From Phascolarctobacterium sp. (GTDB lineage: Bacteria > Bacillota > Negativicutes > Acidaminococcales > Acidaminococcaceae): 64,000 nt of DNA. The stretch is taken from NCBI GenBank assembly GCA_017623055.1, contig JAGAPX010000005.1, positions 1 through 64,000 of the forward strand, in the 5' to 3' direction. Both the position numbers and the translations under genes were made by a program. Within the stretch, counting starts at the first letter, position 1. Each line of letters starts with the position of its first letter. The notes under the pieces were generated by a model that was not told where the DNA came from, did not search any database, and saw only the letters and a list, made by a program, of their open reading frames with translations. Below, one piece after another: positions 1 to 64,000 of the stretch.

Positions 1-7
1 GAGAATA

Positions 8-126
<119 letters not shown>

Positions 127-130
127 GGAA

Positions 131-165
131 ACAGCACTGCATATGCAGTGCTGTTTTTCTTTTTG
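131..165 (+). terminator. Intrinsic terminator of the rRNA operon
   Basis: A perfect 24-nt palindrome at 131-154 (12-bp arms) is followed by a T-rich run. It sits directly behind the 5S gene and closes the rRNA operon. Confidence 0.9.
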
Positions 166-301
166 TAATCAATGATGGCGAAGCCGTATTCGATGTGCTT
201 AGAATTTCAGAGGGATACTTTCTTTTCTGAGCATTAACTATACAAAAAAATTAGAGTGTGCTAAAATAGATTTGTTAAGACAAAGACTGTGTTAAGATTT
301 G

Positions 302-330
302 TGGGACACGGAAAGTTCCACGAGGGACAA
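302..330 (+). promoter_or_regulatory. Candidate CggR operator upstream of cggR
   Basis: Two direct copies of a GGGAC half-site (TGGGAC at 302-307, AGGGAC at 323-328) lie 21 bp apart, just before the cggR start. In Bacillus the CggR repressor binds tandem CGGGAC-type half-sites upstream of cggR-gapA, so autoregulation is likely. This is inferred from motif and position only. No clean promoter was recognised just upstream: TAAGAT at 293-298 has a poorly spaced -35. Confidence 0.5.
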
Positions 331-350
331 ACACTTTTGTGGAGAATTTT

Positions 351-1376
351 ATGGATAGTATTATTAATTTACAAAAGAAGATAGTTCCTGAATTAACAGA
401 TCTTTTAGTACAGCGTTATCAGATTTTGCGTCAAGTTAGTCATGAATATCCAATCGGTCGCAGAGCTTTATCTGCGAGGCTTGGATTAAGTGAACGAGTT
501 TTACGGGCGCAGGTAGATTTTTTAAAGAATTGTGGTTTATTGCATTTTTCTTCTGCCGGTATGACTGTTACTGACGAAGGTGCTGTTATTTTAAGAGAGC
601 TTTCTGATTATGTACGTAAGCTTCAAGATATTTCTTCTTTGGAAAAATCTTTGAGTGATGCTTTGAAGATTGGTACTGTTGTTATCATTCCTGGTGACTC
701 TGAACAAGAGGAAGTTGTTAAGCGTGAGATTGGTCGCGCTTCTGCAAGAATCTTGAGCAAGGTCTTAGGGGATGGGAATGAGCATATTGTTGCTGTAAGT
801 GGTGGTACTACTTTAGCGGCAATGGCAGCCAATATTACAGGTAGTCAGCCTAAAACTGTCATCGTTCCTGCCCGTGGTGGCTTGGGTGATAATGTAGAGC
901 TGCAGGCTAATACCATTGCTACCGTTTTAGCGCAAAAGCTTGGTGCTTCTTATCGTCAGCTTTATGTGCCTGACGGAGTGAGCGAAGATATTCTCAATAG
1001 TATTTTGCAAGAAGATGTTGGCGTGCGTGCAGTGGTTGATATCATTAAACGTGCTGATATTTTAGTGCATGGTATGGGTAGATCCAGTGTTATGGCTCGT
1101 CATAGACGTTTACCGCCTGATGTTATCACTAAATTAGAAGAGGGTGGCGCTGTTGGCGAAGCTTTCGGTCAGTATGTTGCACTAGATGGTACCCAGATTT
1201 ATATGACTAATAACGCTGGTTTGATGTTGCAAGATTTGCAAAACATTGGCACAATCATTGGTGTTGCTGGTGGTAAGTCTAAGGCTGCGGCAATTCTTTC
1301 TGTTATTAGAGCTTCTCGTCAGGATATTCTTATCACTGACGAAGCAGCAGCGCGCGAAATTGTGCGCATGGTTTAG
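351..1376 (+). CDS. cggR: Central glycolytic genes regulator CggR (SorC family)
   Basis: This is a SorC/DeoR-type repressor of the lower-glycolysis operon. An N-terminal winged helix-turn-helix (about residues 30-65) is followed by a sugar-phosphate-binding domain with Gly-rich loops (VSGGTTLAAMA, HGMGRSSVMA). The family's effector is fructose-1,6-bisphosphate. An upstream in-frame GTG at 339 overlaps the Shine-Dalgarno GGAG (341-344), so ATG 351 is the better start, giving 341 aa. Directly downstream are gap, pgk-tpiA, gpmI and eno, the expected regulon. A candidate operator lies at 302-330. Confidence 0.93.
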   Translation: MDSIINLQKKIVPELTDLLVQRYQILRQVSHEYPIGRRALSARLGLSERVLRAQVDFLKNCGLLHFSSAGMTVTDEGAVILRELSDYVRKLQDISSLEKSLSDALKIGTVVIIPGDSEQEEVVKREIGRASARILSKVLGDGNEHIVAVSGGTTLAAMAANITGSQPKTVIVPARGGLGDNVELQANTIATVLAQKLGASYRQLYVPDGVSEDILNSILQEDVGVRAVVDIIKRADILVHGMGRSSVMARHRRLPPDVITKLEEGGAVGEAFGQYVALDGTQIYMTNNAGLMLQDLQNIGTIIGVAGGKSKAAAILSVIRASRQDILITDEAAAREIVRMV

Positions 1377-1383
1377 TTACTAA

Positions 1384-2442
<1,059 letters not shown>

Positions 2443-2459
2443 GATAGGGGTAAGTTTTC

Positions 2460-4385
2460 GTGGATAAAAAGACTATTCGAGATTTAGATGTCGCTGGTCA
2501 AAAGGTACTGGTACGTGTAGATTTTAACGTTCCCTTTGATGATGCAGGCAATATTTCTGATGACACTAGAATTCGTGCTTCTTTAGATACTATTAAATAT
2601 TTGCTGGACAACGATGCTGCTGTAATCTGCATGGCACATCTTGGCCGTCCTAAAGGAGAAGTAAATCCTAAATATTCCTTGGCACCTGTTGCTAAACATT
2701 TAGGTAAGCTTCTTGGTAAAAAAATCTCCTTTGCTTCTGACTGTGTAGGCGACGTAGCTAAAGCTGCAGCTAAAAATCTGAAGGCTGGTCAACTCCTGCT
2801 TTTGGAAAACCTGCGCTTCCACAAAGAAGAAGAAAAAAATAACATGGAATTTGCTGAACAACTTGCTTCTTTGGCAGATTTGTATGTCAATGACGGCTTT
2901 GGCGTGTCCCATCGTGCTCACGCTTCCGTTGAAGGCGTAACTCATTTTCTTCCGGCTGCTGCTGGCTTCTTGCTGGAAAAAGAAATCGCTTTTGTTGGCA
3001 AAGCTGTTACTGAACCTTTGCATCCCTTTGCAGCAATCATCGGTGGTGCAAAAGTTTCCGATAAAATCGGTGTAATTGAAAACCTTTTGGATAAAGTTGA
3101 TACCCTCCTTATTGGTGGTGGTATGGCTAACACCTTCTTGGCAGCACAAGGCTACAAGATGGGTAAATCCTTGGTTGAAGAAGATAAAATTGAACTGGCA
3201 AAATCTTTGCTGGCTAAGGCTGAAGCAAACGGCGTAAATATGCTGTTGCCGACTGACCTCGTAATGGCAGAAGCATTTGCTGCTGATGCTAAACACGCTA
3301 CTGAAAAAGTTGCAGAGCTGAACCAAGACTGCATGGCTCTTGACATTGGTGAAGAAACTCGCGTTGCTTATGCTAATGCTCTGAAAGATGCTAAGATGAT
3401 TGTTTGGAACGGTCCTATGGGCGTTTTCGAAATGGACGCTTTCTGCAAAGGTACCGAAGCTGTAGCTAAAGCAGTTGCTAAGAGCCGTGCTGTTAGCATT
3501 GTTGGTGGTGGCGACTCTGTTGCTGCTATTGAAAAACTTGGCTTGGCTGACAAGATTAGCCACATTTCTACCGGTGGTGGTGCTTCCTTAGAATATTTGG
3601 AAGGCAAAGTATTACCGGGCGTTGCTGCTCTTGACGACGTACGTCGTAAAATGATTGCAGGCAACTGGAAAATGCATAAAACTGTAAGCGAAGCAATTGA
3701 GCTTGCTGAAGATATCGTTATAGAAACCAACGGCACTTTGAATGAAGTAGTTGTGTTCCCTCCCTTTACTGCATTGGAAAGTGTAGCTGATGCCATCGAC
3801 GGCAAGCACGTTGGTTACGGCGCACAAGATTTGCATTGGGAAGATGCTGGTGCTTACACTGGCGCAGTTTCTGGTGCTATGATTGCAGACATCTGCGCTG
3901 AATATGTATTGGTTGGTCATAGCGAACGTCGTGCTCTCTTTGGTGATAACGAAGCTGTTGTTGCTAAGAAAATGGTTGCTGCGTATCGCAATGGTTTGAA
4001 ACCTATGCTCTGCGTTGGTGAAAACTTGGAAGAACGCGAAGCTGGCAAAACTGCTCGCAAAATTGCAATGCAATTGCGTAACGCACTGCGCGTTATTACC
4101 GCAGAACAAGCTGAAAGCTTGGTAGTAGCTTACGAACCCGTTTGGGCAATTGGTAGTGGCAAGGCTGCAACTGCAGAAGATGCTCAAGTAGTTTGCCGTT
4201 TGATTCGCGAAAAGATTGCTGCTATCTTTAACGAAGATATTGCTCGCAAAGTACGCATTCTGTACGGCGGTAGTGTAAACGAAAAGAATGCTGCAAGCTT
4301 TAACATTAGCGGTATTGACGGTGTACTTGTTGGTGGTGCAAGCTTGAAGGCTGATACCTTTGCTGCTATTGCTCGCAGTTTTTAA
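2460..4385 (+). CDS. pgk-tpiA: Fused phosphoglycerate kinase / triosephosphate isomerase
   Basis: One uninterrupted 641-aa frame joins complete PGK (about residues 1-393) to complete TIM (about 394-641). PGK shows the substrate-binding RVDFNVP and HLGRPKG motifs and the nucleotide-binding GGGDS segment, and ends in [12 protein letters not shown] begins two residues later with [11 protein letters not shown] and has all three catalytic elements: Lys in NWKM, His in GHSERR and Glu in YEPVWAIG, plus the phosphate loop LYGGSVN. There is no stop, start or ribosome site at the junction (codons GAC GAC GTA CGT around 3633-3644). The start is GTG. A fused PGK-TIM is known from Thermotoga; here it replaces the usual adjacent pgk and tpiA genes. 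Confidence 0.95.
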
Positions 4386-4400
4386 GAGAGGCAATCATTA

Positions 4401-5921
4401 ATGTCTAAGAAACCCGTAATGTTAATGATTCTTGACGGTTGGGGTGTTGCGCCTGCCAGCGAAGTGAATGCTGCTTACTTGGCGCAAACTCCTAATCTTG
4501 ATAGATATTTTGCTAATTACCCTCACACTACCTTAGATGCCAGTGGCATGGAGGTTGGTTTGCCAGAGGGACAAATTGGCAATTCTGAAGTTGGACATTT
4601 AAATATTGGTGCTGGTCGCATTATTTACCAATCCTTGACCCGCATTACCAAGGCAATCAAAGATGGTGACTTTTTCACTAACGAAGTGCTGTGCGCTTGT
4701 ATGGACAAAACTAAGGGAGCAGGCAAAGCTTTACATTTGATGGGCTTGCTTTCTGACGGTGGCGTGCATAGCAATATTAATCACTTGATTACTCTTTTGG
4801 TAATGGCGAAGGCTCGTGGTTTGGAAAAAGTTTTTGTGCACGCTTTCCTTGATGGTCGTGACGTTCCTCCTCAATCTGCAATTGGCTTTATTAAACAATT
4901 GCAAGATGTAATGGAAGCAATGAACTTTGGCAAGCTTGCTACCGTAACCGGTCGCTATTATGCCATGGACCGCGACAAACGTTGGGAAAGATTGGAAAAA
5001 GCTTACAAGACTTTGGTGCTAGGTGAAGGCAAAGTTTTTGCTGACCCGGTACAAGGTGTGGAAGCTTCTTACAAAGCAGGCGTAACAGACGAATTTGTGG
5101 AACCCTTTGTAATCGAAGGCATTGATGCTAAGATTACCGGTGGCGACGGAATTATCTTCTTTAACTTCCGTCCTGACCGTGCTCGTGAAATCACTCGAGC
5201 TTTAAACGACGCAGAGTTCCCCTATTTTGAACGTCCTGCTAGTGCGCTTCCTGTAAATTTTGTGTGCATGACCCAATACGATGCAACCATTGATGCTCCT
5301 ATTGCATATCCTCCCGAAAGCTATGACGATACTTTGGGTGAGGTGCTTGCGAAAAAAGGAATGCACCAACTGCGTATTGCAGAAACCGAAAAATATGCTC
5401 ACGTTACTTTCTTCTTTAACGGTGGGGTAGAAGAACCTAACTTAAATGAAGAAAGAGTTTTAATAAATTCTCCTAAGGTTGCAACCTATGACTTGCAACC
5501 GGAAATGAGTGCTTACGAAGTTACCGACGCACTTTTGGCAGAATTGGACAAGGATAAATTTGACGTTGTAATCTTGAACTACGCTAATCCTGATATGGTT
5601 GGTCATACAGGTGTGCTTCCGGCAGCCATTAAGGCAATGGAAGCTGTTGATGAATGCGTAGGCAAGGTTGTAGAAAAAGTGCTTGCTTTGGGCGGTAGCG
5701 TTTGCATTACTGCGGACCATGGTAATTTGGAAAAAATGGCAGAGGCTGACGGCGTTCCCCACACAGCGCACACTACTAACGTTGTACCCTTTATTCTTGT
5801 AAGCAAAGAAGAACATAAACTCCACAATGGTATTTTGGCAGACATTGCACCTACCATGCTGGAGCTTTTGAAGATTGAAAAACCTGCTGTTATGACTGGC
5901 AGCAGCTTGATAGAAAAATAA
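4401..5921 (+). CDS. gpmI: Phosphoglycerate mutase, cofactor-independent (iPGM)
   Basis: This Mn-dependent alkaline-phosphatase-superfamily enzyme interconverts 3- and 2-phosphoglycerate. DGWG near the N-terminus and the C-terminal DHGN supply metal ligands. The catalytic serine lies in [11 protein letters not shown] (about residue 62). Its 506 aa is typical for bacterial iPGM. It lies 15 bp after pgk-tpiA with an AGAGG ribosome site, in the same glycolytic operon, and is followed by enolase after 21 bp. Confidence 0.97.
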
Positions 5922-5924
5922 TAA

Positions 5925-7226
<1,302 letters not shown>

Positions 7227-7241
7227 GTTACTTAAATTTAA

Positions 7242-7278
7242 GAAGGCAAGGGGATTCTCACTCCTTGCCTTCAGTTTT
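7242..7278 (+). terminator. Terminator of the glycolytic operon
   Basis: A 10-bp stem (GAAGGCAAGG at 7242-7251 with CCTTGCCTTC at 7263-7272) is followed by a T-rich stretch just after eno. Confidence 0.85.
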
Positions 7279-7373
7279 TAGAAGGTATTTTCCGTGACCA
7301 AGGCAATGGTTTTAAATTTTTACTTATGTAAGAAAAATTATGCAAAAAATATTACATTCTTTGCAGATTTTCG

Positions 7374-7402
7374 TTGTAAGCTTATATAAAATATGATAGA
7401 AT
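7374..7402 (+). promoter_or_regulatory. Sigma-70-type promoter for secG
   Basis: TTGTAA at 7374-7379 and TAGAAT at 7397-7402 are separated by 17 bp, upstream of the secG ribosome site (AAAGGAGG, 7422-7429). Confidence 0.6.
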
Positions 7403-7437
7403 ATAACGGCATTAAGTGAAAAAAGGAGGAAAGAGAA

Positions 7438-7668
7438 GTGCTTGAAACTGTCTTGATGGTTCTTGACTTTATCGTTTGCATAGCTCTCATTGGTGCAGTA
7501 ATGCTGCAGTCCGGTAAAGGCGGCGGTGTAGGCGGTACCTTCGGTGGCAGTGACGGTGGTTTCTTTGGCAAAGGCAATGACCTGGATTCTGTCATGGCTA
7601 AAGCCACCATTGTTTTGGGCTCTGCATTCGCTATTATAACTATGGCCTTGGCTAAGTTAAATGCATAG
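7438..7668 (+). CDS. secG: Preprotein translocase subunit SecG
   Basis: A small inner-membrane subunit of the SecYEG channel. It has two predicted transmembrane helices (about residues 3-22 and 52-72) flanking the characteristic Gly-rich cytosolic loop (SGKGGGVGGTFGG). It is 76 aa, the normal length. The start is GTG with AAAGGAGG 8 bp upstream. In many Bacillota secG leads a secG-est-rnr-smpB-ssrA cluster; here hppA is interposed. Confidence 0.93.
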   Translation: MLETVLMVLDFIVCIALIGAVMLQSGKGGGVGGTFGGSDGGFFGKGNDLDSVMAKATIVLGSAFAIITMALAKLNA

Positions 7669-7682
7669 GTTTCCCTGTTAAA

Positions 7683-7718
7683 AAGAGTGTGTCCGCACTC
7701 TTAAATTTTAAAATTTTT
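7683..7718 (+). terminator. Short hairpin between secG and hppA
   Basis: A 7-bp stem AAGAGTG/CACTCTT (7683-7689, 7696-7702) is followed by an A/T-rich run with several Ts. It is a weak terminator or attenuator. Confidence 0.45.
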
Positions 7719-7744
7719 AATTTGAAGAAAGGGGTAAGTAATAA

Positions 7745-9760
7745 ATGAACTATTTATTAACTTCCATCGTTGTTGGTGTTGCAGCATTGGCTTTCGCTTT
7801 AATGCTCAGTGGCAGCATCAGCAAAGCTAGCGCTGGTAATGCTCGTATGCAAGAAATTGCAGGCTATATTCATGAAGGCGCTATGGCATTCTTGTACCGT
7901 GAGTACAAATACTTGGCAATCTTCGTTGCTATCGTTGCAGGCGTAATCGCTGCATTCCTCTCCCCGTTGACTGCTGTTTGCTTCGTTGCAGGCGCTATCT
8001 TCTCCATCTGCGCTGGCTACATTGGCATGAGCGTTGCTACCAAAGCTAACGTTCGTACTGCTGAAGCTGCTCGTCATGGCATGCCCGAAGCTTTGAAAAT
8101 CGCTTTCTCTGGCGGCGCTGTTATGGGCTTGGGCGTAGTTGGCCTGGGCATCACCGGTGTTGCTGTAGCTTATATGCTCTTTGGCAATGTTGACATCGTA
8201 ACCGGTTTCGGTCTGGGTGCTTCTTCCATCGCATTGTTCGCTCGTGTTGGCGGCGGTATCTACACTAAAGCTGCTGACGTAGGCGCTGACCTTGTAGGTA
8301 AAGTAGAAGCTGGTATCCCTGAAGACGATCCGCGTAACCCGGCTACCATCGCTGACAACGTAGGCGATAACGTAGGCGACGTTGCTGGTATGGGTGCTGA
8401 CTTGTTCGAATCCTATGTTGGTGCTATCATCTCCGCTATTACCCTCGGTGCTATTGCATACCCCAATGGCGAAGGCGTTGAATTCGTATTTATGCTTTCC
8501 TTGGCTGGTATCATCGCTTCCATCATTGGTGTAGTATTTGCTCGTAACAGCAAATCCAATGATCCGCAAGCTGCTCTGAACAATGGTACCTATGTTGGTG
8601 GTATCCTCGTAATTGCTGCTGCTTGGTGGTTGTCCACTTCTCTCTTTGGCAGCATGAGCGCATTCATTGCAATTGCTTCCGGTTTGATCTGCGGTTTGGC
8701 TATCGGTAAAATCACCGAAGTTTACACCTCCGCTGATTACGGTTCTGTTAAAAAGATTGCTCAACAATCTGAAACTGGTCCTGCAACCACCATTATCTCC
8801 GGTTTGGCTGTAGGTATGTATTCCTGCTTCCTGCCGATGGTATTCATCTGCGTAGGCGTAATCCTTTCCTTCTTCACCATGGGCGGTGCTACTAACACTC
8901 AAATGGGCTTGTTCGGTATCTCCTTGGCAGCAGTTGGTATGCTGTCCACCACCGGCTTGACCGTTGCAGTTGACGCTTATGGTCCTATCGCTGACAACGC
9001 TGGCGGTATTGCTGAAATGTCCGAACTTCCTCACGAAGTACGTGAAATTACCGACAAACTTGACTCCGTTGGTAACACCACCGCTGCAATCGGCAAAGGC
9101 TTTGCAATCGGTTCCGCTGCTTTGACTGCATTGGCTCTGTTCTCCGCTTATGCTCAAGTAGTTGGTCTGAAAACCATCGACCTGTTGAACCCTGTAACCT
9201 TGGTTGGTTTGTTCATCGGTGCAACTCTCCCGTTCGTATTCGGCGCTATGACTATGGAATCCGTTGGTAAAGCTGCTTACGAAATGATTGAAGAAGTTCG
9301 TCGTCAATTCCGTGAAATCCCCGGCTTGCTGGAAGGCAAAGCTAAAGCTGACTATCGTACCTGCGTTGACATCTCCACCGCAGCTGCTCTCCACGAAATG
9401 ATGATGCCTGGTATCCTGGCAATCGTTGCTCCCTTGCTTATCGGCTTCCTCTTCGGTACCGAAGCATTGGGCGGTATGATTGGTGGCGCTCTGGCTGCTG
9501 GCGTATTGGTTGCTATCCTCATGGCAAACGCTGGCGGTGCTTGGGACAACGCTAAAAAATACATTGAATCCGGCGTACACGGCGGTAAAGGTAGCGAAGC
9601 TCATAAAGCTGCTGTAACCGGCGACACCGTAGGTGACCCGTTCAAAGATACTTCCGGTCCTGCAATGAACATCTTGATTAAATTGATGACCATCGTAGCT
9701 CTGGTATTTGCTCCGGTATTGGCTGCAAATGGCGGTATCCTCCTCGGTATGTTCAAATAA
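7745..9760 (+). CDS. hppA: Membrane ion-pumping pyrophosphatase, K+-dependent type
   Basis: An integral-membrane pyrophosphatase of about 16 helices that couples PPi hydrolysis to cation export. The active-site block [17 protein letters not shown], followed by [14 protein letters not shown], supplies the Mg-PPi-binding acidic residues. The segment [18 protein letters not shown] has Ala where K+-independent enzymes carry Lys, which marks the K+-dependent subfamily. Whether it pumps H+ or Na+ cannot be settled by eye. Its 671 aa is typical. It lies alone between secG and est and has its own terminator. Confidence 0.93.
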
Positions 9761-9773
9761 TTAAAGACCTTTT

Positions 9774-9805
9774 AGCCCACACTTTTATAGTGTGGGCTTT
9801 TTTAG
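9774..9805 (+). terminator. Terminator of hppA
   Basis: A 10-bp perfect stem AGCCCACACT/AGTGTGGGCT (9774-9783, 9789-9798) is followed by a run of Ts. Confidence 0.9.
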
Positions 9806-9860
9806 TATAATGATAAGGTATTGAACTCTTAGTGAAGTTACGACAAGTAAAGTTTGAATA

Positions 9861-9869
9861 TGGTATAAT
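9861..9869 (+). promoter_or_regulatory. Extended -10 promoter for est-rnr-smpB
   Basis: TGGTATAAT is a consensus extended -10 element, 31 bp before the est start. No good -35 is visible, which is usual for extended -10 promoters. Confidence 0.6.
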
Positions 9870-9899
9870 GTATTTAGAAAAGTATGTGGAGGGTTTACC

Positions 9900-10637
9900 G
9901 TGAAGATTATCCAAGGAGCAGAAGAATTTTTGCTAAAAGGTACAAATAAAAAAGGTGTGTTAGTGATTCACGGTTATACCGGTACTCCGGCAGAAATGCG
10001 TTTGCTTGGAGACCATCTGCATCAAGAGGGATACACTGTGCTGGGCGTGCGCTTGCCCGGGCACGGAACAACTCCCGAAGAATTAAACGAAACCCAGTGG
10101 CAGGATTGGTATGCTGTTGCTCAAGAGGGCTTTGAGCGTTTGACAGAATGTTGCGATGAAGTTTTGGTAGCGGGCCTTTCAATGGGCGGCTTGCTTGCCA
10201 TCAAGGTTGCAGCAGAGCTTTCTGTTAAAAAGGCTGCTATCCTATCAGCGCCAATGTTTGTTTTTGACAAAAGGGTTCCTTTTATATCCTTCTTAAGATT
10301 TTTTATCCCCGTTTTGAAAAAAAGAAAACGTAATTATCGTGTAGCTGAAAAATATAATTTGGCTTATGATATTATGCCAACAAAACCGTTAGGTAGCTTG
10401 TTTAAATTAGTTGACATTTGTAAAAAACAGCTTTTGAAAAAAATAACGGCTCCCTGTATTATATTGCAATCCAAAATTGAGCACACCGTTGAACCTCGCA
10501 GTGCTCAATATATTTACGACAATATTAGTAGTGAGAAAAAGAAATTAGTTTGGTTTGAAAAGAGTGGTCATATTTTGACCTTAGATGTAGAAAGAGAAGA
10601 AGTGTTTAAGGAAATAAGCAAATTTTTTGAGGAATAG
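9900..10637 (+). CDS. est: Alpha/beta-hydrolase carboxylesterase, Est30 type
   Basis: A cytosolic carboxylesterase of the family encoded between secG and rnr in many Bacillota. The oxyanion segment HGYTGTPAEM, nucleophile elbow GLSMGG and C-terminal SGHILTLD (catalytic His) are present. The position normally holding the catalytic Asp is Glu in this protein (QSKIEHTVEP), an oddity that may still be functional. The start is GTG with GGAGGG 6 bp upstream; length is 245 aa. It is followed by rnr after 3 bp. The physiological substrate is unknown. Confidence 0.85.
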   Translation: MKIIQGAEEFLLKGTNKKGVLVIHGYTGTPAEMRLLGDHLHQEGYTVLGVRLPGHGTTPEELNETQWQDWYAVAQEGFERLTECCDEVLVAGLSMGGLLAIKVAAELSVKKAAILSAPMFVFDKRVPFISFLRFFIPVLKKRKRNYRVAEKYNLAYDIMPTKPLGSLFKLVDICKKQLLKKITAPCIILQSKIEHTVEPRSAQYIYDNISSEKKKLVWFEKSGHILTLDVEREEVFKEISKFFEE

Positions 10638-10640
10638 ATT

Positions 10641-13010
10641 ATGCAAAGAAAAGATATTAAGGAAATAATTTTAGAACATTTGCGTAGCAACTGTTGTGCT
10701 CCCATAAGTGCGGAAGATTTATTGGAAGCGCTTGCCGGAGAATTTAGTGCTACCAAATTTTGGAACGAGCTCCTTGCTTTGGAGAAAGAGGGACATATTG
10801 TTAAGACTCGTTTTGGAACCTACGGGTTACCGGAAAAAATGGGTCTTGTTACTGGTCGCTTACAGTTGACCAGCAAAGGCTTTGGCTTCGTAATTCCTGA
10901 TAACAAAGGAGATAGACCTGACGTGTTCATCTCTCCTCGCGCGCTTAACGGAGCAATGAACAACGATAGAGTTATGGCGCGCGTAAATTATGACGTAAAT
11001 GGTAAAAAGCCTGAGGGTGAAATCATCCGCATCATTACCCGTGCTCACAATAAAATTGTAGGTACCTTCTTTCAAAGCAGGGACTACGCCTTTGTAGTAC
11101 CTGACGACAAAAAGATTGCCAGCGACATTTACATTATGCGTCGTGATTTTAACGGTGCAAAAAATAATCAAAAGGTTGTTGTAGAAATTACCGAATGGCC
11201 TCAAGAACATCGTAAGGCAGAAGGTAAGGTTGTAGAAATTCTTGGCAAGATTGGTGATGTTGGCTTAGAGATTTTGTCCATTATCAAGCAACACGATTTA
11301 CCCTTGGAATTTCCTGCGGAAGTTATCGAAGCTTCTAAGAAAATTCCTAAGAATGTGCTTAAAGATGAGCTTGCCGGCAGACGTGACCTGCGCCATTTGC
11401 CCATCGTAACCATTGACGGCGAAGACGCTAAGGATTTGGACGACGCAGTTTACGTGCAGCAATTAAGCATGGATGAGTTTTTACTTGGCGTTTACATTGC
11501 GGACGTAAGCTATTATGTAAAAGAAGATAGCATTTTAGATAAAGAAGCGCGTGAACGTGGTACCAGTGTGTACCTTGTTGACAGGGTATTGCCAATGCTC
11601 CCCGAGCGTTTATCCAATGGCATTTGCAGCTTGAATGCGGGCGTGGACAGATTGTCTATGGCTTGTGAAATGCACATTAACCGTGAGGGCGATGTACTTG
11701 ATTATGAAATCTTCCCTGCGGTTATCCATGTGCGCCATCGTTTAAGCTATAATATTGTCCGGGAAATATTAGCAGGCGACGAAGCATTGCGTGTCAAATA
11801 CGAGGACATTTTGCCAATGGTGCAGCTTATGGACGAGTTGCGCGAAATTTCACATAAAAAACGTGCAAGACGTGGTGCTATAGATTTTGATTTGCCGGAA
11901 CAAAAGGTAATCTTAGATGATAAATTAAAGCCTGTTGAAATTGTGCAACGTGTCCATGGCAATGCGGAATCTGTTATTGAAGAATTCATGCTGGCTGCGA
12001 ACGAAACTGTTGCTCAACATATGTTTAAGCAAAAATGGCCTTTCGTATACCGTGTCCACGACATCCCGGCAGAAGATAAAATGCAGGAGCTTGCGAAGCT
12101 TCTTGCCAACTTCAACGTGAAGTTTAAGGTTCAGGAAGAAATGGACCCCGCGGAAATTCAACGTGCAGTAAAGGCGATGGCAGGTAGACCGGAAGAACGA
12201 TTGGTAAGCACTGTTGCACTGCGCTCTATGAAGCAGGCGGTGTACCAAACTGAAAACATTGGTCACTTTGGTTTGGCGGCGAAGTTCTATACTCACTTTA
12301 CCTCTCCAATCAGACGTTACCCTGACTTGATTGTCCATCGTCTGTTGCGTGAATGGATGCATAATCCTGAGATGACCAGCGCTAAAGCAGAACCTTTAAC
12401 GGACAAGCTTGATATAATTGCAGAACACTCTTCCATTCGTGAGCGTGCTGCCGCGGAAGCAGAACGTGCCACTGTAGAACTGAAGATGTGCGAATATATG
12501 GAAGAACACATTGGCGAAGAATTCGACGGTGTGGTTTCCGGTGTGACTGCCTTCGGTATGTTTGTAGAGCTTGCAAATGGCGTGGAAGGCTTGGTGCATA
12601 TCTCTAGCTTGATGGATGATTATTACGATTTTTACGAAGAACGTTACGCTTTGGTAGGTACTCACACCAAGAAGCAGTATCGCTTAGGTGACAAGGTGCG
12701 TATCGAAGTTTTGCAGGTAAACATTCAAGACGTAAGCATCGACTTCATCATGGCAGGAGAAAACGCAGGCGTGCGTGAGCATATTCGCCAACAGCTTTTG
12801 GGCAGACAAAACCATAGCTCTGCTTACGGACAAAAACGTTCTGGTAGCGTGGTTGTTAGTAAAAGCAGTAAGTCCAAGGGGAAAGCAACTGTAGAAAATA
12901 AAAAGTTTGTTGCTAAAAAATCCAAGGGCTCTAAAAATAAAGAGGCTGGTAGACGAAGCGCTAAGCATGGTAAAGTCAAAAAAGATAAAAAACACAGAAA
13001 GAAAAGATAA
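10641..13010 (+). CDS. rnr: Ribonuclease R
   Basis: A 3'-5' exoribonuclease of the RNB family that degrades structured RNA and works with tmRNA-SmpB in non-stop mRNA decay. The order is an N-terminal winged-helix domain, cold-shock domains (about 80-230), a catalytic RNB domain with the acidic cluster [14 protein letters not shown] (about 255-270), an S1 domain (about 630-710), and a Lys/Arg-rich tail (about 740-789). The length of 789 aa is normal. It is tightly linked to est (3 bp) and smpB (2 bp), consistent with a ribosome-rescue operon. Confidence 0.96.
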
Positions 13011-13012
13011 TT

Positions 13013-13480
13013 ATGGCAGAACAAAAAGTAAAAATCATTTCAGAAAATAGAAAAGCGCGCCACGATTATACTATTCACGAAGTCTACGAGGCAGGTATTG
13101 CCTTGACTGGTACGGAAGTAAAATCTTTGCGCGCTGGCAAAGCAAATATGAAGGATAGCTATGCTCAAGTTACTCGTAACGCAGAGGTCTTTGTGTATAA
13201 TTTACACATTAGCCCCTATGACCACGGTAACATTTTTAACCACGAGCCTTTGCGTAACCGTCGACTGCTTTTGCACAGACAAGAGATTAACAAGCTTGTT
13301 GGGAAGGTTAAAGAAAAGGGTATGGCGCTTGTGCCCTTGAAGCTTTATTTTAAACATGGTCTTGTAAAAATGGAGCTTGCCTTGGCAACTGGTAAGAAGC
13401 TTTACGATAAGCGTCAAGATTTGGCGAAAAAGGATGCGAAAAGAGAAATGGATCGCGCTTTGAAAGAAAGAAATCGTTGA
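13013..13480 (+). CDS. smpB: SsrA-binding protein SmpB
   Basis: The tmRNA-binding partner for trans-translation. It is a beta-barrel protein with conserved [18 protein letters not shown], the GTEVKSLR segment, and the basic C-terminal tail that reads the empty A site. The length of 155 aa is standard. It lies 2 bp after rnr, 91 bp upstream of ssrA. Confidence 0.97.
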
Positions 13481-13507
13481 CTTTTTGACATTTTACAAAT
13501 TTGTCAA

Positions 13508-13536
13508 TTGCGATTTAGGAAGAAGCGTGTTACAAT
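13508..13536 (+). promoter_or_regulatory. Promoter of ssrA
   Basis: TTGCGA (13508-13513) and TACAAT (13531-13536) are spaced 17 bp. The predicted start lies about 30 nt before the mature 5' end, as expected for a processed tmRNA precursor. Confidence 0.65.
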
Positions 13537-13571
13537 ACTATCGTAGCGTATCCACTTAAACCTTTTAACTT

Positions 13572-13921
13572 GGGTCTGTACTGGTTTCGACGGGGGTAGG
13601 TGTGGTATGATAAGCGAGCCGTGGTCTCACTAGCACGTTAATCAGTGAACGTTTAAATATAAACGCTAACAAAGAATACGCTTTAGCAGCTTAATTTGCT
13701 AACTGTCGCCTGAGCCTCTTCCCACGGGTGAGGGATGACAGTAAAACAGTGGGATACCTTACTTCTTATTCTCGGCGGTTGTAAGGGAAACTCATCGAGA
13801 TAGCAACCAAGAAGCCCGTCGCTAGGCATCGAGGAAGCGAATTAAAGTATGGCGTCTGCGCTCGGAGAAAGTTGTATTGCAATATTTTCGGACAGGGGTT
13901 CGACTCCCCTCAGATCCACCA
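13572..13921 (+). ncRNA. ssrA: Transfer-messenger RNA (tmRNA)
   Basis: A complete tmRNA. The 5' acceptor strand GGGTCTG (13572-13578) pairs with CAGATCC (13911-13917), followed by an encoded ACCA. The T-arm contains GGTTCGACTCC. The tag frame begins at GCT 13665 and ends at TAA 13692-13694, giving ANKEYALAA (after the charged Ala). The 3' end is intact, so it was not disrupted by the neighbouring prophage. It is a classic integration landmark and lies just left of phage-type genes. Confidence 0.97.
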
Positions 13922-14005
13922 AATTAAACTTAAACGAACCACCGCTGATTTCAAGATAACCACTGCTTCTGGTGTTTTCGTTTTACATATGCAATTATAA
14001 AAATA

Positions 14006-14035
14006 AACCTGCCTTTAAATAGGCAGGTTTTGTTA
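14006..14035 (+). terminator. Terminator downstream of ssrA
   Basis: A perfect 9-bp stem AACCTGCCT/AGGCAGGTT (14006-14014, 14021-14029) is followed by TTGTT. It is probably the native ssrA terminator. The 13922-14005 stretch between tmRNA and this hairpin holds nothing recognisable. Confidence 0.8.
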
Positions 14036-14120
14036 TATTCTAACGCTATATGTTATAATCTACCATTCCTGTGCAGGAAAATGTTTAGGTTGATAAAATC
14101 TAACCAAAGGAGCAGTGGCT

Positions 14121-14375
14121 ATGATTAGGATTTTGTTGAGTGCACGCCTTGGCGAGCGGAAGCTCTCTCAAGCAGACTTATCAAGAATGACACAGATTAG
14201 GCCATCTACTATCAACGACATTTATTGGGAGATGGCTGACAGAATCAAGTTGGAACATCTTGATAAAATTTGTGAAGCGTTGGGTTGCGATTTGTCAGAT
14301 TTAATCGTGCGAGTTGAAAATCGAGAATGCACAGTTATGACAAAGAGTGGAACAACTAAAAAGCGAACTGAATAG
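14121..14375 (+). CDS. Small XRE-family DNA-binding protein
   Basis: An 84-aa Cro/CI-type helix-turn-helix protein. The HTH is at about residues 14-40 (LSQADLSRMTQIRPSTIND), ending in the frequent ALGCDLSDLIV motif. ATG 14121 is preferred because AAAGGAG (14106-14112) lies 8 bp upstream; an in-frame GTG at 14115 is too close to it. It is convergent with a second XRE gene at 14417. The target is unknown. It lies at the likely left edge of the prophage or cargo block. Confidence 0.75.
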   Translation: MIRILLSARLGERKLSQADLSRMTQIRPSTINDIYWEMADRIKLEHLDKICEALGCDLSDLIVRVENRECTVMTKSGTTKKRTE

Positions 14376-14383
14376 TCGCTCCT

Positions 14384-14418
14384 GCCTGAACGTGATATGC
14401 GTTCAGGCTTTCTTTTTT
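14384..14418 (+). terminator. Terminator after the plus-strand XRE gene
   Basis: The stem GCCTGAAC/GTTCAGGC (14384-14391, 14401-14408) is followed by TTTCTTTTTT between two convergent regulators. Confidence 0.8.
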
Positions 14419-14632
14419 ACATAACCACGTTTCCTTCTTCATCTACAAATTGAATATTAACAGTACAACCAAGAACGCTGGCCATTTCTTTTAAATCTTT
14501 TTCAGTAAAGTTACTTCGTGCAAACTTATTGGAAAGGTTTTGACGAGATTGGCCAGTTTTTTCTGCCATTTGAGCCATGGTAATATTTTTTCTTGCCATT
14601 AAAATACGAAGTTTTTCTGTTGAATTAAGCAT
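14417..14632 (-). CDS. Small XRE-family repressor, divergent to the amidoligase gene
   Basis: A 71-aa helix-turn-helix protein. The HTH spans about residues 18-42 (TMAQMAEKTGQSRQNLSNK) and is followed by an LGCTVNIQFVDEEG-type C-terminus. A GGAGGAG ribosome site precedes the ATG. Its promoter (14661-14689) is divergent from the amidoligase promoter (14731-14759). A GTAAAC-ATTA motif occurs in both, so it is a candidate local autoregulator of the accessory pair. This is inference from layout. Confidence 0.75.
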   Translation of the reverse strand: MLNSTEKLRILMARKNITMAQMAEKTGQSRQNLSNKFARSNFTEKDLKEMASVLGCTVNIQFVDEEGNVVM

Positions 14633-14660
14633 ACGTTACTCCTCCTTGTTCGTTATCTAC

Positions 14661-14689
14661 ATTGTAAACTATTAAATTTATTTAAGCAA
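14661..14689 (-). promoter_or_regulatory. Promoter of the minus-strand XRE gene
   Basis: On the minus strand TTGCTT (14684-14689) and TACAAT (14661-14666) are spaced 17 bp. The overlapping GTAAACTATTA at 14664-14674 resembles GTAAACGTATTA in the divergent promoter and may be an operator. Confidence 0.55.
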
Positions 14690-14730
14690 CAAAATTTTTA
14701 AAAAATTCATTTTAAAATGTCAAAAAACAC

Positions 14731-14759
14731 TTGACGGTGTAAACGTATTAGTGTATTAT
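14731..14759 (+). promoter_or_regulatory. Promoter of the amidoligase-GGCT pair
   Basis: TTGACG (14731-14736) and TATTAT (14754-14759) are spaced 17 bp. The spacer contains GTAAACGTATTA, shared with the divergent XRE promoter. Confidence 0.65.
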
Positions 14760-14808
14760 AAGCCTACCAAATGGCTAAGGAATAGCTAAAGATGTGGAGG
14801 AATTTACA

Positions 14809-15732
14809 ATGTTGATTAAAGAACAAAACTTCGGCGTAGAAATAGAACTTACCGGTATCACTCGTGAACAAGCTGCAGGTGTTATTGCACAATATTTTGG
14901 AACTACTGCAAGATATGCTGGCACTGTTTACAAAGTATGGGAAGCAAAAGACCGTAAAAATCGTATCTGGAAAGCAGTTCGTGACGCAAGCATTCAAACT
15001 CAACGCCAATCTGATGGTCGCAAAATTCCTGCTAACGATGCTTACTCTTGTGAAATTGTCACTCCTATTCTTCAGTACGAAGATATGGAAGACCTCCAAG
15101 AAATTATACGGTTGTTAAGAGTTGAAGGTGGCTTCGCTAATAGCTCTACTGGCATTCACGTACACATTGATGGCGTAAGACATAATTCCAAAAGCCTGCA
15201 ACGATTGATTAACTTCGCAGTTGGTCGCCAAGACTTGTTTTACGAAGCATTGCAAATTGGTACAAGAGCAAATCGTTGGTGCAAGAAAATGTCCGCAGAT
15301 TTACTTAATGCAATGAAGAATGACCAACGTAAATGCAAATCCAGTACCGAAAGAATTTGGTACAGTTCTGCGAATGATAATTATTCTGGCGGTATTGACC
15401 ATCAACATTACAATTCCACAAGATATCATGGCGTAAATTTACACGCTTTCTTTACCAAAGGCACCGTTGAATTCAGATTGTTTAACGGAACCACTCACGC
15501 AGGCAAAATTAAAGCTTATGTTCAATTCTGCTTGGCTATGTCTGCTTGGGCAATAGAAACTGATAGCGAAAATCTCTATTTCAAATCTTGTGCTCATTAT
15601 ACCCAAGAACAAAAAGCTGCTCTGATGAATAGAGTGCTTGTAAATCGTCTTGGAATGAAAGGTAAAGAGTTTAAAACTGCAAGGCTTCATCTGACTGCAG
15701 CGTTTATCAACAATGCAGAAGCAGTAGCATAA
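14809..15732 (+). CDS. Amidoligase-family protein (glutamine-synthetase-like fold)
   Basis: A 307-aa protein resembling phage and prophage amidoligases (Amidoligase_2 type), which are predicted to form amide or peptide bonds using ATP. The opening FGVEIELTGI matches the family's GxExE metal/nucleotide motif. A central SSTGIHVHIDG and a later GTVEFRLFNGTTH supply the other conserved acidic and basic residues. ATG 14809 lies behind GTGGAGGAA; the in-frame GTG at 14794 is part of that ribosome site. It is paired with a gamma-glutamylcyclotransferase gene 47 bp downstream. The substrate is unknown. Confidence 0.75.
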   Translation: MLIKEQNFGVEIELTGITREQAAGVIAQYFGTTARYAGTVYKVWEAKDRKNRIWKAVRDASIQTQRQSDGRKIPANDAYSCEIVTPILQYEDMEDLQEIIRLLRVEGGFANSSTGIHVHIDGVRHNSKSLQRLINFAVGRQDLFYEALQIGTRANRWCKKMSADLLNAMKNDQRKCKSSTERIWYSSANDNYSGGIDHQHYNSTRYHGVNLHAFFTKGTVEFRLFNGTTHAGKIKAYVQFCLAMSAWAIETDSENLYFKSCAHYTQEQKAALMNRVLVNRLGMKGKEFKTARLHLTAAFINNAEAVA

Positions 15733-15779
15733 AATATTATGCTGACCTAACGGCAAGACGGGGAGAAGGAGAAGACACG

Positions 15780-16250
15780 ATGAGCAAAAAACTTTACTTG
15801 GCTTATGGTAGTAATCTTAATATCGACCAAATGAAATACCGTTGTCCGGATGCTGAAAAAATTGGCTCGACCATTCTACGTGGCTACGAATTAGTATTTA
15901 GAGGAAATATGCGTCGCTGCGGTGTAGCCAACATTGAAAAGAAAGAGGGGAGTGTTGTTCCTGTTGGTATATGGAGCATTAGCGAGGCGGACGAAATCGA
16001 ACTGGACAAATACGAGGGTTACCCTTACCTCTATGAAAAAGAATGGTTGACGGTAGAATTTGGAGGCAAAGAACATAAGGTTATGGCCTACATAATGACG
16101 GGGAACCCTGGCTATGCACTTCCAGTTCGAGGATACTTCAACACCATTCTTGAGGGCTTCGATGATTTTGACTTAGATAAAGATGTACTCTTTAAGGCGG
16201 CTTTGAAAACCAAGAACAGATTGTTTGAAAAGTTTAAATTAAGAAAATGA
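15780..16250 (+). CDS. Gamma-glutamylcyclotransferase-like (GGCT/AIG2) protein
   Basis: A 156-aa GGCT-fold enzyme. The N-terminal LAYGSNLNIDQM is the family's substrate-binding loop. The expected catalytic Glu lies in the LDKYEGYPYLYEK segment (about residues 78-90). These enzymes cleave gamma-glutamyl amines to 5-oxoproline. Linkage to an amidoligase suggests one makes and the other trims or recycles a gamma-glutamyl-type amide. Such pairings are known in amidoligase operons. The chemistry here is inference. The gene ends at a terminator shared with the phage lysis genes. Confidence 0.8.
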   Translation: MSKKLYLAYGSNLNIDQMKYRCPDAEKIGSTILRGYELVFRGNMRRCGVANIEKKEGSVVPVGIWSISEADEIELDKYEGYPYLYEKEWLTVEFGGKEHKVMAYIMTGNPGYALPVRGYFNTILEGFDDFDLDKDVLFKAALKTKNRLFEKFKLRK

Positions 16251-16252
16251 AA

Positions 16253-16285
16253 AAGACGGGACTAATGTCCCGTCTAATTTTTTGC
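16253..16285. terminator. Bidirectional terminator between cargo genes and phage late operon
   Basis: A perfect 8-bp stem GACGGGAC/GTCCCGTC (16255-16262, 16267-16274) with a TAAT loop has T-runs on both strands. It ends the plus-strand GGCT transcript and the minus-strand lysis operon. Confidence 0.85.
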
Positions 16286-16735
16286 GATTAAAGCAACAGT
16301 GCAGATGATCAGCGCACCGCAGTAAATATCACGTTGCATTGCAAGTATCAGCTGCTTTCGCTTCTGCTCCTTTGAGTATTCGGTCATGGATTTGTTGACA
16401 TTCTCTAATGAGATTTTCTGACTCTCGGAGATTTTCTTCAATTCTTGTGATTCTCTCCTTAATGCGGAGACTTCCAGTTTCAATATTTCGTTGAACTTCA
16501 TCAACTCGGTCAAGTCTGTTTTCAACAACGTCAATTCTTGTTGTGATTGATTGTTGAGCTGAACCAGCGTTGTGAAGTTCTTGTTGTAGCTGTTCCAGTC
16601 GTCCGTTGTCATTGTTATTGTTGATGCTGAACATTTCGCACAAGATATGCAAACAAGTGCAAAGGAGACAAGCAATAATGATTTGCAAAAAGTTTTCACG
16701 AATGAAAACCAAGGTTTGTTTAATGATGTTAGCAA
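16274..16735 (-). CDS. Spanin-like protein with N-terminal lipoprotein-like signal and C-terminal TM
   Basis: This frame has a Lys-bearing N-terminus, a hydrophobic stretch ending in LVCISC (an imperfect lipobox), a long heptad-rich middle, and a C-terminal transmembrane segment (GALIICTVALIA). That layout fits a unimolecular spanin or an outer-membrane spanin partner. No ATG is available. TTG 16735 sits 6 bp after GGGGGTGA; a GTG further in, starting KTFCKSLLL, is another option. It overlaps the frame at 16329-16745 almost entirely. Either both are translated, as in Rz/Rz1, or only one is real. Confidence 0.5.
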   Translation of the reverse strand: MLTSLNKPWFSFVKTFCKSLLLVSFALVCISCAKCSASTITMTTDDWNSYNKNFTTLVQLNNQSQQELTLLKTDLTELMKFNEILKLEVSALRRESQELKKISESQKISLENVNKSMTEYSKEQKRKQLILAMQRDIYCGALIICTVALIAKN

Positions 16736-16745
16736 TGACAATCAC
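16329..16745 (-). CDS. Putative inner-membrane spanin (Rz-like)
   Basis: About 138 aa. An N-terminal transmembrane helix (FLQIIIACLLCTCLHIL, about residues 19-35) is followed by a continuous coiled coil (about residues 48-120), the layout of i-spanins. It lies immediately after holin and endolysin genes, where Rz genes sit. The start is unclear: the GTG at 16745 overlaps the only Shine-Dalgarno-like stretch. It shares nearly all its DNA with another spanin-like frame. Spanins imply an outer membrane in the host. Confidence 0.55.
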   Translation of the reverse strand: MIVIANIIKQTLVFIRENFLQIIIACLLCTCLHILCEMFSINNNNDNGRLEQLQQELHNAGSAQQSITTRIDVVENRLDRVDEVQRNIETGSLRIKERITRIEENLRESENLIRECQQIHDRILKGAEAKAADTCNAT

Positions 16746-17268
16746 CCCCGTACCATAAGGCTTTGCCTCGTATTACATCGCCACCGCCTTTTATTTGACC
16801 GTCACCGGGCAAATCGGGGAGTTTCCATAGGTCCCAACGTTCACACGTTGTACTCGGGCCGTAGCCGTCCTCTTCGGCTGCTTCACAATGAGTAATTACA
16901 ATATCTGCAGATATCGGTAAATTCAACTGCTTACAAAGTAAAGCGACTACTCTTGCCATAGTATCAATTTGTTTAGGAGTTGGTGGCGCAGTACCGAAAT
17001 CTACGTTACCGTCAGCATAAGCAACGGCGTCTTTACCACAACAGAGAGCGACTGCAAGAGCGTTTGAGTTACGCATATAGGTATGACATTTGCGCTCTGC
17101 AAAATCGTCTGTACTGGCGATTATGCTTCCGTCATCGTCGATTAACAGATGGTAGTCAATGAAAAACTGATGATAATTACCTGCTGTCCAGTGAAGATAA
17201 ATCTTTGAAATTTTCCCTGTGGCTTTTTCTGCCAAAGTTGTTAATTCTTCAAACGAAATCTTTTTCAT
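16729..17268 (-). CDS. Phage endolysin, N-acetylmuramoyl-L-alanine amidase
   Basis: A 179-aa amidase_2-type endolysin that cuts the bond between muramic acid and the peptide stem at lysis. A zinc-ligand His lies in KIYLHWTAGNY (about residue 26), a second in the ITHCEAAEEDGYG segment, and a Cys/Asp ligand in TTCERWDLW. There is no signal peptide, so export would rely on the holin. It overlaps the holin gene by 4 bp upstream and the spanin frames downstream. Confidence 0.88.
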   Translation of the reverse strand: MKKISFEELTTLAEKATGKISKIYLHWTAGNYHQFFIDYHLLIDDDGSIIASTDDFAERKCHTYMRNSNALAVALCCGKDAVAYADGNVDFGTAPPTPKQIDTMARVVALLCKQLNLPISADIVITHCEAAEEDGYGPSTTCERWDLWKLPDLPGDGQIKGGGDVIRGKALWYGGDCHC

Positions 17269-17495
17269 GGCTTACCAGCACTTCCCGGCGGTGTATTATA
17301 CTTTCCGTTGATGTACTTGTTGCCGATGAGACAGGCAAGGCAGGAGACGGCAGCACCGGTAAATTCTGTGTAGCAAGCAAACTCTTTTTCGAGTACCATA
17401 CTTACTACTGTTGAAATCAACCATACTTGGATAACTTCGCAGCAGAGGACACGAGGCAAACTGTATTTGCCGTTTTCTTTTAAAACTTCCAACAT
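17265..17495 (-). CDS. Phage holin
   Basis: A 76-aa hydrophobic protein with two probable membrane helices (VIQVWLISTVVSMVL and TGAAVSCLACLIGNKYI) and a short polar C-terminus. Size, hydrophobicity and position directly before the endolysin identify a holin. ATG 17495 with AAGGAG 7 bp upstream is chosen over a longer frame. Its stop overlaps the amidase start (ATGA-type). Confidence 0.75.
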   Translation of the reverse strand: MLEVLKENGKYSLPRVLCCEVIQVWLISTVVSMVLEKEFACYTEFTGAAVSCLACLIGNKYINGKYNTPPGSAGKP

Positions 17496-17499
17496 AATA

Positions 17500-17820
17500 T
17501 CACTCCTTGTCATTAGGAATATGTGGTAATTTTATAGTTATTTCATAGAGCGCTTTGACTGCTCCGTTTCCACCAAGCGCAGAATAGGCGTTAAACATAT
17601 CATTAAGATTTTCGAGCTCGTACATAAACAGATAACCACGTTTTTCTGCTTTCATACAAATACGAATAATCTCGGTACGCAAAATACTGCGGAGAGCCTC
17701 ATCTCTAGCTTTGCTTCTTTTGTTGTGAGAACTGTACAATGAGTAGACAAAAGGAATTATGCCACATTGGATTGTTGCAACAAATAATTGAAGCTTGTGG
17801 GCTGTAAAAAAATCTTCCAT
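17500..17820 (-). CDS. Small phage membrane-anchored protein upstream of holin
   Basis: A 106-aa protein with one N-terminal membrane segment (about residues 12-28) followed by a charged helical domain (RSILRTEIIRICMKAEKRG). It is seen at the head of lysis cassettes, but I do not recognise a characterised family. It could be an accessory holin or antiholin; that is position-based inference. It lies 5 bp before the holin gene. Confidence 0.6.
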   Translation of the reverse strand: MEDFFTAHKLQLFVATIQCGIIPFVYSLYSSHNKRSKARDEALRSILRTEIIRICMKAEKRGYLFMYELENLNDMFNAYSALGGNGAVKALYEITIKLPHIPNDKE

Positions 17821-17840
17821 TTAGCTTTCCCTCCATCAAA

Positions 17841-17872
17841 AAAGGACAGTCGCAATTAGCGATTGTCCTTTT
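17841..17872 (-). terminator. Terminator after the DGR reverse transcriptase
   Basis: Reading on the minus strand, a 12-bp stem with one mismatch (17842-17853 with 17859-17870) is followed by TTTTTT. It overlaps the reverse-transcriptase stop and separates the retroelement from the lysis genes. Confidence 0.8.
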
Positions 17873-18950
17873 ATTTACTGTGCCTGATAAGCACGAACTT
17901 TTCGATTAAGTTTCTTTTTAGGTTGTCGGAATCAGTATATTTTAAGAGTCCCATATAGCTTTGGAAAACTGCAATACAATAATCTAACGGTAGTTCTCCG
18001 GAAGAGTAATGCTTCATTACAAAATCAAGATGCCGTTTCATCTGCAGAGAAGTTGACTTGCGCACTTGGATTTTATGTGGCCAAACTCTACGCCCAACAA
18101 ATTCAACACCGGAATTGAGAGGAAGAACTGCTGTTTTATCGTTAAGCTGCAGACCGAGGTTTATTCTAAGATATTGGTCGACTTCGTGTGCAATGTCCCA
18201 AGCCCATTGCTTTGAAGGACAAATAACAATCATATCGTCCATATATCTTGCGTAGTATGGAACTTGAAGAACTCTTTTTATGAAGTGGTCTAGTGGCGTC
18301 AATACTACGTTTGCGGTCATTTGGCTGATCAGCGAACCAACCTGCATACCAATACCGGCAATTCTTTCAGCCGTTGTTACATCGGTGCAATTTACAGGCA
18401 AGCCAAGCGGTCGGCCATCACAACGTATGGCTTTTTCGAGAAACCACATCATATCAGCATCATTAAGAGGCTTTCCAAGTTCTCTAAGCTGAACATCAAC
18501 AGGAATTCTGAAAAAGAATTTAGCTATATCCAGTTTAACGACAAACCAATCATCAGGCTTACGTTGGGCAATTCTCAACCATTCTTGGAGTTTTTGAACA
18601 GCTTTGACGGAGCCACGATTAGGTATGCTTCCGTAACTGTATTCATAGAATGATTTTGAGTATATGGGCCAAAGCTGCAGATATGCAGCACAGTTAATCA
18701 CTCGGTCATTGAACGGCAAGGAGTGAATGAGCCTTACTTTTGGGAAGTACTCATAAAAAGGGCGAGGCTTCCCAGTTTCGTACATCTTCCATTGCAGGCG
18801 GTTCATATCGTTAATGATATATTCTTCGAGGTTTGTGCTATAGTCCAGTACTTCCCTGTAGTACCGCTTGTCTCTGCGAGCCAACAAGTAGCCATTATAC
18901 AAATTATCAAACGTTGCAAAGCGTTCAAAAACGTGCGAATACTTTTCCAT
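17871..18950 (-). CDS. Reverse transcriptase of a diversity-generating retroelement (DGR)
   Basis: A 359-aa reverse transcriptase. Motif A is VVKLDIAKFFFRIP, the catalytic motif C is YARYMDDMIVI, and motif 4 VGSLISQ matches the [IVL]GxxxSQ signature that separates DGR enzymes from group II intron and retron RTs. ATG 18950 is chosen because GGGAG lies 8 bp upstream; a longer GTG frame to 18980 lacks one. It copies the TR RNA (encoded just upstream) with errors at adenines, and the cDNA replaces VR. A typical DGR RT is 300-400 aa with no maturase domain, as here. Confidence 0.95.
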   Translation of the reverse strand: MEKYSHVFERFATFDNLYNGYLLARRDKRYYREVLDYSTNLEEYIINDMNRLQWKMYETGKPRPFYEYFPKVRLIHSLPFNDRVINCAAYLQLWPIYSKSFYEYSYGSIPNRGSVKAVQKLQEWLRIAQRKPDDWFVVKLDIAKFFFRIPVDVQLRELGKPLNDADMMWFLEKAIRCDGRPLGLPVNCTDVTTAERIAGIGMQVGSLISQMTANVVLTPLDHFIKRVLQVPYYARYMDDMIVICPSKQWAWDIAHEVDQYLRINLGLQLNDKTAVLPLNSGVEFVGRRVWPHKIQVRKSTSLQMKRHLDFVMKHYSSGELPLDYCIAVFQSYMGLLKYTDSDNLKRNLIEKFVLIRHSK

Positions 18951-19122
18951 AGCTTTTCTCCCGAAGCCTGATTTTGTCACGAGTGCCGTACTCTATGAGT
19001 CGGAACACTGGCTTATGCAGTAATAATTTTTCTGCCAGCAGAACTAACAGAGGAAACAAGTCCCTTTATCAACCGTTGTACTGGAATTAACCCGTTAGGT
19101 TGAAGACATCTGACATACGGTA

Positions 19123-19230
19123 AAGCGGAGCGGAAGCCAATGTTCCTGTTGGCGTTAGAACGACCGTTGTTGCCGTTGAAAGAGGGCAACCCATAAGTAG
19201 CGTTGTTCCAATTGCCGCCGGAGTAGAAGC
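19123..19230 (-). repeat. DGR template repeat (TR)
   Basis: A 108-bp non-coding repeat between avd and the reverse transcriptase. It matches VR (19788-19895) at 104 of 108 positions with no gaps. The four differences lie at TR plus-strand T19143, T19147, T19171 and T19203, all adenine on the minus (template-sense) strand. Read in the VR frame, TR would encode Asn (AAC), Asn, Arg (AGG) and Asn at the variable sites, the AAY-rich pattern of DGR templates. Positions 18951-19122 and 19231-19252 have no gene and probably belong to the TR RNA. Confidence 0.96.
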
Positions 19231-19252
19231 CGCAACAACCTGTTCCCTTATG

Positions 19253-19600
19253 TTAAGTGGGCTTCTTAATGGCCTTTATCCACCCACCTATCATCTTGCC
19301 TATTTCTACAATTTTTTCAGACCAAATTTCATATTTTTTTGTTGGTAAAAATCCAAGCTGATGTGATAGACGGATATAAGCACGCAGTTTGAGTTGAGCA
19401 ATATCCATATCTTGAAGCGTTGTCTTTTTGTAATACCTTTTTTGAGCTTCGATGCACAATTCTAAGAGCTTGTCCATGGTGCGCTTAATATCGGTTACTA
19501 AAGCAAATTTTTCAGATTTAGGATATTGAGCTAATGCAGGGTAGGCGTAATCCATCATATCAAATATTTTCTGCAAAAGTTTCAGTTCATCATCAGCCAT
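19253..19600 (-). CDS. avd: Accessory variability determinant (Avd)-like DGR protein
   Basis: A 115-aa all-helical, basic protein of the four-helix-bundle family (related to the 23S-rRNA-IVP fold) that binds the DGR RT and TR RNA. It has regular amphipathic helices: LLQKIFDMMDYAYPALAQY, a Lys-rich DIKRTMDKLLELCIEAQKRYY, and an Arg/Leu-rich LKLRAYIRLSHQLGFL. ATG 19600 with GGAGG 7 bp upstream is preferred over a longer frame to 19762 that would overlap the VR-side hairpins. It sits between VR and TR, the usual avd position. Confidence 0.9.
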   Translation of the reverse strand: MADDELKLLQKIFDMMDYAYPALAQYPKSEKFALVTDIKRTMDKLLELCIEAQKRYYKKTTLQDMDIAQLKLRAYIRLSHQLGFLPTKKYEIWSEKIVEIGKMIGGWIKAIKKPT

Positions 19601-19693
19601 AAATACCTCCAAATGGTATTTATATTTTACTGGAAAAGTTTTGGGCACGTTGTTTTTTGGGAGAAAATAACGAATTTCGTTAGACCTAAAATT

Positions 19694-19720
19694 TCTAAAA
19701 AAATTTTCGGCTACGCCGAA
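19694..19720 (-). terminator. Terminator between target gene and avd
   Basis: On the minus strand the stem TTCGGC/GCCGAA (19706-19711, 19715-19720) is followed by AATTTTTTT. It would end the tail-fibre transcript after the target gene. Confidence 0.7.
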
Positions 19721-19731
19721 TAAAGAGATAT

Positions 19732-19753
19732 GTCCTCCGCTATCGCAGAGGAC
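19732..19753 (-). promoter_or_regulatory. DGR target-site hairpin downstream of VR
   Basis: A 9-bp inverted repeat (19732-19740 with 19745-19753, one G-T pair) encloses a GATA loop on the coding strand, 34 bp past the end of VR. Known DGR targets have a short hairpin/cruciform with a GRNA tetraloop after VR that improves retrohoming, and GATA fits GRNA. Confidence 0.75.
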
Positions 19754-19764
19754 ACAGTACACAG

Positions 19765-20841
19765 TTAAGCAGTAGGCAGCTTCACGTAAGCGGAGCGGAA
19801 GCCAATGCTCCAGTTGGCGTTAGAACGACCGTTGTGGCCGTTGAAAGAGGGCAACCCATAAGTAGCGCTGTTCCAATTGCCGCCGGAGTAGAAGCTTCTT
19901 TCAGCTTCAGCATTATTAAACCAGCAACCATTTGCGCTGAAAAGGTCATTGGTATCATACATTAACATGCCAAGGTTTTGTAATAGCAATTTAGCTTGTT
20001 CTCCGATTGTGCTATTGCAAACTACGTTAGCAAAAGTAGTGTAGTGTTCACCTCTTGCAGCATCTGTAATTGTGGTAGAATAAGTCAGCTTATTACTAAT
20101 GAAGTCCATTTTTACAGAGCCGGAAGTTGTACCGTTACCGTCCGGAGTAATCAGTTCGCCGTCAGAAGCACGGATAGCTTTCCATTCAGTACTGGACACA
20201 CCTTGAGAGTTCAAGCTGTCTGCTGCATTGTTATTGGCGAGGATTTGGAGTTCGCCATATACAGTGCGAATACCGCCCATCCACTCCCATACGTTACCGC
20301 AAAGGTCAGCGATACCGCCCGGTGTTTTGTCGTGATACCATTCTAACGGACCGGTGCCAGTAGCAATACGAGCAATTCTACCGTCTGATTCGTGAGCTGT
20401 AGGAATTGCTTTGTAGGAGTTTTCGGTGGAGTGTTTGCCGTAATTGTTGTTGCCTAAAGGCATAAAACCATTTTGTTGACACCAACGCACAAGCAAGCCC
20501 CATTCCATACGTGTCATAAGATGCCAGCCTTCGCCTTTGTTTTCGCAAACTTGAATGGCTGTATCTAAGTTAATACCTGTTTTCGGGTCGACGCCGCCTA
20601 TGGAATAAGCTCTATTGTTTTGGACGATGTTTTCAAACTTAGAAATATAGATTTCATCTACTTCTTGACCGTTGACGATGAAGCAAGGGTGAACGGCAGT
20701 ACTTTCACCCATGCCAAGTTGGGCATAGGTGAGTTTAGGAATTTTATACATCAAAGACGGAAAGCCAAGGTCATCATAGAGAACTTCGTTGCCAGGGCAG
20801 ACACCTTGCAATGCTAATGCAGTCAAATCATAATTTGCCAT
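19765..20841 (-). CDS. DGR-diversified receptor-binding protein (C-type-lectin/FGE fold)
   Basis: A 358-aa phage tail-tip protein. The N-terminal part (about 1-90) is probably the tail-attachment region. The rest resembles formylglycine-generating-enzyme/CLec domains: EWGLLVRWCQQNG, GGIADLCGNVWEWMGG, and a C-terminal FYSGGNWN...GFRSAY block. The last 36 residues or so are encoded by VR and present the variable residues 325, 336, 344 and 345 on a ligand-binding surface. It lies last in the tail-fibre cluster, so it probably determines host adsorption. A GGAGG ribosome site precedes the ATG. Confidence 0.92.
   Translation of the reverse strand: MANYDLTALALQGVCPGNEVLYDDLGFPSLMYKIPKLTYAQLGMGESTAVHPCFIVNGQEVDEIYISKFENIVQNNRAYSIGGVDPKTGINLDTAIQVCENKGEGWHLMTRMEWGLLVRWCQQNGFMPLGNNNYGKHSTENSYKAIPTAHESDGRIARIATGTGPLEWYHDKTPGGIADLCGNVWEWMGGIRTVYGELQILANNNAADSLNSQGVSSTEWKAIRASDGELITPDGNGTTSGSVKMDFISNKLTYSTTITDAARGEHYTTFANVVCNSTIGEQAKLLLQNLGMLMYDTNDLFSANGCWFNNAEAERSFYSGGNWNSATYGLPSFNGHNGRSNANWSIGFRSAYVKLPTA
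19788..19895 (-). repeat. DGR variable repeat (VR)
   Basis: A 108-bp repeat forming the 3' end of the target gene (about residues 317-351). Against TR it carries C19808, A19812, G19836 and C19868 in place of T. On the coding strand these are A-to-G, A-to-T, A-to-C and A-to-G, changing Asn325 to Ser, Asn336 to His, Arg344 to Trp and Asn345 to Ser. The adenine-only pattern is the record of past mutagenic homing. Confidence 0.96.
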
Positions 20842-20855
20842 AATATTTTACCTCC

Positions 20856-21191
20856 TTATAATGCCCAAAGAGTCATAACAACTTTGTCCATATCAAGCGG
20901 CAGGGGAGTACGTTCTGCTTCGTTGCCCATACCCATTTCACTGGTGCTGATTTCTTCGGATTCAACTTCTTCGTATTCCGTCGGGGGAATATCAATTTCT
21001 GCAACATAAGCCCACGCATCTTCGGTGCCAATGGTTAAGGCACGAGCTTTGTTGTAACAAATGTCGATATGAACAGGCTCGTCCAATTGACGTTTTGCCA
21101 AATTCAACATCAAATCATCATCAAAAATAATCTTAGTACCAATTTGTTCATAAGTGATTTTTGCGCCTTCGTTTTTTTCGACAATAATCAT
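20856..21191 (-). CDS. Hypothetical phage tail-fibre-cluster protein
   Basis: A 111-aa acidic protein with no recognised family. Its start overlaps the 3' end of the 21188 gene by 4 bp (ATGA-type coupling). Position between the tail-fibre gene and the DGR target suggests a tail-tip chaperone or attachment protein; that is inference. It contains a Glu-rich stretch (PTEYEEVESEEISTSEMG) around residues 71-88. Confidence 0.6.
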   Translation of the reverse strand: MIIVEKNEGAKITYEQIGTKIIFDDDLMLNLAKRQLDEPVHIDICYNKARALTIGTEDAWAYVAEIDIPPTEYEEVESEEISTSEMGMGNEAERTPLPLDMDKVVMTLWAL

Positions 21192-21703
21192 GCTTCGTAG
21201 CCTCCCAATACAAAATATTTAACAACCACTTTGGAAGCACCGCCAGTAAATCCAAGCTTAAATCCGTTTGTGAGTTTTTCAGTAGCTTCGATTTCGCCGA
21301 CGTTGCCAACAAAGCTAACAATTTCTGCCACAACAATGTAATGAGTAGTTTCTCTTTCAATTTGAAGAGGGATTGTTTTCTTTGAATTGTTGAACGGGAA
21401 TTTGAGGGAATTAGTTAGGGTGACTTCTCCGACCTCAACGTTGTCGTGGTCCTTAATCCATTTGTCCAATTCTTCCAAATGCCAACCGTGTTGACGGATT
21501 GCATTAGCTAACAAACGTGCAGCGATTTGTGCATCGTGAATACCGCTTTCCATATTTTGGAAATGCGTTTGGTCCTGCGGAGTACCTTGCTGCATAACAG
21601 TGCCAGCAGGAGTAATGGTGTAAGTGCCATCATCATTTTTGACAATGTAGAATGTGTTTGCAGGGTCGGTTACGTGGTCCTGCCACTTAGTAACATCGTA
21701 CAT
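21188..21703 (-). CDS. Phage tail-fibre protein
   Basis: A 171-aa protein. The N-terminus MYDVTKWQDHVTDPAN, then an internal GTPQDQTHFQNMESGIHDA block, is common in short tail-fibre or baseplate-attached proteins of P2-like and SPO1-like phages. The C-terminus (FVLGGYEA) is beta-rich. It directly follows gene 21703 with a shared base and overlaps the next gene by 4 bp, so it is translated in a tight chain of tail-tip genes. Confidence 0.7.
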   Translation of the reverse strand: MYDVTKWQDHVTDPANTFYIVKNDDGTYTITPAGTVMQQGTPQDQTHFQNMESGIHDAQIAARLLANAIRQHGWHLEELDKWIKDHDNVEVGEVTLTNSLKFPFNNSKKTIPLQIERETTHYIVVAEIVSFVGNVGEIEATEKLTNGFKLGFTGGASKVVVKYFVLGGYEA

Positions 21704-22011
21704 TAACTTTCCTCCTCTCGAATTGTGAAGTCAAACCAAAAAAGGATTCCTGTTTGACCGGGCGTGAGTTTAATGTTGCAATCCTGATGTGCCCAAAGTT
21801 CATTGTCAGAATTATAAAGCTCCACTCTTGTAACAGTAATAGCGGAGCTTGCAGCATTGATATTTAGTTGAGCTCTTACCGTACCGTTATTAAGAATCTT
21901 CACTTCGGAAAGAGTGGTTTTGTAGTAGGTAGAGCCTACACGATAGCGTGCATAATTGACACGTCTTTTGATAAAATTTCTTAAATCTTTAAAACCTGCA
22001 TTATCGAGCAT
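21703..22011 (-). CDS. Hypothetical phage tail protein
   Basis: A 102-aa protein with repeated beta-strand character (TVRAQLNINAASSAITVTRVELY, shortened here as residues 42-64) and no recognised family. It sits between gpI and the tail-fibre gene, where small baseplate-distal or fibre-linked proteins are found. The ribosome site AAGGAGG is strong. Function is unassigned. Confidence 0.6.
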   Translation of the reverse strand: MLDNAGFKDLRNFIKRRVNYARYRVGSTYYKTTLSEVKILNNGTVRAQLNINAASSAITVTRVELYNSDNELWAHQDCNIKLTPGQTGILFWFDFTIREEES

Positions 22012-22029
22012 TATCTTACCTCCTTTCAG

Positions 22030-22821
22030 TTACATAAGGTTGCCTGGCAGTGTTCCGCAGTAACGAACGCTATAAGATGTATTTCCGGCTTCTAAATTAG
22101 CTTCAATACCACCGCCAAGAATATCGCCCATTGTTGCACGGGCAGGGAATGTTCCTGCAACCAATTCATCAGTATGAGGATTTCGGTAAATGATGCCTTG
22201 GTTATCCGTTTCAATGACAATATCAAGGTCGTCAATTTTACCAAGCTTCGCCCTGTACGGATAAACACCACAGACACGAGTCCAATAGCATACCCAACCT
22301 GCACTGGTGCCAATTATGATGTCGTGTGGAACGTGATAATATATCCCGTCAAGATGGCTTCGATAGGATTTGTAAACATCAATGAGTGAAAATACTTCGT
22401 CCAATGTTAATGGTGGCGCAGGGTCTGTTGCTCGCATAACTACTCGGAAGTGGTACGGATCAGCTTCATAGTCAAACCACTCTTCAACGACAGCATCGTT
22501 GTATAAGGTTTTAACTATTTCCTCTACTGCTCCGACGGTACCTTTTTTACGATGTCGCTCAATGGCAGTTCTGACAAGTTGACGTTTAGTTTCAAAGGGA
22601 AAGTTATCCCGATAAAAGTCAACGTGATATTGCCATGCTAATTCATCAAGCAAGGTTTCGCTTAATTGTTCAAGATTTGGCAGCAGTAGTAATGCAAAAG
22701 TATCGGTGTAGGCTTGCAGAAAAAACGGTTGCATTGTTTCGCATAAATCAAGGACTTGTTTGTCAGATGAAATGCTACTCGGCAGTATTTGCTTAATGTC
22801 AATGTCATTTAAACTAAGCAT
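22030..22821 (-). CDS. P2 gpI-like tail protein
   Basis: A 263-aa baseplate-periphery protein. The N-terminal half carries the family pattern LPNLEQLSETLLDELAWQYHVDFY and the ETKRQLVRTAIERHRKKGT motif typical of the phage tail protein I family; the C-terminal part is beta-rich and variable. It forms part of the baseplate in P2-like contractile tails. It overlaps the gpJ gene by 8 bp. Confidence 0.88.
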   Translation of the reverse strand: MLSLNDIDIKQILPSSISSDKQVLDLCETMQPFFLQAYTDTFALLLLPNLEQLSETLLDELAWQYHVDFYRDNFPFETKRQLVRTAIERHRKKGTVGAVEEIVKTLYNDAVVEEWFDYEADPYHFRVVMRATDPAPPLTLDEVFSLIDVYKSYRSHLDGIYYHVPHDIIIGTSAGWVCYWTRVCGVYPYRAKLGKIDDLDIVIETDNQGIIYRNPHTDELVAGTFPARATMGDILGGGIEANLEAGNTSYSVRYCGTLPGNLM

Positions 22822-23935
22822 TTTCTACGCCTCCATAGTTAATTTGCACGTTATTCTCAATTGCTACTTGGCTTGGTGTTAATTTTGAATATACAGGTGA
22901 AACAACCTCTACACGCTTTGCACCAGCAACGACAATTCGACGTATCAATTCACTTGGGTTAATATCTCTACCGATTTTTTCTTTCTCCCAAGACACAAAA
23001 GAAGCTACGGCTGCATCAATGTTTGAACGAATGATAGATTCGTGAGCTCTACTTTCTTCGTCGATATAAAAGGTTATGTTAACATCGTAGTTAATTACGT
23101 CGGGGGCAGATACTGTGACATGGTCTGTGAGTGGACGTACTTTTTTATCATTAAGGGTTTCGAGCACAATGCGTAACATTTCTTCACCGGGGATGACACC
23201 ATTTTCCAAGAGTACCCTAACATCTACTTCGCCAGGAGAGGGAGAACTTACAGCGACATCGGAAACCACCGCAGAGGCACGTTTTGCAAAGTATTCATAG
23301 GCACCTATAGGACCTGCGACAGAAAAGCTTTCGGGGGCAATGTGTATTGCTTCACGGAAGCTTTCGTCGTCTTCTATATCAGCGCCACCTTCTGATTTGG
23401 TAATATTTTCAACGCTGCTGACATAAGGAACGGGGTCAACCAAAGTCTTAATTTGACCTGGCATATAATCGTTGCCAATAATACCAACATCAGTACAAGT
23501 AGCTATTCCAGTCGCCGATAGAGTACCGGCAGGAATAACTAAAGTTTCTTCTAAGGCAAAGAAAATTTTCCCATCAGAAGTAAAACGTGTACCTGCAGGG
23601 ATAGAAGTGTTTGTTTGTAGATTTGCAGACAAATTGATTTGCATTGTTACACTTGCCGGAGATGCAGGAATTCTGGACACACCAAGTAAAGCACCTAGAT
23701 GGTCGAGGTTAATTCCGTTTGCATATCTCAATAAATTTTGCTTACCTGTATGATTGATGAAGTTAAGCAGCAGAACGATAACTGCACTCATTGTCAAAAG
23801 CACCAATCGGAATGGGTCGCCTTTTGCTAATGTTCTTCCAGTTATTTTTTCGCAAGTAGCGAAAACTGCAGCTTCAACCTTTGCTGTATCTGCATCAACA
23901 AATACAACTTCGGCGAGATTTTTAAAATTATTCAT
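22814..23935 (-). CDS. Baseplate assembly protein J
   Basis: A 373-aa gpJ-family protein that forms the wedge of contractile-tail baseplates. Recognisable parts include GARFTSDGKIFFALEE, NITKSEGGADIEDDESFR and the C-terminal INPSELIRRIVVAGAKRVEVVSP. ATG 23935 follows AGGTGAG by 7 bp; a TTG three bases upstream was not used. It overlaps gpW by 8 bp and gpI by 8 bp. Confidence 0.93.
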   Translation of the reverse strand: MNNFKNLAEVVFVDADTAKVEAAVFATCEKITGRTLAKGDPFRLVLLTMSAVIVLLLNFINHTGKQNLLRYANGINLDHLGALLGVSRIPASPASVTMQINLSANLQTNTSIPAGTRFTSDGKIFFALEETLVIPAGTLSATGIATCTDVGIIGNDYMPGQIKTLVDPVPYVSSVENITKSEGGADIEDDESFREAIHIAPESFSVAGPIGAYEYFAKRASAVVSDVAVSSPSPGEVDVRVLLENGVIPGEEMLRIVLETLNDKKVRPLTDHVTVSAPDVINYDVNITFYIDEESRAHESIIRSNIDAAVASFVSWEKEKIGRDINPSELIRRIVVAGAKRVEVVSPVYSKLTPSQVAIENNVQINYGGVENA

Positions 23936-24239
23936 CAATTCTCACCTGCACTTTCGGGAAAAGTTTACCGTCAATATCACTTGTCCAAATGATATTGGTA
24001 ACCGTTGCCCTTGGCTCATATTTGGCTATAGCCATTACAATTTCGGAAGTGAGTTTTGCTTTAGCTACTTCCATAGGCTTATCTATGAAAGTACCGTCAA
24101 TGCCAAACTCTCTGTCGAGAGGAACGCTATATTTAATAGTTGCCAAAATACAACGAATGTTTTGCAGAATTTCTTCTGCTTCCGTTGCAGGGTTAAAATC
24201 AATTGGAGCCGTATTTTTTACGCTGATTTCGTAATTCAT
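23928..24239 (-). CDS. Baseplate protein gpW / gp25-like
   Basis: A 103-aa gp25-like protein, a small baseplate wedge component that helps initiate sheath polymerisation. The conserved segment is EEILQNIRCILATIKYSVPLDREFGIDG (given by parts: ILATIKYSVPLDREFG), with a C-terminal RATVTNIIW. Its ATG overlaps the gpU stop (ATGA). Confidence 0.88.
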   Translation of the reverse strand: MNYEISVKNTAPIDFNPATEAEEILQNIRCILATIKYSVPLDREFGIDGTFIDKPMEVAKAKLTSEIVMAIAKYEPRATVTNIIWTSDIDGKLFPKVQVRIDE

Positions 24240-24685
24240 AGAGTGGCCCTCCCTGCGTATTCGCTGATTGTAACATCTACATCAACGGAATAAAGATTTC
24301 CTCCTGCCCAATGCTTAACTGACTCATTGATTCTTGTTAGTACCCACAAGCCTACATTGTTGGCATAAGGAGCTTTGAGAATTTGTGTTTTTATGGCTTC
24401 CCCGATTACCTTAGAACCTAAGACCAAAGGAACTGCTTGACCGGTATCTCTCATTTTACGCAGTTGCTTGAGTAGTATTTCTGGCTCAATGCCGTGGTCG
24501 CGTCTTAAGCTGATCCGGAAAGAAATTTCTTCTAAATCGGGGCCAAGGAATTCAAGTATGGGTTTATTATTAACAATTTCGTGTTTTGCCCAACGTCCTT
24601 CGCCTTGGCGCTGGTAATCATCAAAGGTAACGAGGTAGTCACGAGATGTAACGAAAGGGATTTCCCCCAAATAACCTACAATCAT
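24236..24685 (-). CDS. P2 gpU-like tail protein
   Basis: A 149-aa tail protein of the gpU family, acting at the tail tip during assembly. Recognised by the EGRWAKHEIVNNKPILEF segment, the RISLRRDHGIEPE motif and the HWAGGNLYSVDVDVTISEY end. In P2-like clusters it neighbours the tape measure, gpX and gpD, as it does here. GGAGG lies just before the ATG. Confidence 0.88.
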   Translation of the reverse strand: MIVGYLGEIPFVTSRDYLVTFDDYQRQGEGRWAKHEIVNNKPILEFLGPDLEEISFRISLRRDHGIEPEILLKQLRKMRDTGQAVPLVLGSKVIGEAIKTQILKAPYANNVGLWVLTRINESVKHWAGGNLYSVDVDVTISEYAGRATL

Positions 24686-24688
24686 AAA

Positions 24689-24979
24689 CTAACCTCCAAT
24701 AAAAACATTATCACTGCCAACGGCAACGCTGCCGCCACAGCTGACGGGGTCCCCAATTCGTCCAGCCGCCCTGCCGTTAATAAAAACACTACTGCTTCCA
24801 CTTGCGATGACTCCTGAATGCGGAGCGTGGACAACACAGCCGTGGGGAACGTAACTATCATTAACACGTCCGTTGCCTTTGCCATTGGTAAAGACGTTTG
24901 GACTGGCAGAGTTTAAGGCGGTGCCAGGACAAGCATCGTGACCAGTGTCGTTATCTCCTAATCTTGTAGCTGCTGGCAT
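24689..24979 (-). CDS. PAAR-domain tail-spike tip protein
   Basis: A 96-aa PAAR protein that sharpens the tip of the membrane-piercing spike. It has repeated Gly-rich motifs VFTNGKGNGRVNDSYVPHG and VFINGRAAGRIGDPVSCG, plus conserved His/Cys residues that bind a metal ion at the apex. It lies next to the gpV spike gene, as expected. It has no toxin extension. Confidence 0.9.
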   Translation of the reverse strand: MPAATRLGDNDTGHDACPGTALNSASPNVFTNGKGNGRVNDSYVPHGCVVHAPHSGVIASGSSSVFINGRAAGRIGDPVSCGGSVAVGSDNVFIGG

Positions 24980-24991
24980 TCGGTTTCCTCC

Positions 24992-25414
24992 TTAGTTCAA
25001 ATCAATTCTTTCGCCGGTAAGAATAAGATTGTTAGTTGCATGTATTTCAATATTTCCTTTCCCATCAAATCTGATATAAGAGCCGTCCGGGACTTTAAGG
25101 CATCTTACATTCGGATTAGTTTCTTCGGGTGGATTGCTTTCTGAATAAAAAGCACCCAGTATGAAACCGTCTTTAAGACCGTTTCTAGAGGGATTGGGGA
25201 GAAAGACACACAGTACTTGGGTATCAACTTCTGGCACCCAATAACCAAGCGTTCCGTTGCTTCCAATGGTAATTATTGGTAATTCGCAGGAAACAAGGTC
25301 TTTCCCGTCGACATCGTCTTTGTCCGGAAAGGTAACTCTTGCAGAACAATTTGCACCATTAACGGAAGAAACAAGACCAACACGAAAAATGTTTTTGATT
25401 TGTTTAATATCCAT
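24992..25414 (-). CDS. Baseplate spike protein gpV
   Basis: A 140-aa protein with an N-terminal OB-fold typical of gpV/gp5 spikes (FRVGLVSSVNGANCSARVTF, then GYWVPEVDTQVLCVFLPN) and a short C-terminal beta-helix ending ATNNLILTGERIDLN. It punctures the cell envelope during contraction. ATG 25414 (GGAG 8 bp upstream) is chosen over an adjacent TTG. It lies directly beside the PAAR tip. Confidence 0.88.
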   Translation of the reverse strand: MDIKQIKNIFRVGLVSSVNGANCSARVTFPDKDDVDGKDLVSCELPIITIGSNGTLGYWVPEVDTQVLCVFLPNPSRNGLKDGFILGAFYSESNPPEETNPNVRCLKVPDGSYIRFDGKGNIEIHATNNLILTGERIDLN

Positions 25415-26444
25415 CAAGGCATCTCCTTAATTCAATTCTGGTAATATATCCGCTACCTAAACTATGGGTAGCTTTAGTGATGATATACTTACCGTCATAC
25501 GCTCCAAATCCGACAACATTTACTGTGCGAGAAGCTACCAAAGAGAAATGTCCTGCACAGGTAATACTGCCTGTCCATTCTTCTTTGTTGTATTCTCGCA
25601 AGCGTTTTTTAGCGAGGCGTTCAGCATCAGCTATATTTTCAACTTGTTCTCTAATCTCCAAGGTTTTACCGATGGTTTTATTGGGAGCATTAAAGGTTGT
25701 TTCGATAATAGCTTTCTTGCTGCTTTTTTGAAATTTGACGTGGCAGGATTTATATATATCCCTAACCTTATTGGTGAAAGAATAGCCTAAAATATTACTA
25801 ATGCAAGAGTTGCCGAAAGCATGCATTGTTCCCGGCTTAACAAGAGTAATAGTAGGCTCTGCCTGTTCATAGACTGATTCATCAAATATGACAAATTTCT
25901 TCTCGAAGATTTTTACAGCCAAGCCTTGGTCGCTGCATAATTGCAGCAGGAAGGATAAGTCAGATTGTTCCGTTTGCTCTGCTCTTTCGATAGTGGGATT
26001 CGCTTCTGCGTCGTAAACTAACTCCATTTCGGCTTTAGAAGCAATATCGTTAGCTATGGTTTTTAGTTCAGCCTTTTCCCAGCTTCGAGTTCTTTCGATA
26101 CCACGCAATTTATTATTGTCTGGAATTGATGTTGAACAAATCTGAACTTCAGACGGATATCCACTACTGGATATTTCATCAATTTCAAATGAGCCTAAGT
26201 TCAATGATTTTTCGGAAGAAATATTCCAATTATCACCAATGAGGATAGCGTTAATGGTAGCTCCTTTTTCCGGAAACCAAGAACCTTGCCAACGGGAATC
26301 TTTATCTTCGAGTGTTATGCTTAAATCATCAGCTGATCCGGAAAGGTTGTCTGTGAATTCTAAGCTTTTGAGAGAATAACCAATGTCAGCACTAATATCG
26401 GTACCGTTGTATTTAACGATGGCAGATATTCTGCGAGTATTCAT
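25404..26444 (-). CDS. Late control D family protein (baseplate hub, gpD)
   Basis: A 346-aa hub protein homologous to P2 gpD and T4 gp27. Its typical features are the N-terminal DISADIGYSLKSLEFTDNL, the LEDKDSRWQGSWFPEKG motif and the C-terminal GAYDGKYIITKATHSLG. ATG 26444 behind GGAGGCG was chosen over a longer frame that overlaps gpX. It overlaps the gpV start by 11 bp. Confidence 0.9.
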   Translation of the reverse strand: MNTRRISAIVKYNGTDISADIGYSLKSLEFTDNLSGSADDLSITLEDKDSRWQGSWFPEKGATINAILIGDNWNISSEKSLNLGSFEIDEISSSGYPSEVQICSTSIPDNNKLRGIERTRSWEKAELKTIANDIASKAEMELVYDAEANPTIERAEQTEQSDLSFLLQLCSDQGLAVKIFEKKFVIFDESVYEQAEPTITLVKPGTMHAFGNSCISNILGYSFTNKVRDIYKSCHVKFQKSSKKAIIETTFNAPNKTIGKTLEIREQVENIADAERLAKKRLREYNKEEWTGSITCAGHFSLVASRTVNVVGFGAYDGKYIITKATHSLGSGYITRIELRRCLDGY

Positions 26445-26445
26445 A

Positions 26446-26649
26446 TTATCGCCTCCAAGGTGGCAATTCTGTTGGAGTTGGGGCGGTATATTCTGGAACA
26501 TTGAGAGTTATTCCCGCAGGGAAAACAACATAAGCTGTATATTGAGGATTTGCATCTAAAAGCACATTCAAAGCCTGTTCGGTACCATACAGTTTATGAG
26601 CGATACTATCCCACATATCGCCTTGAATAGTGGTATATGTATTAGCCAT
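26446..26649 (-). CDS. Tail protein X (LysM-like)
   Basis: A 67-aa gpX-family protein. The WDSIAHKLYGTEQALNVLLDANP segment (parts: WDSIAHKLYG, VLLDANPQY) is the family's LysM-like core, followed by FPAGITLNVPEY. It acts at the baseplate-tape measure junction. It overlaps the end of the tape-measure gene by 8 bp and lies just upstream of gpD. Confidence 0.88.
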   Translation of the reverse strand: MANTYTTIQGDMWDSIAHKLYGTEQALNVLLDANPQYTAYVVFPAGITLNVPEYTAPTPTELPPWRR

Positions 26650-28774
26650 AACTTAACCTCCTTTGTCTGTGTGATAGTTTTGTGAGCATTTCTTCCAATT
26701 TGTCCAACGTTAGGGCCATGGCACGATTTACGTCTTCACGGCTTGCGTTGCCTTGAATGGTAATTGTAGGATTGAAAGTAACGTGAATAGCACTACCGTT
26801 GTTCACACCGAGTAATTCACCGGTCTTTGACCAAAGGTTTTTGGCACGTTGACTACCATCGATAGGGATTGCAGCTTCCGGAGAATTTTCGGCAAAACTG
26901 GTTACGAAAGCACCTTTGCCATAAATTCCTCCTTTGGCGTTGCTGGCAATAGATGTTGTGGGTACTGTAGTGTTGCCAAAGATAGGCTTGTTAAGAATGT
27001 TGGTAACACTTTCCCATTTCTCTTTTACCCAAGCTGGCAAAGCTCCAAGCATATTCTTAACTCCATTAACAAACTGCTCCATAGCTTTTTCTGGATTATC
27101 CCATAGAGTAGTAAACCAGTTTTTGATTGGTTCCCAATTATCCCAAATGTAGTATGCAGCTGCTACACCAGCGGCGCCAAGTGCAACAAAAGGATGCGCC
27201 ATAAGAACAGAGAAAAGTTTTACTATTCCTGCTTTCATAATACCTAAACCGCCTGCGGTAAGCTTTGTTATTGTATGCCAAGTAGCTGTTGCTGCCGTAA
27301 TTGATTTAGTTGCAATAGTATTTTTTATGATTATTGCATTTTGACTTTTCAACAAAAGAGATAGGGCTAATTGGGTAGCCTTTAATCCATTTGCTGTTAC
27401 GTTATACATATGACAAGCTCCGGTAACTCCTAAGATTAAACCTGTAGCTACAGTTGTATATTTAATAACATCTGGATATTCGCTGGCAAATTCGCCTACA
27501 GTAGTAGCAGCGTCACCAATCACTTCAACCAAAGGAACCATTACTGGTAGCAAGCCTTGTCCAATTGCTATTTGTGCAGCTGCAATCTTATTGTTCATTA
27601 ACTGGATATTGTTTTCGTGAGTTTTAGAACGTGTGGCGAATTCCGCTTCCATACTGCCTGCGTATTTTGCTTTATCAGCTACTTTGTCAAAGTTTTTTTG
27701 CAAGCCTTCAAGGTTAGAGAGTAGGGGAGCGATAGCACTAAGGGATTCTTTGCCAAAAAGTTTTGCGAGAACGGTAGCTTGTTGCACTTTGTCTAAATCT
27801 TTCAGCGCACTAAGAACTTCTATGATTGCACCTTTGGCATCTTTTTGCATTTTTACTGCAACAGCCTCTGCATCAAGACCTAAAGCCGCAAATGCTTCAG
27901 ATTGAGATTTTGTAGCTCCTGTGCCTGCGGTCATTGTAAGAATTAAGTTCTTGATACCGGTAGCGGCAACTTCTGATTGAATACCAGAGCCTACCAAACT
28001 TGCACCCATAGCTGCGATTTCGCCACTTGAAACACCGCCAACTTCACCCAAAGGACCAATGCGTGTAACTACGTCAGATATTAAGGGCGCGGATGCGGCA
28101 GTAGTATTACCGAGATAATTGATTTTGTCAGCTAAAGAAACAACATCTGCTTGACTCATTTTAAAAGCTGTTCGCCATTTAGCCATCATATCGCCAGCTT
28201 GGGCGGCAGAAATATCATAAGCAACCCCCATTTTTGCAGCATTTGCAGCAAATATGGTAAGTTCGCTCTTGTCAATCCCTGATTGACCGCCTGCGGCAAC
28301 AATTTGACTAAGCCCCTCAACTGTCATAGGAATGATTCGTGTTAAACGGAGAATATCACGTTCCATATCCTTAAATTGCTTTGGTGAGTCAAAATCTACT
28401 ACTTTCTTAACATCAGCCATTGCAGACTCAAATTGCGTTGCTTGTTGTATAGGAGATACAAGAAACATAGATAAGTTTTTAGCACCATAGTAAAATGCGG
28501 TTGCATCAATGAATGATTTTTGAAAATTGTCCGTAATGCTTTGGCGAGCGTTGCGAACATACATATTCATTTGTTTTTGAGCATTTTGAAATGCGGCGGG
28601 ACTGATTATTCCTTGCTGAGATGCCTTTAATATTTGTTGTTGTATTCGACCGTATTCAGTGATGCCTTCTTTAAGAATAGCTATACGTTCTGAAGCATCA
28701 GTGAATGTTGAGCGAAAGTTAGAGTTCATGCTTGCTGCGATAGCAAAAATAAACTCGTGAGAATTTTTTGCCAC
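26642..28774 (-). CDS. Tail tape-measure protein
   Basis: A 710-aa tape measure that sets tail length. The N-terminal third carries the TP901-type core (FESAMADVKKVVDFDSPKQF, shown as parts, and AAGGQSGIDKSEL, then GVSSGEIAAMGASLVG). Several hydrophobic segments lie between residues 420 and 570, and the C-terminal part ends SHRQRRLSYG. The start is GTG with GGAGG about 7 bp upstream. The 710-aa length implies a tail of roughly 105 nm by the usual 0.15 nm per residue; this is estimated, not measured. Confidence 0.92.
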   Translation of the reverse strand: MAKNSHEFIFAIAASMNSNFRSTFTDASERIAILKEGITEYGRIQQQILKASQQGIISPAAFQNAQKQMNMYVRNARQSITDNFQKSFIDATAFYYGAKNLSMFLVSPIQQATQFESAMADVKKVVDFDSPKQFKDMERDILRLTRIIPMTVEGLSQIVAAGGQSGIDKSELTIFAANAAKMGVAYDISAAQAGDMMAKWRTAFKMSQADVVSLADKINYLGNTTAASAPLISDVVTRIGPLGEVGGVSSGEIAAMGASLVGSGIQSEVAATGIKNLILTMTAGTGATKSQSEAFAALGLDAEAVAVKMQKDAKGAIIEVLSALKDLDKVQQATVLAKLFGKESLSAIAPLLSNLEGLQKNFDKVADKAKYAGSMEAEFATRSKTHENNIQLMNNKIAAAQIAIGQGLLPVMVPLVEVIGDAATTVGEFASEYPDVIKYTTVATGLILGVTGACHMYNVTANGLKATQLALSLLLKSQNAIIIKNTIATKSITAATATWHTITKLTAGGLGIMKAGIVKLFSVLMAHPFVALGAAGVAAAYYIWDNWEPIKNWFTTLWDNPEKAMEQFVNGVKNMLGALPAWVKEKWESVTNILNKPIFGNTTVPTTSIASNAKGGIYGKGAFVTSFAENSPEAAIPIDGSQRAKNLWSKTGELLGVNNGSAIHVTFNPTITIQGNASREDVNRAMALTLDKLEEMLTKLSHRQRRLSYG

Positions 28775-28792
28775 TGAACGTCCTCCTTTCTT

Positions 28793-28821
28793 TTGCTTTT
28801 ATGCAAATATTGTGGTATAGT
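28793..28821 (+). promoter_or_regulatory. Promoter of the plus-strand moron
   Basis: TTGCTT (28793-28798) and TATAGT (28816-28821) are spaced 17 bp, with a TG one base before the -10. It lies antisense in the gap between the tape-measure gene and the E' frame. Confidence 0.65.
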
Positions 28822-28842
28822 GAAATAAAAGGAGGATTTGCT

Positions 28843-29058
28843 ATGTTAAAAGCAATAGTTTTTCAAAATCCAATAGTTTTGATTGCGCTTTTTATCGCAG
28901 CAATGTTTAATCTAAATAGTAATCCAAGACTCTTTGTAGAGCTTGTTATTGCTATGTTTGGATATTTATTTGTAATGCTTTCAGCAAATAACACCTTTTT
29001 TGAAAATGTGGGTATGCTTCTGGTTGGTTTTGTGTTACTTATGTACGTGATTGCTTGA
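28843..29058 (+). CDS. Small membrane protein encoded antisense in the tail module (moron)
   Basis: A 71-aa hydrophobic protein with about three membrane segments (IVLIALFIAAMFNL, FVELVIAMFGYLFVMLS, GMLLVGFVLLMYVIA). It has its own promoter (28793-28821), a strong GGAGG 7 bp before ATG 28843, and a plus-strand terminator at 29133. It is opposite in direction to all surrounding tail genes and overlaps the 3' end of E' by 20 bp. No family is recognised. Such self-contained genes often act in the lysogen, for instance in superinfection exclusion; that is inference. Confidence 0.65.
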   Translation: MLKAIVFQNPIVLIALFIAAMFNLNSNPRLFVELVIAMFGYLFVMLSANNTFFENVGMLLVGFVLLMYVIA

Positions 29059-29481
29059 ATTGGAGGATACTTTCTACCCAACCATTCAATTCAACAAGTG
29101 GTAAATTTAAAAAGAATTCGAGTGAAGTGTAGGTCGTCATGGCACAGGCTATGGCGACTTTTTTAATGCTCTGGCTTACTTCTTTCTCGTTGTTGCCAAA
29201 GCCTAACCTATTAAAAAATTTTTCACCTTAGTAATAACTGCAATCATATCCGGTGCAGGCAAAGAAAGAATATCGTCATACTTGATACCAGAAGCTTTAG
29301 ATGCCAGCAATGCTTGATATCTCATAGAAAATGCTAAATCTGGAGTTGCATCTCCCATTAAACGGCTTTTGTTTTCAGCTTCAATTAAAGCGTAACCAGT
29401 CAGTTTATCAAAATCCAAATTGATTTCTTTAACTTCTTTGTTGTCAATGGTAATAGAATTTCTAAGAGTTACAGTTTCCAT
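29039..29481 (-). CDS. Tail assembly chaperone fusion gpE-E' made by -1 frameshift
   Basis: The 92-aa gpE frame contains an in-frame -1 slippery heptamer T TTT TTA (plus coordinates 29212-29218) two codons before its stop. Reading on in the -1 frame gives 57 further residues, ending at 29039, with an Ala/Trp/Leu-rich domain (SLEFFLNLPLVELNGWVESI) typical of E' parts. The fusion would be about 147 aa, close to P2 E+E' (142 aa; E alone 91 aa). It lies between tail tube and tape measure, the conserved place for this recoding. Confidence 0.85.
29133..29165 (+). terminator. Plus-strand terminator behind the moron
   Basis: A 12-bp stem with two wobble or mismatch pairs (GTCGTCATGGC at 29133-29143 with 29148-29158) is followed by TTTTTT on the plus strand only. 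It lies inside the E' coding region of the other strand. Confidence 0.65.
29203..29481 (-). CDS. Phage tail assembly protein gpE
   Basis: The 92-aa unshifted product. Its pattern (EINLDFDKLTGYALIEAE..., LSLPAPDMIAVITKVKNFLIG) matches the P2/Mu tail assembly chaperone family, which coats the tape measure while the tube assembles. GAAAGGAG precedes the ATG. Most ribosomes should make this short form and a minority the E-E' fusion. Confidence 0.88.
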   Translation of the reverse strand: METVTLRNSITIDNKEVKEINLDFDKLTGYALIEAENKSRLMGDATPDLAFSMRYQALLASKASGIKYDDILSLPAPDMIAVITKVKNFLIG

Positions 29482-29502
29482 ATTTTTCTCCTTTCAAAAA
29501 TA

Positions 29503-29536
29503 ACGCCCGTCTGCGACTAGCATTATGACGGGCGTT
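29503..29536 (-). terminator. Intrinsic terminator after the tail-tube gene
   Basis: On the minus strand AACGCCCGTC/GACGGGCGTT (stem 29527-29536 with 29502-29511) is followed by ATTTTTG. It probably lowers expression of tail genes after the abundant tube protein. Confidence 0.75.
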
Positions 29537-29543
29537 TAAATTT

Positions 29544-30059
29544 TTACAGACCGAGTGCTTCTCTCACTTCGGAGAGATAATCGGTGCCATCGATTTTGCA
29601 GATGTAATTGTATTTGTCCAATTCCAAAACATCAGAGCCATCAACAGTAACTTTGATGTAATCTACTTCAAGAGTAGTGGTAGTACCGGTTGCAACGCCT
29701 ACGTCAAATTTGCCAAGCTCGAGATTTTTGGGAACGCCACGAACTACAACTTTGACAGGAAGAACAACAAAGTTACCGCTTTCGCTGTCTTTTACTTGAA
29801 CTGCTCCACGCAAATCAAGAGTAAGACCTTTCGGCGCAGCGAGTTTCAAATTGTTTTTGTAAACAGAGCGCCAAGTGAGTTGAGTTTCGATGCTGGAATA
29901 GTGGCCAAGAACAGGAGAGTTAATTTCACCAGCTAAGCCTGCGCCTTTAATGGTTTCGGTCATAGCTTGCAGGCTAGGCAGGTTAATATCTGCCACGCCG
30001 AGCAAATCGTCGCCGTTTTCGTAAGCACGAAAGTTGATTAACTTTTCAGGAATATTCAT
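29544..30059 (-). CDS. Major tail tube protein
   Basis: A 171-aa gpFII-type tube protein that stacks into the inner tube of the contractile tail. Typical parts are the N-terminal NIPEKLINFRAYENGDDLLG, GEINSPVLGHYSSIETQLTWRS (given as SPVLGHYSSIETQLTWRS) and the C-terminal KVTVDGSDVLELDKYNYI. AAAGGAG precedes the ATG. It directly follows the sheath gene, the conserved order. Confidence 0.9.
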   Translation of the reverse strand: MNIPEKLINFRAYENGDDLLGVADINLPSLQAMTETIKGAGLAGEINSPVLGHYSSIETQLTWRSVYKNNLKLAAPKGLTLDLRGAVQVKDSESGNFVVLPVKVVVRGVPKNLELGKFDVGVATGTTTTLEVDYIKVTVDGSDVLELDKYNYICKIDGTDYLSEVREALGL

Positions 30060-30075
30060 ACGTTAGTCTCCTTTC

Positions 30076-31527
30076 TTAGCTAAACAGTGTATTGAAGTAC
30101 TGGGGATCGTACTCAATAATGTTTTCGATTTCACGAGCCGGAGTAGGCGGTGTGAAATAGGTGTGGAAAGTAATAATACCGTCCAACAGATTGGTAACAG
30201 GATTTTCGGTGTCTTGGAACTCAACACGAGCACCGAGCAGAGCACCACGAGCAACCAAGCCGTTCAAACGGATATTTTCGCTGTCAATAATTGTTTGAAT
30301 GAGGCGTTTGGTAATCGGTTTGTCTACTTTAGCCCAATAGGTGAGAATGAAAGTTTGAGCATGCCAATTAAACATTCTGCGAATGCTGATGAAAGCATCT
30401 TTCGCATCGGTGTTGGACGGATAGCAACCAGTACGGTTACCCCAAAGTTTCCAACCACCTACAAAATTCAATGCAGTGACAATACCTTGACCGTTGAGGT
30501 AGTTGGCTTCATCAGGACCGAGGATTACTTCGGTGCCGTCAGCTAAGCACAGACCATTGATTTGAATAGCTTTGTTGGAAGGGCTTTCAAACGGAATATC
30601 ATCGTTCGCACTGTCGGTTTGGGCGATAGCACCGAGGGCGTGGGTAGACATATAGTAAATACTGTCGCCGAGTTTAACCATAGGCCAACATACAACTTGG
30701 TCTGCGCCAGTATAGCTGTTTTCATTTTTCCAAGCGGAAACATCAGAGTATTTCTTTACGGTATCAGTCGGAACGTCGGTCAATACAATGGCCTTGAAAT
30801 GAGAATTGATATTGCCAGCCTTAGATTTCATCACAGCTGCAACTTCGGGATAGTGAGACCAGCCCGGAGCAAGTACGATACCAGGCACCATACCGAACAG
30901 AGGGAATACTTGGTTAAGAGTTTCAAGACCTTTGCAAGCATTGGTAGCTACATCAATACCACCGATGATGTCGTCTTTATCAACGAGGGTAGCATCAACT
31001 TTGTCGTAGTTCAAAGTTAATGCGGTTGCAGAAGCACCTTTGCCGTCTGCCAACAGGGATATGAGTAATTCTTCATCATCGTTGTAAGCGGCAATATAAT
31101 CAACATCTTTAGTAAGAGTGTCGCCGCCCTCCACTTCATCAAGCTTAACTACAAGTGTGTTGAGCAAGACGGGAGCGTTGACGGTAGCAACTTTGTTGAC
31201 AACAGCAACAGATTCGTTTTCAACGGTTTGTTTGTGAACGGCAGGGTCAAGCACGTTTACGAAAACAAGCGGAGCACGATTATATAATGCAAATTGGCTA
31301 TACATTACTTCACAGATAGAATAGTTATCCCAATCTGCAGAATATCCCAAAGTAGCAACCGCTTCTGCGTAGCTGTAGCAGAGAACGGGGCGGTTTGCTT
31401 CGGCAGGAGCAGAAGCTAAGTGAATAGGGGCGGTACCGAATACTACGGGCAAGCCTGCGGCGGTGTTTACCGCAGGAACAATACTGGTAGGTACTTCGGA
31501 ACAATAAACGCCATGCTTATATGCCAT
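30076..31527 (-). CDS. Contractile tail sheath protein
   Basis: A 483-aa sheath subunit. N-terminal MAYKHGVYCSEVPTSIVP and the C-terminal third with WGNRTGCYPSN, RRMFNWHAQTFILTYWAK and ENIRLNGLVARGALLGA are highly typical of P2-like sheaths (gpFI family). It establishes that the phage is a myovirus. The strong ribosome site AAGGAGG fits a high-copy structural protein. Confidence 0.95.
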   Translation of the reverse strand: MAYKHGVYCSEVPTSIVPAVNTAAGLPVVFGTAPIHLASAPAEANRPVLCYSYAEAVATLGYSADWDNYSICEVMYSQFALYNRAPLVFVNVLDPAVHKQTVENESVAVVNKVATVNAPVLLNTLVVKLDEVEGGDTLTKDVDYIAAYNDDEELLISLLADGKGASATALTLNYDKVDATLVDKDDIIGGIDVATNACKGLETLNQVFPLFGMVPGIVLAPGWSHYPEVAAVMKSKAGNINSHFKAIVLTDVPTDTVKKYSDVSAWKNENSYTGADQVVCWPMVKLGDSIYYMSTHALGAIAQTDSANDDIPFESPSNKAIQINGLCLADGTEVILGPDEANYLNGQGIVTALNFVGGWKLWGNRTGCYPSNTDAKDAFISIRRMFNWHAQTFILTYWAKVDKPITKRLIQTIIDSENIRLNGLVARGALLGARVEFQDTENPVTNLLDGIITFHTYFTPPTPAREIENIIEYDPQYFNTLFS

Positions 31528-31530
31528 TTT

Positions 31531-31791
31531 TTATACCTCCTTGGCTTTTTTGTAGAGAGTGTTATAAAGTGTTCCTTTTTCTTTTGTCGCCGCAATAGCG
31601 GAGTTCATTTCGGAAATAGGAACAAAGAGCTGCTTCATCCAAGGGTTGGAATTAAGCAGCTCGATAATATGGAGAGGGTAACCACCGATGAAAACGGTAG
31701 CGTGCATAAGACGGCTTTCGCTTAGTGTAGGACCGATATACACAAGCTTATTTGTATTCACCGTAGGTTGTTTTGGTTTCTTGGAAGTCAT
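31531..31791 (-). CDS. Small hypothetical phage tail protein
   Basis: An 86-aa protein of a family found just before the sheath gene in P2-like tail clusters (NKLVYIGPTLSESRLMHATVF, shown as parts, and YPLHIIELLNSNPWMKQLFVP). Function is unknown. It overlaps the 3' end of the tail-terminator-like gene by 44 bp. The start lacks an ideal ribosome site, so translational coupling is likely. Confidence 0.65.
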   Translation of the reverse strand: MTSKKPKQPTVNTNKLVYIGPTLSESRLMHATVFIGGYPLHIIELLNSNPWMKQLFVPISEMNSAIAATKEKGTLYNTLYKKAKEV

Positions 31792-32245
31792 CGTAGTTTA
31801 TCCCTTCTTCAACGGATTGGCCAATGGTATAGGTAACTTCAAATTTCCCAAGCCATTGAGGAAATGGAGGCTCATCGGCAATCATACCTTTGATTGGGTG
31901 GACTAATCGGTGTTTCATACCGATGAAACGATGCTTTAATAAAGCTTGTCGAACGTGTTCCATTATGTTGTAAATGGAACGCCAACCATCAACCTTATCA
32001 TCATCGTAGATGGAAAAACCTATTTCTATCTTAGCTGTGCTAAGCTCGTTAGGATCGTCTTTATCTTCTGTTTCCAGCACCAATACATATACGTGCGAAC
32101 GTAATTCTGTAGGATTATCCCGAACTGGTGGGAAGCCGGGATAAACCATAACTGGTAGTTTGCCTGAGGTTTGTTCTGAAGAGTAGTCTTTTAAAACCTC
32201 TTTGAGAAAGTCTGCAAGTTTATCCATTAAGCCTATAGGTGTCAT
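31748..32245 (-). CDS. Tail terminator / completion-like protein
   Basis: A 165-aa protein with the layout of contractile-tail completion proteins: an N-terminal helix (MDKLADFLKEVLKDYS), a YPGFPPVRD segment and beta strands (IEIGFSIYDDD), then WRSIYNIMEHVRQALLKH. Position between the gpZ-like protein and the sheath supports a role in capping the tail for head joining. Family assignment is by order and general pattern. Confidence 0.65.
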   Translation of the reverse strand: MTPIGLMDKLADFLKEVLKDYSSEQTSGKLPVMVYPGFPPVRDNPTELRSHVYVLVLETEDKDDPNELSTAKIEIGFSIYDDDKVDGWRSIYNIMEHVRQALLKHRFIGMKHRLVHPIKGMIADEPPFPQWLGKFEVTYTIGQSVEEGINYDDFQETKTTYGEYK

Positions 32246-32847
32246 TGTTTAACCTCCGCAAATTGTCTTTGAATTTCGTGTAGAAAGCGTTTGTTAAGAT
32301 AACGTTCACTTTCTGGAGTAAACGTACTCAACACATCTTCGCTGCCAAACATCTGAGGAACAGACGGACCGTAAGGTATTCTAATAGGATAAGCCGTTTT
32401 GGTATAGCGGTGCATTGGGCCAGCGTATCCGCTTCGAGAAGATTTCTGAATGAATAATCCCGGAACAGATGCAGTTACACCACGTTTTTTAATCTGCACT
32501 CTCATAGGTCTCTTACGTCTTTTCGGTTTACGTCCTGTCTTGTAGAGTTTAATAATACTCATCGGATTTGGAAGCAAACGAAAATGTGTAAGATTCAAAG
32601 GTGAGCCGCTGGCTCTAATTGTACCCTGTAATTTATCACGAGTAGGTCCTTTTGCAACAATGGTACCTTTAATGGAAGAAGCACGAGCGGTATATGTTTG
32701 GCGAATGTGCTTTGACACTTTGCTACGCATAGACGTAACAGTACGTCCTATAGCATTGGAAGCTGCTTTTCTGACTTTTAACGGACTGACAGTGAGAAAC
32801 TTTTGTGCAGTATTTAAACTGTTGTTGTCAAAAGTTATCTTAATCAT
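32242..32847 (-). CDS. Minor tail protein Z-like protein
   Basis: A 201-aa very basic protein (Lys/Arg-rich centre around residues 105-125) resembling the prophage minor tail protein Z family. Supporting segments are the N-terminal VRKAASNAIGRTVTSMRSKVSKHIRQTYT (given as ASNAIGRTVTSMRSKVSK) and the later GYAGPMHRYTKTAYPIR. It probably acts at the head-tail junction. Its ATG overlaps the upstream stop (ATGA), and its stop overlaps the next gene. Confidence 0.75.
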   Translation of the reverse strand: MIKITFDNNSLNTAQKFLTVSPLKVRKAASNAIGRTVTSMRSKVSKHIRQTYTARASSIKGTIVAKGPTRDKLQGTIRASGSPLNLTHFRLLPNPMSIIKLYKTGRKPKRRKRPMRVQIKKRGVTASVPGLFIQKSSRSGYAGPMHRYTKTAYPIRIPYGPSVPQMFGSEDVLSTFTPESERYLNKRFLHEIQRQFAEVKQ

Positions 32848-33167
32848 CGGTTATTTGAAATCAGTTTAATGGTCAGCATTCCCATATCGTCAGCAACGCT
32901 TTCAACAAGATACAGCTGATCGTCAACATTAAAGGTTTGCCCATGGACGGGAACGTATGGTAAATCATTTTTGCGACAATTGACGAGAATTGTACTCCCG
33001 TATAAGTTACGGTAATCATCTTCACCAACGGACAGGGTTTGGTCGATAGAAATGTCTTGCAAAATAGCAGTACATCTCGTACCGTTCAAATTATGAATTT
33101 CAGCAAATTCATCAAGATTAAGGAATACGCTTGCGTTGTCCGCTGCTACCATTTCTTTAAAGCCCAT
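32844..33167 (-). CDS. Head-tail connector protein (gpFII-like)
   Basis: A 107-aa protein matching the small head-tail joining family of lambda-like heads: an N-terminal FLNLDEFAEIHNLNGT, central RNLYGSTILVNCRKND and PVHGQTFNVDDQLYLVESV. It connects the portal to the tail. It is coupled to the genes on both sides by stop-start overlaps (TAATG and ATGA). Confidence 0.75.
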   Translation of the reverse strand: MGFKEMVAADNASVFLNLDEFAEIHNLNGTRCTAILQDISIDQTLSVGEDDYRNLYGSTILVNCRKNDLPYVPVHGQTFNVDDQLYLVESVADDMGMLTIKLISNNR

Positions 33168-33580
33168 TATTCAGGGGCCTCGGCTTCAAGGGGAGGAAAA
33201 TCTGCGGGCGGTTCTTCAGTAATGTCTTTGGCATTAACTTGCACTTCTACTTGAACAACTAAGTCAATGATTTCAGCTTTTTTCAATGTTTTAACGTCAA
33301 TCCCCATATCGGTTGCAAGGCGTTTCAAATCTTCAAGATTCATTGTTTCAAGCTGTGTACGGTCGAGATGGGTTGTAATAATTTCATCTTCTTCTTTTTC
33401 GTTATCAGCATTGAGTTTATCGTTATCAGTAAACACGTTAACGTATTCAGCCACTTCAAGGTCTACGAGGCGTTGAGCTTCTTCGTCTTGAAGCTCAACG
33501 GTGCCTCCAAGGCTAACAGGCTTAACACGTCCGTTCACTTTGTGTCCGTAAGTACCTTTGATGATTTTAACCTCTTTCAT
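33167..33580 (-). CDS. Phage protein with HeH/SAP-like C-terminal motif
   Basis: A 137-aa acidic protein. The N-terminal EVKIIKGTYGHKVNGRVKPV with GGTVELQDEEAQRLV (as parts) is a common post-capsid domain in phages. The helix pair NLEDLKRLATDMGIDVKTLKKAEIIDLV (partial: LEDLKRLATDMGIDVKTL) resembles a HeH/Rho-N-type nucleic-acid-binding motif. The C-terminus is Pro/Glu-rich. It probably participates in head completion; exact role unknown. Confidence 0.65.
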   Translation of the reverse strand: MKEVKIIKGTYGHKVNGRVKPVSLGGTVELQDEEAQRLVDLEVAEYVNVFTDNDKLNADNEKEEDEIITTHLDRTQLETMNLEDLKRLATDMGIDVKTLKKAEIIDLVVQVEVQVNAKDITEEPPADFPPLEAEAPE

Positions 33581-33594
33581 AATTTACCTCCTTG

Positions 33595-34668
33595 TTACAC
33601 TACTACGTTAGATGCAACGATGTACGGGCAGTAGTTTTTCGGAGCTGCCAACGGACGAGCTGCAAGACGGAGTTTGCGCATGTCATTCGGTTGGTCAAGA
33701 ACGAATTTGGGAACACGAGGTGCTGCGTGGGAAGAGAAGTCATCAGAGCCATAATCAATTTGGGTGATTTGGCCATACATCATATGACCGCAAGCAGGAG
33801 CGGTAACCATAGCAGAGGTTTCAGGGAAATATTTTTGTTCGGTGCCGTTGTCGTCAACGTAAGTGTGGTCAGCGCAAATAACATTCAGCTTGAAGCCACC
33901 GAAGTTAATGATGCCCATAAACACAACACCTTCATATTGGCTCAGTTCTTGTTCGATTTGGCCAGTGATGATGCCGCTATTCTTGTTGAGCAATGCTTGT
34001 GCTTTTTCGTCTTCGAGGATTGCATCTGCAACAGCAGAACCTACTACCAAGTCAACAGCTTTCAAGCCACGCTTGGAGAGCATACGGCACATTACTTTAA
34101 CATCTGCGAAGAAGTCGCCACCTTGTGCGTTCCAAGCAGTGGAAACGGTGTAGGTGTGTTCAGAAGCTTGGTCGAAGAATTTAACATATTTGCTATCGCC
34201 AGCGGTGTTAGCGTCAATGTATTCTTGCATAGTACAAGCGTTATTCAACATAGTTTGAGCTGCCATCCATTCTTCACGACGACAGATGCGAGCGTCCATT
34301 TCAGCCAAGTCTCTCAATTGGAGTTTAGCTGCACGTTCAGCAGGAGTAGCACCAGGATAAAGAGCTTCGCCGAAACCACGTTTCTTCAGGTCGTCCAAGG
34401 TCAACGGACGGGACGGTGCAATGAATGCAGGTTGGTATTCGCTGATGGTGTAGCCTTCTCTATCCATCGGAATATCACCAGCACGAGGAGAAACAAAAGC
34501 TGCCATTTTACGGTCGCCTTTTTTGTATTCGGTCAATACTTTGTCTGCTGCAAAAATGTCTTCAGCAGTGGTGGGGAAGTAGCGGTCACGGAAGAAAGAC
34601 GGAGAAGGGGTGATTTCTTCAGTAATTGCCATCAATACATAAGTGTCAAAGAAGTTGAGATTAGCCAT
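33595..34668 (-). CDS. Major capsid protein, lambda gpE family
   Basis: A 357-aa HK97-fold capsid protein of the gpE type. Recognised from ITPSPSFFRDRYFP near the N-terminus, the AFVSPRAGDIPMDREGY arm region, REEWMAAQTMLNN in the spine helix, and the C-terminal KFVLDQPNDMRKLRLAARPL. It follows the decoration-protein gene, as in lambda. The strong ribosome site GGAGG suits very high expression. Confidence 0.94.
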   Translation of the reverse strand: MANLNFFDTYVLMAITEEITPSPSFFRDRYFPTTAEDIFAADKVLTEYKKGDRKMAAFVSPRAGDIPMDREGYTISEYQPAFIAPSRPLTLDDLKKRGFGEALYPGATPAERAAKLQLRDLAEMDARICRREEWMAAQTMLNNACTMQEYIDANTAGDSKYVKFFDQASEHTYTVSTAWNAQGGDFFADVKVMCRMLSKRGLKAVDLVVGSAVADAILEDEKAQALLNKNSGIITGQIEQELSQYEGVVFMGIINFGGFKLNVICADHTYVDDNGTEQKYFPETSAMVTAPACGHMMYGQITQIDYGSDDFSSHAAPRVPKFVLDQPNDMRKLRLAARPLAAPKNYCPYIVASNVVV

Positions 34669-34695
34669 AATAATTTTTCCTCCTTGTTACTCTTC

Positions 34696-35091
34696 TTAGT
34701 TAGCTGCCTTGAAGAAGATGCCACGAGAACGGAGAGCATCTTTATCAGCATCGGTAATGGTGTAGTTGTCTGCCACGATTACTTTGTTGGGGTCGAAACA
34801 ACCGGCAAAATATACGCAGGCATTTACATCAGAAGTGCCAACAACGGTATCGTCGCAAAGAATGCAGTCAGCAGTCAGAGTTTCGTTTTCACCAGCAACG
34901 GTGCCAAGAACAACAAGTTTGCCAGAGCCACCAGTGCCAGAGCTTCTTGCCAAGATAGTGCCACGCTTCAAGGTGGTTTCAGATGCAAGCGCCTTAATAA
35001 CTCCGCCATTAACAACAACAGCAGGGTTAATATCAGTAACCAATTCGTCAAATTGAAATTCACCAATTTTTTGGCCGATAGTAGTAGTCAT
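34696..35091 (-). CDS. Head decoration protein (gpD family)
   Basis: A 131-aa lambda gpD-type protein that cements the expanded capsid. Typical parts are the N-terminal GEFQFDELVTDINPAVV, a central ETTLKRGTILARSSG and a C-terminal TDADKDALRSRGIFFK. It sits between the protease/scaffold and capsid genes, matching the lambda order C-Nu3-D-E. Confidence 0.9.
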   Translation of the reverse strand: MTTTIGQKIGEFQFDELVTDINPAVVVNGGVIKALASETTLKRGTILARSSGTGGSGKLVVLGTVAGENETLTADCILCDDTVVGTSDVNACVYFAGCFDPNKVIVADNYTITDADKDALRSRGIFFKAAN

Positions 35092-35093
35092 GA

Positions 35094-35498
35094 TTATTCT
35101 TCCTCCTTAGCATTTTTACCGAGAGCGATAGCAACAGCTACACGAGCTTCTTGGTATTTTTCTTCCTGGGTTTTCGGTTCAGCCTTTTCTTCAGGCGCCG
35201 GAGTTGCGGATACTTCTTGAACTCCACTCTCTTGATTATCCGCAATAATTCCTTTCATAAATGCAGAGCCTTGTTTTGCGGCTTCGACAGCTGCACGATA
35301 AGTAAGCTCTTTGGCGCTACAAGGATTTTCGCCGTATTTAGCTTCTGTTACCAATTCGTTGGGGAACAGACTTGCTACTACGTCGATTTCTTGCATTCGA
35401 GTACGTTCGTTAGCAACTGCAACGGTTGCGGCTGCTGCTTCGATTTGCGCAACAAGTTCAGGATATTCGTTACGCAATTCTTCAATGTTGTTTGCCAT
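35094..35498 (-). CDS. Nested scaffold protein translated from within the protease gene
   Basis: An in-frame ATG at 35498 preceded by a perfect AGGAGG (35507-35512) 8 bp upstream would make a separate 134-aa product identical to the protease C-terminus (beginning MANNIEELRNEYPELVAQIE). It is acidic and helical, as scaffolds are. This repeats the lambda C/Nu3 arrangement. Inferred from the ribosome site and composition. Confidence 0.7.
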   Translation of the reverse strand: MANNIEELRNEYPELVAQIEAAAATVAVANERTRMQEIDVVASLFPNELVTEAKYGENPCSAKELTYRAAVEAAKQGSAFMKGIIADNQESGVQEVSATPAPEEKAEPKTQEEKYQEARVAVAIALGKNAKEEE

Positions 35499-36302
35499 GG
35501 GTTTTCCTCCTTGTTCTTCGTTGGCTTTTCCCAACGGATTAGTATTTGTTTCAACCAAAGCTTGGGCTTCGGGTGCAACCGTAGTGATGGAGTCTGAAAG
35601 CGGTTTGTTGAGACAAATCTTTCTGCCTGCAACAAAAATAGTTTTGCGGTCAGCGCTTGCAGCAATGGTGAGGGCATCTTCTGAATCAATTACTTCGTCA
35701 ACGAAACCTTTTTCTTTGGCTTCTTTACCAGTCATATAAGTGGTATCGGCCATCAAATGTTTAATGACGGTTTCTCCGAGATTTGTTTTGCGTTGATAAA
35801 TACTTGCCTGAGCTTTATCGTAAGCATCGTTTGAACTTGCGAGATTTCGCAGCTCGTCAGCATTGTAAGCTCCCCAAATGTAGGACCAACACTTATGAAT
35901 CATAATCAAACTGGACGGATTGGCTTTGACAGTGTCGCATGCACACATAATCAAAGAGCCACCGCTCATAGCCACGCCGTCTACAATGCAGGTTAGTTTA
36001 GCACCTTTAGCAACAAGTTCACGCAGGCGGTTATGAATGAGAATGGACACGCCAGCATCGCCACCACAAGAGTTCATACGGATAGTAATGTCCTTGCAGT
36101 TTTCGATTTGTTTCAAATCATTTAAGAATTCATCTTGAATGATGTAACTGCCAGGAATGGGCTCGTCAGTCCACCAGTCACGAGGTTGAGTTTCTACAAT
36201 GTCGCCATACATAACGATTTCAGCGGAATCTCTATCAACGGTAGCCATTGTATAGAAATTACGCAGAATTTTGATGTTAGATTCATTCTTCATCGCCTTC
36301 AT
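35094..36302 (-). CDS. ClpP-type head maturation protease with C-terminal scaffold region
   Basis: About 402 aa. The S14/ClpP-like peptidase domain (about residues 15-220) has the catalytic Ser in GVAMSGGSL and His in LIMIHKCWS. The Gln/Glu/Ala-rich C-terminal part (after about 265) is scaffold-like. Such proteases process the procapsid and then themselves. ATG 36302 is 11 bp after AGGAGG; ATG 36293 is also possible. It overlaps the portal gene by 20 bp. A second translation start for the scaffold lies inside the gene at 35498. Confidence 0.88.
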   Translation of the reverse strand: MKAMKNESNIKILRNFYTMATVDRDSAEIVMYGDIVETQPRDWWTDEPIPGSYIIQDEFLNDLKQIENCKDITIRMNSCGGDAGVSILIHNRLRELVAKGAKLTCIVDGVAMSGGSLIMCACDTVKANPSSLIMIHKCWSYIWGAYNADELRNLASSNDAYDKAQASIYQRKTNLGETVIKHLMADTTYMTGKEAKEKGFVDEVIDSEDALTIAASADRKTIFVAGRKICLNKPLSDSITTVAPEAQALVETNTNPLGKANEEQGGKPMANNIEELRNEYPELVAQIEAAAATVAVANERTRMQEIDVVASLFPNELVTEAKYGENPCSAKELTYRAAVEAAKQGSAFMKGIIADNQESGVQEVSATPAPEEKAEPKTQEEKYQEARVAVAIALGKNAKEEE

Positions 36303-37863
36303 ATTCAGCAAATCCTCCTGTTAATTTATTTGGTACAATTGGAAGCATTTTATTTTCTCTTTCGAGTTGAATAGCGTTGGTTTCGTAGTCTCCACCGCCC
36401 ATTTCCAAAGTGACTTGTTCACGAGTTTTAAAACCTTCTGCTACTTGCATTGCAGCAGCCGCAACTTCTTTAGTTGGGTCGAGTTGTGCCTGAACGGGTC
36501 CAATCCATCTTGTACCGCACCACGCAGCCTTAATTGCTGGGTCAGTAAAGAAGCCGGGAGCTTTAATTCGACCGATGGCCACAGCTTCGGAAAGCCATAA
36601 CTCATATACTGGTTGGCAAAAATCATCAATAAACCAAGAACGGCGCATTTTGAAAGCTTCCCAAGCTTCGGATAATGCAGCTCGTGAAGCAGAATAACTT
36701 TTATTGAATTCTTTAACGAGTACATCGTGCGGTAATTCTAATGCTGCGCCAACTAATCGACATAAAGTAGATACGAAAGCATCGAAGCCTGCGGTTGGAA
36801 TATTAGGATTACCAAAATGTACCTTTTCGCCAACATCAAGCATGTTAACTGTGCCAGGGCCAAGTTCGTACTCGTTAGGACTTTTAGAGATACCACCGTC
36901 TTGTGTCTGTGGGTTGGAGGTAGGAACGCCCGCAATATCACCGGTACCAACCTCATTAAGAGGATTTTCGGAAGTATCAGCAGTAGTTTCAATCCATGCC
37001 GTGAAAAATGATTGAATGAGTGCTGCCATCAATTCACTTTCGGTATATCTGCGTAGTTGCAAAATTGTTTCGATTACTGGTGCTAAAAAAGGAACGCCTC
37101 GATACTGGTCGGGGCGCTCTGTGCTCATAATGTGAAAGATGTTAGGCATATTGCTTTCTTTGCCGTATGCTAATACTCTCGTCCATTTACTTTGGGTTGC
37201 CGTTAGCTGATTAGGATAATTGTTGCAGATGTGATAAGCAACAATTTTTCCGTTTTTATCAACTTCCACACCATCGTAAATCTTATTATTGTCTTCAGTT
37301 TCGCCTGTAGTATTGGAAATTACAGACATAAGCTTTACGCCGCCTTTGGTTGGTGTGGAAATTCTATCGGCTTCGATTAGATGTAGCCGGAGGGTATAAG
37401 GGTTTTCTTTAGTGGCATCTTCTCTTTTGACGAGTGCAAAACAGTCACCGCTAAGAAGCCATGATATCAAAGCTAATTGTTGAAGGCTTGCAAAGTTATT
37501 GATTCCGAGTGCATCACAATTTTGCTTTTTAGACGACCAAAGTTTAAACTCAGCTTCGGTTTTCTTTTGCCATACCTTGGCTTCTTCGTTGGAAATGCCG
37601 AGAACTTCGCTATTAACGATACTCTTGAGCTTTAAGCCCATACCAATAATTTTGGTACGGTTCGTGTTAATGGCGCTCGTGGCAATAGGGGAAGACATAT
37701 ATAACATTCGAGAACGCTGGCGAAGCGTTGAATTATTATCGTTAATGTCCTCGTTTGGAGCACCGCTGTTAGGTATGAAGCCACGCAAGGCACGCTTTTT
37801 ATAACTTGCGCCTGCTTCGGAATACCCTTTTGCGAAAACTGTTCTTTTTTGTCTTGGTCTCAT
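36283..37863 (-). CDS. Portal protein, lambda gpB family
   Basis: A 526-aa portal forming the dodecameric DNA entry ring. The N-terminal basic MRPRQKRTVFAKGYSEAGAS, then RQRSRMLYMSSPIATSAINT, the SGDCFALVKRED segment, RPDQYRGVPFLAPVIE and NKSYSASRAALSEAWEAFKMR are all family hallmarks. ATG 37863 with GGCGGTGA upstream is preferred to a longer frame that would overlap the gpW-like gene. Confidence 0.93.
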   Translation of the reverse strand: MRPRQKRTVFAKGYSEAGASYKKRALRGFIPNSGAPNEDINDNNSTLRQRSRMLYMSSPIATSAINTNRTKIIGMGLKLKSIVNSEVLGISNEEAKVWQKKTEAEFKLWSSKKQNCDALGINNFASLQQLALISWLLSGDCFALVKREDATKENPYTLRLHLIEADRISTPTKGGVKLMSVISNTTGETEDNNKIYDGVEVDKNGKIVAYHICNNYPNQLTATQSKWTRVLAYGKESNMPNIFHIMSTERPDQYRGVPFLAPVIETILQLRRYTESELMAALIQSFFTAWIETTADTSENPLNEVGTGDIAGVPTSNPQTQDGGISKSPNEYELGPGTVNMLDVGEKVHFGNPNIPTAGFDAFVSTLCRLVGAALELPHDVLVKEFNKSYSASRAALSEAWEAFKMRRSWFIDDFCQPVYELWLSEAVAIGRIKAPGFFTDPAIKAAWCGTRWIGPVQAQLDPTKEVAAAAMQVAEGFKTREQVTLEMGGGDYETNAIQLERENKMLPIVPNKLTGGFAEYEGDEE

Positions 37864-37876
37864 ATTTTCACCGCCT

Positions 37877-38131
37877 TTACCAATCACGAGGGATAACGCC
37901 CAATGATTTACGAGGGCGTTTTTTGTTAAGTAAGGCGGTAAGTTCATCAATCTTTCGTTCGGCAGCTTCGATTTCATCTTTGATTTCCGGCAAATCGAAA
38001 CGGGTAAGTTCTCTATTATTGATACGATAAGATTTAACACCACCGTCCAATAATTTGAGGTAGGCTTCCCTAAGAGCAGTTAAGGTTTTTTTCCAAAACT
38101 CTAATCTTGCTTTTAATTCGGTTGAATCCAT
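37877..38131 (-). CDS. gpW/DUF6148-like small head protein
   Basis: An 84-aa charged helical protein located between terminase and portal, where lambda has gpW. The pattern ELKARLEFWKKTLTALREAY, the beta hairpin SYRINNRELTRFDLPEI, and a second helix match this small head-tail joining group. ATG 38131 is used; it overlaps the terminase stop region. GAGG lies about 10 bp upstream. Confidence 0.75.
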   Translation of the reverse strand: MDSTELKARLEFWKKTLTALREAYLKLLDGGVKSYRINNRELTRFDLPEIKDEIEAAERKIDELTALLNKKRPRKSLGVIPRDW

Positions 38132-38133
38132 TT

Positions 38134-40059
38134 TCACCAATCCTCATAATAATTATTTTTTCTCTTCTTTTTAGGCAGAGTTTTTTTAGGTTGCTGCATT
38201 GGAATATCAGCAACAGCAATTCCTCTTGCTTGCTTAATCCTGCGGTCAATAGCATCTAAGTTGGCAGACAATGCTCTAAAAGCTGCCATTGCGTAGTTTC
38301 GGCAGTCTAGAGGTTCGTTGCGTTCGTGTCCGGGGATTTTTTCCCATGCCCAAGGATTTTTGCGTTCAGTTTTGTAAACGAGCCGTTCTGATAAGAGTCC
38401 TTGAAAATATGTAGCTCCATAATCATCACGTTTTGGAAAATGACAATACTTCGGACCAGGCGTTTGGACTCGCAAGTTATCCATAATAATCTGCTTTCCT
38501 GAGTCTACGCCAAGTTTGTACCACCAACAGTCACCTATGTTTCTGCCGTGTATAAATATTTTTTGTTTCTTAGGCGGTGCGGTGTAAGGAATATCAAGGC
38601 CAGCATACCCTTTGATAGCAAAAACTTTCTTTCCTATCCTGTCACGGCATTGTTCACGCACGTTCTGCGTAAAGTGACCGCCTTCGTCGCAAAATGAAAG
38701 CGATACCTTAAGGCCGATATCATCAGAAAAATGAAAAACTCTATCAAAGACTTGCTCGTCAAGTTTTCTCCACACTGCCGGATCGTCAGGTCTCCCCATA
38801 ACGATAGATTTCTCAATGCCCCAAGTTTCCCCGAAATGTCCGTGGCCAACTACTTCGTATTCCATACGGTCGTCTTGCGTATCGATACCAGCAGTTAGAA
38901 CGAGAACTCCATCGGGGAGTTCAGCTTGATAATCTTCACGTCGTGCAAGCAGGCTATCTTCGTCTTGAATATCGCCTCGGTCTTCCCAAAGTTCACCGAA
39001 AGCTGTATTGTAGACAACTTGCAATTTTTTTGAATTGCCTTTTGCATACAAGAATTTAAGGATAATGCCTTTCCACGTTGCCCATTTACTAACGAAAGCA
39101 TTGAGCCAAAATGAACGTACACCGTGTTCAAGTGCAATCGGATTATCAGCTTCCCATCTTGCAGGTTGTTTTTTCATTTCGCTTTCGGTAGAAATGTAAC
39201 CACAACTTGGGCAATGGTATGTGATGTTATACACCTTATAGGTTTTCTTGCCAGCAACAATGATTTCTTCATAGTCAAATCTAATGTCGCTGAATTTGAT
39301 TTCGTGGTATTTGCCACAACCAGGACAACGACTTTTCCAACGTTCTTGTGTGCCTTCGTAATATGAAGATTCTATTGCACTCGCACCTTTTATGGTTGGA
39401 GTAGAAACTTCTATTGCTTTGGCATTGTAGAACGTGGTTTGTCTGGCCATAGCCAACTCCCAAGGGTCACCTTCATTACCTGCAGATAATGCCCAACGGT
39501 CACGTTCATCACCGAAAACATATTTAATAGGCTTGGAAGCTAATGCGTGTGCTTCAGTAGAGCCACACATTGTAAGTATGCCGCCTGGATATGTTTTCTG
39601 AAGAATTGTGTTACCGCTATCTCGGCTTTTTGGTGAGGCAACTTTTCGCCTTAAAGTGGGACTGTCACGAATCATCGGAGCTATACGGAGTTTTGAGTAT
39701 TCCTTGGCATCTATTGTGGTTGGGTGAATAAAAAGAATTGAGCCGGGGTCTTGGTCTATGATGTAACCTATACCGTTGTTAATGAATTCTGATTTACCAA
39801 CTTGCGATGCTGCGACCAAGATTATTCGTCGTACTCTTGGGTCTGTAAATGAATTCATTGGCTCAACCAAATACGGAGTTCTACTGTTTCGCCATGGTCC
39901 AGGTTCGGCACTACTTTCTGATGAAAGCCTCCGATACTTTTCTGCCCATTCCGAAACAGTCAAATTGTCTGGCGGTTTGAGCCCTGCAACAATACGTTCA
40001 ATCGTCTTGTTAAGATTGGCGAGTTGAACTTTAGAGGGAGGATTATTCTTCTTCGTCAT
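38134..40059 (-). CDS. Terminase large subunit, lambda gpA (GpA) family
   Basis: A 641-aa packaging motor. The N-terminal ATPase region has VAASQVGKSEFINNG (Walker-A-like) and the LFIHPTTIDAKEYSK block. A zinc-knuckle-like RCPGCGKYHEI and CPSCGY follow. The nuclease domain carries GIDTQDDRMEYEV, where GxDxQ supplies the metal-binding Asp. The C-terminal tail is basic. It overlaps the small-subunit gene by 17 bp. GpA-type terminases normally act at cos sites. Confidence 0.94.
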   Translation of the reverse strand: MTKKNNPPSKVQLANLNKTIERIVAGLKPPDNLTVSEWAEKYRRLSSESSAEPGPWRNSRTPYLVEPMNSFTDPRVRRIILVAASQVGKSEFINNGIGYIIDQDPGSILFIHPTTIDAKEYSKLRIAPMIRDSPTLRRKVASPKSRDSGNTILQKTYPGGILTMCGSTEAHALASKPIKYVFGDERDRWALSAGNEGDPWELAMARQTTFYNAKAIEVSTPTIKGASAIESSYYEGTQERWKSRCPGCGKYHEIKFSDIRFDYEEIIVAGKKTYKVYNITYHCPSCGYISTESEMKKQPARWEADNPIALEHGVRSFWLNAFVSKWATWKGIILKFLYAKGNSKKLQVVYNTAFGELWEDRGDIQDEDSLLARREDYQAELPDGVLVLTAGIDTQDDRMEYEVVGHGHFGETWGIEKSIVMGRPDDPAVWRKLDEQVFDRVFHFSDDIGLKVSLSFCDEGGHFTQNVREQCRDRIGKKVFAIKGYAGLDIPYTAPPKKQKIFIHGRNIGDCWWYKLGVDSGKQIIMDNLRVQTPGPKYCHFPKRDDYGATYFQGLLSERLVYKTERKNPWAWEKIPGHERNEPLDCRNYAMAAFRALSANLDAIDRRIKQARGIAVADIPMQQPKKTLPKKKRKNNYYEDW

Positions 40060-40597
40060 TACTCATACTGCTTTCCCAATTTTGACGTTCTCGCACACGT
40101 TCTGCGTATTTTCCAGGGTCATACTTGTAATGGCTCATTTCCTCCATTATTTTGTAGACTTCCGACCTAAGAATTTCAGCTACTTTAGCTGGATTATCGA
40201 CTTCGGCCACATCAACAGCTACTCTGCCAGGCAAAGAAGAAAGACGCTCTCGCATAAAGATAATTAAATCACCCGTAAATGCTTCAACATCTTCGGAACG
40301 GTGCATTTTCCCTTGAAGTTCCTTTGCTTCAAGTACCGCCTTGATAGCTTTTGCTTTTTTTAGCGATACTTCGGCTTCGGCTCTGTCTTCATCTGTTTTT
40401 GTAGGCTTTGATTTTTGGTTTGCACCAGCAATAAAAGCTTGAACAGACTTGCAAAGCAGGAAACAGCCAGTCGATACCTTTTCCAACACACCATCTTCGG
40501 CAAGTTGACGAACACGTCTGCCAGTTATACCCAAAACACAGGCTAATTCACTCGTATTAACTTCTGTTTCAAGCGTAATCTTGTCTTGCTTTGCCAT
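40043..40597 (-). CDS. Terminase small subunit (Nu1-like)
   Basis: A 184-aa DNA-packaging protein. The N-terminal winged HTH (TSELACVLGITGRRVRQLAEDG, shown as ELACVLGITGRRVRQLAE) recognises packaging DNA. A central Lys/Glu coiled-coil (AEVSLKKAKAIKAVLEAKEL) precedes a C-terminal helical part. The family is Nu1-type. AAAAGGAG precedes the ATG. It partners the GpA-type large subunit. Confidence 0.88.
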   Translation of the reverse strand: MAKQDKITLETEVNTSELACVLGITGRRVRQLAEDGVLEKVSTGCFLLCKSVQAFIAGANQKSKPTKTDEDRAEAEVSLKKAKAIKAVLEAKELQGKMHRSEDVEAFTGDLIIFMRERLSSLPGRVAVDVAEVDNPAKVAEILRSEVYKIMEEMSHYKYDPGKYAERVRERQNWESSMSNDEEE

Positions 40598-40864
40598 AAA
40601 TTATTACTCCTTTTTATATTAAAAAACTGTGAAAGGTGGGAACGGAAATGCCCCGATTTCACATTACTAACTGAACGAAATTTGGGGTCGTGCGAGCCTC
40701 ACGTAAAGGGGTGGGGGTTTTACAGTACCTAAAGACAATAAAACACGTTCACTGGCTAAGCTGGTCGCCTCCCACAGCTTAGTTTAGGCTTTGCGCAATA
40801 GAAACCCCGTCCCCGAAAGTCACCGCCTTAGAAACGGCTTCTTTCGAGCAACGGGTTTTGTCAT
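40598..40864. other. Non-coding region upstream of terS; candidate cos/packaging site
   Basis: A 267-bp gene-free stretch, the longest in the late region except for the DGR. It contains G/C-rich runs and an 8-bp inverted repeat CTAAGCTG/CAGCTTAG (40756-40763, 40775-40782, 11-bp spacer). In phages with Nu1/GpA-type terminases the cos site lies just upstream of the small-subunit gene, so packaging is the likely role. No cleavage site can be assigned by eye. Confidence 0.4.
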
Positions 40865-41386
40865 TTATACATAAGTTAGGATTTCAGCCTTGCTATATGT
40901 TTCGCCTTTGGCCATCATTGCAATAAATTCTTCTTTGGAGAAGTCACTTAATCTGAAGATTTCTTCTGGCTTCATTCCAAGTTGCTTTGATATCTCTGCC
41001 GTTGTCTTACCACTCTCAATGAGTTTTTTGACAATGGCTTTCATCGGTTCCAAAAGGTGTGTGCCTCTTGCTCTGTTGTGGGTAATAGTTCCATACATAT
41101 CTTCGGCTTCGTCGCCATGGGCGACAACTACCACAGGAACTTTACCACCGAGCTTGGTTTTTAACGGCTCACGCCCAGCTACCGTCCAACGATGAAAACC
41201 GTCGATGATTGTGTAATCTGGTCTTACAACGATAGGTAATGTCCAACCGTTGGTTTCAATGGATTGCACTAAAAGCTTTAGGTTTTCTTCGCTAACTTTG
41301 TTAGGGTTGTACGAATTGGCTTTGAGTTTATCGTGGTCTACCCATTGCAGGGAAGAAAGCGGTCCAAACAAATCAATGTTGCTCAT
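40865..41386 (-). CDS. ParB-like nuclease-domain protein, IbrB type
   Basis: A 173-aa ParB/Srx-fold protein. The core is TIIDGFHRWTVAGRE (a variant of the ParB GHRR motif), followed by NRARGTHLLEPMKAI and an HTH-like C-terminus (TAEISKQLGMKPEEIFRL). Its partner upstream is a PAPS-reductase-like protein (41383-42546), overlapping by 4 bp. This IbrA/IbrB-type pair recurs in phages and enterobacterial islands. Its biochemical role is not established. Confidence 0.8.
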   Translation of the reverse strand: MSNIDLFGPLSSLQWVDHDKLKANSYNPNKVSEENLKLLVQSIETNGWTLPIVVRPDYTIIDGFHRWTVAGREPLKTKLGGKVPVVVVAHGDEAEDMYGTITHNRARGTHLLEPMKAIVKKLIESGKTTAEISKQLGMKPEEIFRLSDFSKEEFIAMMAKGETYSKAEILTYV

Positions 41387-42546
41387 TCATTCTCACCACC
41401 TTCCGTGTGGCGGAACTTCTTGGCGTAAGCCGCATAATTTGTATAGACATCTTGATACACCGCACGAAGCGAACGTATCTTAGGGTCGCCTGCAACAAGA
41501 GCGTCATACATTTTACGGTAATCTCTCTGTCGAGCCATTCCGTCCAATTTTTGGTAAGCACGTCTGTATTGTGCTGCAACGTATTGAGTTGTCGGATTAG
41601 TAAAGTGTTTTGCGTGGTCTACAAAAAGCATTCTGCGCAACAGTTCTTTATAATCTTTCTTTTCGTAGTCCTCGTTCTTACGCCTTACCTTAGAACTACG
41701 CTTGTACCATTCGCTATCCCAATAAAGCATTACAAGGTAAGCATTCGGCTCCCTGCGTTCGATGCGACTCCACAAATCGGGATTGGTTTCAGCTACATGC
41801 TTTAAGCCACGTAAGCTATCTGCACCGAAGAAGTTGGATATGCGGAGTGATCGTCTGCTTTCGCCAGCTTGGTACATCCAAATATAAGCTTCTGGAATAT
41901 CCAGTTTGTTATCTCGAATATAAAGCCAAACATCTTTGTCTTTCCAATCATAAATTGGGTAGATTGTGTTTGAGCCGGTAATGCCTTTCTTGCCGAGATT
42001 AAGACGACTCATATATTGCAAGCGTTGTACTGACTCTGCAGCTCTAACGCCAGTCAACATAATTCCGTCTTTTGTTGTTCTAAGTAGGAAGCTTTGGTAA
42101 TTTTCTTTACCGATGCCCAAAAGGTAAGGGCTGTTCATAATGGCGAACGGTGGTGGCTTGCGTACCCAAATATTTTCTTTTCCGGGTTCCCAAGTAATCC
42201 ACGTTTCGCTATTCTGCAGATGATTAAAACAGGAAACTTGTTTTAAGGGGAGGCAATACCATAGAAAATCTTTGCAACCAGCAAGCAGAAATTTCTTGCG
42301 CCAGTCAAGCATAGAATCAATGCAACAATCATAAATGGCTTCTTCGTCAACAAAGATTAAAGTCAACTGTTTAGGATTTATTTCGCCTTTCCGTATAAGT
42401 TGATAAACGATGTTGGCCATACAGATTGAGTCTTTGCCACCCGATAAGCTCATATACACTGGCAAGCCGTTAGAAAATACATTTTTAATTCGCAGTATCG
42501 CAGCTTCGACAACCGTCATACTGCTTTGCTTACGAATTACAGCCAT
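41383..42546 (-). CDS. PAPS-reductase-like ATP pyrophosphatase, IbrA/DUF3440 type
   Basis: A 387-aa adenine-nucleotide alpha-hydrolase. The PP-loop is YMSLSGGKDSICMAN (about residues 31-45). IYPIYDWKDKDVWLYI is the second conserved block, followed by a long basic C-terminal region characteristic of the IbrA/DUF3440 group. Such enzymes adenylate or sulfurate substrates; DndC is a DNA-modifying relative. The substrate here is unknown. It is the second PAPS-reductase-like gene in this cassette and overlaps both ParB-like neighbours. Confidence 0.85.
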   Translation of the reverse strand: MAVIRKQSSMTVVEAAILRIKNVFSNGLPVYMSLSGGKDSICMANIVYQLIRKGEINPKQLTLIFVDEEAIYDCCIDSMLDWRKKFLLAGCKDFLWYCLPLKQVSCFNHLQNSETWITWEPGKENIWVRKPPPFAIMNSPYLLGIGKENYQSFLLRTTKDGIMLTGVRAAESVQRLQYMSRLNLGKKGITGSNTIYPIYDWKDKDVWLYIRDNKLDIPEAYIWMYQAGESRRSLRISNFFGADSLRGLKHVAETNPDLWSRIERREPNAYLVMLYWDSEWYKRSSKVRRKNEDYEKKDYKELLRRMLFVDHAKHFTNPTTQYVAAQYRRAYQKLDGMARQRDYRKMYDALVAGDPKIRSLRAVYQDVYTNYAAYAKKFRHTEGGENE

Positions 42547-43169
42547 ATTGTTTCACCACATTTCGGGCAAATTACATAATGGCCTTGAGGAGCGTTTTCT
42601 TTAAGCGGTGCAGGGGAAACTGTGGGGGAGGGTGTTTCATAAGCAGGCTGGGGCAAATCCTGTTGAGGCAAAGCCTGTTTTGCTTCTTGTCTCTCGTAGT
42701 TTTCCCTTGCTTCAATGAGGGTTTCTTTTCTTTCCTCGTCAATAATGCCGTAATCGGCCATCATTGTATCAACATTATCTAAATCAGCGGTTAAGGTTGA
42801 TAGTAAGTCGTGGTCATAGCCGGGAACATCTAAGTCGTCACCAAGGTCACGAATGAGGCGGTCGAACGCCGCCATATCATCAACGCCTAAATCGAAGATG
42901 CGATTGTCGGAAAGCATCATTTTCTTTTTCTGCTTATCCGATAAATTATATTTCACATAGCAATATGCTTCTTCAAAACCTGCTTCCTGCATAGCTTTAA
43001 AGAGACCATTGCCAATCCAGATTACGTTATGCTCGTCAATAACAATCGGTTTAAGCTGACCGTTTTGCTTCAAGGAGCGAACGTACTCTTTTATTTGTTT
43101 ATCTGGGTGCATACGCACGTTATCCGGATTTAATTTGAGTTCAGATAGTTTTTTGGTGATAATCTCCAT
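42537..43169 (-). CDS. ParB-like domain protein with C-terminal zinc-knuckle
   Basis: A 210-aa protein. The N-terminal ParB/Srx domain has LSELKLNPDNVRMHPDKQI and VIWIGNGLFKAMQEAGF, where GNGLFKA replaces the usual GHRR. A Pro-rich linker (about 165-195) leads to CPKCGETIW, half of a zinc ribbon. It is sandwiched between two PAPS-reductase-like genes, with stop-start overlaps (TAATG). It resembles phage ParB-domain proteins found with DNA-modification genes. Enzymatic activity is unproven. Confidence 0.78.
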   Translation of the reverse strand: MEIITKKLSELKLNPDNVRMHPDKQIKEYVRSLKQNGQLKPIVIDEHNVIWIGNGLFKAMQEAGFEEAYCYVKYNLSDKQKKKMMLSDNRIFDLGVDDMAAFDRLIRDLGDDLDVPGYDHDLLSTLTADLDNVDTMMADYGIIDEERKETLIEARENYERQEAKQALPQQDLPQPAYETPSPTVSPAPLKENAPQGHYVICPKCGETIWL

Positions 43170-43957
43170 TACTTGTCACTTCCTTTCTTTTCGAGGAAGC
43201 AACGAGCACTTTCGATTACATCAGCTGCAGCCACCAAAATACTTGAATCAATTTCATAAACTTCTTCATAACCCTGCTCTAAACTGGACATATACATTCG
43301 AGATGGCCAAGGGTGAGTGCCACACTTGAAGCCGTCTTTCCATTCATAAATAGGCGGTAATGGCAGATTATGATAATGAATATAAGCCAAAATCATTTCG
43401 TGTGGCCAGTCAGCTAATGGAGAGTATCTCACTTCGCCAGTTGACTTTGTAATAATGTTGTTTGTACCAACAAAATTGCCGTCAGCCTTTCTGTGTCCAA
43501 CCAAAATCATATCAAGCTTTTTATCGAAGAAGTATTTTGTAAATGCTGCTCTTTGTACGCCTTGATACCATTTGTTGAGATTTGCACCTTTAGGGAATAA
43601 CATATGCGGACGATCAGCTAACCATTTTAAATCTTGGCCAGTGTTGATTACTTCGCAGTTAGCAGGCTTATTATCCATACACCATTTCAAGAATGCAGGA
43701 TATTCCAAGTCGGTATGTGCAAACATACAATTAGTGATACCAAGATTGGAGCAGATGTCAGCTAAAACAATACTGTCTTTGCCACCGCTCCAACAAAAAG
43801 CGATATTTTTACCTTTGGTAATTTTCTTAATGGCTTTGTTTACAATAGCAACTGCTTCGTCCAGTTCTTCACGAGAAACCAACTCTTCGATACGTTCAAT
43901 AGCTTCAAGCCATTTCGCATTATCGCTCGTTTGTTTTCTACCAAGAATTTTAATCAT
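43169..43957 (-). CDS. PAPS-reductase-family protein (first copy)
   Basis: A 262-aa ATP-pyrophosphatase-fold protein. An N-terminal helical region leads to the PP-loop IAFCWSGGKDSIVLADI (about residues 52-68) and a later LVGHRKADGN plus YSPLADWPHEMILAYI, both typical for PAPS reductase/DndC-like proteins. It is paired with the ParB-like gene 42537-43169, forming the first of two such pairs. Sequence outside the PP-loop differs from the second copy, so they are not simple duplicates. Confidence 0.85.
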   Translation of the reverse strand: MIKILGRKQTSDNAKWLEAIERIEELVSREELDEAVAIVNKAIKKITKGKNIAFCWSGGKDSIVLADICSNLGITNCMFAHTDLEYPAFLKWCMDNKPANCEVINTGQDLKWLADRPHMLFPKGANLNKWYQGVQRAAFTKYFFDKKLDMILVGHRKADGNFVGTNNIITKSTGEVRYSPLADWPHEMILAYIHYHNLPLPPIYEWKDGFKCGTHPWPSRMYMSSLEQGYEEVYEIDSSILVAAADVIESARCFLEKKGSDK

Positions 43958-44952
43958 AATTGCACCGCCTTTCTTTTTTCAATGGTTGCCCAAAGATAAG
44001 CAAAGGCAATGGCACCTACTATGAAGTAGATGCGAACAGAAGCCATCAATGTCCACATTCCCATTACTCCAAGTGGAATAAGGATATGCCAAAAAGCAAT
44101 GAGGCCAATATTGATTAAAAGGCCCATTTTCTTGCCAAAAGCAATATAAATACTGTACATTGAAGAACTCAAAGTAGAAGTACCGATAATGGTAATGAGT
44201 ACCGCTTTAATTAAATTCAGCACCGGTGAAAATTGAACCCAAGCGAGAGCGAAGATAATCAGCATATAGATGCCAAAAAATATGCCACCAAGAGTGAACG
44301 CTTTTTGCACGTCAATTTTCTTTGTGCCATCTTTATTATCTTCGTTGTAGTCCAAAATCTTAAAGAAGTATGGATAGGTAAAAGGACCAGGCAGCAAAAG
44401 AATGGATTTCCAAATACCTTGTGCCATAGGCTCATATTCAAGCCCCATGGAAATAGTATTGAAGTTTCCATGTGAATGAACGAGTGCAGCAATGGTTACA
44501 ATTACCGCAAGTAAGTAAACTACCAACCAACCGAAGCCGTCTGTTAGGACATTGCGTATCATTCCACAACGAAAAAGAATTATAAGAAAAATGATTGCTT
44601 CGGCATAAGCGATAAATGCGCCTGAATCTTCACCAAGAATGGTATCAGAGAAAACAGCTTGCATACCATTCATAGATAGCCAAGCTTGGAATACACACAT
44701 CAAACCGCAAATCCATAACATTATTTTGGAACTGAATACTTCTCTAAGTTTAGGAATTTTAAAAGCAAGGTAGCCAAATAAAATACAAGCTACAGTATTT
44801 CCGAATACCCAAATGGCAGAGGGGACAATACCATAGGTTTGAGTCATTGCTACGCCGTTCATCAGCGAGCCTATTCCTGCCCAAGTAGCACAAATGCTAA
44901 GAGCGTAGTACAGTAATGGATTGTTTTGAAATTTTTCTTTTATCGAAAACAT
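43954..44952 (-). CDS. Polytopic membrane protein at the start of the late operon
   Basis: A 332-aa protein with about ten membrane helices and no signal peptide. Transporter-like features include paired short helices with Gly/Pro breaks (LLLPGPFTYPYFF, TIIGTSTLSSSMYS). I do not recognise a family with confidence. It overlaps the first PAPS-reductase-like gene by 4 bp and has AAAGGAGG before its ATG, so it is part of the same unit. It may move a substrate of the ParB/PAPS-reductase cassette, or alter the envelope. Both are inference. Confidence 0.7.
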   Translation of the reverse strand: MFSIKEKFQNNPLLYYALSICATWAGIGSLMNGVAMTQTYGIVPSAIWVFGNTVACILFGYLAFKIPKLREVFSSKIMLWICGLMCVFQAWLSMNGMQAVFSDTILGEDSGAFIAYAEAIIFLIILFRCGMIRNVLTDGFGWLVVYLLAVIVTIAALVHSHGNFNTISMGLEYEPMAQGIWKSILLLPGPFTYPYFFKILDYNEDNKDGTKKIDVQKAFTLGGIFFGIYMLIIFALAWVQFSPVLNLIKAVLITIIGTSTLSSSMYSIYIAFGKKMGLLINIGLIAFWHILIPLGVMGMWTLMASVRIYFIVGAIAFAYLWATIEKRKAVQL

Positions 44953-45017
44953 TGTTTTCCTCCTTTATTTGCTGGTACACACTTTTACAGTTTGGCGGCG
45001 CTACAAAAGTTGTCCGT

Positions 45018-45055
45018 CCGTTACGCAAAGGAGAAACGTAACGGTAAATCCTCCT
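45018..45055 (-). promoter_or_regulatory. Leader hairpin of the late transcript
   Basis: Within the roughly 165-nt leader, CCGTTACG/CGTAACGG (45018-45025, 45037-45044) forms an 8-bp stem whose 11-nt loop contains CTCCTTT. That loop could pair with an AAAGGAGG just upstream (about 45048-45055 on the minus strand). A second stem-loop (GGCC-ended, about 45072-45097) lies further 5'. A role in translation or antitermination is possible but unproven. Confidence 0.4.
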
Positions 45056-45121
45056 TTCAGAAATAGTAATGGCCCTCCCGATACTTCGGAAAGGCCATCT
45101 GTGTTTAATTAGGATTTTGCA

Positions 45122-45192
45122 ATTATAATGATATCTTTATTTTTGCGTAACATCAAGTAACAGAGCGTAACAGTGCGTAACATCACGGAACA
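45122..45192 (-). promoter_or_regulatory. Candidate phage late promoter with 10-bp-phased activator repeats
   Basis: On the minus strand a TATAAT -10 box lies at 45122-45127. From the -35 position outwards lie five copies of a 6-bp element (plus-strand GTAACA at 45147, 45157, 45167, 45177; GGAACA at 45187), repeated every 10 bp exactly. The array begins just after the gene for a sigma-region-4-like regulator and precedes the late genes. This strongly suggests an activator-dependent late promoter. Confidence 0.7.
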
Positions 45193-45196
45193 AGTT

Positions 45197-45586
45197 TTAA
45201 GAATTTAAATACCGGTAACAAATCATTTTTACTGCTTCTTCAGTATTTTTACCACCGATAAACGAAGAAATTTCTCTCCAAGAATAGCCATGTAAATATC
45301 GAAGTCTAAAAATCATTCTTGTTAAATCATCATCGATGTTATTTATAAAGGCTTCGACTCCGACAGAATTTTTTTGAACTTCGAATTTCAAGTAGTTTAT
45401 TCTTGCCTCTAAGTCTGCAAGTTCGATAGCGAGCATTCCAACTTTGTCACCAACTCCGCTACCGTGTGGCATTCCGTCCAACTTTGTTGCTCCGAGCGTT
45501 TTGGCAGAAATGTTTTGATATAGTTCCTGCGCCTTGTGCAGCTTCTGTATCAATTCAAGATGTTTATTCAATTCCGATAAATTCAT
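45197..45586 (-). CDS. Sigma-70-region-4-like phage regulator (DUF1492/ArpU/RinA type)
   Basis: A 129-aa protein. A helical N-terminus is followed by a C-terminal HTH resembling sigma region 4 (RMIFRLRYLHGYSWREISSFIGG). Proteins of this type sit at the end of early operons and switch on late genes. It is the last early gene, and the 10-bp-phased repeat array and late promoter begin only 5 bp downstream, making it the prime candidate activator. AAGGAG precedes its ATG. Confidence 0.78.
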   Translation of the reverse strand: MNLSELNKHLELIQKLHKAQELYQNISAKTLGATKLDGMPHGSGVGDKVGMLAIELADLEARINYLKFEVQKNSVGVEAFINNIDDDLTRMIFRLRYLHGYSWREISSFIGGKNTEEAVKMICYRYLNS

Positions 45587-45613
45587 TACGCTGCACTCCT
45601 TGCTGTTACTAGA

Positions 45614-46045
45614 TTACATATATCTGCGTAGATAATTTTGTAAAGTAGGTGCTTTGATGCCAACTTCATCTGCAATTTTCTTAATGCTACAACCACATCT
45701 AAACATTTCAAATATCTTGTTATGAATAGGTGCGTAGTCAATAGAGTTAGCTGTACGACTTAGTGGTGGTTTGAATACAGGTGGCGGATTCTGATAAAAG
45801 GATAGTGGATATCCTAAACCACCGTTAGCTTTTTTATGAGCTTCAGGAACCTTTAGCTCTGCTGGTTTTACCTTTTTGATTACTTTTACAACAGGTTTAG
45901 GTTCTTCGGGTTTGAATTTGGGTGGACGAACTACGTTTGAATTAAAATAATGATTGCCTCTTATGCAAGGTTGCAATCCAAAGAATGGGCAGTAGTATAC
46001 ATCACCATTATTTCGTAATCGATAACAATTAAAACAGTTAATCAT
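45614..46045 (-). CDS. Small HTH protein with N-terminal Cys cluster
   Basis: A 143-aa protein. N-terminal CFNCYRL and YYCPFFGLQPC look like a zinc site. A Pro/Lys linker (about 40-75) leads to a C-terminal resolvase-like HTH (IFEMFRCGCSIKKIADEVG, then APTLQNYLRRY). It probably binds DNA and regulates phage transcription. It is translationally coupled to the upstream gene by ATGA overlap. Family unassigned. Confidence 0.65.
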   Translation of the reverse strand: MINCFNCYRLRNNGDVYYCPFFGLQPCIRGNHYFNSNVVRPPKFKPEEPKPVVKVIKKVKPAELKVPEAHKKANGGLGYPLSFYQNPPPVFKPPLSRTANSIDYAPIHNKIFEMFRCGCSIKKIADEVGIKAPTLQNYLRRYM

Positions 46046-46218
46046 TTTTTCTTTTTCAACCTCTTCAAAATCTTAGCAAACTCTTCGATGTCCCAGGATT
46101 CGGGCATATCAATCATACATCCTGAAATTGCATTCTTTGAGAGGAATGGGCAACTACCGTTACAGGCTTTTTCGTTGCATTCTCTCTGAATTAGCCTTAA
46201 TAATTTTTTGATTTTCAT
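46042..46218 (-). CDS. Small Cys-containing phage protein
   Basis: A 58-aa protein with CNEKACNGSCPF and a later Cys, possibly zinc-binding, and a Lys-rich end (ILKRLKKKK). ATG 46218 is chosen because AGAGGA lies upstream. It overlaps the previous gene's 3' end by 59 bp and the next gene by ATGA. Function unknown. Confidence 0.55.
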   Translation of the reverse strand: MKIKKLLRLIQRECNEKACNGSCPFLSKNAISGCMIDMPESWDIEEFAKILKRLKKKK

Positions 46219-46372
46219 TATAGATGGATTCCTCTTTATCAATCAAAACAATGATGTTGCCTAATCTGTTGGCGGTTTTCTCGTCATTATCAGTTAGAGC
46301 GTATCTTTGGGCACGCAAGAGTCTTGTTTTGGCGGCGTGAATAGTTTGTTTGTATTGTTGAGTTAAAGACAT
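46160..46372 (-). CDS. Small helical hypothetical phage protein
   Basis: A 70-aa protein, predicted all-helical and basic (AAKTRLLRAQRYALTDND). ATG 46372 follows AAGGTGA; the GTG at 46381 is part of the same site. It lies 5 bp after dut and overlaps the next gene. I do not recognise a family. Confidence 0.55.
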   Translation of the reverse strand: MSLTQQYKQTIHAAKTRLLRAQRYALTDNDEKTANRLGNIIVLIDKEESIYNENQKIIKANSERMQRKSL

Positions 46373-46377
46373 AGAGT

Positions 46378-46806
46378 TCACCTTGTACCGGTGCTACCGA
46401 AGCCACCGTCGCCACGTTCTGTTTGTGACAAATCTTCAACCTCGACCATTTCAACATCAATGTTTTTCTTAATTAGCATTTGCGCTATACGGTCTCCGAC
46501 CTTAATGTTGTGATTATGAGGTTGGCATTCATACATTGCTTTAACCTCACCTCGATAGTCGCTATCGATAATACCAACACAATTAGGCTGACGAAGATAG
46601 GTATTTAAGCCAATACTGCTTCGGGGTACAATCTCGGCGTGATAACCCTCGGGCAGTTCTAAGGCAAATCCCAAACCAATCAATGTAGGAGTTTCATTAA
46701 CCGTTACATTTTCACTTGCGTAGCAGTCGTAGGCCGCAGCTCCTTTAGTCTTCTTCTCCGGCATTTTACCGCCGGGCAAAATTTTAATTTTAACTTTAAC
46801 GCTCAT
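46378..46806 (-). CDS. dut: Phage dUTP diphosphatase
   Basis: A 142-aa trimeric dUTPase, lowering dUTP and supplying dUMP during phage DNA synthesis. All five motifs are present: GAAAYDCYA, PRSSIGLN, GIIDSDYRGEVKA, RIAQMLI and the C-terminal GDGGFGSTG. Length is standard. AGGAGG lies before the ATG. It is preceded by a tiny membrane peptide gene. Confidence 0.95.
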   Translation of the reverse strand: MSVKVKIKILPGGKMPEKKTKGAAAYDCYASENVTVNETPTLIGLGFALELPEGYHAEIVPRSSIGLNTYLRQPNCVGIIDSDYRGEVKAMYECQPHNHNIKVGDRIAQMLIKKNIDVEMVEVEDLSQTERGDGGFGSTGTR

Positions 46807-46816
46807 AATATACCTC

Positions 46817-46894
46817 CTAAAAGTTGATGATCAGACACGCTACCGTTGCAGCAACTGCAATAGCAAATAATAAGTTCATAAAGATGTCGAGCAT
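46817..46894 (-). CDS. 25-aa hydrophobic membrane peptide
   Basis: An ATG at 46894 with AAGGAG 7 bp upstream opens a 25-residue frame that is almost entirely one membrane helix (MNLLFAIAVAATVACLIINF). The stop is followed closely by the dut ribosome site. The good ribosome site and tight packing support translation; function is unknown. Confidence 0.5.
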   Translation of the reverse strand: MLDIFMNLLFAIAVAATVACLIINF

Positions 46895-46898
46895 AACA

Positions 46899-47087
46899 TC
46901 ACTCCTTACGTTCTTTAAACCAAGCGCAAGCTTTGTCGCTACAATGTTTTACAAGTGGTGTTTTTCTTACGATGCACAAGCCGTTACCATCGGTACTTTC
47001 TTCTGTGAAGAATTTGCACTCACCACAGCTTTTGTCTTTGTTACGGTTTAGTAATTCAACCGCAGAGGGTTTCTTTTGTCTTACCAT
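46899..47087 (-). CDS. Small Cys-rich phage protein
   Basis: A 62-aa protein with a CGECKFF...C...C...CAWF pattern (five Cys), probably zinc-binding. The N-terminus is basic (MVRQKKPSAVELLNRNKDK). ATG 47087 follows AGAGG by 7 bp; a longer frame to 47180 overlaps the previous gene and is not needed. The family is a common short phage protein of unknown role. Confidence 0.65.
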   Translation of the reverse strand: MVRQKKPSAVELLNRNKDKSCGECKFFTEESTDGNGLCIVRKTPLVKHCSDKACAWFKERKE

Positions 47088-47098
47088 ATTGGTACCTC

Positions 47099-47278
47099 TT
47101 AATTTGCGTTTAAGATAATGACTTGACCGTTGATGAAAAGTTTTGCCTGAGGAATGCGAGGAATATGCACTTCCTTGCATTGTCTCCTTTTGGTATCGTT
47201 AATTTTTTCGGCCAAGGTTTTGAATTTAGCTGTCCAAGCAGAAGGCTTAGCTTTTTCGGTCGCTTTTTTCTTGGCCAT
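47099..47278 (-). CDS. 59-aa basic hypothetical phage protein
   Basis: A Lys-rich N-terminus (MAKKKATEKAKPSAWTAKF) is followed by a short beta-rich C-terminus (AKLFINGQVIILNAN). GGAG lies 7 bp before ATG 47278. It overlaps the 3' end of the upstream gene by 32 bp. Function unknown. It is one of several sub-60-aa genes in this operon. Confidence 0.6.
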   Translation of the reverse strand: MAKKKATEKAKPSAWTAKFKTLAEKINDTKRRQCKEVHIPRIPQAKLFINGQVIILNAN

Positions 47279-47684
47279 TTTCCCACTCCTTGCCAGTTAA
47301 ACGTTTATATACTTCGGGCCTTGCCTTGATGGCTTCTTCTTTGGTGCGGAATACGCACCCTGTTGCCTTACGTATATAGTCCAATGTGTAATTATTCCAC
47401 TCTGTTTTATGAGGAACAAAAAGCAAATCCCAATAAGTCCAATACTCATATCCTTCTTTTGGTTCAAAAGGCTGTTTGATTACCAAATCACTGTTGTAAA
47501 CCAAAATATTCAATATTGTTAATGGAGCACTTTCCCATGCAGTGTCTGTAACTCTTTCCGTAATATTGATTTGAAGTTCAGTATTTGTGAACCTGTAGTT
47601 ATCAACATACCCTTTAATCTTAAAAATTTCACCAATCTCAACGCCAAGTTCTTTGGCGATAACAGGAATAAGGTTTTTGCTCAT
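47247..47684 (-). CDS. Hypothetical phage protein (145 aa)
   Basis: An N-terminal segment resembling short phage proteins of the type LIPVIAKELGVEIGEIFKIKG, then beta strands and a C-terminal EEAIKARPEVYKRLTGKEW. Such proteins are frequent in early phage operons, with no known function. The start is coupled to a 24-codon frame upstream (ATGA). Confidence 0.65.
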   Translation of the reverse strand: MSKNLIPVIAKELGVEIGEIFKIKGYVDNYRFTNTELQINITERVTDTAWESAPLTILNILVYNSDLVIKQPFEPKEGYEYWTYWDLLFVPHKTEWNNYTLDYIRKATGCVFRTKEEAIKARPEVYKRLTGKEWENGQEKSDRKS

Positions 47685-47755
47685 AGTTTTTCATCTCCTA
47701 ATGCACACAAAAATAAGAACAAATAAAACAAGGGGATAAAATCTTCAAATTCCAT
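47681..47755 (-). CDS. Possible 24-aa leader peptide
   Basis: ATG 47755 opens a short hydrophobic frame (FIPLFYLFLFLCALG) ending in a TGA that overlaps the next ATG. The ribosome site is poor (GGTGG-like). It may couple translation of the following gene, or be chance. The 47756-47803 remainder holds nothing visible. Confidence 0.35.
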   Translation of the reverse strand: MEFEDFIPLFYLFLFLCALGDEKL

Positions 47756-47803
47756 TTTCTTCACCACCCAACCTTTCTCTTGCGACTTGACAGTATTTGT
47801 GTT

Positions 47804-48079
47804 CTAGCGTTCACTCATTAACTTCTTGTACTTTTCATTAAATCCAAGATTTCGTTTACGAATACATCCTTTAAAAACTAAAGTTTGCCACCACTCTAAA
47901 CGTTCATCTACACCAAAATCAAAATCTGCTACTCCATCTGACCAAAGAAAGTGAGGTGTTCCTTTCTCACTACGGGGAACATATGTAATAACTACGTTTG
48001 ATGGATTCTTAATTTTTGCTTTTAGTGCCTCAATTAAACAATTAGAGTAAAAATAATCAGATACTTTTTCGTGTTTCAT
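47804..48079 (-). CDS. Hypothetical phage protein (91 aa)
   Basis: A 91-aa mixed alpha/beta protein with the distinctive segment FLWSDGVADFDFGVDERLEWWQTLVFKG (part: GVADFDFGVDERLEWW). No family recognised. ATG 48079 follows GGTGAG; the upstream TTG is not favoured. It follows a zinc-knuckle gene in the minus-strand early operon. Confidence 0.6.
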   Translation of the reverse strand: MKHEKVSDYFYSNCLIEALKAKIKNPSNVVITYVPRSEKGTPHFLWSDGVADFDFGVDERLEWWQTLVFKGCIRKRNLGFNEKYKKLMSER

Positions 48080-48121
48080 ATTACTCACCAATGCACTTTC
48101 TCAACAGATGCCACTCACCAT

Positions 48122-48292
48122 TTACTTCACCTTCTTTTTCCCGCACATAGGACAATATACTTCCGTTTCTTCCGAATCCCACCCACAAAAATTGCAATGT
48201 TTCTTATCCGCTTTAAGACGTGCAGCAACTTGCATATTGTGTTCGTGTAATCTTTCGCAAGATTTCAAATACAACTCTTTATCAAATCCCAT
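48122..48292 (-). CDS. 56-aa zinc-ribbon phage protein
   Basis: A short protein with a C-terminal zinc ribbon, CNFCGW...CPMCGKKK, and a helical N-terminus (LYLKSCERLHEHNMQVAARL). ATG 48292 has AAGGAG 9 bp upstream. It is probably a nucleic-acid or protein-binding accessory protein. Function unknown. Confidence 0.65.
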   Translation of the reverse strand: MGFDKELYLKSCERLHEHNMQVAARLKADKKHCNFCGWDSEETEVYCPMCGKKKVK

Positions 48293-48324
48293 TTGCTTCG
48301 GCTCCTTCCATTATGCCACCCCTT

Positions 48325-48519
48325 TTAAATCAATCCTTCTAACTTGTAATGAAGTAATCTTGCAAGCATTCTCAAGCTGGTAGGTTTTTCACAAGGCTCT
48401 AATGGAATATAACCAACATCGCCTTTTTTAATTTGATGTGTCAACCAACATCTATCAGCAACAAGCGCTTTGCAATTATTGCAAGTACGTTTCTGCCTTT
48501 TATCTAACTCTTTCATCAT
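48325..48519 (-). CDS. Small Cys-containing hypothetical protein
   Basis: A 64-aa protein with CNNCKALVADRCWL near the N-terminus (three Cys), probably zinc-binding, and a hydrophobic C-terminus. It overlaps the upstream gene by 4 bp (ATGA-type coupling). No family recognised. Confidence 0.6.
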   Translation of the reverse strand: MMKELDKRQKRTCNNCKALVADRCWLTHQIKKGDVGYIPLEPCEKPTSLRMLARLLHYKLEGLI

Positions 48520-48698
48520 AGCTTACCACCCAAATACTTAGTCATAAGTGATACTACTTTTGACGATAAACCTTGATAATTTTCGTTGTTGTTAAGGTCG
48601 ATATAGGTATAAGGAGCGTCAATCTTAGCCCATACAATACCAAGCTCTCTGCGATTTAATTTTTTACTCCATTTTTTAGAGCGAATTCTTTTAGTCAT
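48516..48698 (-). CDS. Basic hypothetical phage protein (60 aa)
   Basis: The N-terminus is strongly basic (MTKRIRSKKWSKKLNRRELG) and the rest polar. It is coupled by 4-bp overlaps to the YopX-like gene and the next gene. No family recognised. A nucleic-acid-binding role is possible from charge alone. Confidence 0.55.
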   Translation of the reverse strand: MTKRIRSKKWSKKLNRRELGIVWAKIDAPYTYIDLNNNENYQGLSSKVVSLMTKYLGGKL

Positions 48699-49090
48699 GA
48701 AAACTCCTCCTTATCGTATATATTTCCGATTACTTCCCATTGAACATTGAAAAAGCTCGTAAATGCTTGAAAGCGTTTTACCCCATTTAGACAAGTTTCT
48801 TCCACGCCAAAAGCTCCGTCTTTGAATACCACGGGTAATGGGAAAGGATTTCCGAAGCGATAAACACCTTGTACGATATCGCCCTCAAAAATATCTTGAC
48901 CGTTTATGTCAACAAGACCAGTCCATTGACCAACGGTTTCCGGTCTTACCGCATACGCAAACGGCATATCGCCTTTGTTGCTGATGTACGTTCCTGCTTT
49001 GATACCGTTGTAAATGTCTTTGGGTAAGATGGATAAATTGCCTGTTACCCAACGCACGAGAGTCTTTCCTCTAAATTTTATCTCACGCAT
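48695..49090 (-). CDS. YopX-family phage protein
   Basis: A 131-aa YopX protein, recognised by MREIKFRGK at the N-terminus, then TVGQWTGLVDINGQDIFEGDIV and a C-terminal WEVIGNIYDKEE. Widespread in phages of Gram-positive bacteria; function unknown. ATG 49090 (AGGAG 7 bp upstream) begins exactly at the conserved motif, so a longer frame to 49150 is discarded. Confidence 0.9.
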   Translation of the reverse strand: MREIKFRGKTLVRWVTGNLSILPKDIYNGIKAGTYISNKGDMPFAYAVRPETVGQWTGLVDINGQDIFEGDIVQGVYRFGNPFPLPVVFKDGAFGVEETCLNGVKRFQAFTSFFNVQWEVIGNIYDKEEFS

Positions 49091-49100
49091 TTTATCACTC

Positions 49101-49316
49101 CTATTTTGGTGGCATTTTGTAAATTTCTTGACCTGCAGCATAAGCAGCATAAATTTCGGAAAATATTTCTACTCTGCGAGGAAGTTCTTTGTATTTTCCT
49201 AAAACTGCTCGGTGTCCATCGGGTAATGATATATAAATATTTTTGGTGTTTCCGGAGAGTTCGATTTCGGAACTCTCAATATCAAATTGTTCTCCGGATT
49301 GAGTGATTATTTTCAT
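49101..49316 (-). CDS. Hypothetical phage protein (71 aa)
   Basis: A 71-aa protein with a beta-rich N-terminus (MKIITQSGEQFDIESSEIEL) and the segment YKELPRRVEIFSEIYAAYAAG, a pattern common in small phage proteins near yopX. It lies 10 bp upstream of the yopX start. Function unknown. Confidence 0.6.
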   Translation of the reverse strand: MKIITQSGEQFDIESSEIELSGNTKNIYISLPDGHRAVLGKYKELPRRVEIFSEIYAAYAAGQEIYKMPPK

Positions 49317-49325
49317 TGATACCTC

Positions 49326-49853
49326 CTACGGCATTTGGCTAATGCTATCTACACGTTCGTATTGCGGTGAAATGTTGTATTGAACATTGTCCCTGCGGAA
49401 TTCACATTCACCGGGCGCAGGATTTTCTCTGCTCGTGCCACATTGCAATCCTAATCGGTGGAAAGCGAGTCTGAATTGGCAGTCTTTTACACAATCACCT
49501 TGTGGGCATGACTGACATTCCAATAATGCAGCGTCGGCTAAAGTCAATAAATCTTCAAATGCAACAGTCACTTGACGTCGCTGATCGTCTCGGTCAACAC
49601 GAAAATCATCATAGGAGTAAACTTTAATACCAGTATTTTTCGCTCTGCGAAGTACTTTTTCGAGTTCTTTGGAGTCAAGAGCATTTTGTCTCTCTTCGAT
49701 AATGTTGTGCAGATAAGTACGGACGGTTTTAAACTTTCTTACCCATTCGGGGATAGTGGTGTTCTTGAGTAGTTCGTCCATCATCTGAACAGCTGCGGAA
49801 AGCCACATCAGTTGTTGAAGTTCTGGATATGCCATATACGGTGCTTTCTTCAT
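49326..49853 (-). CDS. Hypothetical phage protein, DUF5651-like
   Basis: A 175-aa protein. A helical N-terminal half (ELQQLMWLSAAVQMMDELL) and a C-terminal Cys-rich segment (ECQSCPQGDCVKDCQFRLAFHRLGLQCG, given as CQSCPQGDCVKDCQFR) look like DUF5651-type early phage proteins. Four or more Cys probably bind zinc. The GGAGG before the ATG lies in the stop region of the tiny upstream gene. Function unknown. Confidence 0.6.
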   Translation of the reverse strand: MKKAPYMAYPELQQLMWLSAAVQMMDELLKNTTIPEWVRKFKTVRTYLHNIIEERQNALDSKELEKVLRRAKNTGIKVYSYDDFRVDRDDQRRQVTVAFEDLLTLADAALLECQSCPQGDCVKDCQFRLAFHRLGLQCGTSRENPAPGECEFRRDNVQYNISPQYERVDSISQMP

Positions 49854-49856
49854 ATC

Positions 49857-49988
49857 TCAACCTCCGTTGAATATTATGTAAAATAACATAAAGGGTAAAG
49901 CTACTACCAAAAAATACATTACGTAGGCTGCAATAGCCAAAATCATCATATAAATTGTTATGGTGGTTAAAGTGGTTGTACTTTTCAT
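49857..49988 (-). CDS. 43-aa single-pass membrane protein
   Basis: ATG 49988, preceded by GGTGATG, opens a frame with two adjacent hydrophobic stretches (ITIYMMILAIAAYVMYF and LVVALPFMLFYIIF). Its stop overlaps the ribosome site of the next gene. It fills an otherwise empty gap between two good genes, which supports it. Function unknown. Confidence 0.55.
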   Translation of the reverse strand: MKSTTTLTTITIYMMILAIAAYVMYFLVVALPFMLFYIIFNGG

Positions 49989-49996
49989 ATCATCAC

Positions 49997-50284
49997 CTAA
50001 ATATAATTTCTTCCGATGATGTTCATAAATTCTTCGTGTGAGTGTGTTTCCTCAAACTTAGCTTGACAAGCACGTTTCAATTCCAAGTCCTTTACACGTT
50101 TTGGGTCAAGGTGGACACTATCTTTATCAAGATTGTGGCACCGGTTGCATAAAGGTACTTTGAAACCGAATTTTTCCGAGATTTTTCTTAAAGCTGTACC
50201 AAAGAAAATATGGTGTTCAGCTTCTGCAAATCGTCCACACCAAAAACAATGTATATAATCATCGGTCAAAATTGATTTGCTCAT
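49997..50284 (-). CDS. HNH-like zinc-binding phage protein
   Basis: A 95-aa protein with a CFWCG...AEHHIFFGTALRKISEKFG...CNRCHNLDKDSVH pattern: two CxxC pairs and an HH, as in HNH/NinG-DUF968-like nucleases. It may be an endonuclease involved in recombination or packaging. The catalytic Asn is uncertain by eye. It lies downstream of a ParB-domain gene and a terminator-like hairpin. Confidence 0.65.
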   Translation of the reverse strand: MSKSILTDDYIHCFWCGRFAEAEHHIFFGTALRKISEKFGFKVPLCNRCHNLDKDSVHLDPKRVKDLELKRACQAKFEETHSHEEFMNIIGRNYI

Positions 50285-50298
50285 ATTTCTCCTTCAAG

Positions 50299-50329
50299 AA
50301 AGTGGTACAGGAGTTTCCTGCACCACTTT
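50299..50329 (-). terminator. Hairpin between ParB-domain gene and HNH-like gene
   Basis: AAAGTGGT-A-CAGGA/TCCTG-C-ACCACTTT (50299-50312, 50316-50329) forms a 13-bp stem with one mismatch. The T-run is short on the minus strand (CTTTCTT) and better on the plus strand. It probably attenuates the early transcript. Confidence 0.5.
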
Positions 50330-50335
50330 TTGTTT

Positions 50336-51811
50336 TTAAGATAATGCTTCACTTAACGCCGCACTTTCATCTTTCCATGTTTGGTAGATTTGGTGAGTGC
50401 CGTCTAACAGACTTTTTTCAATTCCGGACGTTTCGTAGCCAAGCAGTTCAAGCCATTTGTACAAGGCTAATAGTTTCCCGTTGGGTTCGTATGAGGGGAA
50501 TGTGGAATTGTGACGGTAATCGGTAGTTTCGATAAAAAGATAATCCTTACTGTCATCAAAAGAATAATAGACAAATTTAGCTAAATCATCATTTGCCAAA
50601 GAGTCCAATGCTCTATAGATATTGATGTTTCTATCACGAGAGTAAACACCTGCATCTTCGAGATTAAATAATTTTGCGATACTTGTTTTGTCACAATACA
50701 TATAGCCAATAGCACTGAATGCAGTTCTGTACAAAAGACCTTGCAATATAGTTTTTTCGTTTTTAGCGGTAACTTTTAAGGCTTCAATAAACTCCTTACG
50801 CATTTCGTATAGCAAAGCGGATTGTTCAAGAACAAAGTCCCATGCTTCTTTGATACGTTTTTCACGTTGAATTTGCTGTTCGGTTTTCTTGGGAGCTTTT
50901 TCAATATGCTTCTTTTTATAAATTCTGAAAGTGCCGTAAATACCAGGCTTGGTATAATAAAGCTTTTCGGAAGATGTTTCGGGAATATATTCTTTGGTTT
51001 TTTCCCATTTAGTCAAATCAATGACTTTGGTAACTTCTTCGTAATGACCACTCCAAATCTCATTGTCTTTAATTTCTTTAGCTTTGAGTTTTTTGAGAAG
51101 TTCTAATGCTTTAGGCAAATTTTTGTTGACAATCTGTTTTTGCAAGGCTTCTTTAAGTGCGTAATTAAAATCTGAAGTGCCAAGTTTTTCAAGCAGTTTA
51201 TTTCTTTGTTTGATATCTTCGATTTTAGCCAGTTCGTCAAAATCAGTTAATGATAATTGGCGTTCAGCCGAGATTGTTTTTAATCTATTTTGGTCCAGCT
51301 CACACATCTTAATTCGTCTACGGACAGTAGTTGTTGAAAAGCCGGATTTACTTGCAATTTCTTCGATGCTAGTGCCGAAGTTTAACAACATTTGAAAACC
51401 TTGCGCTTGTTCATATACGGTTAAGTCGGAGCGTTGCATATTTTCGAGCAACATTGTTGTTACTTGTTCTTCGGGTGTCATATCGACAATGACACAAGGT
51501 ACAACTGTTAGTCCTGCAATCTTGGAAGCTCCCGTTCTTCTGTGGCCGATGATTATTGTATATCCATCTTCATACCACTTTGCATTTATCTTTTCTCTAA
51601 GTTCTTCTGACGGATTTTCGTTATATAATGCAGTGTATTTTAACCATTCCTCTTGTGTCTGAGCGTGACCTTTTACAACGGTCAAATTCTGCAATACACC
51701 TTTTGCCTTAATACTGTCGGCAAGCTCGGTCAAATCACCAAGCTCTTTGCGAGGGTTGTCGGGGTGAGGATATAAACAGTCTATTGGTAAATAAACTAAA
51801 TTAGTTGTCAT
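50336..51811 (-). CDS. ParB/RepB-like phage protein
   Basis: A 491-aa protein. The N-terminal ParB domain (CLYPHPDNPRKELGDLTELADSI, partial) has GYTIIIGHRRTGASKIAGL, including the GHRR nucleotide-binding motif, and an HTH (SIEEIASKSGFSTTTVRRRI). The long C-terminal part is helical and unassigned. Phage proteins of this type are implicated in replication or modulation of transcription, not partition. ATG 51811 has AAGGAG about 10 bp upstream. Confidence 0.85.
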   Translation of the reverse strand: MTTNLVYLPIDCLYPHPDNPRKELGDLTELADSIKAKGVLQNLTVVKGHAQTQEEWLKYTALYNENPSEELREKINAKWYEDGYTIIIGHRRTGASKIAGLTVVPCVIVDMTPEEQVTTMLLENMQRSDLTVYEQAQGFQMLLNFGTSIEEIASKSGFSTTTVRRRIKMCELDQNRLKTISAERQLSLTDFDELAKIEDIKQRNKLLEKLGTSDFNYALKEALQKQIVNKNLPKALELLKKLKAKEIKDNEIWSGHYEEVTKVIDLTKWEKTKEYIPETSSEKLYYTKPGIYGTFRIYKKKHIEKAPKKTEQQIQREKRIKEAWDFVLEQSALLYEMRKEFIEALKVTAKNEKTILQGLLYRTAFSAIGYMYCDKTSIAKLFNLEDAGVYSRDRNINIYRALDSLANDDLAKFVYYSFDDSKDYLFIETTDYRHNSTFPSYEPNGKLLALYKWLELLGYETSGIEKSLLDGTHQIYQTWKDESAALSEALS

Positions 51812-51831
51812 AATTTCTCTGCTCCTTTCAA

Positions 51832-52689
51832 TCAAAATAGTGTTAGTTGCGAGGTGGTTTCAGCTATCTTGATATCATTATTATCTAAAGGTGTTTCTAT
51901 AATTGGTTCTTGAGGTTTGGTGAGTGGGGGAGACGTGCTTTTAAACAATAAATCCATTTGCGAAGCAAATCTCCTGCCTTGCCAAATGGGTGAATTGTAG
52001 AATGGTGTGTACCAAACATTAGGATTGTCGTGTGGGAGAAGTCCTCTTGCATCGAAGCTTGTTGATGGATTTGTCAAAGTGTTTTGAATGACAACGTAGC
52101 CAGGGCAACCCATCAGCGAAAGCTGAATGTAACACATCAGACCAGCGACCGTATCAATATCCTGCGCTACGAAAAGTACCGAGGTTTGAAAGTTTATGCC
52201 ACGTTCTTTACATTCGTTTGCGTAGGCAATTAGTAAAGCGCCTGCACCGCAAGCTGGGTCATTAACAGATACCCAGCCTTGCTTTGCAATGCGTTCTTCG
52301 ATGTTGTTATCAATGGTCATAGCGGACATTGCCCGGCAGACGGAGTAAGGAGTAAAGAATTGTCCTGCCCATTCGTTGCCAAGTCCAAGTGCCATAAAAA
52401 GCTCTCCCAAGAAATCTTGGTCGGGATATTCTTCCATGCTTTGAGCAACTTCTGCCAAAATTTCAGCAAAGGTGGTTAATTCTTGAACACTATATTTTGA
52501 GGCACACCGTTCATACATTTTTTCACGCTCTGCAGAGTGAGGATTTTGCAATACATTAGAAATGCTCACTGCTGCCATTGTGATAAAATCCTGCCATATA
52601 TTCCAAAGGGAAAATCTGCCAGTCATACCATTAAGCAGTTTAACGATATGTGATTGGTGAGCATTTCGTGTTCTTATCACCTTTGCCAT
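51832..52689 (-). CDS. N-6 DNA methylase-like protein without a clear catalytic motif IV
   Basis: A 285-aa protein of the HsdM/type-I methylase fold. It has the FTP segment (GQFFTPYSVCRAM) and the AdoMet motif I VNDPACGAGALLIAY. The catalytic (D/N)PP(Y/F) expected after the NTLTNP segment is not evident; the region reads VWYTPFYNSPIW. It may therefore be catalytically altered, or use a divergent motif. Small versions occur in many phages next to ParB-like genes, as here. Confidence 0.75.
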   Translation of the reverse strand: MAKVIRTRNAHQSHIVKLLNGMTGRFSLWNIWQDFITMAAVSISNVLQNPHSAEREKMYERCASKYSVQELTTFAEILAEVAQSMEEYPDQDFLGELFMALGLGNEWAGQFFTPYSVCRAMSAMTIDNNIEERIAKQGWVSVNDPACGAGALLIAYANECKERGINFQTSVLFVAQDIDTVAGLMCYIQLSLMGCPGYVVIQNTLTNPSTSFDARGLLPHDNPNVWYTPFYNSPIWQGRRFASQMDLLFKSTSPPLTKPQEPIIETPLDNNDIKIAETTSQLTLF

Positions 52690-52692
52690 TGC

Positions 52693-53136
52693 TTAGTCCT
52701 CTTCTTCGTAATCTTCAACAGGCTCCGCATCAACAGGGATAATCTTAGCTTCAGCAGGAAGCATAAGTCTGCCGTTAGCTCTGTTCATAGTGACGTAACG
52801 GAAGAAATACTGTTGCCAATATCCGATAGCTTTCAACAATGCAGCTTCGATTTTGGTACGCAAGGCTTTGCTCATTGTGATTCTGCCTTGCTCAACTCGC
52901 ATTACAAGTTCGCCATTTTCCAACGTCCAAATAACACGTCCATCGAAAGCGTTCTTGCATTCCTTGCCGGAGTTTTCAACCAAGCTCATTTGCTCGAAGC
53001 GTTCAACCTTACCCCAAACGATAAACGTAATAGGGTAGTGTACTTTGTTGAGTTCACATTCGAGACCGTGGTCTTTGCAGATGTCTTCCAGTTTTTCAAA
53101 CTGAGTGTTAAACAAAACTGCTTCTCTTTCGCTCAT
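52693..53136 (-). CDS. Hypothetical phage protein (147 aa)
   Basis: A 147-aa protein with alternating strands and helices (NKVHYPITFIVWGKVERFEQM; RVEQGRITMSKALRTKIEAALL) and a very acidic C-terminus (EPVEDYEEED). TGGAGG lies before the ATG. It is common in early operons between resolvase and methylase genes. Function unknown; possibly single-strand-binding or regulatory by its acidic tail, but this is speculation. Confidence 0.6.
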   Translation of the reverse strand: MSEREAVLFNTQFEKLEDICKDHGLECELNKVHYPITFIVWGKVERFEQMSLVENSGKECKNAFDGRVIWTLENGELVMRVEQGRITMSKALRTKIEAALLKAIGYWQQYFFRYVTMNRANGRLMLPAEAKIIPVDAEPVEDYEEED

Positions 53137-53139
53137 TTT

Positions 53140-53634
53140 TTAAACCTCCATTTTAGTTTCTATGTATGTTAGGCCTACTGCGTAAGCCGCCCATAAGTCT
53201 TTTTTAAAACCTTTAAAAAAGTCTGGTGCTTTAATTGTTCCTCGGCCGGTTCTAAAATCATGGGTACAGAAACGGTCAATAAGTGCTCTGCGTATTTCAG
53301 AGTCTCCGGCTCTTACACTATGGCAAATATGGGAAGCTTCTTCTTTTCGGTAAATCATTGTTGGGTCTTTACCAAGCTTTCTTTTTAAGACTTCGTAAAA
53401 TCTACCAATCCATACCGCAGTGTCGAGAACATCTTTGCCGATAAGGTTTCCATAGCTTTGCAACATTTCGATTGCTGCATAATCAAATTCGTCAGTCTGC
53501 AGCTCTTTTATGAATTTGCGGACTTCTTCGTTCTCGGCCAACAGAGTATACAAAGGTACCAATGTTTCAACATCGATAATACAAAGAGCGCTTTTAGTAT
53601 TGCCGGGGTCAATGGCTATTACTCTTTTTTTCAT
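53140..53634 (-). CDS. RuvC-like Holliday junction resolvase
   Basis: A 164-aa RNase-H-fold protein. MKKRVIAIDPGNTKSAL has the first catalytic Asp in the RuvC/Poc1-like motif. YAAIEMLQSYG supplies a Glu, and the C-terminal DLWAAYAVGLTYIE the last acidic residue. ATG 53634 overlaps the upstream stop (ATGA), so the TTG-initiated longer frame is rejected. It probably resolves recombination junctions in phage DNA before packaging. Confidence 0.85.
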   Translation of the reverse strand: MKKRVIAIDPGNTKSALCIIDVETLVPLYTLLAENEEVRKFIKELQTDEFDYAAIEMLQSYGNLIGKDVLDTAVWIGRFYEVLKRKLGKDPTMIYRKEEASHICHSVRAGDSEIRRALIDRFCTHDFRTGRGTIKAPDFFKGFKKDLWAAYAVGLTYIETKMEV

Positions 53635-54377
53635 TCTCTCAATCTCCAATTCGGTTTGCCGGTGAAGTCGAGACGATAACCTTTGCTTCGTTCGTAAATC
53701 CGAGAGCCAACGGCTTCGTCAATGTTCAACAGTTCCGAGAAATTAAACTCTGTGCTGATGATTGTCAGCTTGGTTGGGTCTAAGTAGCGTTCGTTCAAAA
53801 TCTCAAAAGCTAAATTCACATCAGCTACCGTAGGTTGTTCTCCCTTGCCCATTTTGAACAGGTCGTCAACGTAAAGCACGCTGACTTTTGTTAGCGGTGA
53901 CACGATGCTGTTATAAAAGTCGCAGTTGTTGACTGCAGCTTTGGCTCTCGGTGCGAAATTTCGCCACAAGACATAAAGCGTATCGTGTCCGTGGGCCAAT
54001 AACGACGAGGCTACGGCGGTACAAAGATGTGTTTTTCCGCTACCTTTTGCGCCGACGGCTACGAACCAACCGTTTTGCTTGGCTATGTAATTTTCGGCAA
54101 GTGCTTTTGCGGTATGCTGCCATTCATCGACGGATTGCCAGTTGTCCAAGCGATAGAGTTTAATCATTTCACGAAGCCCGGAACGGTCAAGCATGCGTAG
54201 ATTTTTGCGTATGCTTTTGCAGCTGCACTCCTGCATATACATTTCGCCAGTTGGTGAATATTTTTCGATAAAGCCGACATTCCCACATACAGGACAGTTA
54301 TAGGCACTCAAAGGTTTTCGCAATGGGTTAAATATCTGTGTGTAAATTCCATTTACTGGTTCCTGTTGGTTTGTCAT
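53631..54377 (-). CDS. DnaC-like helicase loader ATPase
   Basis: A 248-aa AAA+ protein. An N-terminal zinc-knuckle (CPVCGNVGF...CSC) is followed by Walker A VGAKGSGKTHLC and Walker B VLYVDDLFKMG, then an arginine-finger region (AVGSRIYERSKGY). It is the family that loads the host replicative helicase at the phage origin. It follows the DUF6291-type replication protein with a 50-bp overlap. Confidence 0.9.
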   Translation of the reverse strand: MTNQQEPVNGIYTQIFNPLRKPLSAYNCPVCGNVGFIEKYSPTGEMYMQECSCKSIRKNLRMLDRSGLREMIKLYRLDNWQSVDEWQHTAKALAENYIAKQNGWFVAVGAKGSGKTHLCTAVASSLLAHGHDTLYVLWRNFAPRAKAAVNNCDFYNSIVSPLTKVSVLYVDDLFKMGKGEQPTVADVNLAFEILNERYLDPTKLTIISTEFNFSELLNIDEAVGSRIYERSKGYRLDFTGKPNWRLRE

Positions 54378-55023
54378 TGCCTACACCTCCGTCCACTTCA
54401 TCTTCCCACCGTTGCTGATTAAGCCACGTTGCAGGGTGAGGAATGTACTGACCGTTATCCCTTGTCCATTGGCTTCCGCACTTCTGCCGTCTTAATGCGG
54501 TCACAAGTGTTTCGAGTGTCACGGTCTTAATGACTTTCTCGAAAGCTCTCTTAGCGGCTCCTTTGCCAACCTTACGAGGGTACTCTTTCCAAAATTCTTC
54601 AAACTGCAATTCCCATTTTTTCAACGGGGGAGTATGAGGGGGGATATTTATATCTTCTTTATCATTTATCTTTTCTCTATTATCATTTATTGCTTTGTGG
54701 TTGCTTTCGTCTGCTTCCACTTTGCTTACGTTTGCTTCGCTCCTGCTTGGATTTGCTTTGTGGTTGCTTTCGTCTGCTTCCACTTTGCTTCGACTATTTT
54801 TGCCACCAATGGCGCCTGCCTCAGCTTTTGAGATACTGCTGTCAATGTTAGGTTTCACAAGTCTAAACATTGCGGTTGTTGCGCCAATAGTAGATGGTTC
54901 GTTGCCGTTTAATGCATAATCACATATTGCTAAAAGGAAGTCTGCCTGTTCTTCTTTGGTAGATAAAGCACAGGCAGCTTCAAAGTAGGAGCGATAGAAA
55001 GAAAATGCTTTTCTATCAGCCAT
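54328..55023 (-). CDS. Phage replication initiator, DUF6291-like
   Basis: A 231-aa protein. The N-terminus (AFSFYRSYFEAACALSTKEEQADFL, given as SYFEAACALSTKEEQADF) is DUF6291-like. The C-terminus (FWKEYPRKVGKGAAKRAFEKV and YIPHPATWLNQQRWED) is the standard end of replisome organiser proteins. The hydrophilic linker carries a 12-residue duplication SKVEADESNHKA encoded by two 37-bp direct repeats (54691-54727, 54754-54790). It probably binds the origin and recruits the helicase loader. Confidence 0.82.
   Translation of the reverse strand: MADRKAFSFYRSYFEAACALSTKEEQADFLLAICDYALNGNEPSTIGATTAMFRLVKPNIDSSISKAEAGAIGGKNSRSKVEADESNHKANPSRSEANVSKVEADESNHKAINDNREKINDKEDINIPPHTPPLKKWELQFEEFWKEYPRKVGKGAAKRAFEKVIKTVTLETLVTALRRQKCGSQWTRDNGQYIPHPATWLNQQRWEDEVDGGVGNDKPTGTSKWNLHTDI
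54691..54790. repeat. Pair of 37-bp direct repeats in the replication gene linker
   Basis: Identical 37-bp copies at 54691-54727 and 54754-54790 lie in the linker of the replication initiator. They may be an internal duplication only, or serve as initiator-binding iterons since phage origins often lie inside such genes. Confidence 0.8.
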
Positions 55024-55036
55024 ACTTTAATCTCCT

Positions 55037-55462
55037 TTAAAACGGTATTTCTTCTTGGTTGTACGGTAAGGGTGTTCCGAAGCTGTCCATAGGTGACGGG
55101 TTGTTATTGGTAGGAGCAGGGGAAGCAGGAGAAGTTGCACCGTCAGCCTTGCGTTCGATGAACTCAAAACTATTGGCGATAACTTCGCTTATCCAACGCT
55201 TAACGCCCTTGTTATCATCGTAGCTACGGATTTGTAGTCTACCCTCAGCCAACACTCGATGCCCTTTAGCAAGGCTATTTCCTGCGATTTCAGCAGGCTT
55301 TCCCCATATAATAATGGGGATAAAGTCAGCTTCCTTTTTGCCATCTTCACCACTAAATGGGCGGTCAACAGCAATGGTGAATTGACAAACTACTTTGCCG
55401 GACTGGGTATAACGCACTTCGGGGTCCTTGGTGAGCCTGCCCATTAAGACAATTTTATTCAT
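55037..55462 (-). CDS. ssb: Single-stranded DNA-binding protein
   Basis: A 141-aa OB-fold SSB. N-terminal MNKIVLMGRLTKDPEVRYT and the ADFIPIIIWGKPAEIAGNSL segment are diagnostic. A Pro/Ala linker leads to the acidic tail EEIPF that recruits replication proteins. GGAGG precedes the ATG. It overlaps the upstream gene by 8 bp. Confidence 0.95.
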   Translation of the reverse strand: MNKIVLMGRLTKDPEVRYTQSGKVVCQFTIAVDRPFSGEDGKKEADFIPIIIWGKPAEIAGNSLAKGHRVLAEGRLQIRSYDDNKGVKRWISEVIANSFEFIERKADGATSPASPAPTNNNPSPMDSFGTPLPYNQEEIPF

Positions 55463-55754
55463 TGCTCGCCTCCGGCTTTTGACTAATCTGATCAGCTACA
55501 CTTACAATATTTCTTACTTGCTTAACAGCTTCGAGAACTTGCCCGTAATTATAAGAGCTGAGTTTGTCGTGTAAAGTCAAAAGCAGTTCTAAACTGGTTT
55601 GGTCACGAATAAGGTCTTCGTAATCGGGAAGGGGAATGCAAACTACATCTTCTTCGATGTTGTCAGTAATGGGGATTGCTTCTATTTTGAGATTTCCTTT
55701 TTCTTTGGCTTCTTTGAGAAGGGCTAATAATTTTTCGGGGATGGAATTAGTCAT
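55455..55754 (-). CDS. Hypothetical phage protein (99 aa)
   Basis: A 99-aa helical protein with a central acidic segment (EEDVVCIPLPDYEDLIRDQTSLELLL, partial) and a Ser/Glu-rich tail. It is in the recombination/replication cluster. ATG 55754 follows AAAGGAG by 7 bp. A longer frame to 55856 would overlap the upstream gene without a ribosome site. Function unknown. Confidence 0.65.
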   Translation of the reverse strand: MTNSIPEKLLALLKEAKEKGNLKIEAIPITDNIEEDVVCIPLPDYEDLIRDQTSLELLLTLHDKLSSYNYGQVLEAVKQVRNIVSVADQISQKPEASNE

Positions 55755-56292
55755 GTTTTTTCTCCTTTCGTTCCCAGCTATCTTTAAAGCGGGCGATTTG
55801 TTCCGGGGTATCGGTTTCGATACCGTGTTCTTTTGCAATATCAATGGCACCGTCAATGAGTTGAGCCATTTCTTTGGTGTCCATTTGGTGTGTTGATTTA
55901 TAAACTAAATAGCATTTAAATACTTTTCCGTTTTCGGTACGTTCATCAAAGCATTTGGTGTATGGATAAATGGTATTAACATCAACGGAAGCAGGTAGCT
56001 TGAAGCCGACGGTCAAGCCGTTTTCGTCTTTGGCCAGCGAGCCGTACTCAGTAACAAGGTGTCGCTTTACCAGTTCCTCACTCTCACCGAGTTTCCGGGC
56101 AATCTTGTTAATGAGTACATGGAGATATGCGTTTGCACTTAAAGAACGTTTCTTGCGAAATTTTTTTATTTCAATTTCCAGTTCTGCATCTTTCAGCTCG
56201 TCGAATTGGTCTCTGAAATCTCCGTCGATTTCAAGCGTTATGCGTTGCTTCCGAGTAAGGCTAAGACTTAAATCAATAAGTTTACCCTTCAT
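55747..56292 (-). CDS. Phage recombination protein, NinB/Orf-like
   Basis: A 181-aa protein resembling the NinB/Orf family of recombination mediators. KKRSLSANAYLHVLINKIARKLG (given as RSLSANAYLHVLINKIA) and the GSLAKDENGLTVGFKLPASVD region match that family. It probably loads recombinases or modulates strand exchange at phage forks. It starts at ATG 56292, 11 bp inside the preceding nuclease gene. It overlaps the next gene by 8 bp. Confidence 0.72.
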   Translation of the reverse strand: MKGKLIDLSLSLTRKQRITLEIDGDFRDQFDELKDAELEIEIKKFRKKRSLSANAYLHVLINKIARKLGESEELVKRHLVTEYGSLAKDENGLTVGFKLPASVDVNTIYPYTKCFDERTENGKVFKCYLVYKSTHQMDTKEMAQLIDGAIDIAKEHGIETDTPEQIARFKDSWERKEKKHD

Positions 56293-56968
56293 TATTTGCG
56301 TTCCAATGTTCTTTATAGATATCCAACAAACCAAGTTGAGTAATGCTGCTGATGAATTCTGCTATGCAATCGCTTGCTTGGCGAGAGTCTTCACGAGAGT
56401 ATTTCTCAATGTAAAGGTCTTTGCCGTCAGATACCAAATATTGGAATTCAAATGCTTCTGGTACGAGGTAAAAGTAGAATGGGTGCTGAGGACTTTCGAG
56501 ATATTTGCCTGCCAGTTCAGAGCTACCCATACTTGAATTTAAAAACTTGATATCGTAGATGGTGCCAGCTTTGAGTGCGTCAAGAATTCCATAAACAAGG
56601 AATGTCATATCTCCTACTTGGAGTTCTCTTGCTACTTTGACTTGCACCGGTGCTCCTTTAATGATTGGAGCAACTTTGCAAGCACCTTCATAAAATTTGG
56701 GGTAAACATTACGTCCCTGAACTTCTCCAGTTTTAGGATTGCATTTGCCCAATTCTGCTTTCCATTTTGGTTGGAACATTTCTTCTGCTATTTTGTAACA
56801 TAGGCTTTCAAATTCAAGGCCGTTCAACATATTTTCGTTGGGCTCGGATTTTTCACGATGCAAGGTACGCAGGAAGTCTGCTTTTGCCTCTTCTTCATAG
56901 CCCTCAGCAGCATTGAATGAATATGCCCAAGAACTCAATAAACTTTGAGTAATTAGGTAGCGTTCCAT
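56282..56968 (-). CDS. PD-(D/E)XK-type phage nuclease
   Basis: A 228-aa protein with a likely Cas4/lambda-exonuclease-type nuclease core: an N-terminal NGLEFESLCYKIAEE helix (Glu), LVYGILDALKAGTIYDIKF with the D...DxK catalytic set, and later HPFYFYLVPEAFEF. It is placed directly after the Sak4-like ATPase, a common ATPase-nuclease recombination pair in phages. Length and motif spacing fit; substrate is unproven. Confidence 0.75.
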   Translation of the reverse strand: MERYLITQSLLSSWAYSFNAAEGYEEEAKADFLRTLHREKSEPNENMLNGLEFESLCYKIAEEMFQPKWKAELGKCNPKTGEVQGRNVYPKFYEGACKVAPIIKGAPVQVKVARELQVGDMTFLVYGILDALKAGTIYDIKFLNSSMGSSELAGKYLESPQHPFYFYLVPEAFEFQYLVSDGKDLYIEKYSREDSRQASDCIAEFISSITQLGLLDIYKEHWNANNEG

Positions 56969-56971
56969 AAA

Positions 56972-57916
56972 TTACACCACCTTGGTTGCGTAACCGCCCT
57001 CACGAGAATAAACTAAGCCAAGTGCATCGGTTTTTTGCTTCAAGAGTGCAGAAGCTTCTTTCTTGCTTGTAAGCGCATGAGGCAAATTCAAGATGCTATC
57101 AACTGCTGCGTTTGCGGTTTCTGCATCAACAACATTGTCAAGAACTTCCTTAACCTTTGCCATTGTTTCGTCGTATTGATGTTGTAACGGTACAAAGTAG
57201 TCTTTTTCTGCTTTGATATGATTGCGTGCAGCTTTGAAAAGATTTGTCATAAAGTTGTTAGGAACTTCATCGGTGAGGATAGGAACAAGGTGTTTGCCAT
57301 GAATACCGTGAGTACCTTTTGCAAAGAATTCTTGTTCAGGAGTGAAGCAGATAGTTCTTTGAGTACCAATCATTTGGACGTAACCGCCAAAGTCGCAGCT
57401 GTTCCAAACTGTATTTTTGACACTACCCTCACAAACAAGGCGTTGAATGGGATTACCGTCTTTGTCTGCTTTTTCGTCAGTGTGGAAAATAAATATTACG
57501 TTCTTATTCAGAACGGTTTTGATGATGTTGACGAAGTTAGCGAATTCGGATTTAACAAAGCCAAAACCTTTAAGGCCGTTGAAATCACCACTCTTAGTAA
57601 GAGCACCAGGCTTGGTACGCATTGCCCAATCTTTCAAGAATGTTACGAAGCTACCGCCGGTATCAATGATTACGGTTTCAAATTCTGCCATTTCCGGAGA
57701 GTGAATGTCTTGCAAGACTTCTTCGTAGGTTTCGCAGATGATTGTCGGGCAACGGTGATCAGCTCGTACACGAGAAACGCCCCTGTCGAAGTCAATCAAT
57801 ACAGGGGAGGGGGCAGAACAAGCGAGGGTAGTTTTACCAACGCCAGGGGAACCGTAGATGATAGCACTAAATTTTTGATTTTCAAAATTCATTTTTTCGG
57901 GTTTTACAATAGCCAT
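56972..57916 (-). CDS. Sak4-like RecA-fold ATPase
   Basis: A 314-aa protein of the Sak4/RecA-like family that binds single-stranded DNA in phage recombination. Walker A is YGSPGVGKTTLACS (about residues 22-35) and Walker B is VIIDTGGSFVTF. Central HTDEKADKDGNPIQR and SVKNTVWNSCDFGGYVQM are typical of this group. AAAGGAG precedes the ATG. It leads the replication-recombination block of the early operon, followed by the nuclease gene. Confidence 0.82.
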   Translation of the reverse strand: MAIVKPEKMNFENQKFSAIIYGSPGVGKTTLACSAPSPVLIDFDRGVSRVRADHRCPTIICETYEEVLQDIHSPEMAEFETVIIDTGGSFVTFLKDWAMRTKPGALTKSGDFNGLKGFGFVKSEFANFVNIIKTVLNKNVIFIFHTDEKADKDGNPIQRLVCEGSVKNTVWNSCDFGGYVQMIGTQRTICFTPEQEFFAKGTHGIHGKHLVPILTDEVPNNFMTNLFKAARNHIKAEKDYFVPLQHQYDETMAKVKEVLDNVVDAETANAAVDSILNLPHALTSKKEASALLKQKTDALGLVYSREGGYATKVV

Positions 57917-57988
57917 TTTTAAGCTCCTTTCAAATTATGAATAATACTGGGTCACGAAAAGTTCAGAGTTGCTTTCACCCCCTAAGAC

Positions 57989-58100
57989 TTGCGTGTGCAG
58001 GTCAATTAGTGTAAAATGAAAGCAGAGAGTTATTATAAGGACATAAATCTCTGCTTCATCTATGTAACCGTTCAGCGTGCGAGGCTGGGCGGTTATTTAC
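57989..58100 (+). ncRNA. Candidate plus-strand small RNA with its own promoter and terminator
   Basis: A promoter TTGCGT (57989-57994)-17 bp-TAAAAT (58012-58017) is followed by a 7-bp stem (58022-58028 with 58048-58054) and an 11-bp terminator stem (about 58066-58094) with a T-run. The transcript of about 75 nt is antisense to the 3' end of the LysM gene and lies against the early operon. It resembles the architecture of type I antitoxin RNAs, but no toxin is evident. The 57917-57988 rest of this gap holds nothing visible. Confidence 0.5.
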
Positions 58101-58375
58101 TTTTTTGTTGCATGTACCGTCAAAGGTATCTTGATGATTTGTCCCGGATAGATATATTTGCCTTTATTTGGATTTGCTTTGTTTATGGTCCAAATAAATT
58201 CATCGAAGTATAAAATCTGCTTGTCAGCATAGATGCCTGCGATACTCCAAATTGTTTCTCCGGAACGAACTACGTGTTCAACGTAGGTGGTAGTTGTGGG
58301 AGGTTTATAACTTAGCACAGCAATTGATGCGAGTATGAATACTGCGATAATCAAATAGCTTTTAATGTCTTTCAT
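58097..58375 (-). CDS. LysM-domain single-pass membrane protein
   Basis: A 92-aa protein with an N-terminal membrane anchor (YLIIAVFILASIAVLSY) followed by one LysM domain (VRSGETIWSIAGIYADKQ...YIYPGQIIKIPL), which binds peptidoglycan. It resembles YneA-like division inhibitors in layout; that role is inference. It is coupled to the upstream 45-aa gene by ATGA. A plus-strand sRNA lies against its 3' end. Confidence 0.8.
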   Translation of the reverse strand: MKDIKSYLIIAVFILASIAVLSYKPPTTTTYVEHVVRSGETIWSIAGIYADKQILYFDEFIWTINKANPNKGKYIYPGQIIKIPLTVHATKK

Positions 58376-58509
58376 TTTCTAACTTCCTTTCTTGCGCCTG
58401 CCTTTTTCGGTTGGCGCTTTTCTTCTTTGTGTTGATGATAAGCGCAGTCGCACTTTTCGCCGGGGTCAAGGTTGGCTCCGCATTTGCAGCAAGTGTTGTA
58501 ATATGCCAT
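58372..58509 (-). CDS. 45-aa Cys-rich zinc-knuckle protein
   Basis: Translation from ATG 58509 gives a 45-aa protein with CCKCGANLDPGEKCDC, a clear zinc-binding pattern, and a Lys/Arg-rich C-terminus. Its ATG overlaps the upstream stop (TAATG), and its stop overlaps the next start (ATGA), so it is embedded in a translational chain. Function unknown. Confidence 0.65.
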   Translation of the reverse strand: MAYYNTCCKCGANLDPGEKCDCAYHQHKEEKRQPKKAGARKEVRK

Positions 58510-58862
58510 TACTCAGGCTCCTTTACTAATTCGATTGTGTCGGCCAATCTTTTGATTAAGCCGTCCAGTTCTTTATCGTCCAGTCCAATGATGTCACGTT
58601 CTCCATTAACCAATCCCTCTTTAGCTAAAATGAGGTTGCCTGCGATAATGTCTTGATAAAGGACCGTGCCAAATTCATTGATGGGTAGGTTTCTTATGCG
58701 CCCCTCGTCGTTTACCAATATGCAGAAGGGGCGCTTTAGCAGCATTGGTCGTACTATTTCCATATAACCGCCAAGAACTTTGCTTACTGCATTGCTGCGG
58801 ATAGGGTAACCAAAATCCTTGGGGTACATTTTTCGGTCAGTCGTAACTACTAAACATTTCAT
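58509..58862 (-). CDS. DUF3846-like phage protein
   Basis: A 117-aa protein resembling DUF3846: GGYMEIVRPMLLKRPFCILVNDEGRIRNLPIN (partial: CILVNDEGRIRNLPIN) and YQDIIAGNLILAKEG are its hallmarks. This family is widespread in phages and plasmids; function unknown. It is coupled to both neighbours by stop-start overlaps. Confidence 0.78.
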   Translation of the reverse strand: MKCLVVTTDRKMYPKDFGYPIRSNAVSKVLGGYMEIVRPMLLKRPFCILVNDEGRIRNLPINEFGTVLYQDIIAGNLILAKEGLVNGERDIIGLDDKELDGLIKRLADTIELVKEPE

Positions 58863-59032
58863 GCCGTTACCGCCTTTCGGGAACGGAGTTCAGCTTTCTT
58901 GCGTTCCAGAGCTTCCTGGCCCTCGGGAGTGCTCTTGATACCGTTTACAAGGTCAAGAACAGATTGACAAAATCTGTTGGTGATGTATTCGGGCATTTGG
59001 CTGATATCGATTTGGATATTAGAGTTTTTCAT
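58859..59032 (-). CDS. 57-aa hypothetical phage protein
   Basis: ATG 59032 opens a frame whose stop overlaps the DUF3846-like ATG (ATGA). The sequence is helical and charged (ITNRFCQSVLDLVNGIK, ALERKKAELRSRKAV). Translational coupling supports it. No family recognised. Confidence 0.6.
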   Translation of the reverse strand: MKNSNIQIDISQMPEYITNRFCQSVLDLVNGIKSTPEGQEALERKKAELRSRKAVTA

Positions 59033-59034
59033 AT

Positions 59035-59301
59035 CTAAACCCCCAAATTTTTCATAACATCACGGATAAGTGCTATTCCACTATCCATAGCTACATTGAT
59101 TTTTCTGACATAGCCACCTTTGAATTCTGCGTAAACCATTTCTTCGTTATCTTTATAAGTGAGGGAAATTAAGTCGTAGCAATTTCGGGTGGCTGTTAAT
59201 GTGTAAAAGAGTCGCTTGCAAATTTCGTGTTTATCTTCGTGCATTAGTTCAACTCCTTGCAGTCCGTCAGTTCTATTGCTGACTTCTTTTTCTGCGTCCA
59301 T
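59035..59301 (-). CDS. Hypothetical early phage protein (88 aa)
   Basis: An 88-aa protein with the body HEICKRLFYTLTATRNCYDLISLTYKD (partial: CKRLFYTLTATRNCYDL) and a strand-rich centre. Two starts each have a ribosome site: ATG 59301 (AGGAG) and ATG 59244 (AAGGAG), so two forms may be made. Function unknown. It is among the first early genes after the Cro-like protein. Confidence 0.6.
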   Translation of the reverse strand: MDAEKEVSNRTDGLQGVELMHEDKHEICKRLFYTLTATRNCYDLISLTYKDNEEMVYAEFKGGYVRKINVAMDSGIALIRDVMKNLGV

Positions 59302-59330
59302 AAGTCACTCCTAAAAGTTAAGAATTATAG

Positions 59331-59346
59331 GTGTCCTAAAAGACAC
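59331..59346. promoter_or_regulatory. Operator-like site behind the Cro-like gene
   Basis: A perfect GTGTC-N6-GACAC palindrome, identical in half-sites to the one at 59576-59591. It may be an extra operator for the repressor or Cro. Confidence 0.6.
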
Positions 59347-59544
59347 TTATTCTGCAAAAAAAATATCAACGGGAGACTTCAAGTTTAAAATCTTAATAAT
59401 TTTTTGAATCTCACTTTGCTTGAATTCAGAAGTACCATTACATTTTCTAAAAAATGCAGAACGAGACATTTCGAGCTTTTCGCACATTTCGGTGATTGTA
59501 ACGCCTGCTTTTTTCATTTCATAGGTCAATAAAGCTACATTCAT
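59347..59544 (-). CDS. Cro-like regulator (small XRE protein)
   Basis: A 65-aa helix-turn-helix protein (VTITEMCEKLEMSRSAFFRKC) ending in ILNLKSPVDIFFAE. It is the first gene transcribed leftwards from the early promoter at 59596-59624, so it fits Cro. AAAGGAGG precedes its ATG. An operator-like GTGTC-N6-GACAC lies just behind it (59331-59346). Confidence 0.82.
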   Translation of the reverse strand: MNVALLTYEMKKAGVTITEMCEKLEMSRSAFFRKCNGTSEFKQSEIQKIIKILNLKSPVDIFFAE

Positions 59545-59575
59545 GATGTTCCTCCTTTACATTTTATTTCACAAA

Positions 59576-59648
59576 GTGTCGTATAAGACACTTTCATAAT
59601 ACACCACACCTTGTGTATTGTCAACAATTTTCGTGTCATTAAAGAAAC
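59576..59648. promoter_or_regulatory. Lysogeny switch: leftward early promoter and two operators
   Basis: On the minus strand TTGACA (59619-59624) and TATTAT (59596-59601), 17 bp apart, make a near-consensus promoter. A perfect GTGTC-N6-GACAC operator (59576-59591) covers its start site. A second with one mismatch (GTGTC-N6-GAAAC, 59633-59648) lies upstream of its -35. CI bound here should silence the early operon. Confidence 0.8.
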
Positions 59649-59673
59649 AATATTAGGTTTACTGCATTTTGTG

Positions 59674-59702
59674 TTGCGAAAAAGACACAAATAAGCTATA
59701 AT
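59674..59702 (+). promoter_or_regulatory. Repressor-maintenance promoter
   Basis: TTGCGA (59674-59679) and TATAAT (59697-59702), 17 bp apart, drive the CI-like gene, whose AGGAGG ribosome site follows. The operator at 59633-59648 lies upstream of this promoter. Confidence 0.7.
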
Positions 59703-59726
59703 TAACCGTACAGGAGGTATAACACT

Positions 59727-60347
59727 ATGGAAATGGGCGAACGAATCAAATATTTAAGAAAACAAAAAGATATGACTTTAGAACAGCTCGGTCAAAGAGT
59801 AGGGGTTGGGAAGAGTACCGTTAGAAAATGGGAAGAAGGAGAAATCCAAAATATGCGAAGAGATAAAATCGCAAAATTAGCTGCTGCATTAGATGTTACT
59901 CCTGGATATTTAATGGGCTGGGAAGAACCTTATACCTCTTTAGGAATAGATAAATATACTAAAATATGGACAAAAGAATTTAAAGAAAATTTGCCTTTGG
60001 TTTGGAAAAATACAATTTTAAATGCTGATGTTGTTGGCTTGGATGATACTGGCTACGACATTGAAGAAATGAATAAATTAGTTGATGATATTGCTGGTGG
60101 TAAAACTGAAATCACATTTACTTTGGCGTGTGAAATAGCTGACAAATTAGGTGTGTCACTTGATGAGCTTGTAGGTCGTGAAGAATACGAAAAGACCGCC
60201 CTCGACTACGAGAACGGTCTGAATGGATTAGAATTGCAACTGCTCAATCTTTTAAAACAGCTTTCTCCGGAACAAAAGGAATTTTTACTTGTGCAGCTTG
60301 AGGCGCTTGTAAAGCGTAACAAAGGGAGCGAAGAAACTCCGTTTTAG
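59727..60347 (+). CDS. CI-like prophage repressor (XRE family)
   Basis: A 206-aa repressor. The N-terminal HTH has MTLEQLGQRVGVGKSTVRKWEEG and ends VTPGYLMGWEEP, the typical XRE/CI signature. A second helical segment (TLACEIADKLGVSLDELVGREEY) follows, then a C-terminal dimerisation helix (LLNLLKQLSPEQKEFLLVQ). No S24/LexA peptidase domain is visible, so cleavage-based induction is unlikely. It is divergent from the Cro-like gene, with shared operators between. Confidence 0.88.
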   Translation: MEMGERIKYLRKQKDMTLEQLGQRVGVGKSTVRKWEEGEIQNMRRDKIAKLAAALDVTPGYLMGWEEPYTSLGIDKYTKIWTKEFKENLPLVWKNTILNADVVGLDDTGYDIEEMNKLVDDIAGGKTEITFTLACEIADKLGVSLDELVGREEYEKTALDYENGLNGLELQLLNLLKQLSPEQKEFLLVQLEALVKRNKGSEETPF

Positions 60348-60405
60348 TTGTTTCGTCAAGTTGCCTAAACAATTCAATTATTCTAATGTCGATAGGTTCC
60401 AACAT
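60244..60405 (-). CDS. 53-aa ORF antisense to the 3' end of the repressor gene
   Basis: ATG 60405 follows a GGGGCGG-type site. A promoter-like TTACAA-17-TATAAT lies upstream on the minus strand (about 60450-60478). The frame (LEPIDIRIIELFRQLDETTKTEFL) is helical and overlaps the CI-like gene by 104 bp. It resembles, in amino-acid pattern, the repressor's own C-terminal helix (LLKQLSPEQKEFLLVQ), so it might interfere with dimerisation; this is speculative. A longer frame to 60561 is not supported. Confidence 0.45.
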   Translation of the reverse strand: MLEPIDIRIIELFRQLDETTKTEFLRSLCYALQAPQAAQVKIPFVPEKAVLKD

Positions 60406-60539
60406 TGTTGCCGCCCCTTTCCTTAGAGTGGCTGCCTGGCAGTGTAAACACATTATAACAGAGATGGTTTCATCTTGTAATCTATCGTTATTTAATAACG
60501 ATATTTGACAAGAGGAGAGGTAGGCAAGAGGTGTTATAG

Positions 60540-60899
60540 ATGGCAAAATATATTGGTGCAATTAGTCAAAACATAATCAATCTTCTTGGCTTGAATTGCT
60601 CTCCTGAAACTCCTATTTATATAGGCGAGCAGAACGAGGAGCATATGAAGAAAAGTCACCAATTTGATTATGAAATTTATCGTGATGAATTACCCAATAT
60701 CATAGCAAACCCCGATTATGTGGGTCTCAATAAAGACAATTCCATAGAATACATCAAAGAATTTCCCGTAGACGACGATTTTGTAAAGGTTGCTGTTAGG
60801 GTAAGTACAAACAACAAATATTTTGCACGAACTCTTTACACCATCAGCAGGAAAAGAGTTTTAGATTTCTTAGCAAAAGGTACAATAAAAAAGGTTTGA
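60540..60899 (+). CDS. Phage small nuclease-like protein of the PBECR type
   Basis: A 119-aa protein whose pattern KKSHQFDYEIYRDELPNIIANPDYVGLNKDNSIEYIKEF (partial: NIIANPDYVGLNKDNS) and FARTLYTISRKRVLDFL matches the phage-Barnase-EndoU-ColicinE5/D-RelE-like domain families. These are RNase-fold proteins of phages with unknown targets. AGAGGTG lies before the ATG. It lies between repressor and recombinase, so it may be expressed in the lysogen. Confidence 0.7.
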   Translation: MAKYIGAISQNIINLLGLNCSPETPIYIGEQNEEHMKKSHQFDYEIYRDELPNIIANPDYVGLNKDNSIEYIKEFPVDDDFVKVAVRVSTNNKYFARTLYTISRKRVLDFLAKGTIKKV

Positions 60900-61068
60900 C
60901 TTTGATGATTCGTTTTGATACAATCAATGTGACGAAAGGCACTTCGAGGACGGAACGGGCAGCCGTCACCACGCTTAGGCGGTAGGAGATGTGGGAATGT
61001 CACCCCACCGATTTGTCTGTACGGTATAACCCGAGTTACATTGGTAGCTCGGGTTTTTATTTTTATGT
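60896..61068 (+). ncRNA. Candidate structured non-coding RNA
   Basis: A near-consensus promoter TTGACT (60896-60901)-17 bp-TACAAT (60919-60924) drives a region with consecutive stems (GACGG/CCGTC at about 60949-60967; GTGGG/CCCAC at about 60992-61009) and an intrinsic terminator (ACCCGAG/CTCGGGT, about 61027-61056, then Ts). The transcript is about 130 nt. No convincing coding frame is present on either strand. Confidence 0.6.
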
Positions 61069-61098
61069 AGGTCTTAGAAATCAAAGAATAGAAAGTAC

Positions 61099-61184
61099 TT
61101 AGTCATTAGTTAGTCATTAACTTAGTCATAGAATTATGTTTAGTTGACCCATAGTTGACTGAGCTGGCGAGTAACTGGCGAGTA
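61099..61184. repeat. Tandem short repeats with 11-12-bp spacing upstream of the recombinase
   Basis: TTAGTCAT at 61099, 61110 and 61122; TAGTTGAC at 61141 and 61152; CTGGCGAGTA at 61164 and 61175. Successive units start 11-12 bp apart, except one 19-bp gap. They could bind a regulator, or be recombinase/accessory sites. The rest of 61069-61246 holds nothing else visible. Confidence 0.7.
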
Positions 61185-61246
61185 TGTGCTATCGGTTAAA
61201 TCTGATTGTGAAAACAGACGGTGTTTTTTCGTTATAGAGGTAGTTT

Positions 61247-62809
61247 ATGGCAAAGAGAACATTACCTAAGAAAATTAAAAAGGGTGGTATTGCCGTTATT
61301 TATGCACGTTACTCTTCTCACAACCAAAGAGATGTGAGCATTGAGCAACAAGTAGAAGCGTGCATGAAATACGCTAAAGACTCTGGACTGAACGTAGTAG
61401 ACACCTACGCTGATAGAGCTGTTACTGGACGATCAGACCGCAGGCCAAAATTCCAAAAAATGATGCGAGATGCTGAGTCTGGAAAATTTGAGTTTGTAAT
61501 TTCGTGGAAGTCTAACCGTATTGGTCGTAATATGCTCCAAGCTATGAATAACGAAGCGAGGCTTGCTGATTGCGGAGTACGTGCAGTTTTCGTAGAAGAA
61601 GACTTCGAGGATAATGCTGCAGGTCGCTTTGCCTTACGTTCTATGATGAACGTCAATCAATTCTATTCAGAGAATATGGCCGAGGACATTCAACGTGGTT
61701 TAGATGATAATGCTTCCAAGTGCCTTGTGAACGGGAACGGTGGCTTCGGCTTCAAGCGTGGGGAAGATGGTCGCTATGCATTGGATTCTCCCAAAGATGC
61801 AATAGTACGTGAAATCTTTGAGCGTGTTGCTAAAAGAGAGCCAATCGTGGATATTATGAACAGCCTTAACGAGCGTGGGATTAAAACATCTAGAGGAGGT
61901 AAGTGGAACCGTAGCAGCTTCCAAAAGATGTTGATAAATGAACGCTATCGTGGCGTGTACATTTATAAAGACCACTATATAGAAGGTGGCGTTCCGAGAA
62001 TTGTTAGTGATGATATTTTCTACAGGGTGCAGGAGGTAGTTAATATGAATAAACAAGTTAAGACCAAAAGACGCAGAACTGAAAACGGTACTTATCTATT
62101 AACTGGCAAATTATTCTGCGGTCATTGCAAATCTCATATGACTGGTATCTCCGGTACAAGTGGCCGTGGGTATCTTCATTTCTACTATACCTGCAGGAAG
62201 AGAAGAGTGGAAAAAGCCTGTAAAAAACGAAACGTTCAAAGAGATTATATTGAAAGGATTGTTGCGAAAGCCATTAAAGATTATTGCTTGAATGATGAAA
62301 TACTGGAAGTTATTGCTGATCAGACAGTAGAATATAACAAGAAGCAACTTCAAAATAATGAGTTGATTTTACTTGAGCAAGAACTTGCAAGTGTTAATAC
62401 AGGATTGCAAAATTTATTGAGAGCAATAGAAGCTGGCATCTTTAGCGATACAACAAGACAACGCATGCTTGATTTAGAAAAGCAAAAGGCTTCCCTTGAA
62501 TGTAAAATAGAAGAATTCAAATTTAATGTTGTACCGATAGATAGGGAAGATTTGATAGCGGGCTTAGCAATGTTCCGAGACGGTGACATTGAAGATAAAC
62601 GATTCCAAGCAGCGTTATTTGACACGTTTCTTCTAGCAGTGTATATTTATGATAACAACCTAAAACTGGTATTCACTTTCACCGGTGCGAACAATTCCAT
62701 TGAAGTTCCGTTAGAGGAAGTGGAAGACGCAGAAAGTGATGTTATTTTAGAAATTAAAGATGGGGTGCTTGTTCGTTCAAGCTCTGCTAATGTCCACCAC
62801 AAAAAATAA
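61247..62809 (+). CDS. Large serine recombinase (phage integrase)
   Basis: A 520-aa serine integrase. The N-terminal resolvase domain has the nucleophile Ser in IYARYSSHNQRDVSIEQQ and later RSDRRPKFQKMM and WKSNRIGRN. A recombinase domain follows (about 155-280), then a zinc-ribbon (LFCGHCKSHM...YTCRKRR) and a coiled-coil C-terminal part. It inserts and excises the prophage at short att sites. It is next to the host pgi gene, so the right prophage end should be near 62,810-62,860. Confidence 0.95.
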   Translation: MAKRTLPKKIKKGGIAVIYARYSSHNQRDVSIEQQVEACMKYAKDSGLNVVDTYADRAVTGRSDRRPKFQKMMRDAESGKFEFVISWKSNRIGRNMLQAMNNEARLADCGVRAVFVEEDFEDNAAGRFALRSMMNVNQFYSENMAEDIQRGLDDNASKCLVNGNGGFGFKRGEDGRYALDSPKDAIVREIFERVAKREPIVDIMNSLNERGIKTSRGGKWNRSSFQKMLINERYRGVYIYKDHYIEGGVPRIVSDDIFYRVQEVVNMNKQVKTKRRRTENGTYLLTGKLFCGHCKSHMTGISGTSGRGYLHFYYTCRKRRVEKACKKRNVQRDYIERIVAKAIKDYCLNDEILEVIADQTVEYNKKQLQNNELILLEQELASVNTGLQNLLRAIEAGIFSDTTRQRMLDLEKQKASLECKIEEFKFNVVPIDREDLIAGLAMFRDGDIEDKRFQAALFDTFLLAVYIYDNNLKLVFTFTGANNSIEVPLEEVEDAESDVILEIKDGVLVRSSSANVHHKK

Positions 62810-62852
62810 CCGTGAACTTGACTATCGTCAAATTCACGGTTTCTCTGTTTTT
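62810..62852. terminator. Bidirectional terminator between recombinase and pgi
   Basis: A 13-bp stem with one mismatch (CCGTGAACTTGAC at 62810-62822 with 62827-62839; TATC loop) has T-rich flanks on both strands. It ends the recombinase transcript and the convergent pgi transcript. Confidence 0.85.
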
Positions 62853-62858
62853 ATAGGG

Positions 62859-64000
62859 TTATCTTCCTAATTCACGCTTGATTATTTTTTTGTAAGCTTC
62901 TACGCCAGGTTGGTCAAAAGCATCTACGTTGGCAAGCTCCCCTTCGTAAGCAATGGAAAGCATCAAGAAATAGAAGATTTGTCCAATGTAAAATTCGTTG
63001 AGTGTGGGCAAACGGTACAATGCGCTAAAGCGGTTATCTTTATCCAAGGCTTCGCGATTTGCCAAGAGAGCAATTTGCAAGGCTTTGTTTAAGGACACGC
63101 CATCATATTTTGCAAAGTCCGGTAAATGAGGGAAGGGGTTGCCCAACACAACATCTTTTTCAAATTCATCAACTTGTAAGAATTGGATAACTTTGTTGCG
63201 TTTACCATCTTGGTGCTGTTGGGTTTGAGCGTGCATATCCGTACTGCCTACTGCGGCAATGGGGGTGCGTCCGTAGAAAACGGTTTCGCCATCGCGGTTA
63301 TGACGCTTGCCCAAGGATTCTGCAAGAAGCTGAACGTACCATTCTCCTAAGGATTTAAGGCACATACCATAGCTCATAAAAACTTCAGTATCACAATTGT
63401 ATTTGTTATCAGCAATATATTTTAGGCAGGCGTTGAGAAGTGCAGGATTGGAGAAATCTGCCTTTTGACAGGCTTTGTCCATGGCACGTGCGCCTTCTAA
63501 AATCATTTCAATATCTAAACCAATGGCTGCAGCAGTTACAAGACCAACATCGTTCAGAACGGAGAAGCGTCCACCGACACCTTCTTTAACGTCGAAAGTA
63601 CGCCAACCATTTTCTTTAGCAAGCTTGTAAAGGGGAGAACCAGTTTCTTCCTTCAAATCAGTTACTACCGCAACATCTACGTCAATATTTTCACGTTTGG
63701 TCAATTCTTGGTAGTAGTAACTAAAAGCAGTCAAGGTTTCCAAAGTAGTTCCTGATTTAGAAATAGGAACCAACAATAATCTGAACTTGTCGCCCTTATG
63801 CTTACGGTTTTCTGCAAGACTGTCCATTTGCTGAAGAATGTGGAGGCTTTGCCACGGGTCAATGTTATTACCGCCAAAGAAAAGACGTGGATGATTATCA
63901 CGTTCATCGTGGGTAAAGTTGTTCCAGCCGCCACCTGCAAAAATATCATAGAGCACTCTGTTACCTAAAAAGGAACCGCCTACACCTAAAAAGATTACTG
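62859..64000 (-). CDS. pgi: Glucose-6-phosphate isomerase (5' end beyond window)
   Basis: The C-terminal about 380 residues of PGI, interconverting glucose-6-phosphate and fructose-6-phosphate. Sugar-isomerase motifs are VIFLGVGGSFLGNR (at the window edge), ISKSGTTLETLTAF, and the catalytic region FYGRTPIAAVGSTDMHAQTQQHQDG (partial: GSTDMHAQTQQHQDG). The frame stays open to base 64000, so the start lies beyond. It is probably the chromosomal gene that originally followed ssrA at the phage integration point. Confidence 0.95.
   Translation of the reverse strand, partial: VIFLGVGGSFLGNRVLYDIFAGGGWNNFTHDERDNHPRLFFGGNNIDPWQSLHILQQMDSLAENRKHKGDKFRLLLVPISKSGTTLETLTAFSYYYQELTKRENIDVDVAVVTDLKEETGSPLYKLAKENGWRTFDVKEGVGGRFSVLNDVGLVTAAAIGLDIEMILEGARAMDKACQKADFSNPALLNACLKYIADNKYNCDTEVFMSYGMCLKSLGEWYVQLLAESLGKRHNRDGETVFYGRTPIAAVGSTDMHAQTQQHQDGKRNKVIQFLQVDEFEKDVVLGNPFPHLPDFAKYDGVSLNKALQIALLANREALDKDNRFSALYRLPTLNEFYIGQIFYFLMLSIAYEGELANVDAFDQPGVEAYKKIIKRELGR

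What the first reader, a model, noticed from the sequence alone, without database searches (positions are those of the whole stretch)
17871..20841. Complete prophage DGR with adenine-only TR/VR differences
Target gene, VR, Avd, TR and RT are all present in order. TR (19123-19230) and VR (19788-19895) align over 108 bp without gaps; all four mismatches are at adenines on the coding strand (A to G, T, C, G), out of 23 template adenines. They change residues 325, 336, 344 and 345 of the target. Chance restriction to adenines is improbable, so the element has been active. It sits in a phage with a P2-like tail, so it probably tunes receptor binding.
Basis: partly seen in the sequence, partly recalled or inferred. 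Interest (0 to 1): 0.9.

Follow-up and report, generated by a model that had tools for sequence, protein, structure and literature searches.

The report
Phage DGR with CTG-ladder target site

Summary
TR (19123-19230) and VR (19788-19895) align over 108 bp with four mismatches, all at TR adenines (p=0.0017), in a complete cassette: FGE/C-type-lectin target, Avd, TR, DGR-type RT. It is syntenic with the Faecalibacterium phage FP_Lagaffe cassette, so the DGR itself is a new member of a known kind. Eleven pairs of near-identical related phages differ in VR at 148 positions, 142 of them TR adenines, so the family is active. This copy is only lightly changed: 4/23 adenines, the lowest of 110 DGRs (median 52%).

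Four or more rungs occur in 50 of 86 DGR clusters and in 0 of 20,908 background windows. The ladder ignores the stop codon, accompanies distant second VRs in two phages, and with the hairpin loop retrieved target-gene ends in 22 of 24 blind hits. I found no description of it. Its role as recipient mark is inferred.

The parts
19765..20841 (-). Target gene, 358 aa, FGE/C-type-lectin fold; VR is its 3' end
   Evidence: Pfam FGE-sulfatase 3.8e-7; phrog_2889 8.5e-109; PDB 5VF4 TaqVP 6.8e-51; AF2 model pLDDT 89.6 matches 5vf4, E 3e-36, TM 0.86-0.88
19788..19895 (-). Variable repeat (VR)
   Evidence: 108 bp, 4 mismatches to TR, all at TR adenines
19755..19779 (-). CTG ladder: CTG at 19779-19777, 19772-19770, 19764-19762, 19757-19755 (steps 7, 8, 7), crossing the target stop codon 19767-19765
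   Evidence: the only 4-rung CTG ladder on either strand of the 64-kb window
19731..19754 (-). Hairpin/cruciform, 10-bp stem with one G-T pair, GATA loop (GRNA type), directly after the ladder
   Evidence: consensus in PMC3240598
19253..19600 (-). avd, 115 aa (ATG 19600, ribosome site GGAGG)
   Evidence: bAvd 3.7e-30, phrog_3206 Avd 1.8e-38
19123..19230 (-). Template repeat (TR)
   Evidence: single copy in the genome besides VR
19237..19248 (-). 5' arm of the helix joining the two TR flanks (AGGGAACAGGTT)
   Evidence: Covarying 12-bp helix, all 12 pairs formed in the window
19051..19062 (-). 3' arm of the same helix, in the TR-RT spacer (GACTTGTTTCCT)
   Evidence: a pairing at a similar spacer position in BPP-1
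19087..19104 (-). Spacer hairpin
   Evidence: Covarying helix in relatives, only 5 of 8 pairs in the window
18979..19012 (-). Spacer stem-loop just before RT
   Evidence: Covarying helix, 11 of 11 pairs in the window
17871..18950 (-). DGR reverse transcriptase, 359 aa (ATG 18950; GTG 18980 is a weaker alternative start)
   Evidence: RVT_1 3.7e-19, phrog_1423 3.5e-97, motifs VGSLISQ and YMDD

Best explanation
This is a complete and probably working diversity-generating retroelement in a contractile-tailed prophage. The Avd-TR-spacer RNA is folded by helices around TR, one of which joins the two TR flanks; the Avd-RT complex copies TR within this RNA, misreading adenines; the cDNA then replaces VR at the 3' end of a tail-associated lectin-fold gene and varies its binding surface. 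The recipient is marked on the DNA by two elements 3' of VR: a GRNA-loop hairpin and, newly noticed here, a ladder of four CTG triplets at 7-8-nt steps. My best guess is that the ladder is read as single-stranded sense DNA, by the DGR complex or a partner, and helps to make VR rather than TR the recipient, in the place that the 21-bp IMH holds in BPP-1. Shown: anatomy, adenine bias, activity in relatives, RNA covariation, and the ladder's link to VRs. Inferred: activity of this copy, receptor binding, and what reads the ladder. The confidence given is for the DGR reading; for the ladder's role see the section on the most novel reading.
For: TR/VR with 4/4 mismatches at A. Across 110 non-redundant DGRs 1391/2704 TR adenines differ against 61/9563 other bases. 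Near-identical phage pairs: 148 VR differences, 142 at TR A (11 distinct pairs); the flanks of L022/L023 and L025/L026 are identical over about 2.4 kb. RT, Avd and target family matches. Same gene order as FP_Lagaffe, which produces virions (PMC5883640). Hairpin with GATA loop. Covariation score 0.519 against 0.254 (sd 0.016) in shuffles and at most 0.145 slid. Ladder: 4 or more rungs in 50/86 clusters, 0/20,908 background windows; next triplet is ACT, 13/86, which overlaps CTG; at least 2 rungs past the stop codon in 48/50, TR 3' flank 1/86; present at both second, distant VRs examined; 22/24 blind hits lie at DGR target ends.
Against: No close relative of this prophage was found, so the activity of this copy rests on TR/VR alone. 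Only 4/23 adenines differ, the lowest of 110 DGRs. BPP-1 works without a CTG ladder, as must other DGRs without it, so the ladder is not a general requirement. FP_Lagaffe VR2 has a ladder but no clear hairpin. No experiment was possible. Detection of relatives required A-biased repeats, which lowers the non-A rate reported.
Confidence: 0.9

Rival explanations
1. The DGR is a relic: it was active long ago and VR is now frozen, which is why only 4 of 23 adenines differ.
For: Lowest changed fraction of 110 DGRs; binomial p about 8e-4 against the relatives' mean.
Against: All genes are open, the RT catalytic and DGR motifs are intact, the TR-joining helix and hairpin are intact. TR and VR are identical at all 85 non-A positions, which points to recent copying. 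4/23 fits one pass at the 30.65% rate measured for the BPP-1 enzyme in E. coli (PMC12875486): p = 0.12.
Confidence: 0.08
2. The low number of changes is partly an assembly effect: reads from TR and from many different VR variants were averaged, pulling the VR consensus towards TR.
For: The genome is a draft of 46 contigs, and VR populations can be mixed.
Against: Metagenomic relatives show about half of the adenines changed. Raw reads were not available.
Confidence: 0.2
3. The CTG ladder is a coding artefact: the conserved C-terminus LP(T/S)A happens to spell CTG twice.
For: In the window the first two rungs lie in the codons of LPTA.
Against: Steps of 7 and 8 nt are out of frame; at least 2 rungs lie beyond the stop codon in 48 of 50 clusters and all four in 13; FP_Lagaffe VR2 has it inside a longer gene.
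Confidence: 0.04
4. The ladder serves transcription or translation of avd, which follows the target gene, rather than retrohoming.
For: In most loci the ladder lies just upstream of avd.
Against: The second VRs of FP_Lagaffe and Dulem virus 37, 9-11 kb away and not followed by avd, carry it too.
Confidence: 0.12
5. The ladder is a set of primase start sites (CTG is the E. coli DnaG start triplet, from memory) that set Okazaki fragments next to VR on the lagging-strand template.
For: Homing prefers targets whose sense strand is the lagging-strand template (PMC12875486), and the CTGs lie on that strand.
Against: Some Vibrio and Pseudoalteromonas phages use TTG-rich ladders, while the Firmicutes primase I know of prefers other triplets (memory); changing DnaG activity had no effect in E. 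coli, though with the ladder-less BPP-1 element, and the authors call that result inconclusive.
Confidence: 0.15

Closest known systems
Faecalibacterium phage FP_Lagaffe DGR (MG711461; PMC5883640, PMC11792537)
   Same: Same gene order: J, I, three small genes, FGE-type target, Avd, TR, RT, two small genes, endolysin, holin; 13-bp helix joining the TR flanks; CTG ladder after VR.
   Different: RT only 34% and target 49% identical. Lagaffe has two VRs; this genome has one. Lagaffe uses an IS30-type integrase; this prophage has a large serine recombinase.
Bordetella phage BPP-1 DGR (mtd-avd-TR-brt)
   Same: Order, Avd, RT motif, GRNA-loop hairpin after VR, and pairing of the TR upstream flank with the spacer at about the same position.
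   Different: BPP-1 has (GC)14 plus a 21-bp IMH (PMC3240598) and no CTG ladder. Mtd matches the target model only weakly.
Thermus aquaticus prophage DGR, TaqVP (5VF4, PMC6328139)
   Same: Target fold over full length, TM 0.86-0.88, 31% identity.
   Different: Distant host; its target-site DNA was not examined here.
Bacillus phage BalMu-1 and Dulem virus 37 DGRs
   Same: A-biased TR/VR, TR-flank helix, CTG ladder, GRNA-loop hairpin.
   Different: RT 40% and 38% identical; Dulem 37 has a second, distant VR.

Membership tests
Diversity-generating retroelement (DGR) | TR/VR pair with mismatches at TR adenines | tested here: met
   4 of 4
Diversity-generating retroelement (DGR) | RT of the DGR type, [IVL]GxxxSQ and YxDD | tested here: met
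   VGSLISQ, YMDD; groups with RTs that have their own A-biased TR/VR (quick tree)
Diversity-generating retroelement (DGR) | Accessory protein Avd | tested here: met
   bAvd 3.7e-30, phrog_3206
Diversity-generating retroelement (DGR) | Hairpin/cruciform 3' of VR, GRNA loop | tested here: met
   GATA loop, 10-bp stem, 19731-19754
Diversity-generating retroelement (DGR) | Target with a variable-protein fold (C-type lectin / FGE) | tested here: met
   5VF4, E 3e-36
Diversity-generating retroelement (DGR) | Adenine-specific mutagenic homing in living phage | not testable with these tools
   Only relatives show it, by sequence comparison
BPP-1-type target site | GC-only (GC)14 plus 21-bp IMH similar to IMH* of TR at the 3' end of VR | tested here: not met
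   TR/VR identity ends at 19788/19123; what follows VR is the CTG ladder and has no counterpart after TR. The identical VR end CTTCCGCTCCGCTT may play the (GC)14 part, but is not GC-only
BPP-1-type DGR RNA | Spacer between TR and RT that folds and pairs with the sequence before TR | tested here: met
   Helix at spacer +61 to +72 with the TR upstream flank; BPP-1 pairs at about the same place
FP_Lagaffe-type DGR module | Gene order from baseplate J to lysis genes | tested here: met

The most novel reading that the evidence does not exclude
A row of CTG (or CTG/TTG) triplets at strict 7-8-nt steps between VR and the hairpin is an undescribed recipient mark of a large group of Avd-type phage DGRs, read on single-stranded DNA by the DGR complex or a replication partner; it takes the place of the BPP-1 IMH and gives homing its direction from TR to VR.
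Probability: 0.45. Interest if true: 0.75.

Novelty: new variant of a known kind. Interest (0 to 1): 0.5.

Why it matters
How a DGR picks VR rather than TR as recipient, and how the cDNA enters the target, are open questions known mainly from one phage, BPP-1. A short, regular DNA element shared by most related phages and absent beside TR is a concrete thing to mutate. If it proves to be the recipient mark, it would help to find DGR targets by sequence, distant second targets included.

Tried and rejected
Second VR in this genome: none, by DNA and by protein. Close relatives of this prophage: RT relatives in IMG/VR and GTDB reach 71% identity at most, and none of the three same-genus genomes searched has a related RT, so a direct strain-level VR comparison was not possible. 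Ladder pairing with the spacer RNA: own spacer slightly better than other spacers (-22.4 against -21.3 kcal/mol, permutation p 0.0025), but shuffled own spacers reach -20.4 and base composition is a confounder, so not claimed. Ladder as peptide or avd signal: see rivals. Attachment site: no shared 12-mer between the two prophage ends. A single-locus duplex test of the TR-flank helix was not significant in the window (p 0.14); the helix rests on covariation. Avd had no PDB sequence match. The careful RT tree did not finish; only the quick one was used. Reading of supplements was not available. A two-sequence folding request failed on length and was not repeated.
Full report
**What was checked.** TR (19123-19230) and VR (19788-19895) are a 108-bp ungapped pair on the minus strand. 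The four mismatches are all at TR adenines, 23 of 108 TR bases being A (p = 0.0017). They change codons 325, 336, 344 and 345 of the 358-aa target. The cassette order target-avd-TR-RT is as stated. Probable starts are ATG 19600 for avd and ATG 18950 for RT, judged from ribosome sites and from relatives.

**What the genes are.** RT: RVT_1, phrog_1423, motifs VGSLISQ and YMDD. Avd: bAvd and the PHROG 'Avd protein of DGR'. Target: FGE family, phrog_2889, sequence match to PDB 5VF4 at 6.8e-51. The AlphaFold model (mean pLDDT 89.6) matches 5VF4, the Thermus aquaticus DGR variable protein, over its whole length (E 3e-36, TM 0.86-0.88), and Mtd only weakly. Upstream genes are P2 I- and J-like baseplate proteins; sheath, capsid, portal and terminase lie further upstream. 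FP_Lagaffe has the same order from baseplate J to the lysis genes, and its virions are produced in culture (PMC5883640). The DGR itself is therefore a new member of a known kind.

**Is it active?** I found no close relative of this prophage. The family is active: 11 distinct pairs of near-identical phages differ in VR at 148 positions, 142 at TR adenines (duplicate records counted once). For L022/L023 the flanks are identical over about 2.4 kb while VR differs at 11 sites, 10 of them TR adenines. Over 110 non-redundant DGRs, 51% of TR adenines differ between TR and VR, against 0.6% of other bases; the search required A-biased repeats, so the second figure is biased low. The window, with 4/23 (17%), is the lowest of all. 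That is unlikely at the relatives' mean (p about 8e-4) but fits one pass at the 30.65% rate measured for the BPP-1 enzyme in E. coli (PMC12875486; p = 0.12). All 85 non-A positions are identical, which suggests recent copying. Averaging of reads in assembly cannot be excluded.

**RNA structure.** An alignment of 16 sequences (the window and 15 relatives) around TR gives four covarying helices: 94.5% of cells paired, covariation score 0.519 against 0.254 (sd 0.016) in shuffles and at most 0.145 when slid. One is a 12-bp helix joining the sequence just before TR (19237-19248) with the spacer (19051-19062), fully formed in the window. The same flank pairs with the spacer from about +57 in BPP-1, and a long flank helix occurs in FP_Lagaffe (13 bp), BalMu-1 (11) and Dulem 37 (9). 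Invariant AAGG lies just before the spacer arm. In BPP-1 an internal spacer adenine primes the cDNA (PMC12875486); from memory it is A56, and position 56 here is an A in the conserved GATAAAGG. A corresponding priming site is an inference.

**Target site.** A hairpin with GATA loop lies 3' of the target (19731-19754), fitting the GRNA loop and GC-rich stem that BPP-1 needs (PMC3240598). Between VR and this hairpin runs AAGctgCCTActgCTTAActgTGTActg: CTG at steps of 7, 8 and 7 nt, ending directly at the stem.

**The ladder is not chance.** In 86 DGR clusters (80% identity of the VR-TR interval), 50 have four or more CTGs at 7-8-nt steps within 60 nt of VR and 57 have three or more. Background windows of the same loci give 0 and 27 of 20,908. 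The next triplet, ACT, reaches 13 and 16 and overlaps CTG; other step sizes give few, apart from the overlapping 6-7 class. Of the 50, 25 have steps 7-8-7 and 17 have 7-7-8, and the last CTG mostly ends 0-4 nt before the stem. At least two rungs lie past the stop codon in 48 of 50 and all four in 13, so the coding sequence does not explain it. The TR 3' flank has it in 1 of 86. The 64-kb window has exactly one such ladder, at VR.

**Independent tests.** FP_Lagaffe and Dulem 37 each have a second VR 9-11 kb away; both carry a ladder, which links it to VR and not to avd. A blind search of IMG/VR for ladder plus GATAGC gave 24 hits; 22 lie at the 3' end of DGR-type target genes, as read by eye from the translated upstream sequence (the script's own blast column missed these ends because the divergent VR is the part adjacent to the hit). 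The ladder is clustered on the RT tree (12 changes, 25 in shuffles; quick tree) and goes with Avd (60 of 79 with Avd, 1 of 8 without; Fisher 7e-4; a slightly wider definition that includes four-rung CTG/TTG ladders; relatedness not corrected). Some Vibrio and Pseudoalteromonas phages have TTG or mixed ladders; BPP-1 has none.

**What the ladder may do.** In BPP-1 the same place holds a 21-bp IMH that sets the direction from TR to VR (PMC3240598). Here TR/VR identity ends before it, and TR has no ladder. The favoured homing orientation puts the sense strand on the lagging-strand template (PMC12875486), so the ladder would be single-stranded there; 7-8-nt steps do not follow the 10.5-bp helix repeat, which also suits single-stranded reading. 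I take a recipient mark read by the DGR complex as most likely, with primase sites or other replication factors as a rival. None of this has been tested.

**Literature.** Searches for CTG or conserved motifs with DGR terms found no description; the term CTG does not occur in the main texts of PMC3240598, PMC8144416, PMC12875486 and PMC11792537. Subscription papers and supplements were not read, so the novelty claim is provisional.

**Score.** The DGR as reported is ordinary for gut phages. The ladder lifts the interest; hence 0.5 overall, and 'new variant' refers only to the target-site architecture, which this element shares with its relatives.

Noticed in passing
window 60939-61016 (+): Rfam 'skipping-rope' RNA (55.7 bits, E 1e-10), about 230 nt before a large serine recombinase gene (61247-62809) at the right end of the prophage.
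   Followed up: no
window 13013-13921 (+): smpB and an intact tmRNA gene (tag ANKEYALAA) lie left of the prophage, with glycolysis genes beyond; a glucose-6-phosphate isomerase gene lies to the right. No shared 12-mer between the two ends, so the exact attachment site is unknown.
   Followed up: partly
window 41383-43169 (-): PAPS-reductase-like protein next to a protein with a weak ParB_N match, just upstream of the terminase genes of the prophage.
   Followed up: no
window 14794-16250 (+): Amidoligase and gamma-glutamyl cyclotransferase genes side by side near the left end of the prophage, on the opposite strand to the structural genes.
   Followed up: no
L204 (MG711461) 32592-32750: Second VR of FP_Lagaffe, in a gene that continues past it: a ladder of five CTG triplets (steps 7-9) but no clear hairpin.
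   Followed up: partly
L205 (PP511443) 24269-24340 and 35368-35440: The two VRs of Dulem virus 37 share the same hairpin sequence but differ in the letters between the CTGs of their ladders. The TR lies in a stretch annotated as a gene for an 'enediyne biosynthetic pathway protein', probably an annotation error.
   Followed up: partly
L190 1676-2404: A contig with two VRs for one TR (10 and 11 changes, all at adenines) and no CTG ladder.
   Followed up: no

Follow-up and report, generated by a model that had tools for sequence, protein, structure and literature searches.

We analyzed a window of 64,000 nucleotides from Phascolarctobacterium sp. (contig JAGAPX010000005.1), in which a cassette of five minus-strand genes precedes the terminase genes. 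The features of the locus are, in gene order:

45197..45586, minus strand: ArpU/RinA-like late transcription regulator (phrog_36), upstream of the cassette
43954..44952, minus strand: predicted importer, first cassette gene (332 aa, membrane protein; 0 Pfam/PHROG/NCBIfam matches)
43169..43957, minus strand: PAPSs, short PP-loop ATP-pyrophosphatase (262 aa; PF01507, 43.2 bits versus a cut-off of 22.5)
42537..43169, minus strand: ParB1, ParB/Srx-type protein (210 aa; phrog_620, 137 bits)
41383..42546, minus strand: PAPSl, long PP-loop ATP-pyrophosphatase, IbrA-like (387 aa; PF01507, 40.8 bits; phrog_2302, 278 bits)
40865..41386, minus strand: ParB2, IbrB-like ParB_N domain with an HTH-like region (173 aa; PF02195, 33.5 bits; phrog_2159, 236 bits)
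40598..40864, no strand: non-coding gap between cassette and TerS (267 bases)
40043..40597, minus strand: TerS, terminase small subunit (phrog_57, 98 bits)
38134..40059, minus strand: TerL, terminase large subunit, GpA type (PF05876 and PF20454)

The first-pass annotation had placed five overlapping genes ahead of the terminase; all five reading frames were confirmed, and neighboring frames share 4, 1, 10 and 4 bases in gene order, as claimed. It had also read them as two ParB/PP-loop pairs. The genes do alternate, but they do not represent a duplicated pair: ParB1 and ParB2 belong to different families, as do the two PP-loop proteins, and "double pair" is misleading for a core in which a single PP-loop enzyme is accompanied by two dissimilar ParBs. 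An origin by tandem duplication was ruled out because the ParBs form distinct families and PAPSs is an optional insertion.

The cassette is headed by the 332-aa membrane protein, which sequence comparison and structure modeling identify as a minimal sodium:solute-symporter-type (SSS; LeuT-fold) importer. Its AlphaFold model (pLDDT 84) contains broken helices at residues 13-24/27-40 and 173-185/194-205, and the best fold matches were SSS transporters (CHT1, with a Z score of 24.6 over 306 residues, the urea transporter DUR3, NIS and SMCT1), with Nramp, APC and auxin carriers ranking below them at a Z score of ~21. A profile alignment with the full-length phage SSS family supported this assignment (hhalign E value of 5e-8, probability 95%, 208 columns), so that the transporter proposed as first cassette gene was borne out. 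The Pfam SSF profile gave no match to the importer, which would make it a divergent, trimmed relative, and a search of PDB sequences with the membrane protein profile found nothing. The protein thus shares its fold, co-linear motifs and a profile match with the SSS family (PF00474); it differs in its length of 332 aa with only 10 core helices, in lying under Pfam detection and in being phage borne and coupled to PP-loop/ParB genes. An importer was present in 195 of the 203 cassette loci where this could be judged (169 of 177 after leaving out loci retrieved via the importer itself): 88 encode the minimal SSS type, 100 a full-length symporter and 7 a NitT/TauT-type ABC permease with a binding protein. 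On the PAPSl tree, the importer type switches ~11 times, compared to 62 to 76 times with shuffled labels, which indicates that the importer is inherited with the cassette yet has been repeatedly replaced, including by ABC systems.

PAPSl and PAPSs are members of the PP-loop (N-type) ATP pyrophosphatase superfamily. Both score above the PF01507 cut-off, the GKD of the SGGKDS loop is invariant, and the two families are related to each other (hhalign E value of 1e-9). The PAPSl model (pLDDT 86) has as its nearest folds APS/PAPS reductase (APS reductase 4bwv, Z score of 14.5 over 179 residues), the ATP sulfurylase CysD (Z score of 13.9) and FAD synthase, with tRNA thiolases and LarE also among the matches; in this comparison (VIA-align), unlisted families do not count as excluded and PAPSl residues ~255-387 were barely covered. 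PAPSl is 57% identical to its counterpart in MT836198. No cysteine is invariant in the 77 PAPSl or 31 PAPSs sequences compared, the best-conserved one in PAPSl being C98 (73 of 77). A role as PAPS/APS reductase (CysH) is not supported, given the lack of an invariant cysteine and a TIGR00434 score of only ~18 bits for both proteins (cut-off, 165).

Along with a likeness to Dnd-type pairs, the first-pass annotation had suggested modification of phage DNA, for instance with sulfur. A sulfur system would produce a phosphorothioate or thiolated base by a DndC-like enzyme using sulfur from a host desulfurase, with ParB nicking or marking the DNA and the importer supplying a sulfur compound, e.g., a sulfonate. 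We consider this unlikely. It would fit the membership of the PP-loop enzymes in the PAPS reductase superfamily, their weak matches to DndC and BrxP, the thiolases and LarE among the fold matches, and the placement of the ABC binding proteins of other loci within the SsuA/TauA (sulfonate/taurine) family, although under that subfamily's cut-off. DndC requires conserved cysteines as iron-sulfur ligands, however, and neither PP-loop family has an invariant one. The score against DndC TIGR03183 was 23.0 bits compared to a cut-off of 290.4, the PADLOC DndC match (E value of 3.5e-8) extended over 57 residues only, and no DndD was found above the cut-off in the genome. A search for DndE gave no match in the genome, although the control genomes gave none either. 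Furthermore, it is a glutamine amidotransferase that recurs as partner, and this argues for nitrogen chemistry. A class II glutamine amidotransferase gene adjoins PAPSs at six loci only (L306, L283, L277, L317, L321 and L327), lies immediately behind it in three related prophages and is absent from the window. Sulfur was thus discarded as first choice on the DndC score, the missing invariant cysteine and the amidotransferase partner; the last two observations suggest that the enzymes carry out ATP-driven adenylation and transfer nitrogen instead of sulfur. We infer that the cassette copy of the window may likewise perform amide or amine chemistry.

The two ParB proteins share only the N-terminal motif region. 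ParB1 scores 22.8 bits against PF02195, which is under the cut-off of 26.3, and 87 bits against phrog_498, a ParB-DNA methyltransferase family. Most members of the ParB1 family show GNGL where GxxR is usual, and the C terminus has a CPxCG zinc-ribbon-like end, with C201 and C204 invariant in 18 homologs. ParB2 is the most conserved cassette member, with identities of 59 to 84% across 42 diverse phage homologs (34% for the most divergent sequence in the alignment) and invariant GFHR-type and NRARG motifs. HTH_ParB matched neither protein, and a true partition system was ruled out on this basis. A separate 499-aa ParB with an HTH_ParB match lies at 50336-51835 and is distinct from both.

PAPSl and ParB2 are homologs of IbrA and IbrB (phrog_2302/phrog_2159; a COG3969-type PP-loop protein with a ParB), which are likewise adjacent; identities to the pair of Escherichia phage PhiR5_2 are 28 and 38%, respectively. 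The likeness to IbrA/IbrB noted at first pass therefore stood, while that to Dnd-type pairs did not, with DndC far under its cut-off. IbrA/IbrB homologs have been described as gene expression co-activators, which counts against a role in DNA modification. The cassette might accordingly act as a regulatory module, in which late genes are switched on by something that the pairs sense or modify, with the importer sensing or providing a signal. The HTH-like region of ParB2, the very strong conservation of this protein and the position of the cassette in front of the other late genes would be in line with such a role. However, a dedicated ArpU/RinA regulator is already present upstream, the importer, two ATP-pyrophosphatases and amidotransferase would be left unexplained, and IbrAB itself is without an established mechanism; we therefore regard regulation as improbable. 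IbrAB stands alone, whereas its homologs here share one operon with an importer, ParB1 and, in many cases, a further PP-loop enzyme, and adjoin the terminase.

Phages and prophages from several phyla yielded 220 distinct loci with the cassette operon, whose core order is importer, optional PAPSs, ParB1, PAPSl and ParB2; the optional status of PAPSs emerged from this comparison. Gene order and short overlaps were repeated in 43 viral contigs or phages that have the membrane protein. Recurrence at these loci ruled out a scattered coincidence, the alternative under which the genes would not be conserved together, and the make-up that had been called unusual is in fact widespread among phages. Judged from median dN/dS values of 0.07 to 0.12 for each member, the cassette is under purifying selection. 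ParB2-type matches occurred in 5 of 398 genomes of the phylum, as expected for prophages, and solitary PAPSs without a cassette were seen in L319 and L324 (Atribacteria). At least one inducible phage of the human gut, Faecalibacterium phage Pioen, for which induction by heat has been published (PMC11792537), carries the cassette, its proteins being annotated "hypothetical"; labels in other carriers include "PAPS reductase," "ParB partition protein" and "host metabolism." None of the papers in the collection searched described the importer-linked operon, and searches for IbrA/IbrB returned mainly unrelated homonyms.

The placement ahead of the terminase is not accidental. It recurs, flanked by the late regulator and terminase genes, with terminases of at least five families; in many relatives, an ArpU/RinA-like regulator holds the same upstream position. 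In Pioen, packaging is predicted to start in the stretch from ParB2 (end at 51396 of 51920) to TerS (start at 123), and by its position the gap at 40598..40864 of the window is probably the pac/cos packaging region. Few relatives with the same TerS/TerL and no cassette were available for comparison, and some have no modification enzyme in this slot; in others, it holds a ParB_N-N6/N4-methyltransferase together with a C5-methyltransferase (L248), a ParB_N-amidoligase (L225 to L227) or Dam (L244 and L245). Since this slot is occupied by DNA methyltransferases or a ParB-amidoligase in phages whose terminases are homologous, DNA modification would be the best-fitting use of the cassette. A metabolic or host-directed role, in which importer and PP-loop enzymes acquire and convert a nutrient or modify host tRNA, envelope or a cofactor and the ParB domains serve as small-molecule kinases or ATPases, seems an outside prospect. 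ParB/Srx domains include the free-serine kinase SerK (a weak match in our family scan), the closest solved PP-loop relatives, CysD and FAD synthase, are small-molecule enzymes, and auxiliary metabolic genes are common in phages. Such a role could hardly explain why the cassette is so closely and repeatedly placed at terminases of different families and in different phyla, or why DNA methyltransferases replace it there, and the helix-turn-helix of ParB2 suggests DNA.

We give about an even chance to the cassette being a phage system for DNA modification that takes up the precursor through an importer of its own and works ahead of packaging. A small solute would be brought into the cell from outside by the SSS-type carrier, and the PP-loop enzymes would then adenylate the solute or a DNA base, using ATP and releasing pyrophosphate; at loci with an amidotransferase, PAPSs could receive ammonia from glutamine. 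ParB1 and ParB2 would act as DNA-recognizing, nucleotide-binding partners that place the group on phage DNA, and expression with the late genes beside the packaging site would allow marking just before capsid entry, providing an anti-restriction mark. Sequence and structure show a conserved operon in a set position, with an importer, PP-loop and ParB folds and no cysteines of the kind used in sulfur chemistry; they also show the amidotransferase of some relatives and a slot common to DNA-modifying enzymes. What we infer are DNA as substrate, the nature of the solute and the advantage for the phage. No recognized DNA-modifying catalyst (e.g., a methyltransferase, glycosyltransferase or TGT) is among the cassette members, and we know of no cassette-carrying phage with modified DNA. 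Of the earlier proposal, modification of phage DNA would remain plausible in view of the slot; its sulfur version is not supported.

Known systems offer partial parallels. Dnd/Ssp (DndC/SspD) likewise combines a PAPS reductase superfamily ATPase with DNA-recognizing partners, and DndB and DpdB are ParB-like (PMC12839542); the cassette differs in having neither conserved cysteines nor an above-cut-off DndD and in having an importer and, in some relatives, an amidotransferase. In phage 9g, Gat-QueC together with DpdA places dG+ in DNA, and some phages in the same survey encode the preQ0 transporter YhhQ (PMC6884629). This 7-deazaguanine pathway resembles the cassette in outline, with a PP-loop ATPase, an amidotransferase, a DNA target, a precursor transporter in some phages (PMC6884629) and the ParB-like ATPase DpdB in the host Dpd system (PMC12839542). 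The cassette, however, has no TGT/DpdA, QueC/D/E or YhhQ, its transporters are SSS or NitT/TauT, and its amidotransferase is, unlike that of Gat-QueC, a separate gene found in some relatives only. A family scan of the cassette proteins gave no QueC-type match, and with no TGT/YhhQ-like gene in the cassette, a 7-deazaguanine pathway was dropped. Phage ParB-domain DNA methyltransferases (phrog_498) have a ParB domain that resembles ParB1 and occupy the same slot beside terminases of the same type, but the cassette contains no methyltransferase domain and its chemistry must differ. Tentatively, the cassette might represent a kind of DNA hypermodification not described before, used by temperate phages of bacteria from the gut and elsewhere, in which the phage provides the importer for an external small molecule and two adenylating PP-loop enzymes, together with ParB-type partners, transfer this molecule or its nitrogen onto bases at packaging.

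These results place the cassette operon at a fixed position in hundreds of temperate phages, many of them from gut Clostridia, and correct their annotation: phage "PAPS reductases" of this sort need not be sulfur metabolism genes. If the cassette modifies DNA, the building block of this chemistry would be imported from outside the cell, so that protection of the phage from restriction would hinge on conditions in the gut.

The five overlapping genes that the first-pass annotation had placed before the terminase genes were borne out by an ORF check, which puts all of them on the minus strand:

43954-44952 (-), membrane protein of 332 aa, the cassette's putative importer
43169-43957 (-), PAPSs, short PP-loop enzyme, an optional member
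42537-43169 (-), ParB1
41383-42546 (-), PAPSl, long, IbrA-like PP-loop enzyme
40865-41386 (-), ParB2, IbrB-like

Successive ORFs overlap by 4, 1, 10 and 4 bases. Family scans matched PF01507 to both PP-loop enzymes and ParB-type profiles to ParB1 and ParB2, and gave no family match for the membrane protein. A 267-base gap separates the cassette from downstream TerS and GpA-type TerL genes, and an ArpU/RinA-like regulator lies upstream. Just behind the latter, at 45147-45200 (-), a repeat headed by TGTTAC occurs in four imperfect copies spaced about 13 bases from one another, and a hairpin comes next, near 45101-45069; this may be where the late promoter is controlled. At 50336-52689 (-), a 499-aa ParB (ParB_N plus HTH_ParB) adjoins an N6 DNA methylase-like gene; related ParBs also lie upstream of the cassette in Taranis, MT836198 and locus L026. 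A large serine recombinase (61247-62809, plus strand) probably marks the prophage end; serine integrases also occur in the related Faecalibacterium phages Pioen and Taranis.

FP_Taranis and Pioen share the order membrane protein (46% identical to that of the window), ParB, IbrA-like, IbrB-like, terminase, and the MT836198 cassette also has the short PP-loop gene. When the membrane protein was used to retrieve viral contigs, ParB1, PAPSl and ParB2 followed it in nearly all of them, with overlaps mostly of -4, -10 and -4 to -14, and 16 loci carried PAPSs. Scanning more broadly, through both viral contigs and genomes, brought the tally to 220 loci with distinct PAPSl. Clostridia predominate among the hosts that genome records name, which also include some Selenomonadaceae, Streptomyces and one Gemmatimonadetes bin. 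Median dN/dS was 0.07-0.12 across all cassette members.

In the AlphaFold model of the membrane protein (pLDDT 84), helices are broken as in LeuT-fold proteins. Its top structural match was the sodium:solute symporter (SSS) CHT1 (Z 24.6, 306/332 residues), the further best matches (DUR3, NIS, SMCT1) were all SSS, and other LeuT-fold families ranked below (Z of about 21). In loci without this minimal SSS protein, the gene directly upstream was usually a full-length SSS symporter (PF00474), a family linked to the short one by profile comparison (E 5e-8); two contigs of actinobacterial type have their SSS gene behind ParB2 and ahead of TerL. Alternative upstream genes encode an ABC permease and an SsuA/TauA-type binding lipoprotein. 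No ATPase gene was seen near the phage-borne pairs, which would thus need a host ATPase:

L160:3538-5320, ABC permease and binding protein
L164:3501-5287, ABC permease and binding protein
L174:2788-4490, ABC permease and binding protein

Across all loci we counted 88 minimal SSS, 100 full SSS, 7 ABC, 8 without importer and 17 unreadable (62, 100, 7, 8 and 15 with importer-fetched loci excluded). Importer type changed 11 times on the PAPSl tree (FastTree) versus 62-76 times for shuffled labels. Cassettes thus hold on to an importer even as one kind replaces another, the strongest evidence that solute uptake is within the cassette's function. Host-directed metabolism is a rival explanation of the cassette. 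Bacteroidetes-like cassettes have an extra protein of about 200 aa between the SSS importer and ATPase genes, which perhaps serves uptake at the outer membrane:

L194:4841-5449, extra protein, weak porin match
L187:5019-5618, extra protein
L201:5598-6215, extra protein

The short and the long PP-loop families alike have retained GKD in their ATP loop, but neither has an invariant cysteine. The closest solved relatives of PAPSl were APS/PAPS reductase, CysD and FAD synthase, then NadE, GuaA and TilS; CysD and FAD synthase adenylate their substrates without cysteine chemistry. Sulfur modification is a rival reading, and the cassette PP-loop proteins fell short of curated DndC and CysH models by a wide margin. 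In three Clostridia prophages (L306, L283, L277) with otherwise complete cassettes, a class-II glutamine amidotransferase gene lies directly behind PAPSs; similar genes accompany the Streptomyces and Gemmatimonadetes relatives. Asparagine synthetase and Gat-QueC are arranged in this way, which, for PAPSs at least, makes nitrogen transfer the more probable reaction; for the window, which has no amidotransferase gene, we infer it. In L221 (2-2697), upstream of a homologous terminase, a PP-loop gene, the only one covered by the profile scan, adjoins genes that by eye resemble RAMP-type (CRISPR Cas7-like) genes.

ParB1 ends in an invariant C-terminal CxxC and is similar to the ParB domain that phage DNA methyltransferases carry. 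ParB2, the most conserved member, is IbrB-like with a helix-turn-helix-like tail; regulation is a further rival explanation. In Mycobacterium phage Gaia (gp104; L330:7308-8207), an ectoine-synthase-type cupin is fused to ParB_N beside an IbrA-like gene, and separate cupin genes are linked in L200 and L327.

Terminases behind the cassette belong to at least five families (GpA, Terminase_6, Terminase_3, TerL_ATPase/nuclease, T7-like), and the predicted packaging start of Pioen lies between ParB2 and TerS. In a small sample of cassette-less relatives with homologous TerS/TerL, the slot before terminase held a ParB_N-N6/N4 methyltransferase with a C5 methyltransferase (L248), ParB_N-Amidoligase_2 (L225-L227), Dam (L244/L245) or an IbrA/IbrB pair (L218); the others had no such gene there. 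In this small sample, then, the slot tends to hold DNA-modification genes. The amidoligase fusion (L226:6028-7413, 185 bits, with equivalent ORFs in L225 and L227) is possibly another unusual modification enzyme.

We favour importer-fed DNA modification ahead of packaging, with about an even chance of its being the cassette's function: the importer would supply a solute, and DNA would be modified with the cassette's help before packaging. A working precedent comes from the 7-deazaguanine systems of phages: Gat-QueC and DpdA put dG+ into DNA, and some phages encode the preQ0 transporter (PMC6884629). ParB-like proteins include host DpdB and DndB (PMC12839542). IbrA/IbrB-type pairs are already known and annotated; in the literature searched, we found no description of the importer-linked operon, the importer interchange, the amidotransferase partner or the slot shared with DNA methyltransferases. 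Interest in the cassette is high because a decisive experiment is feasible in an inducible phage.
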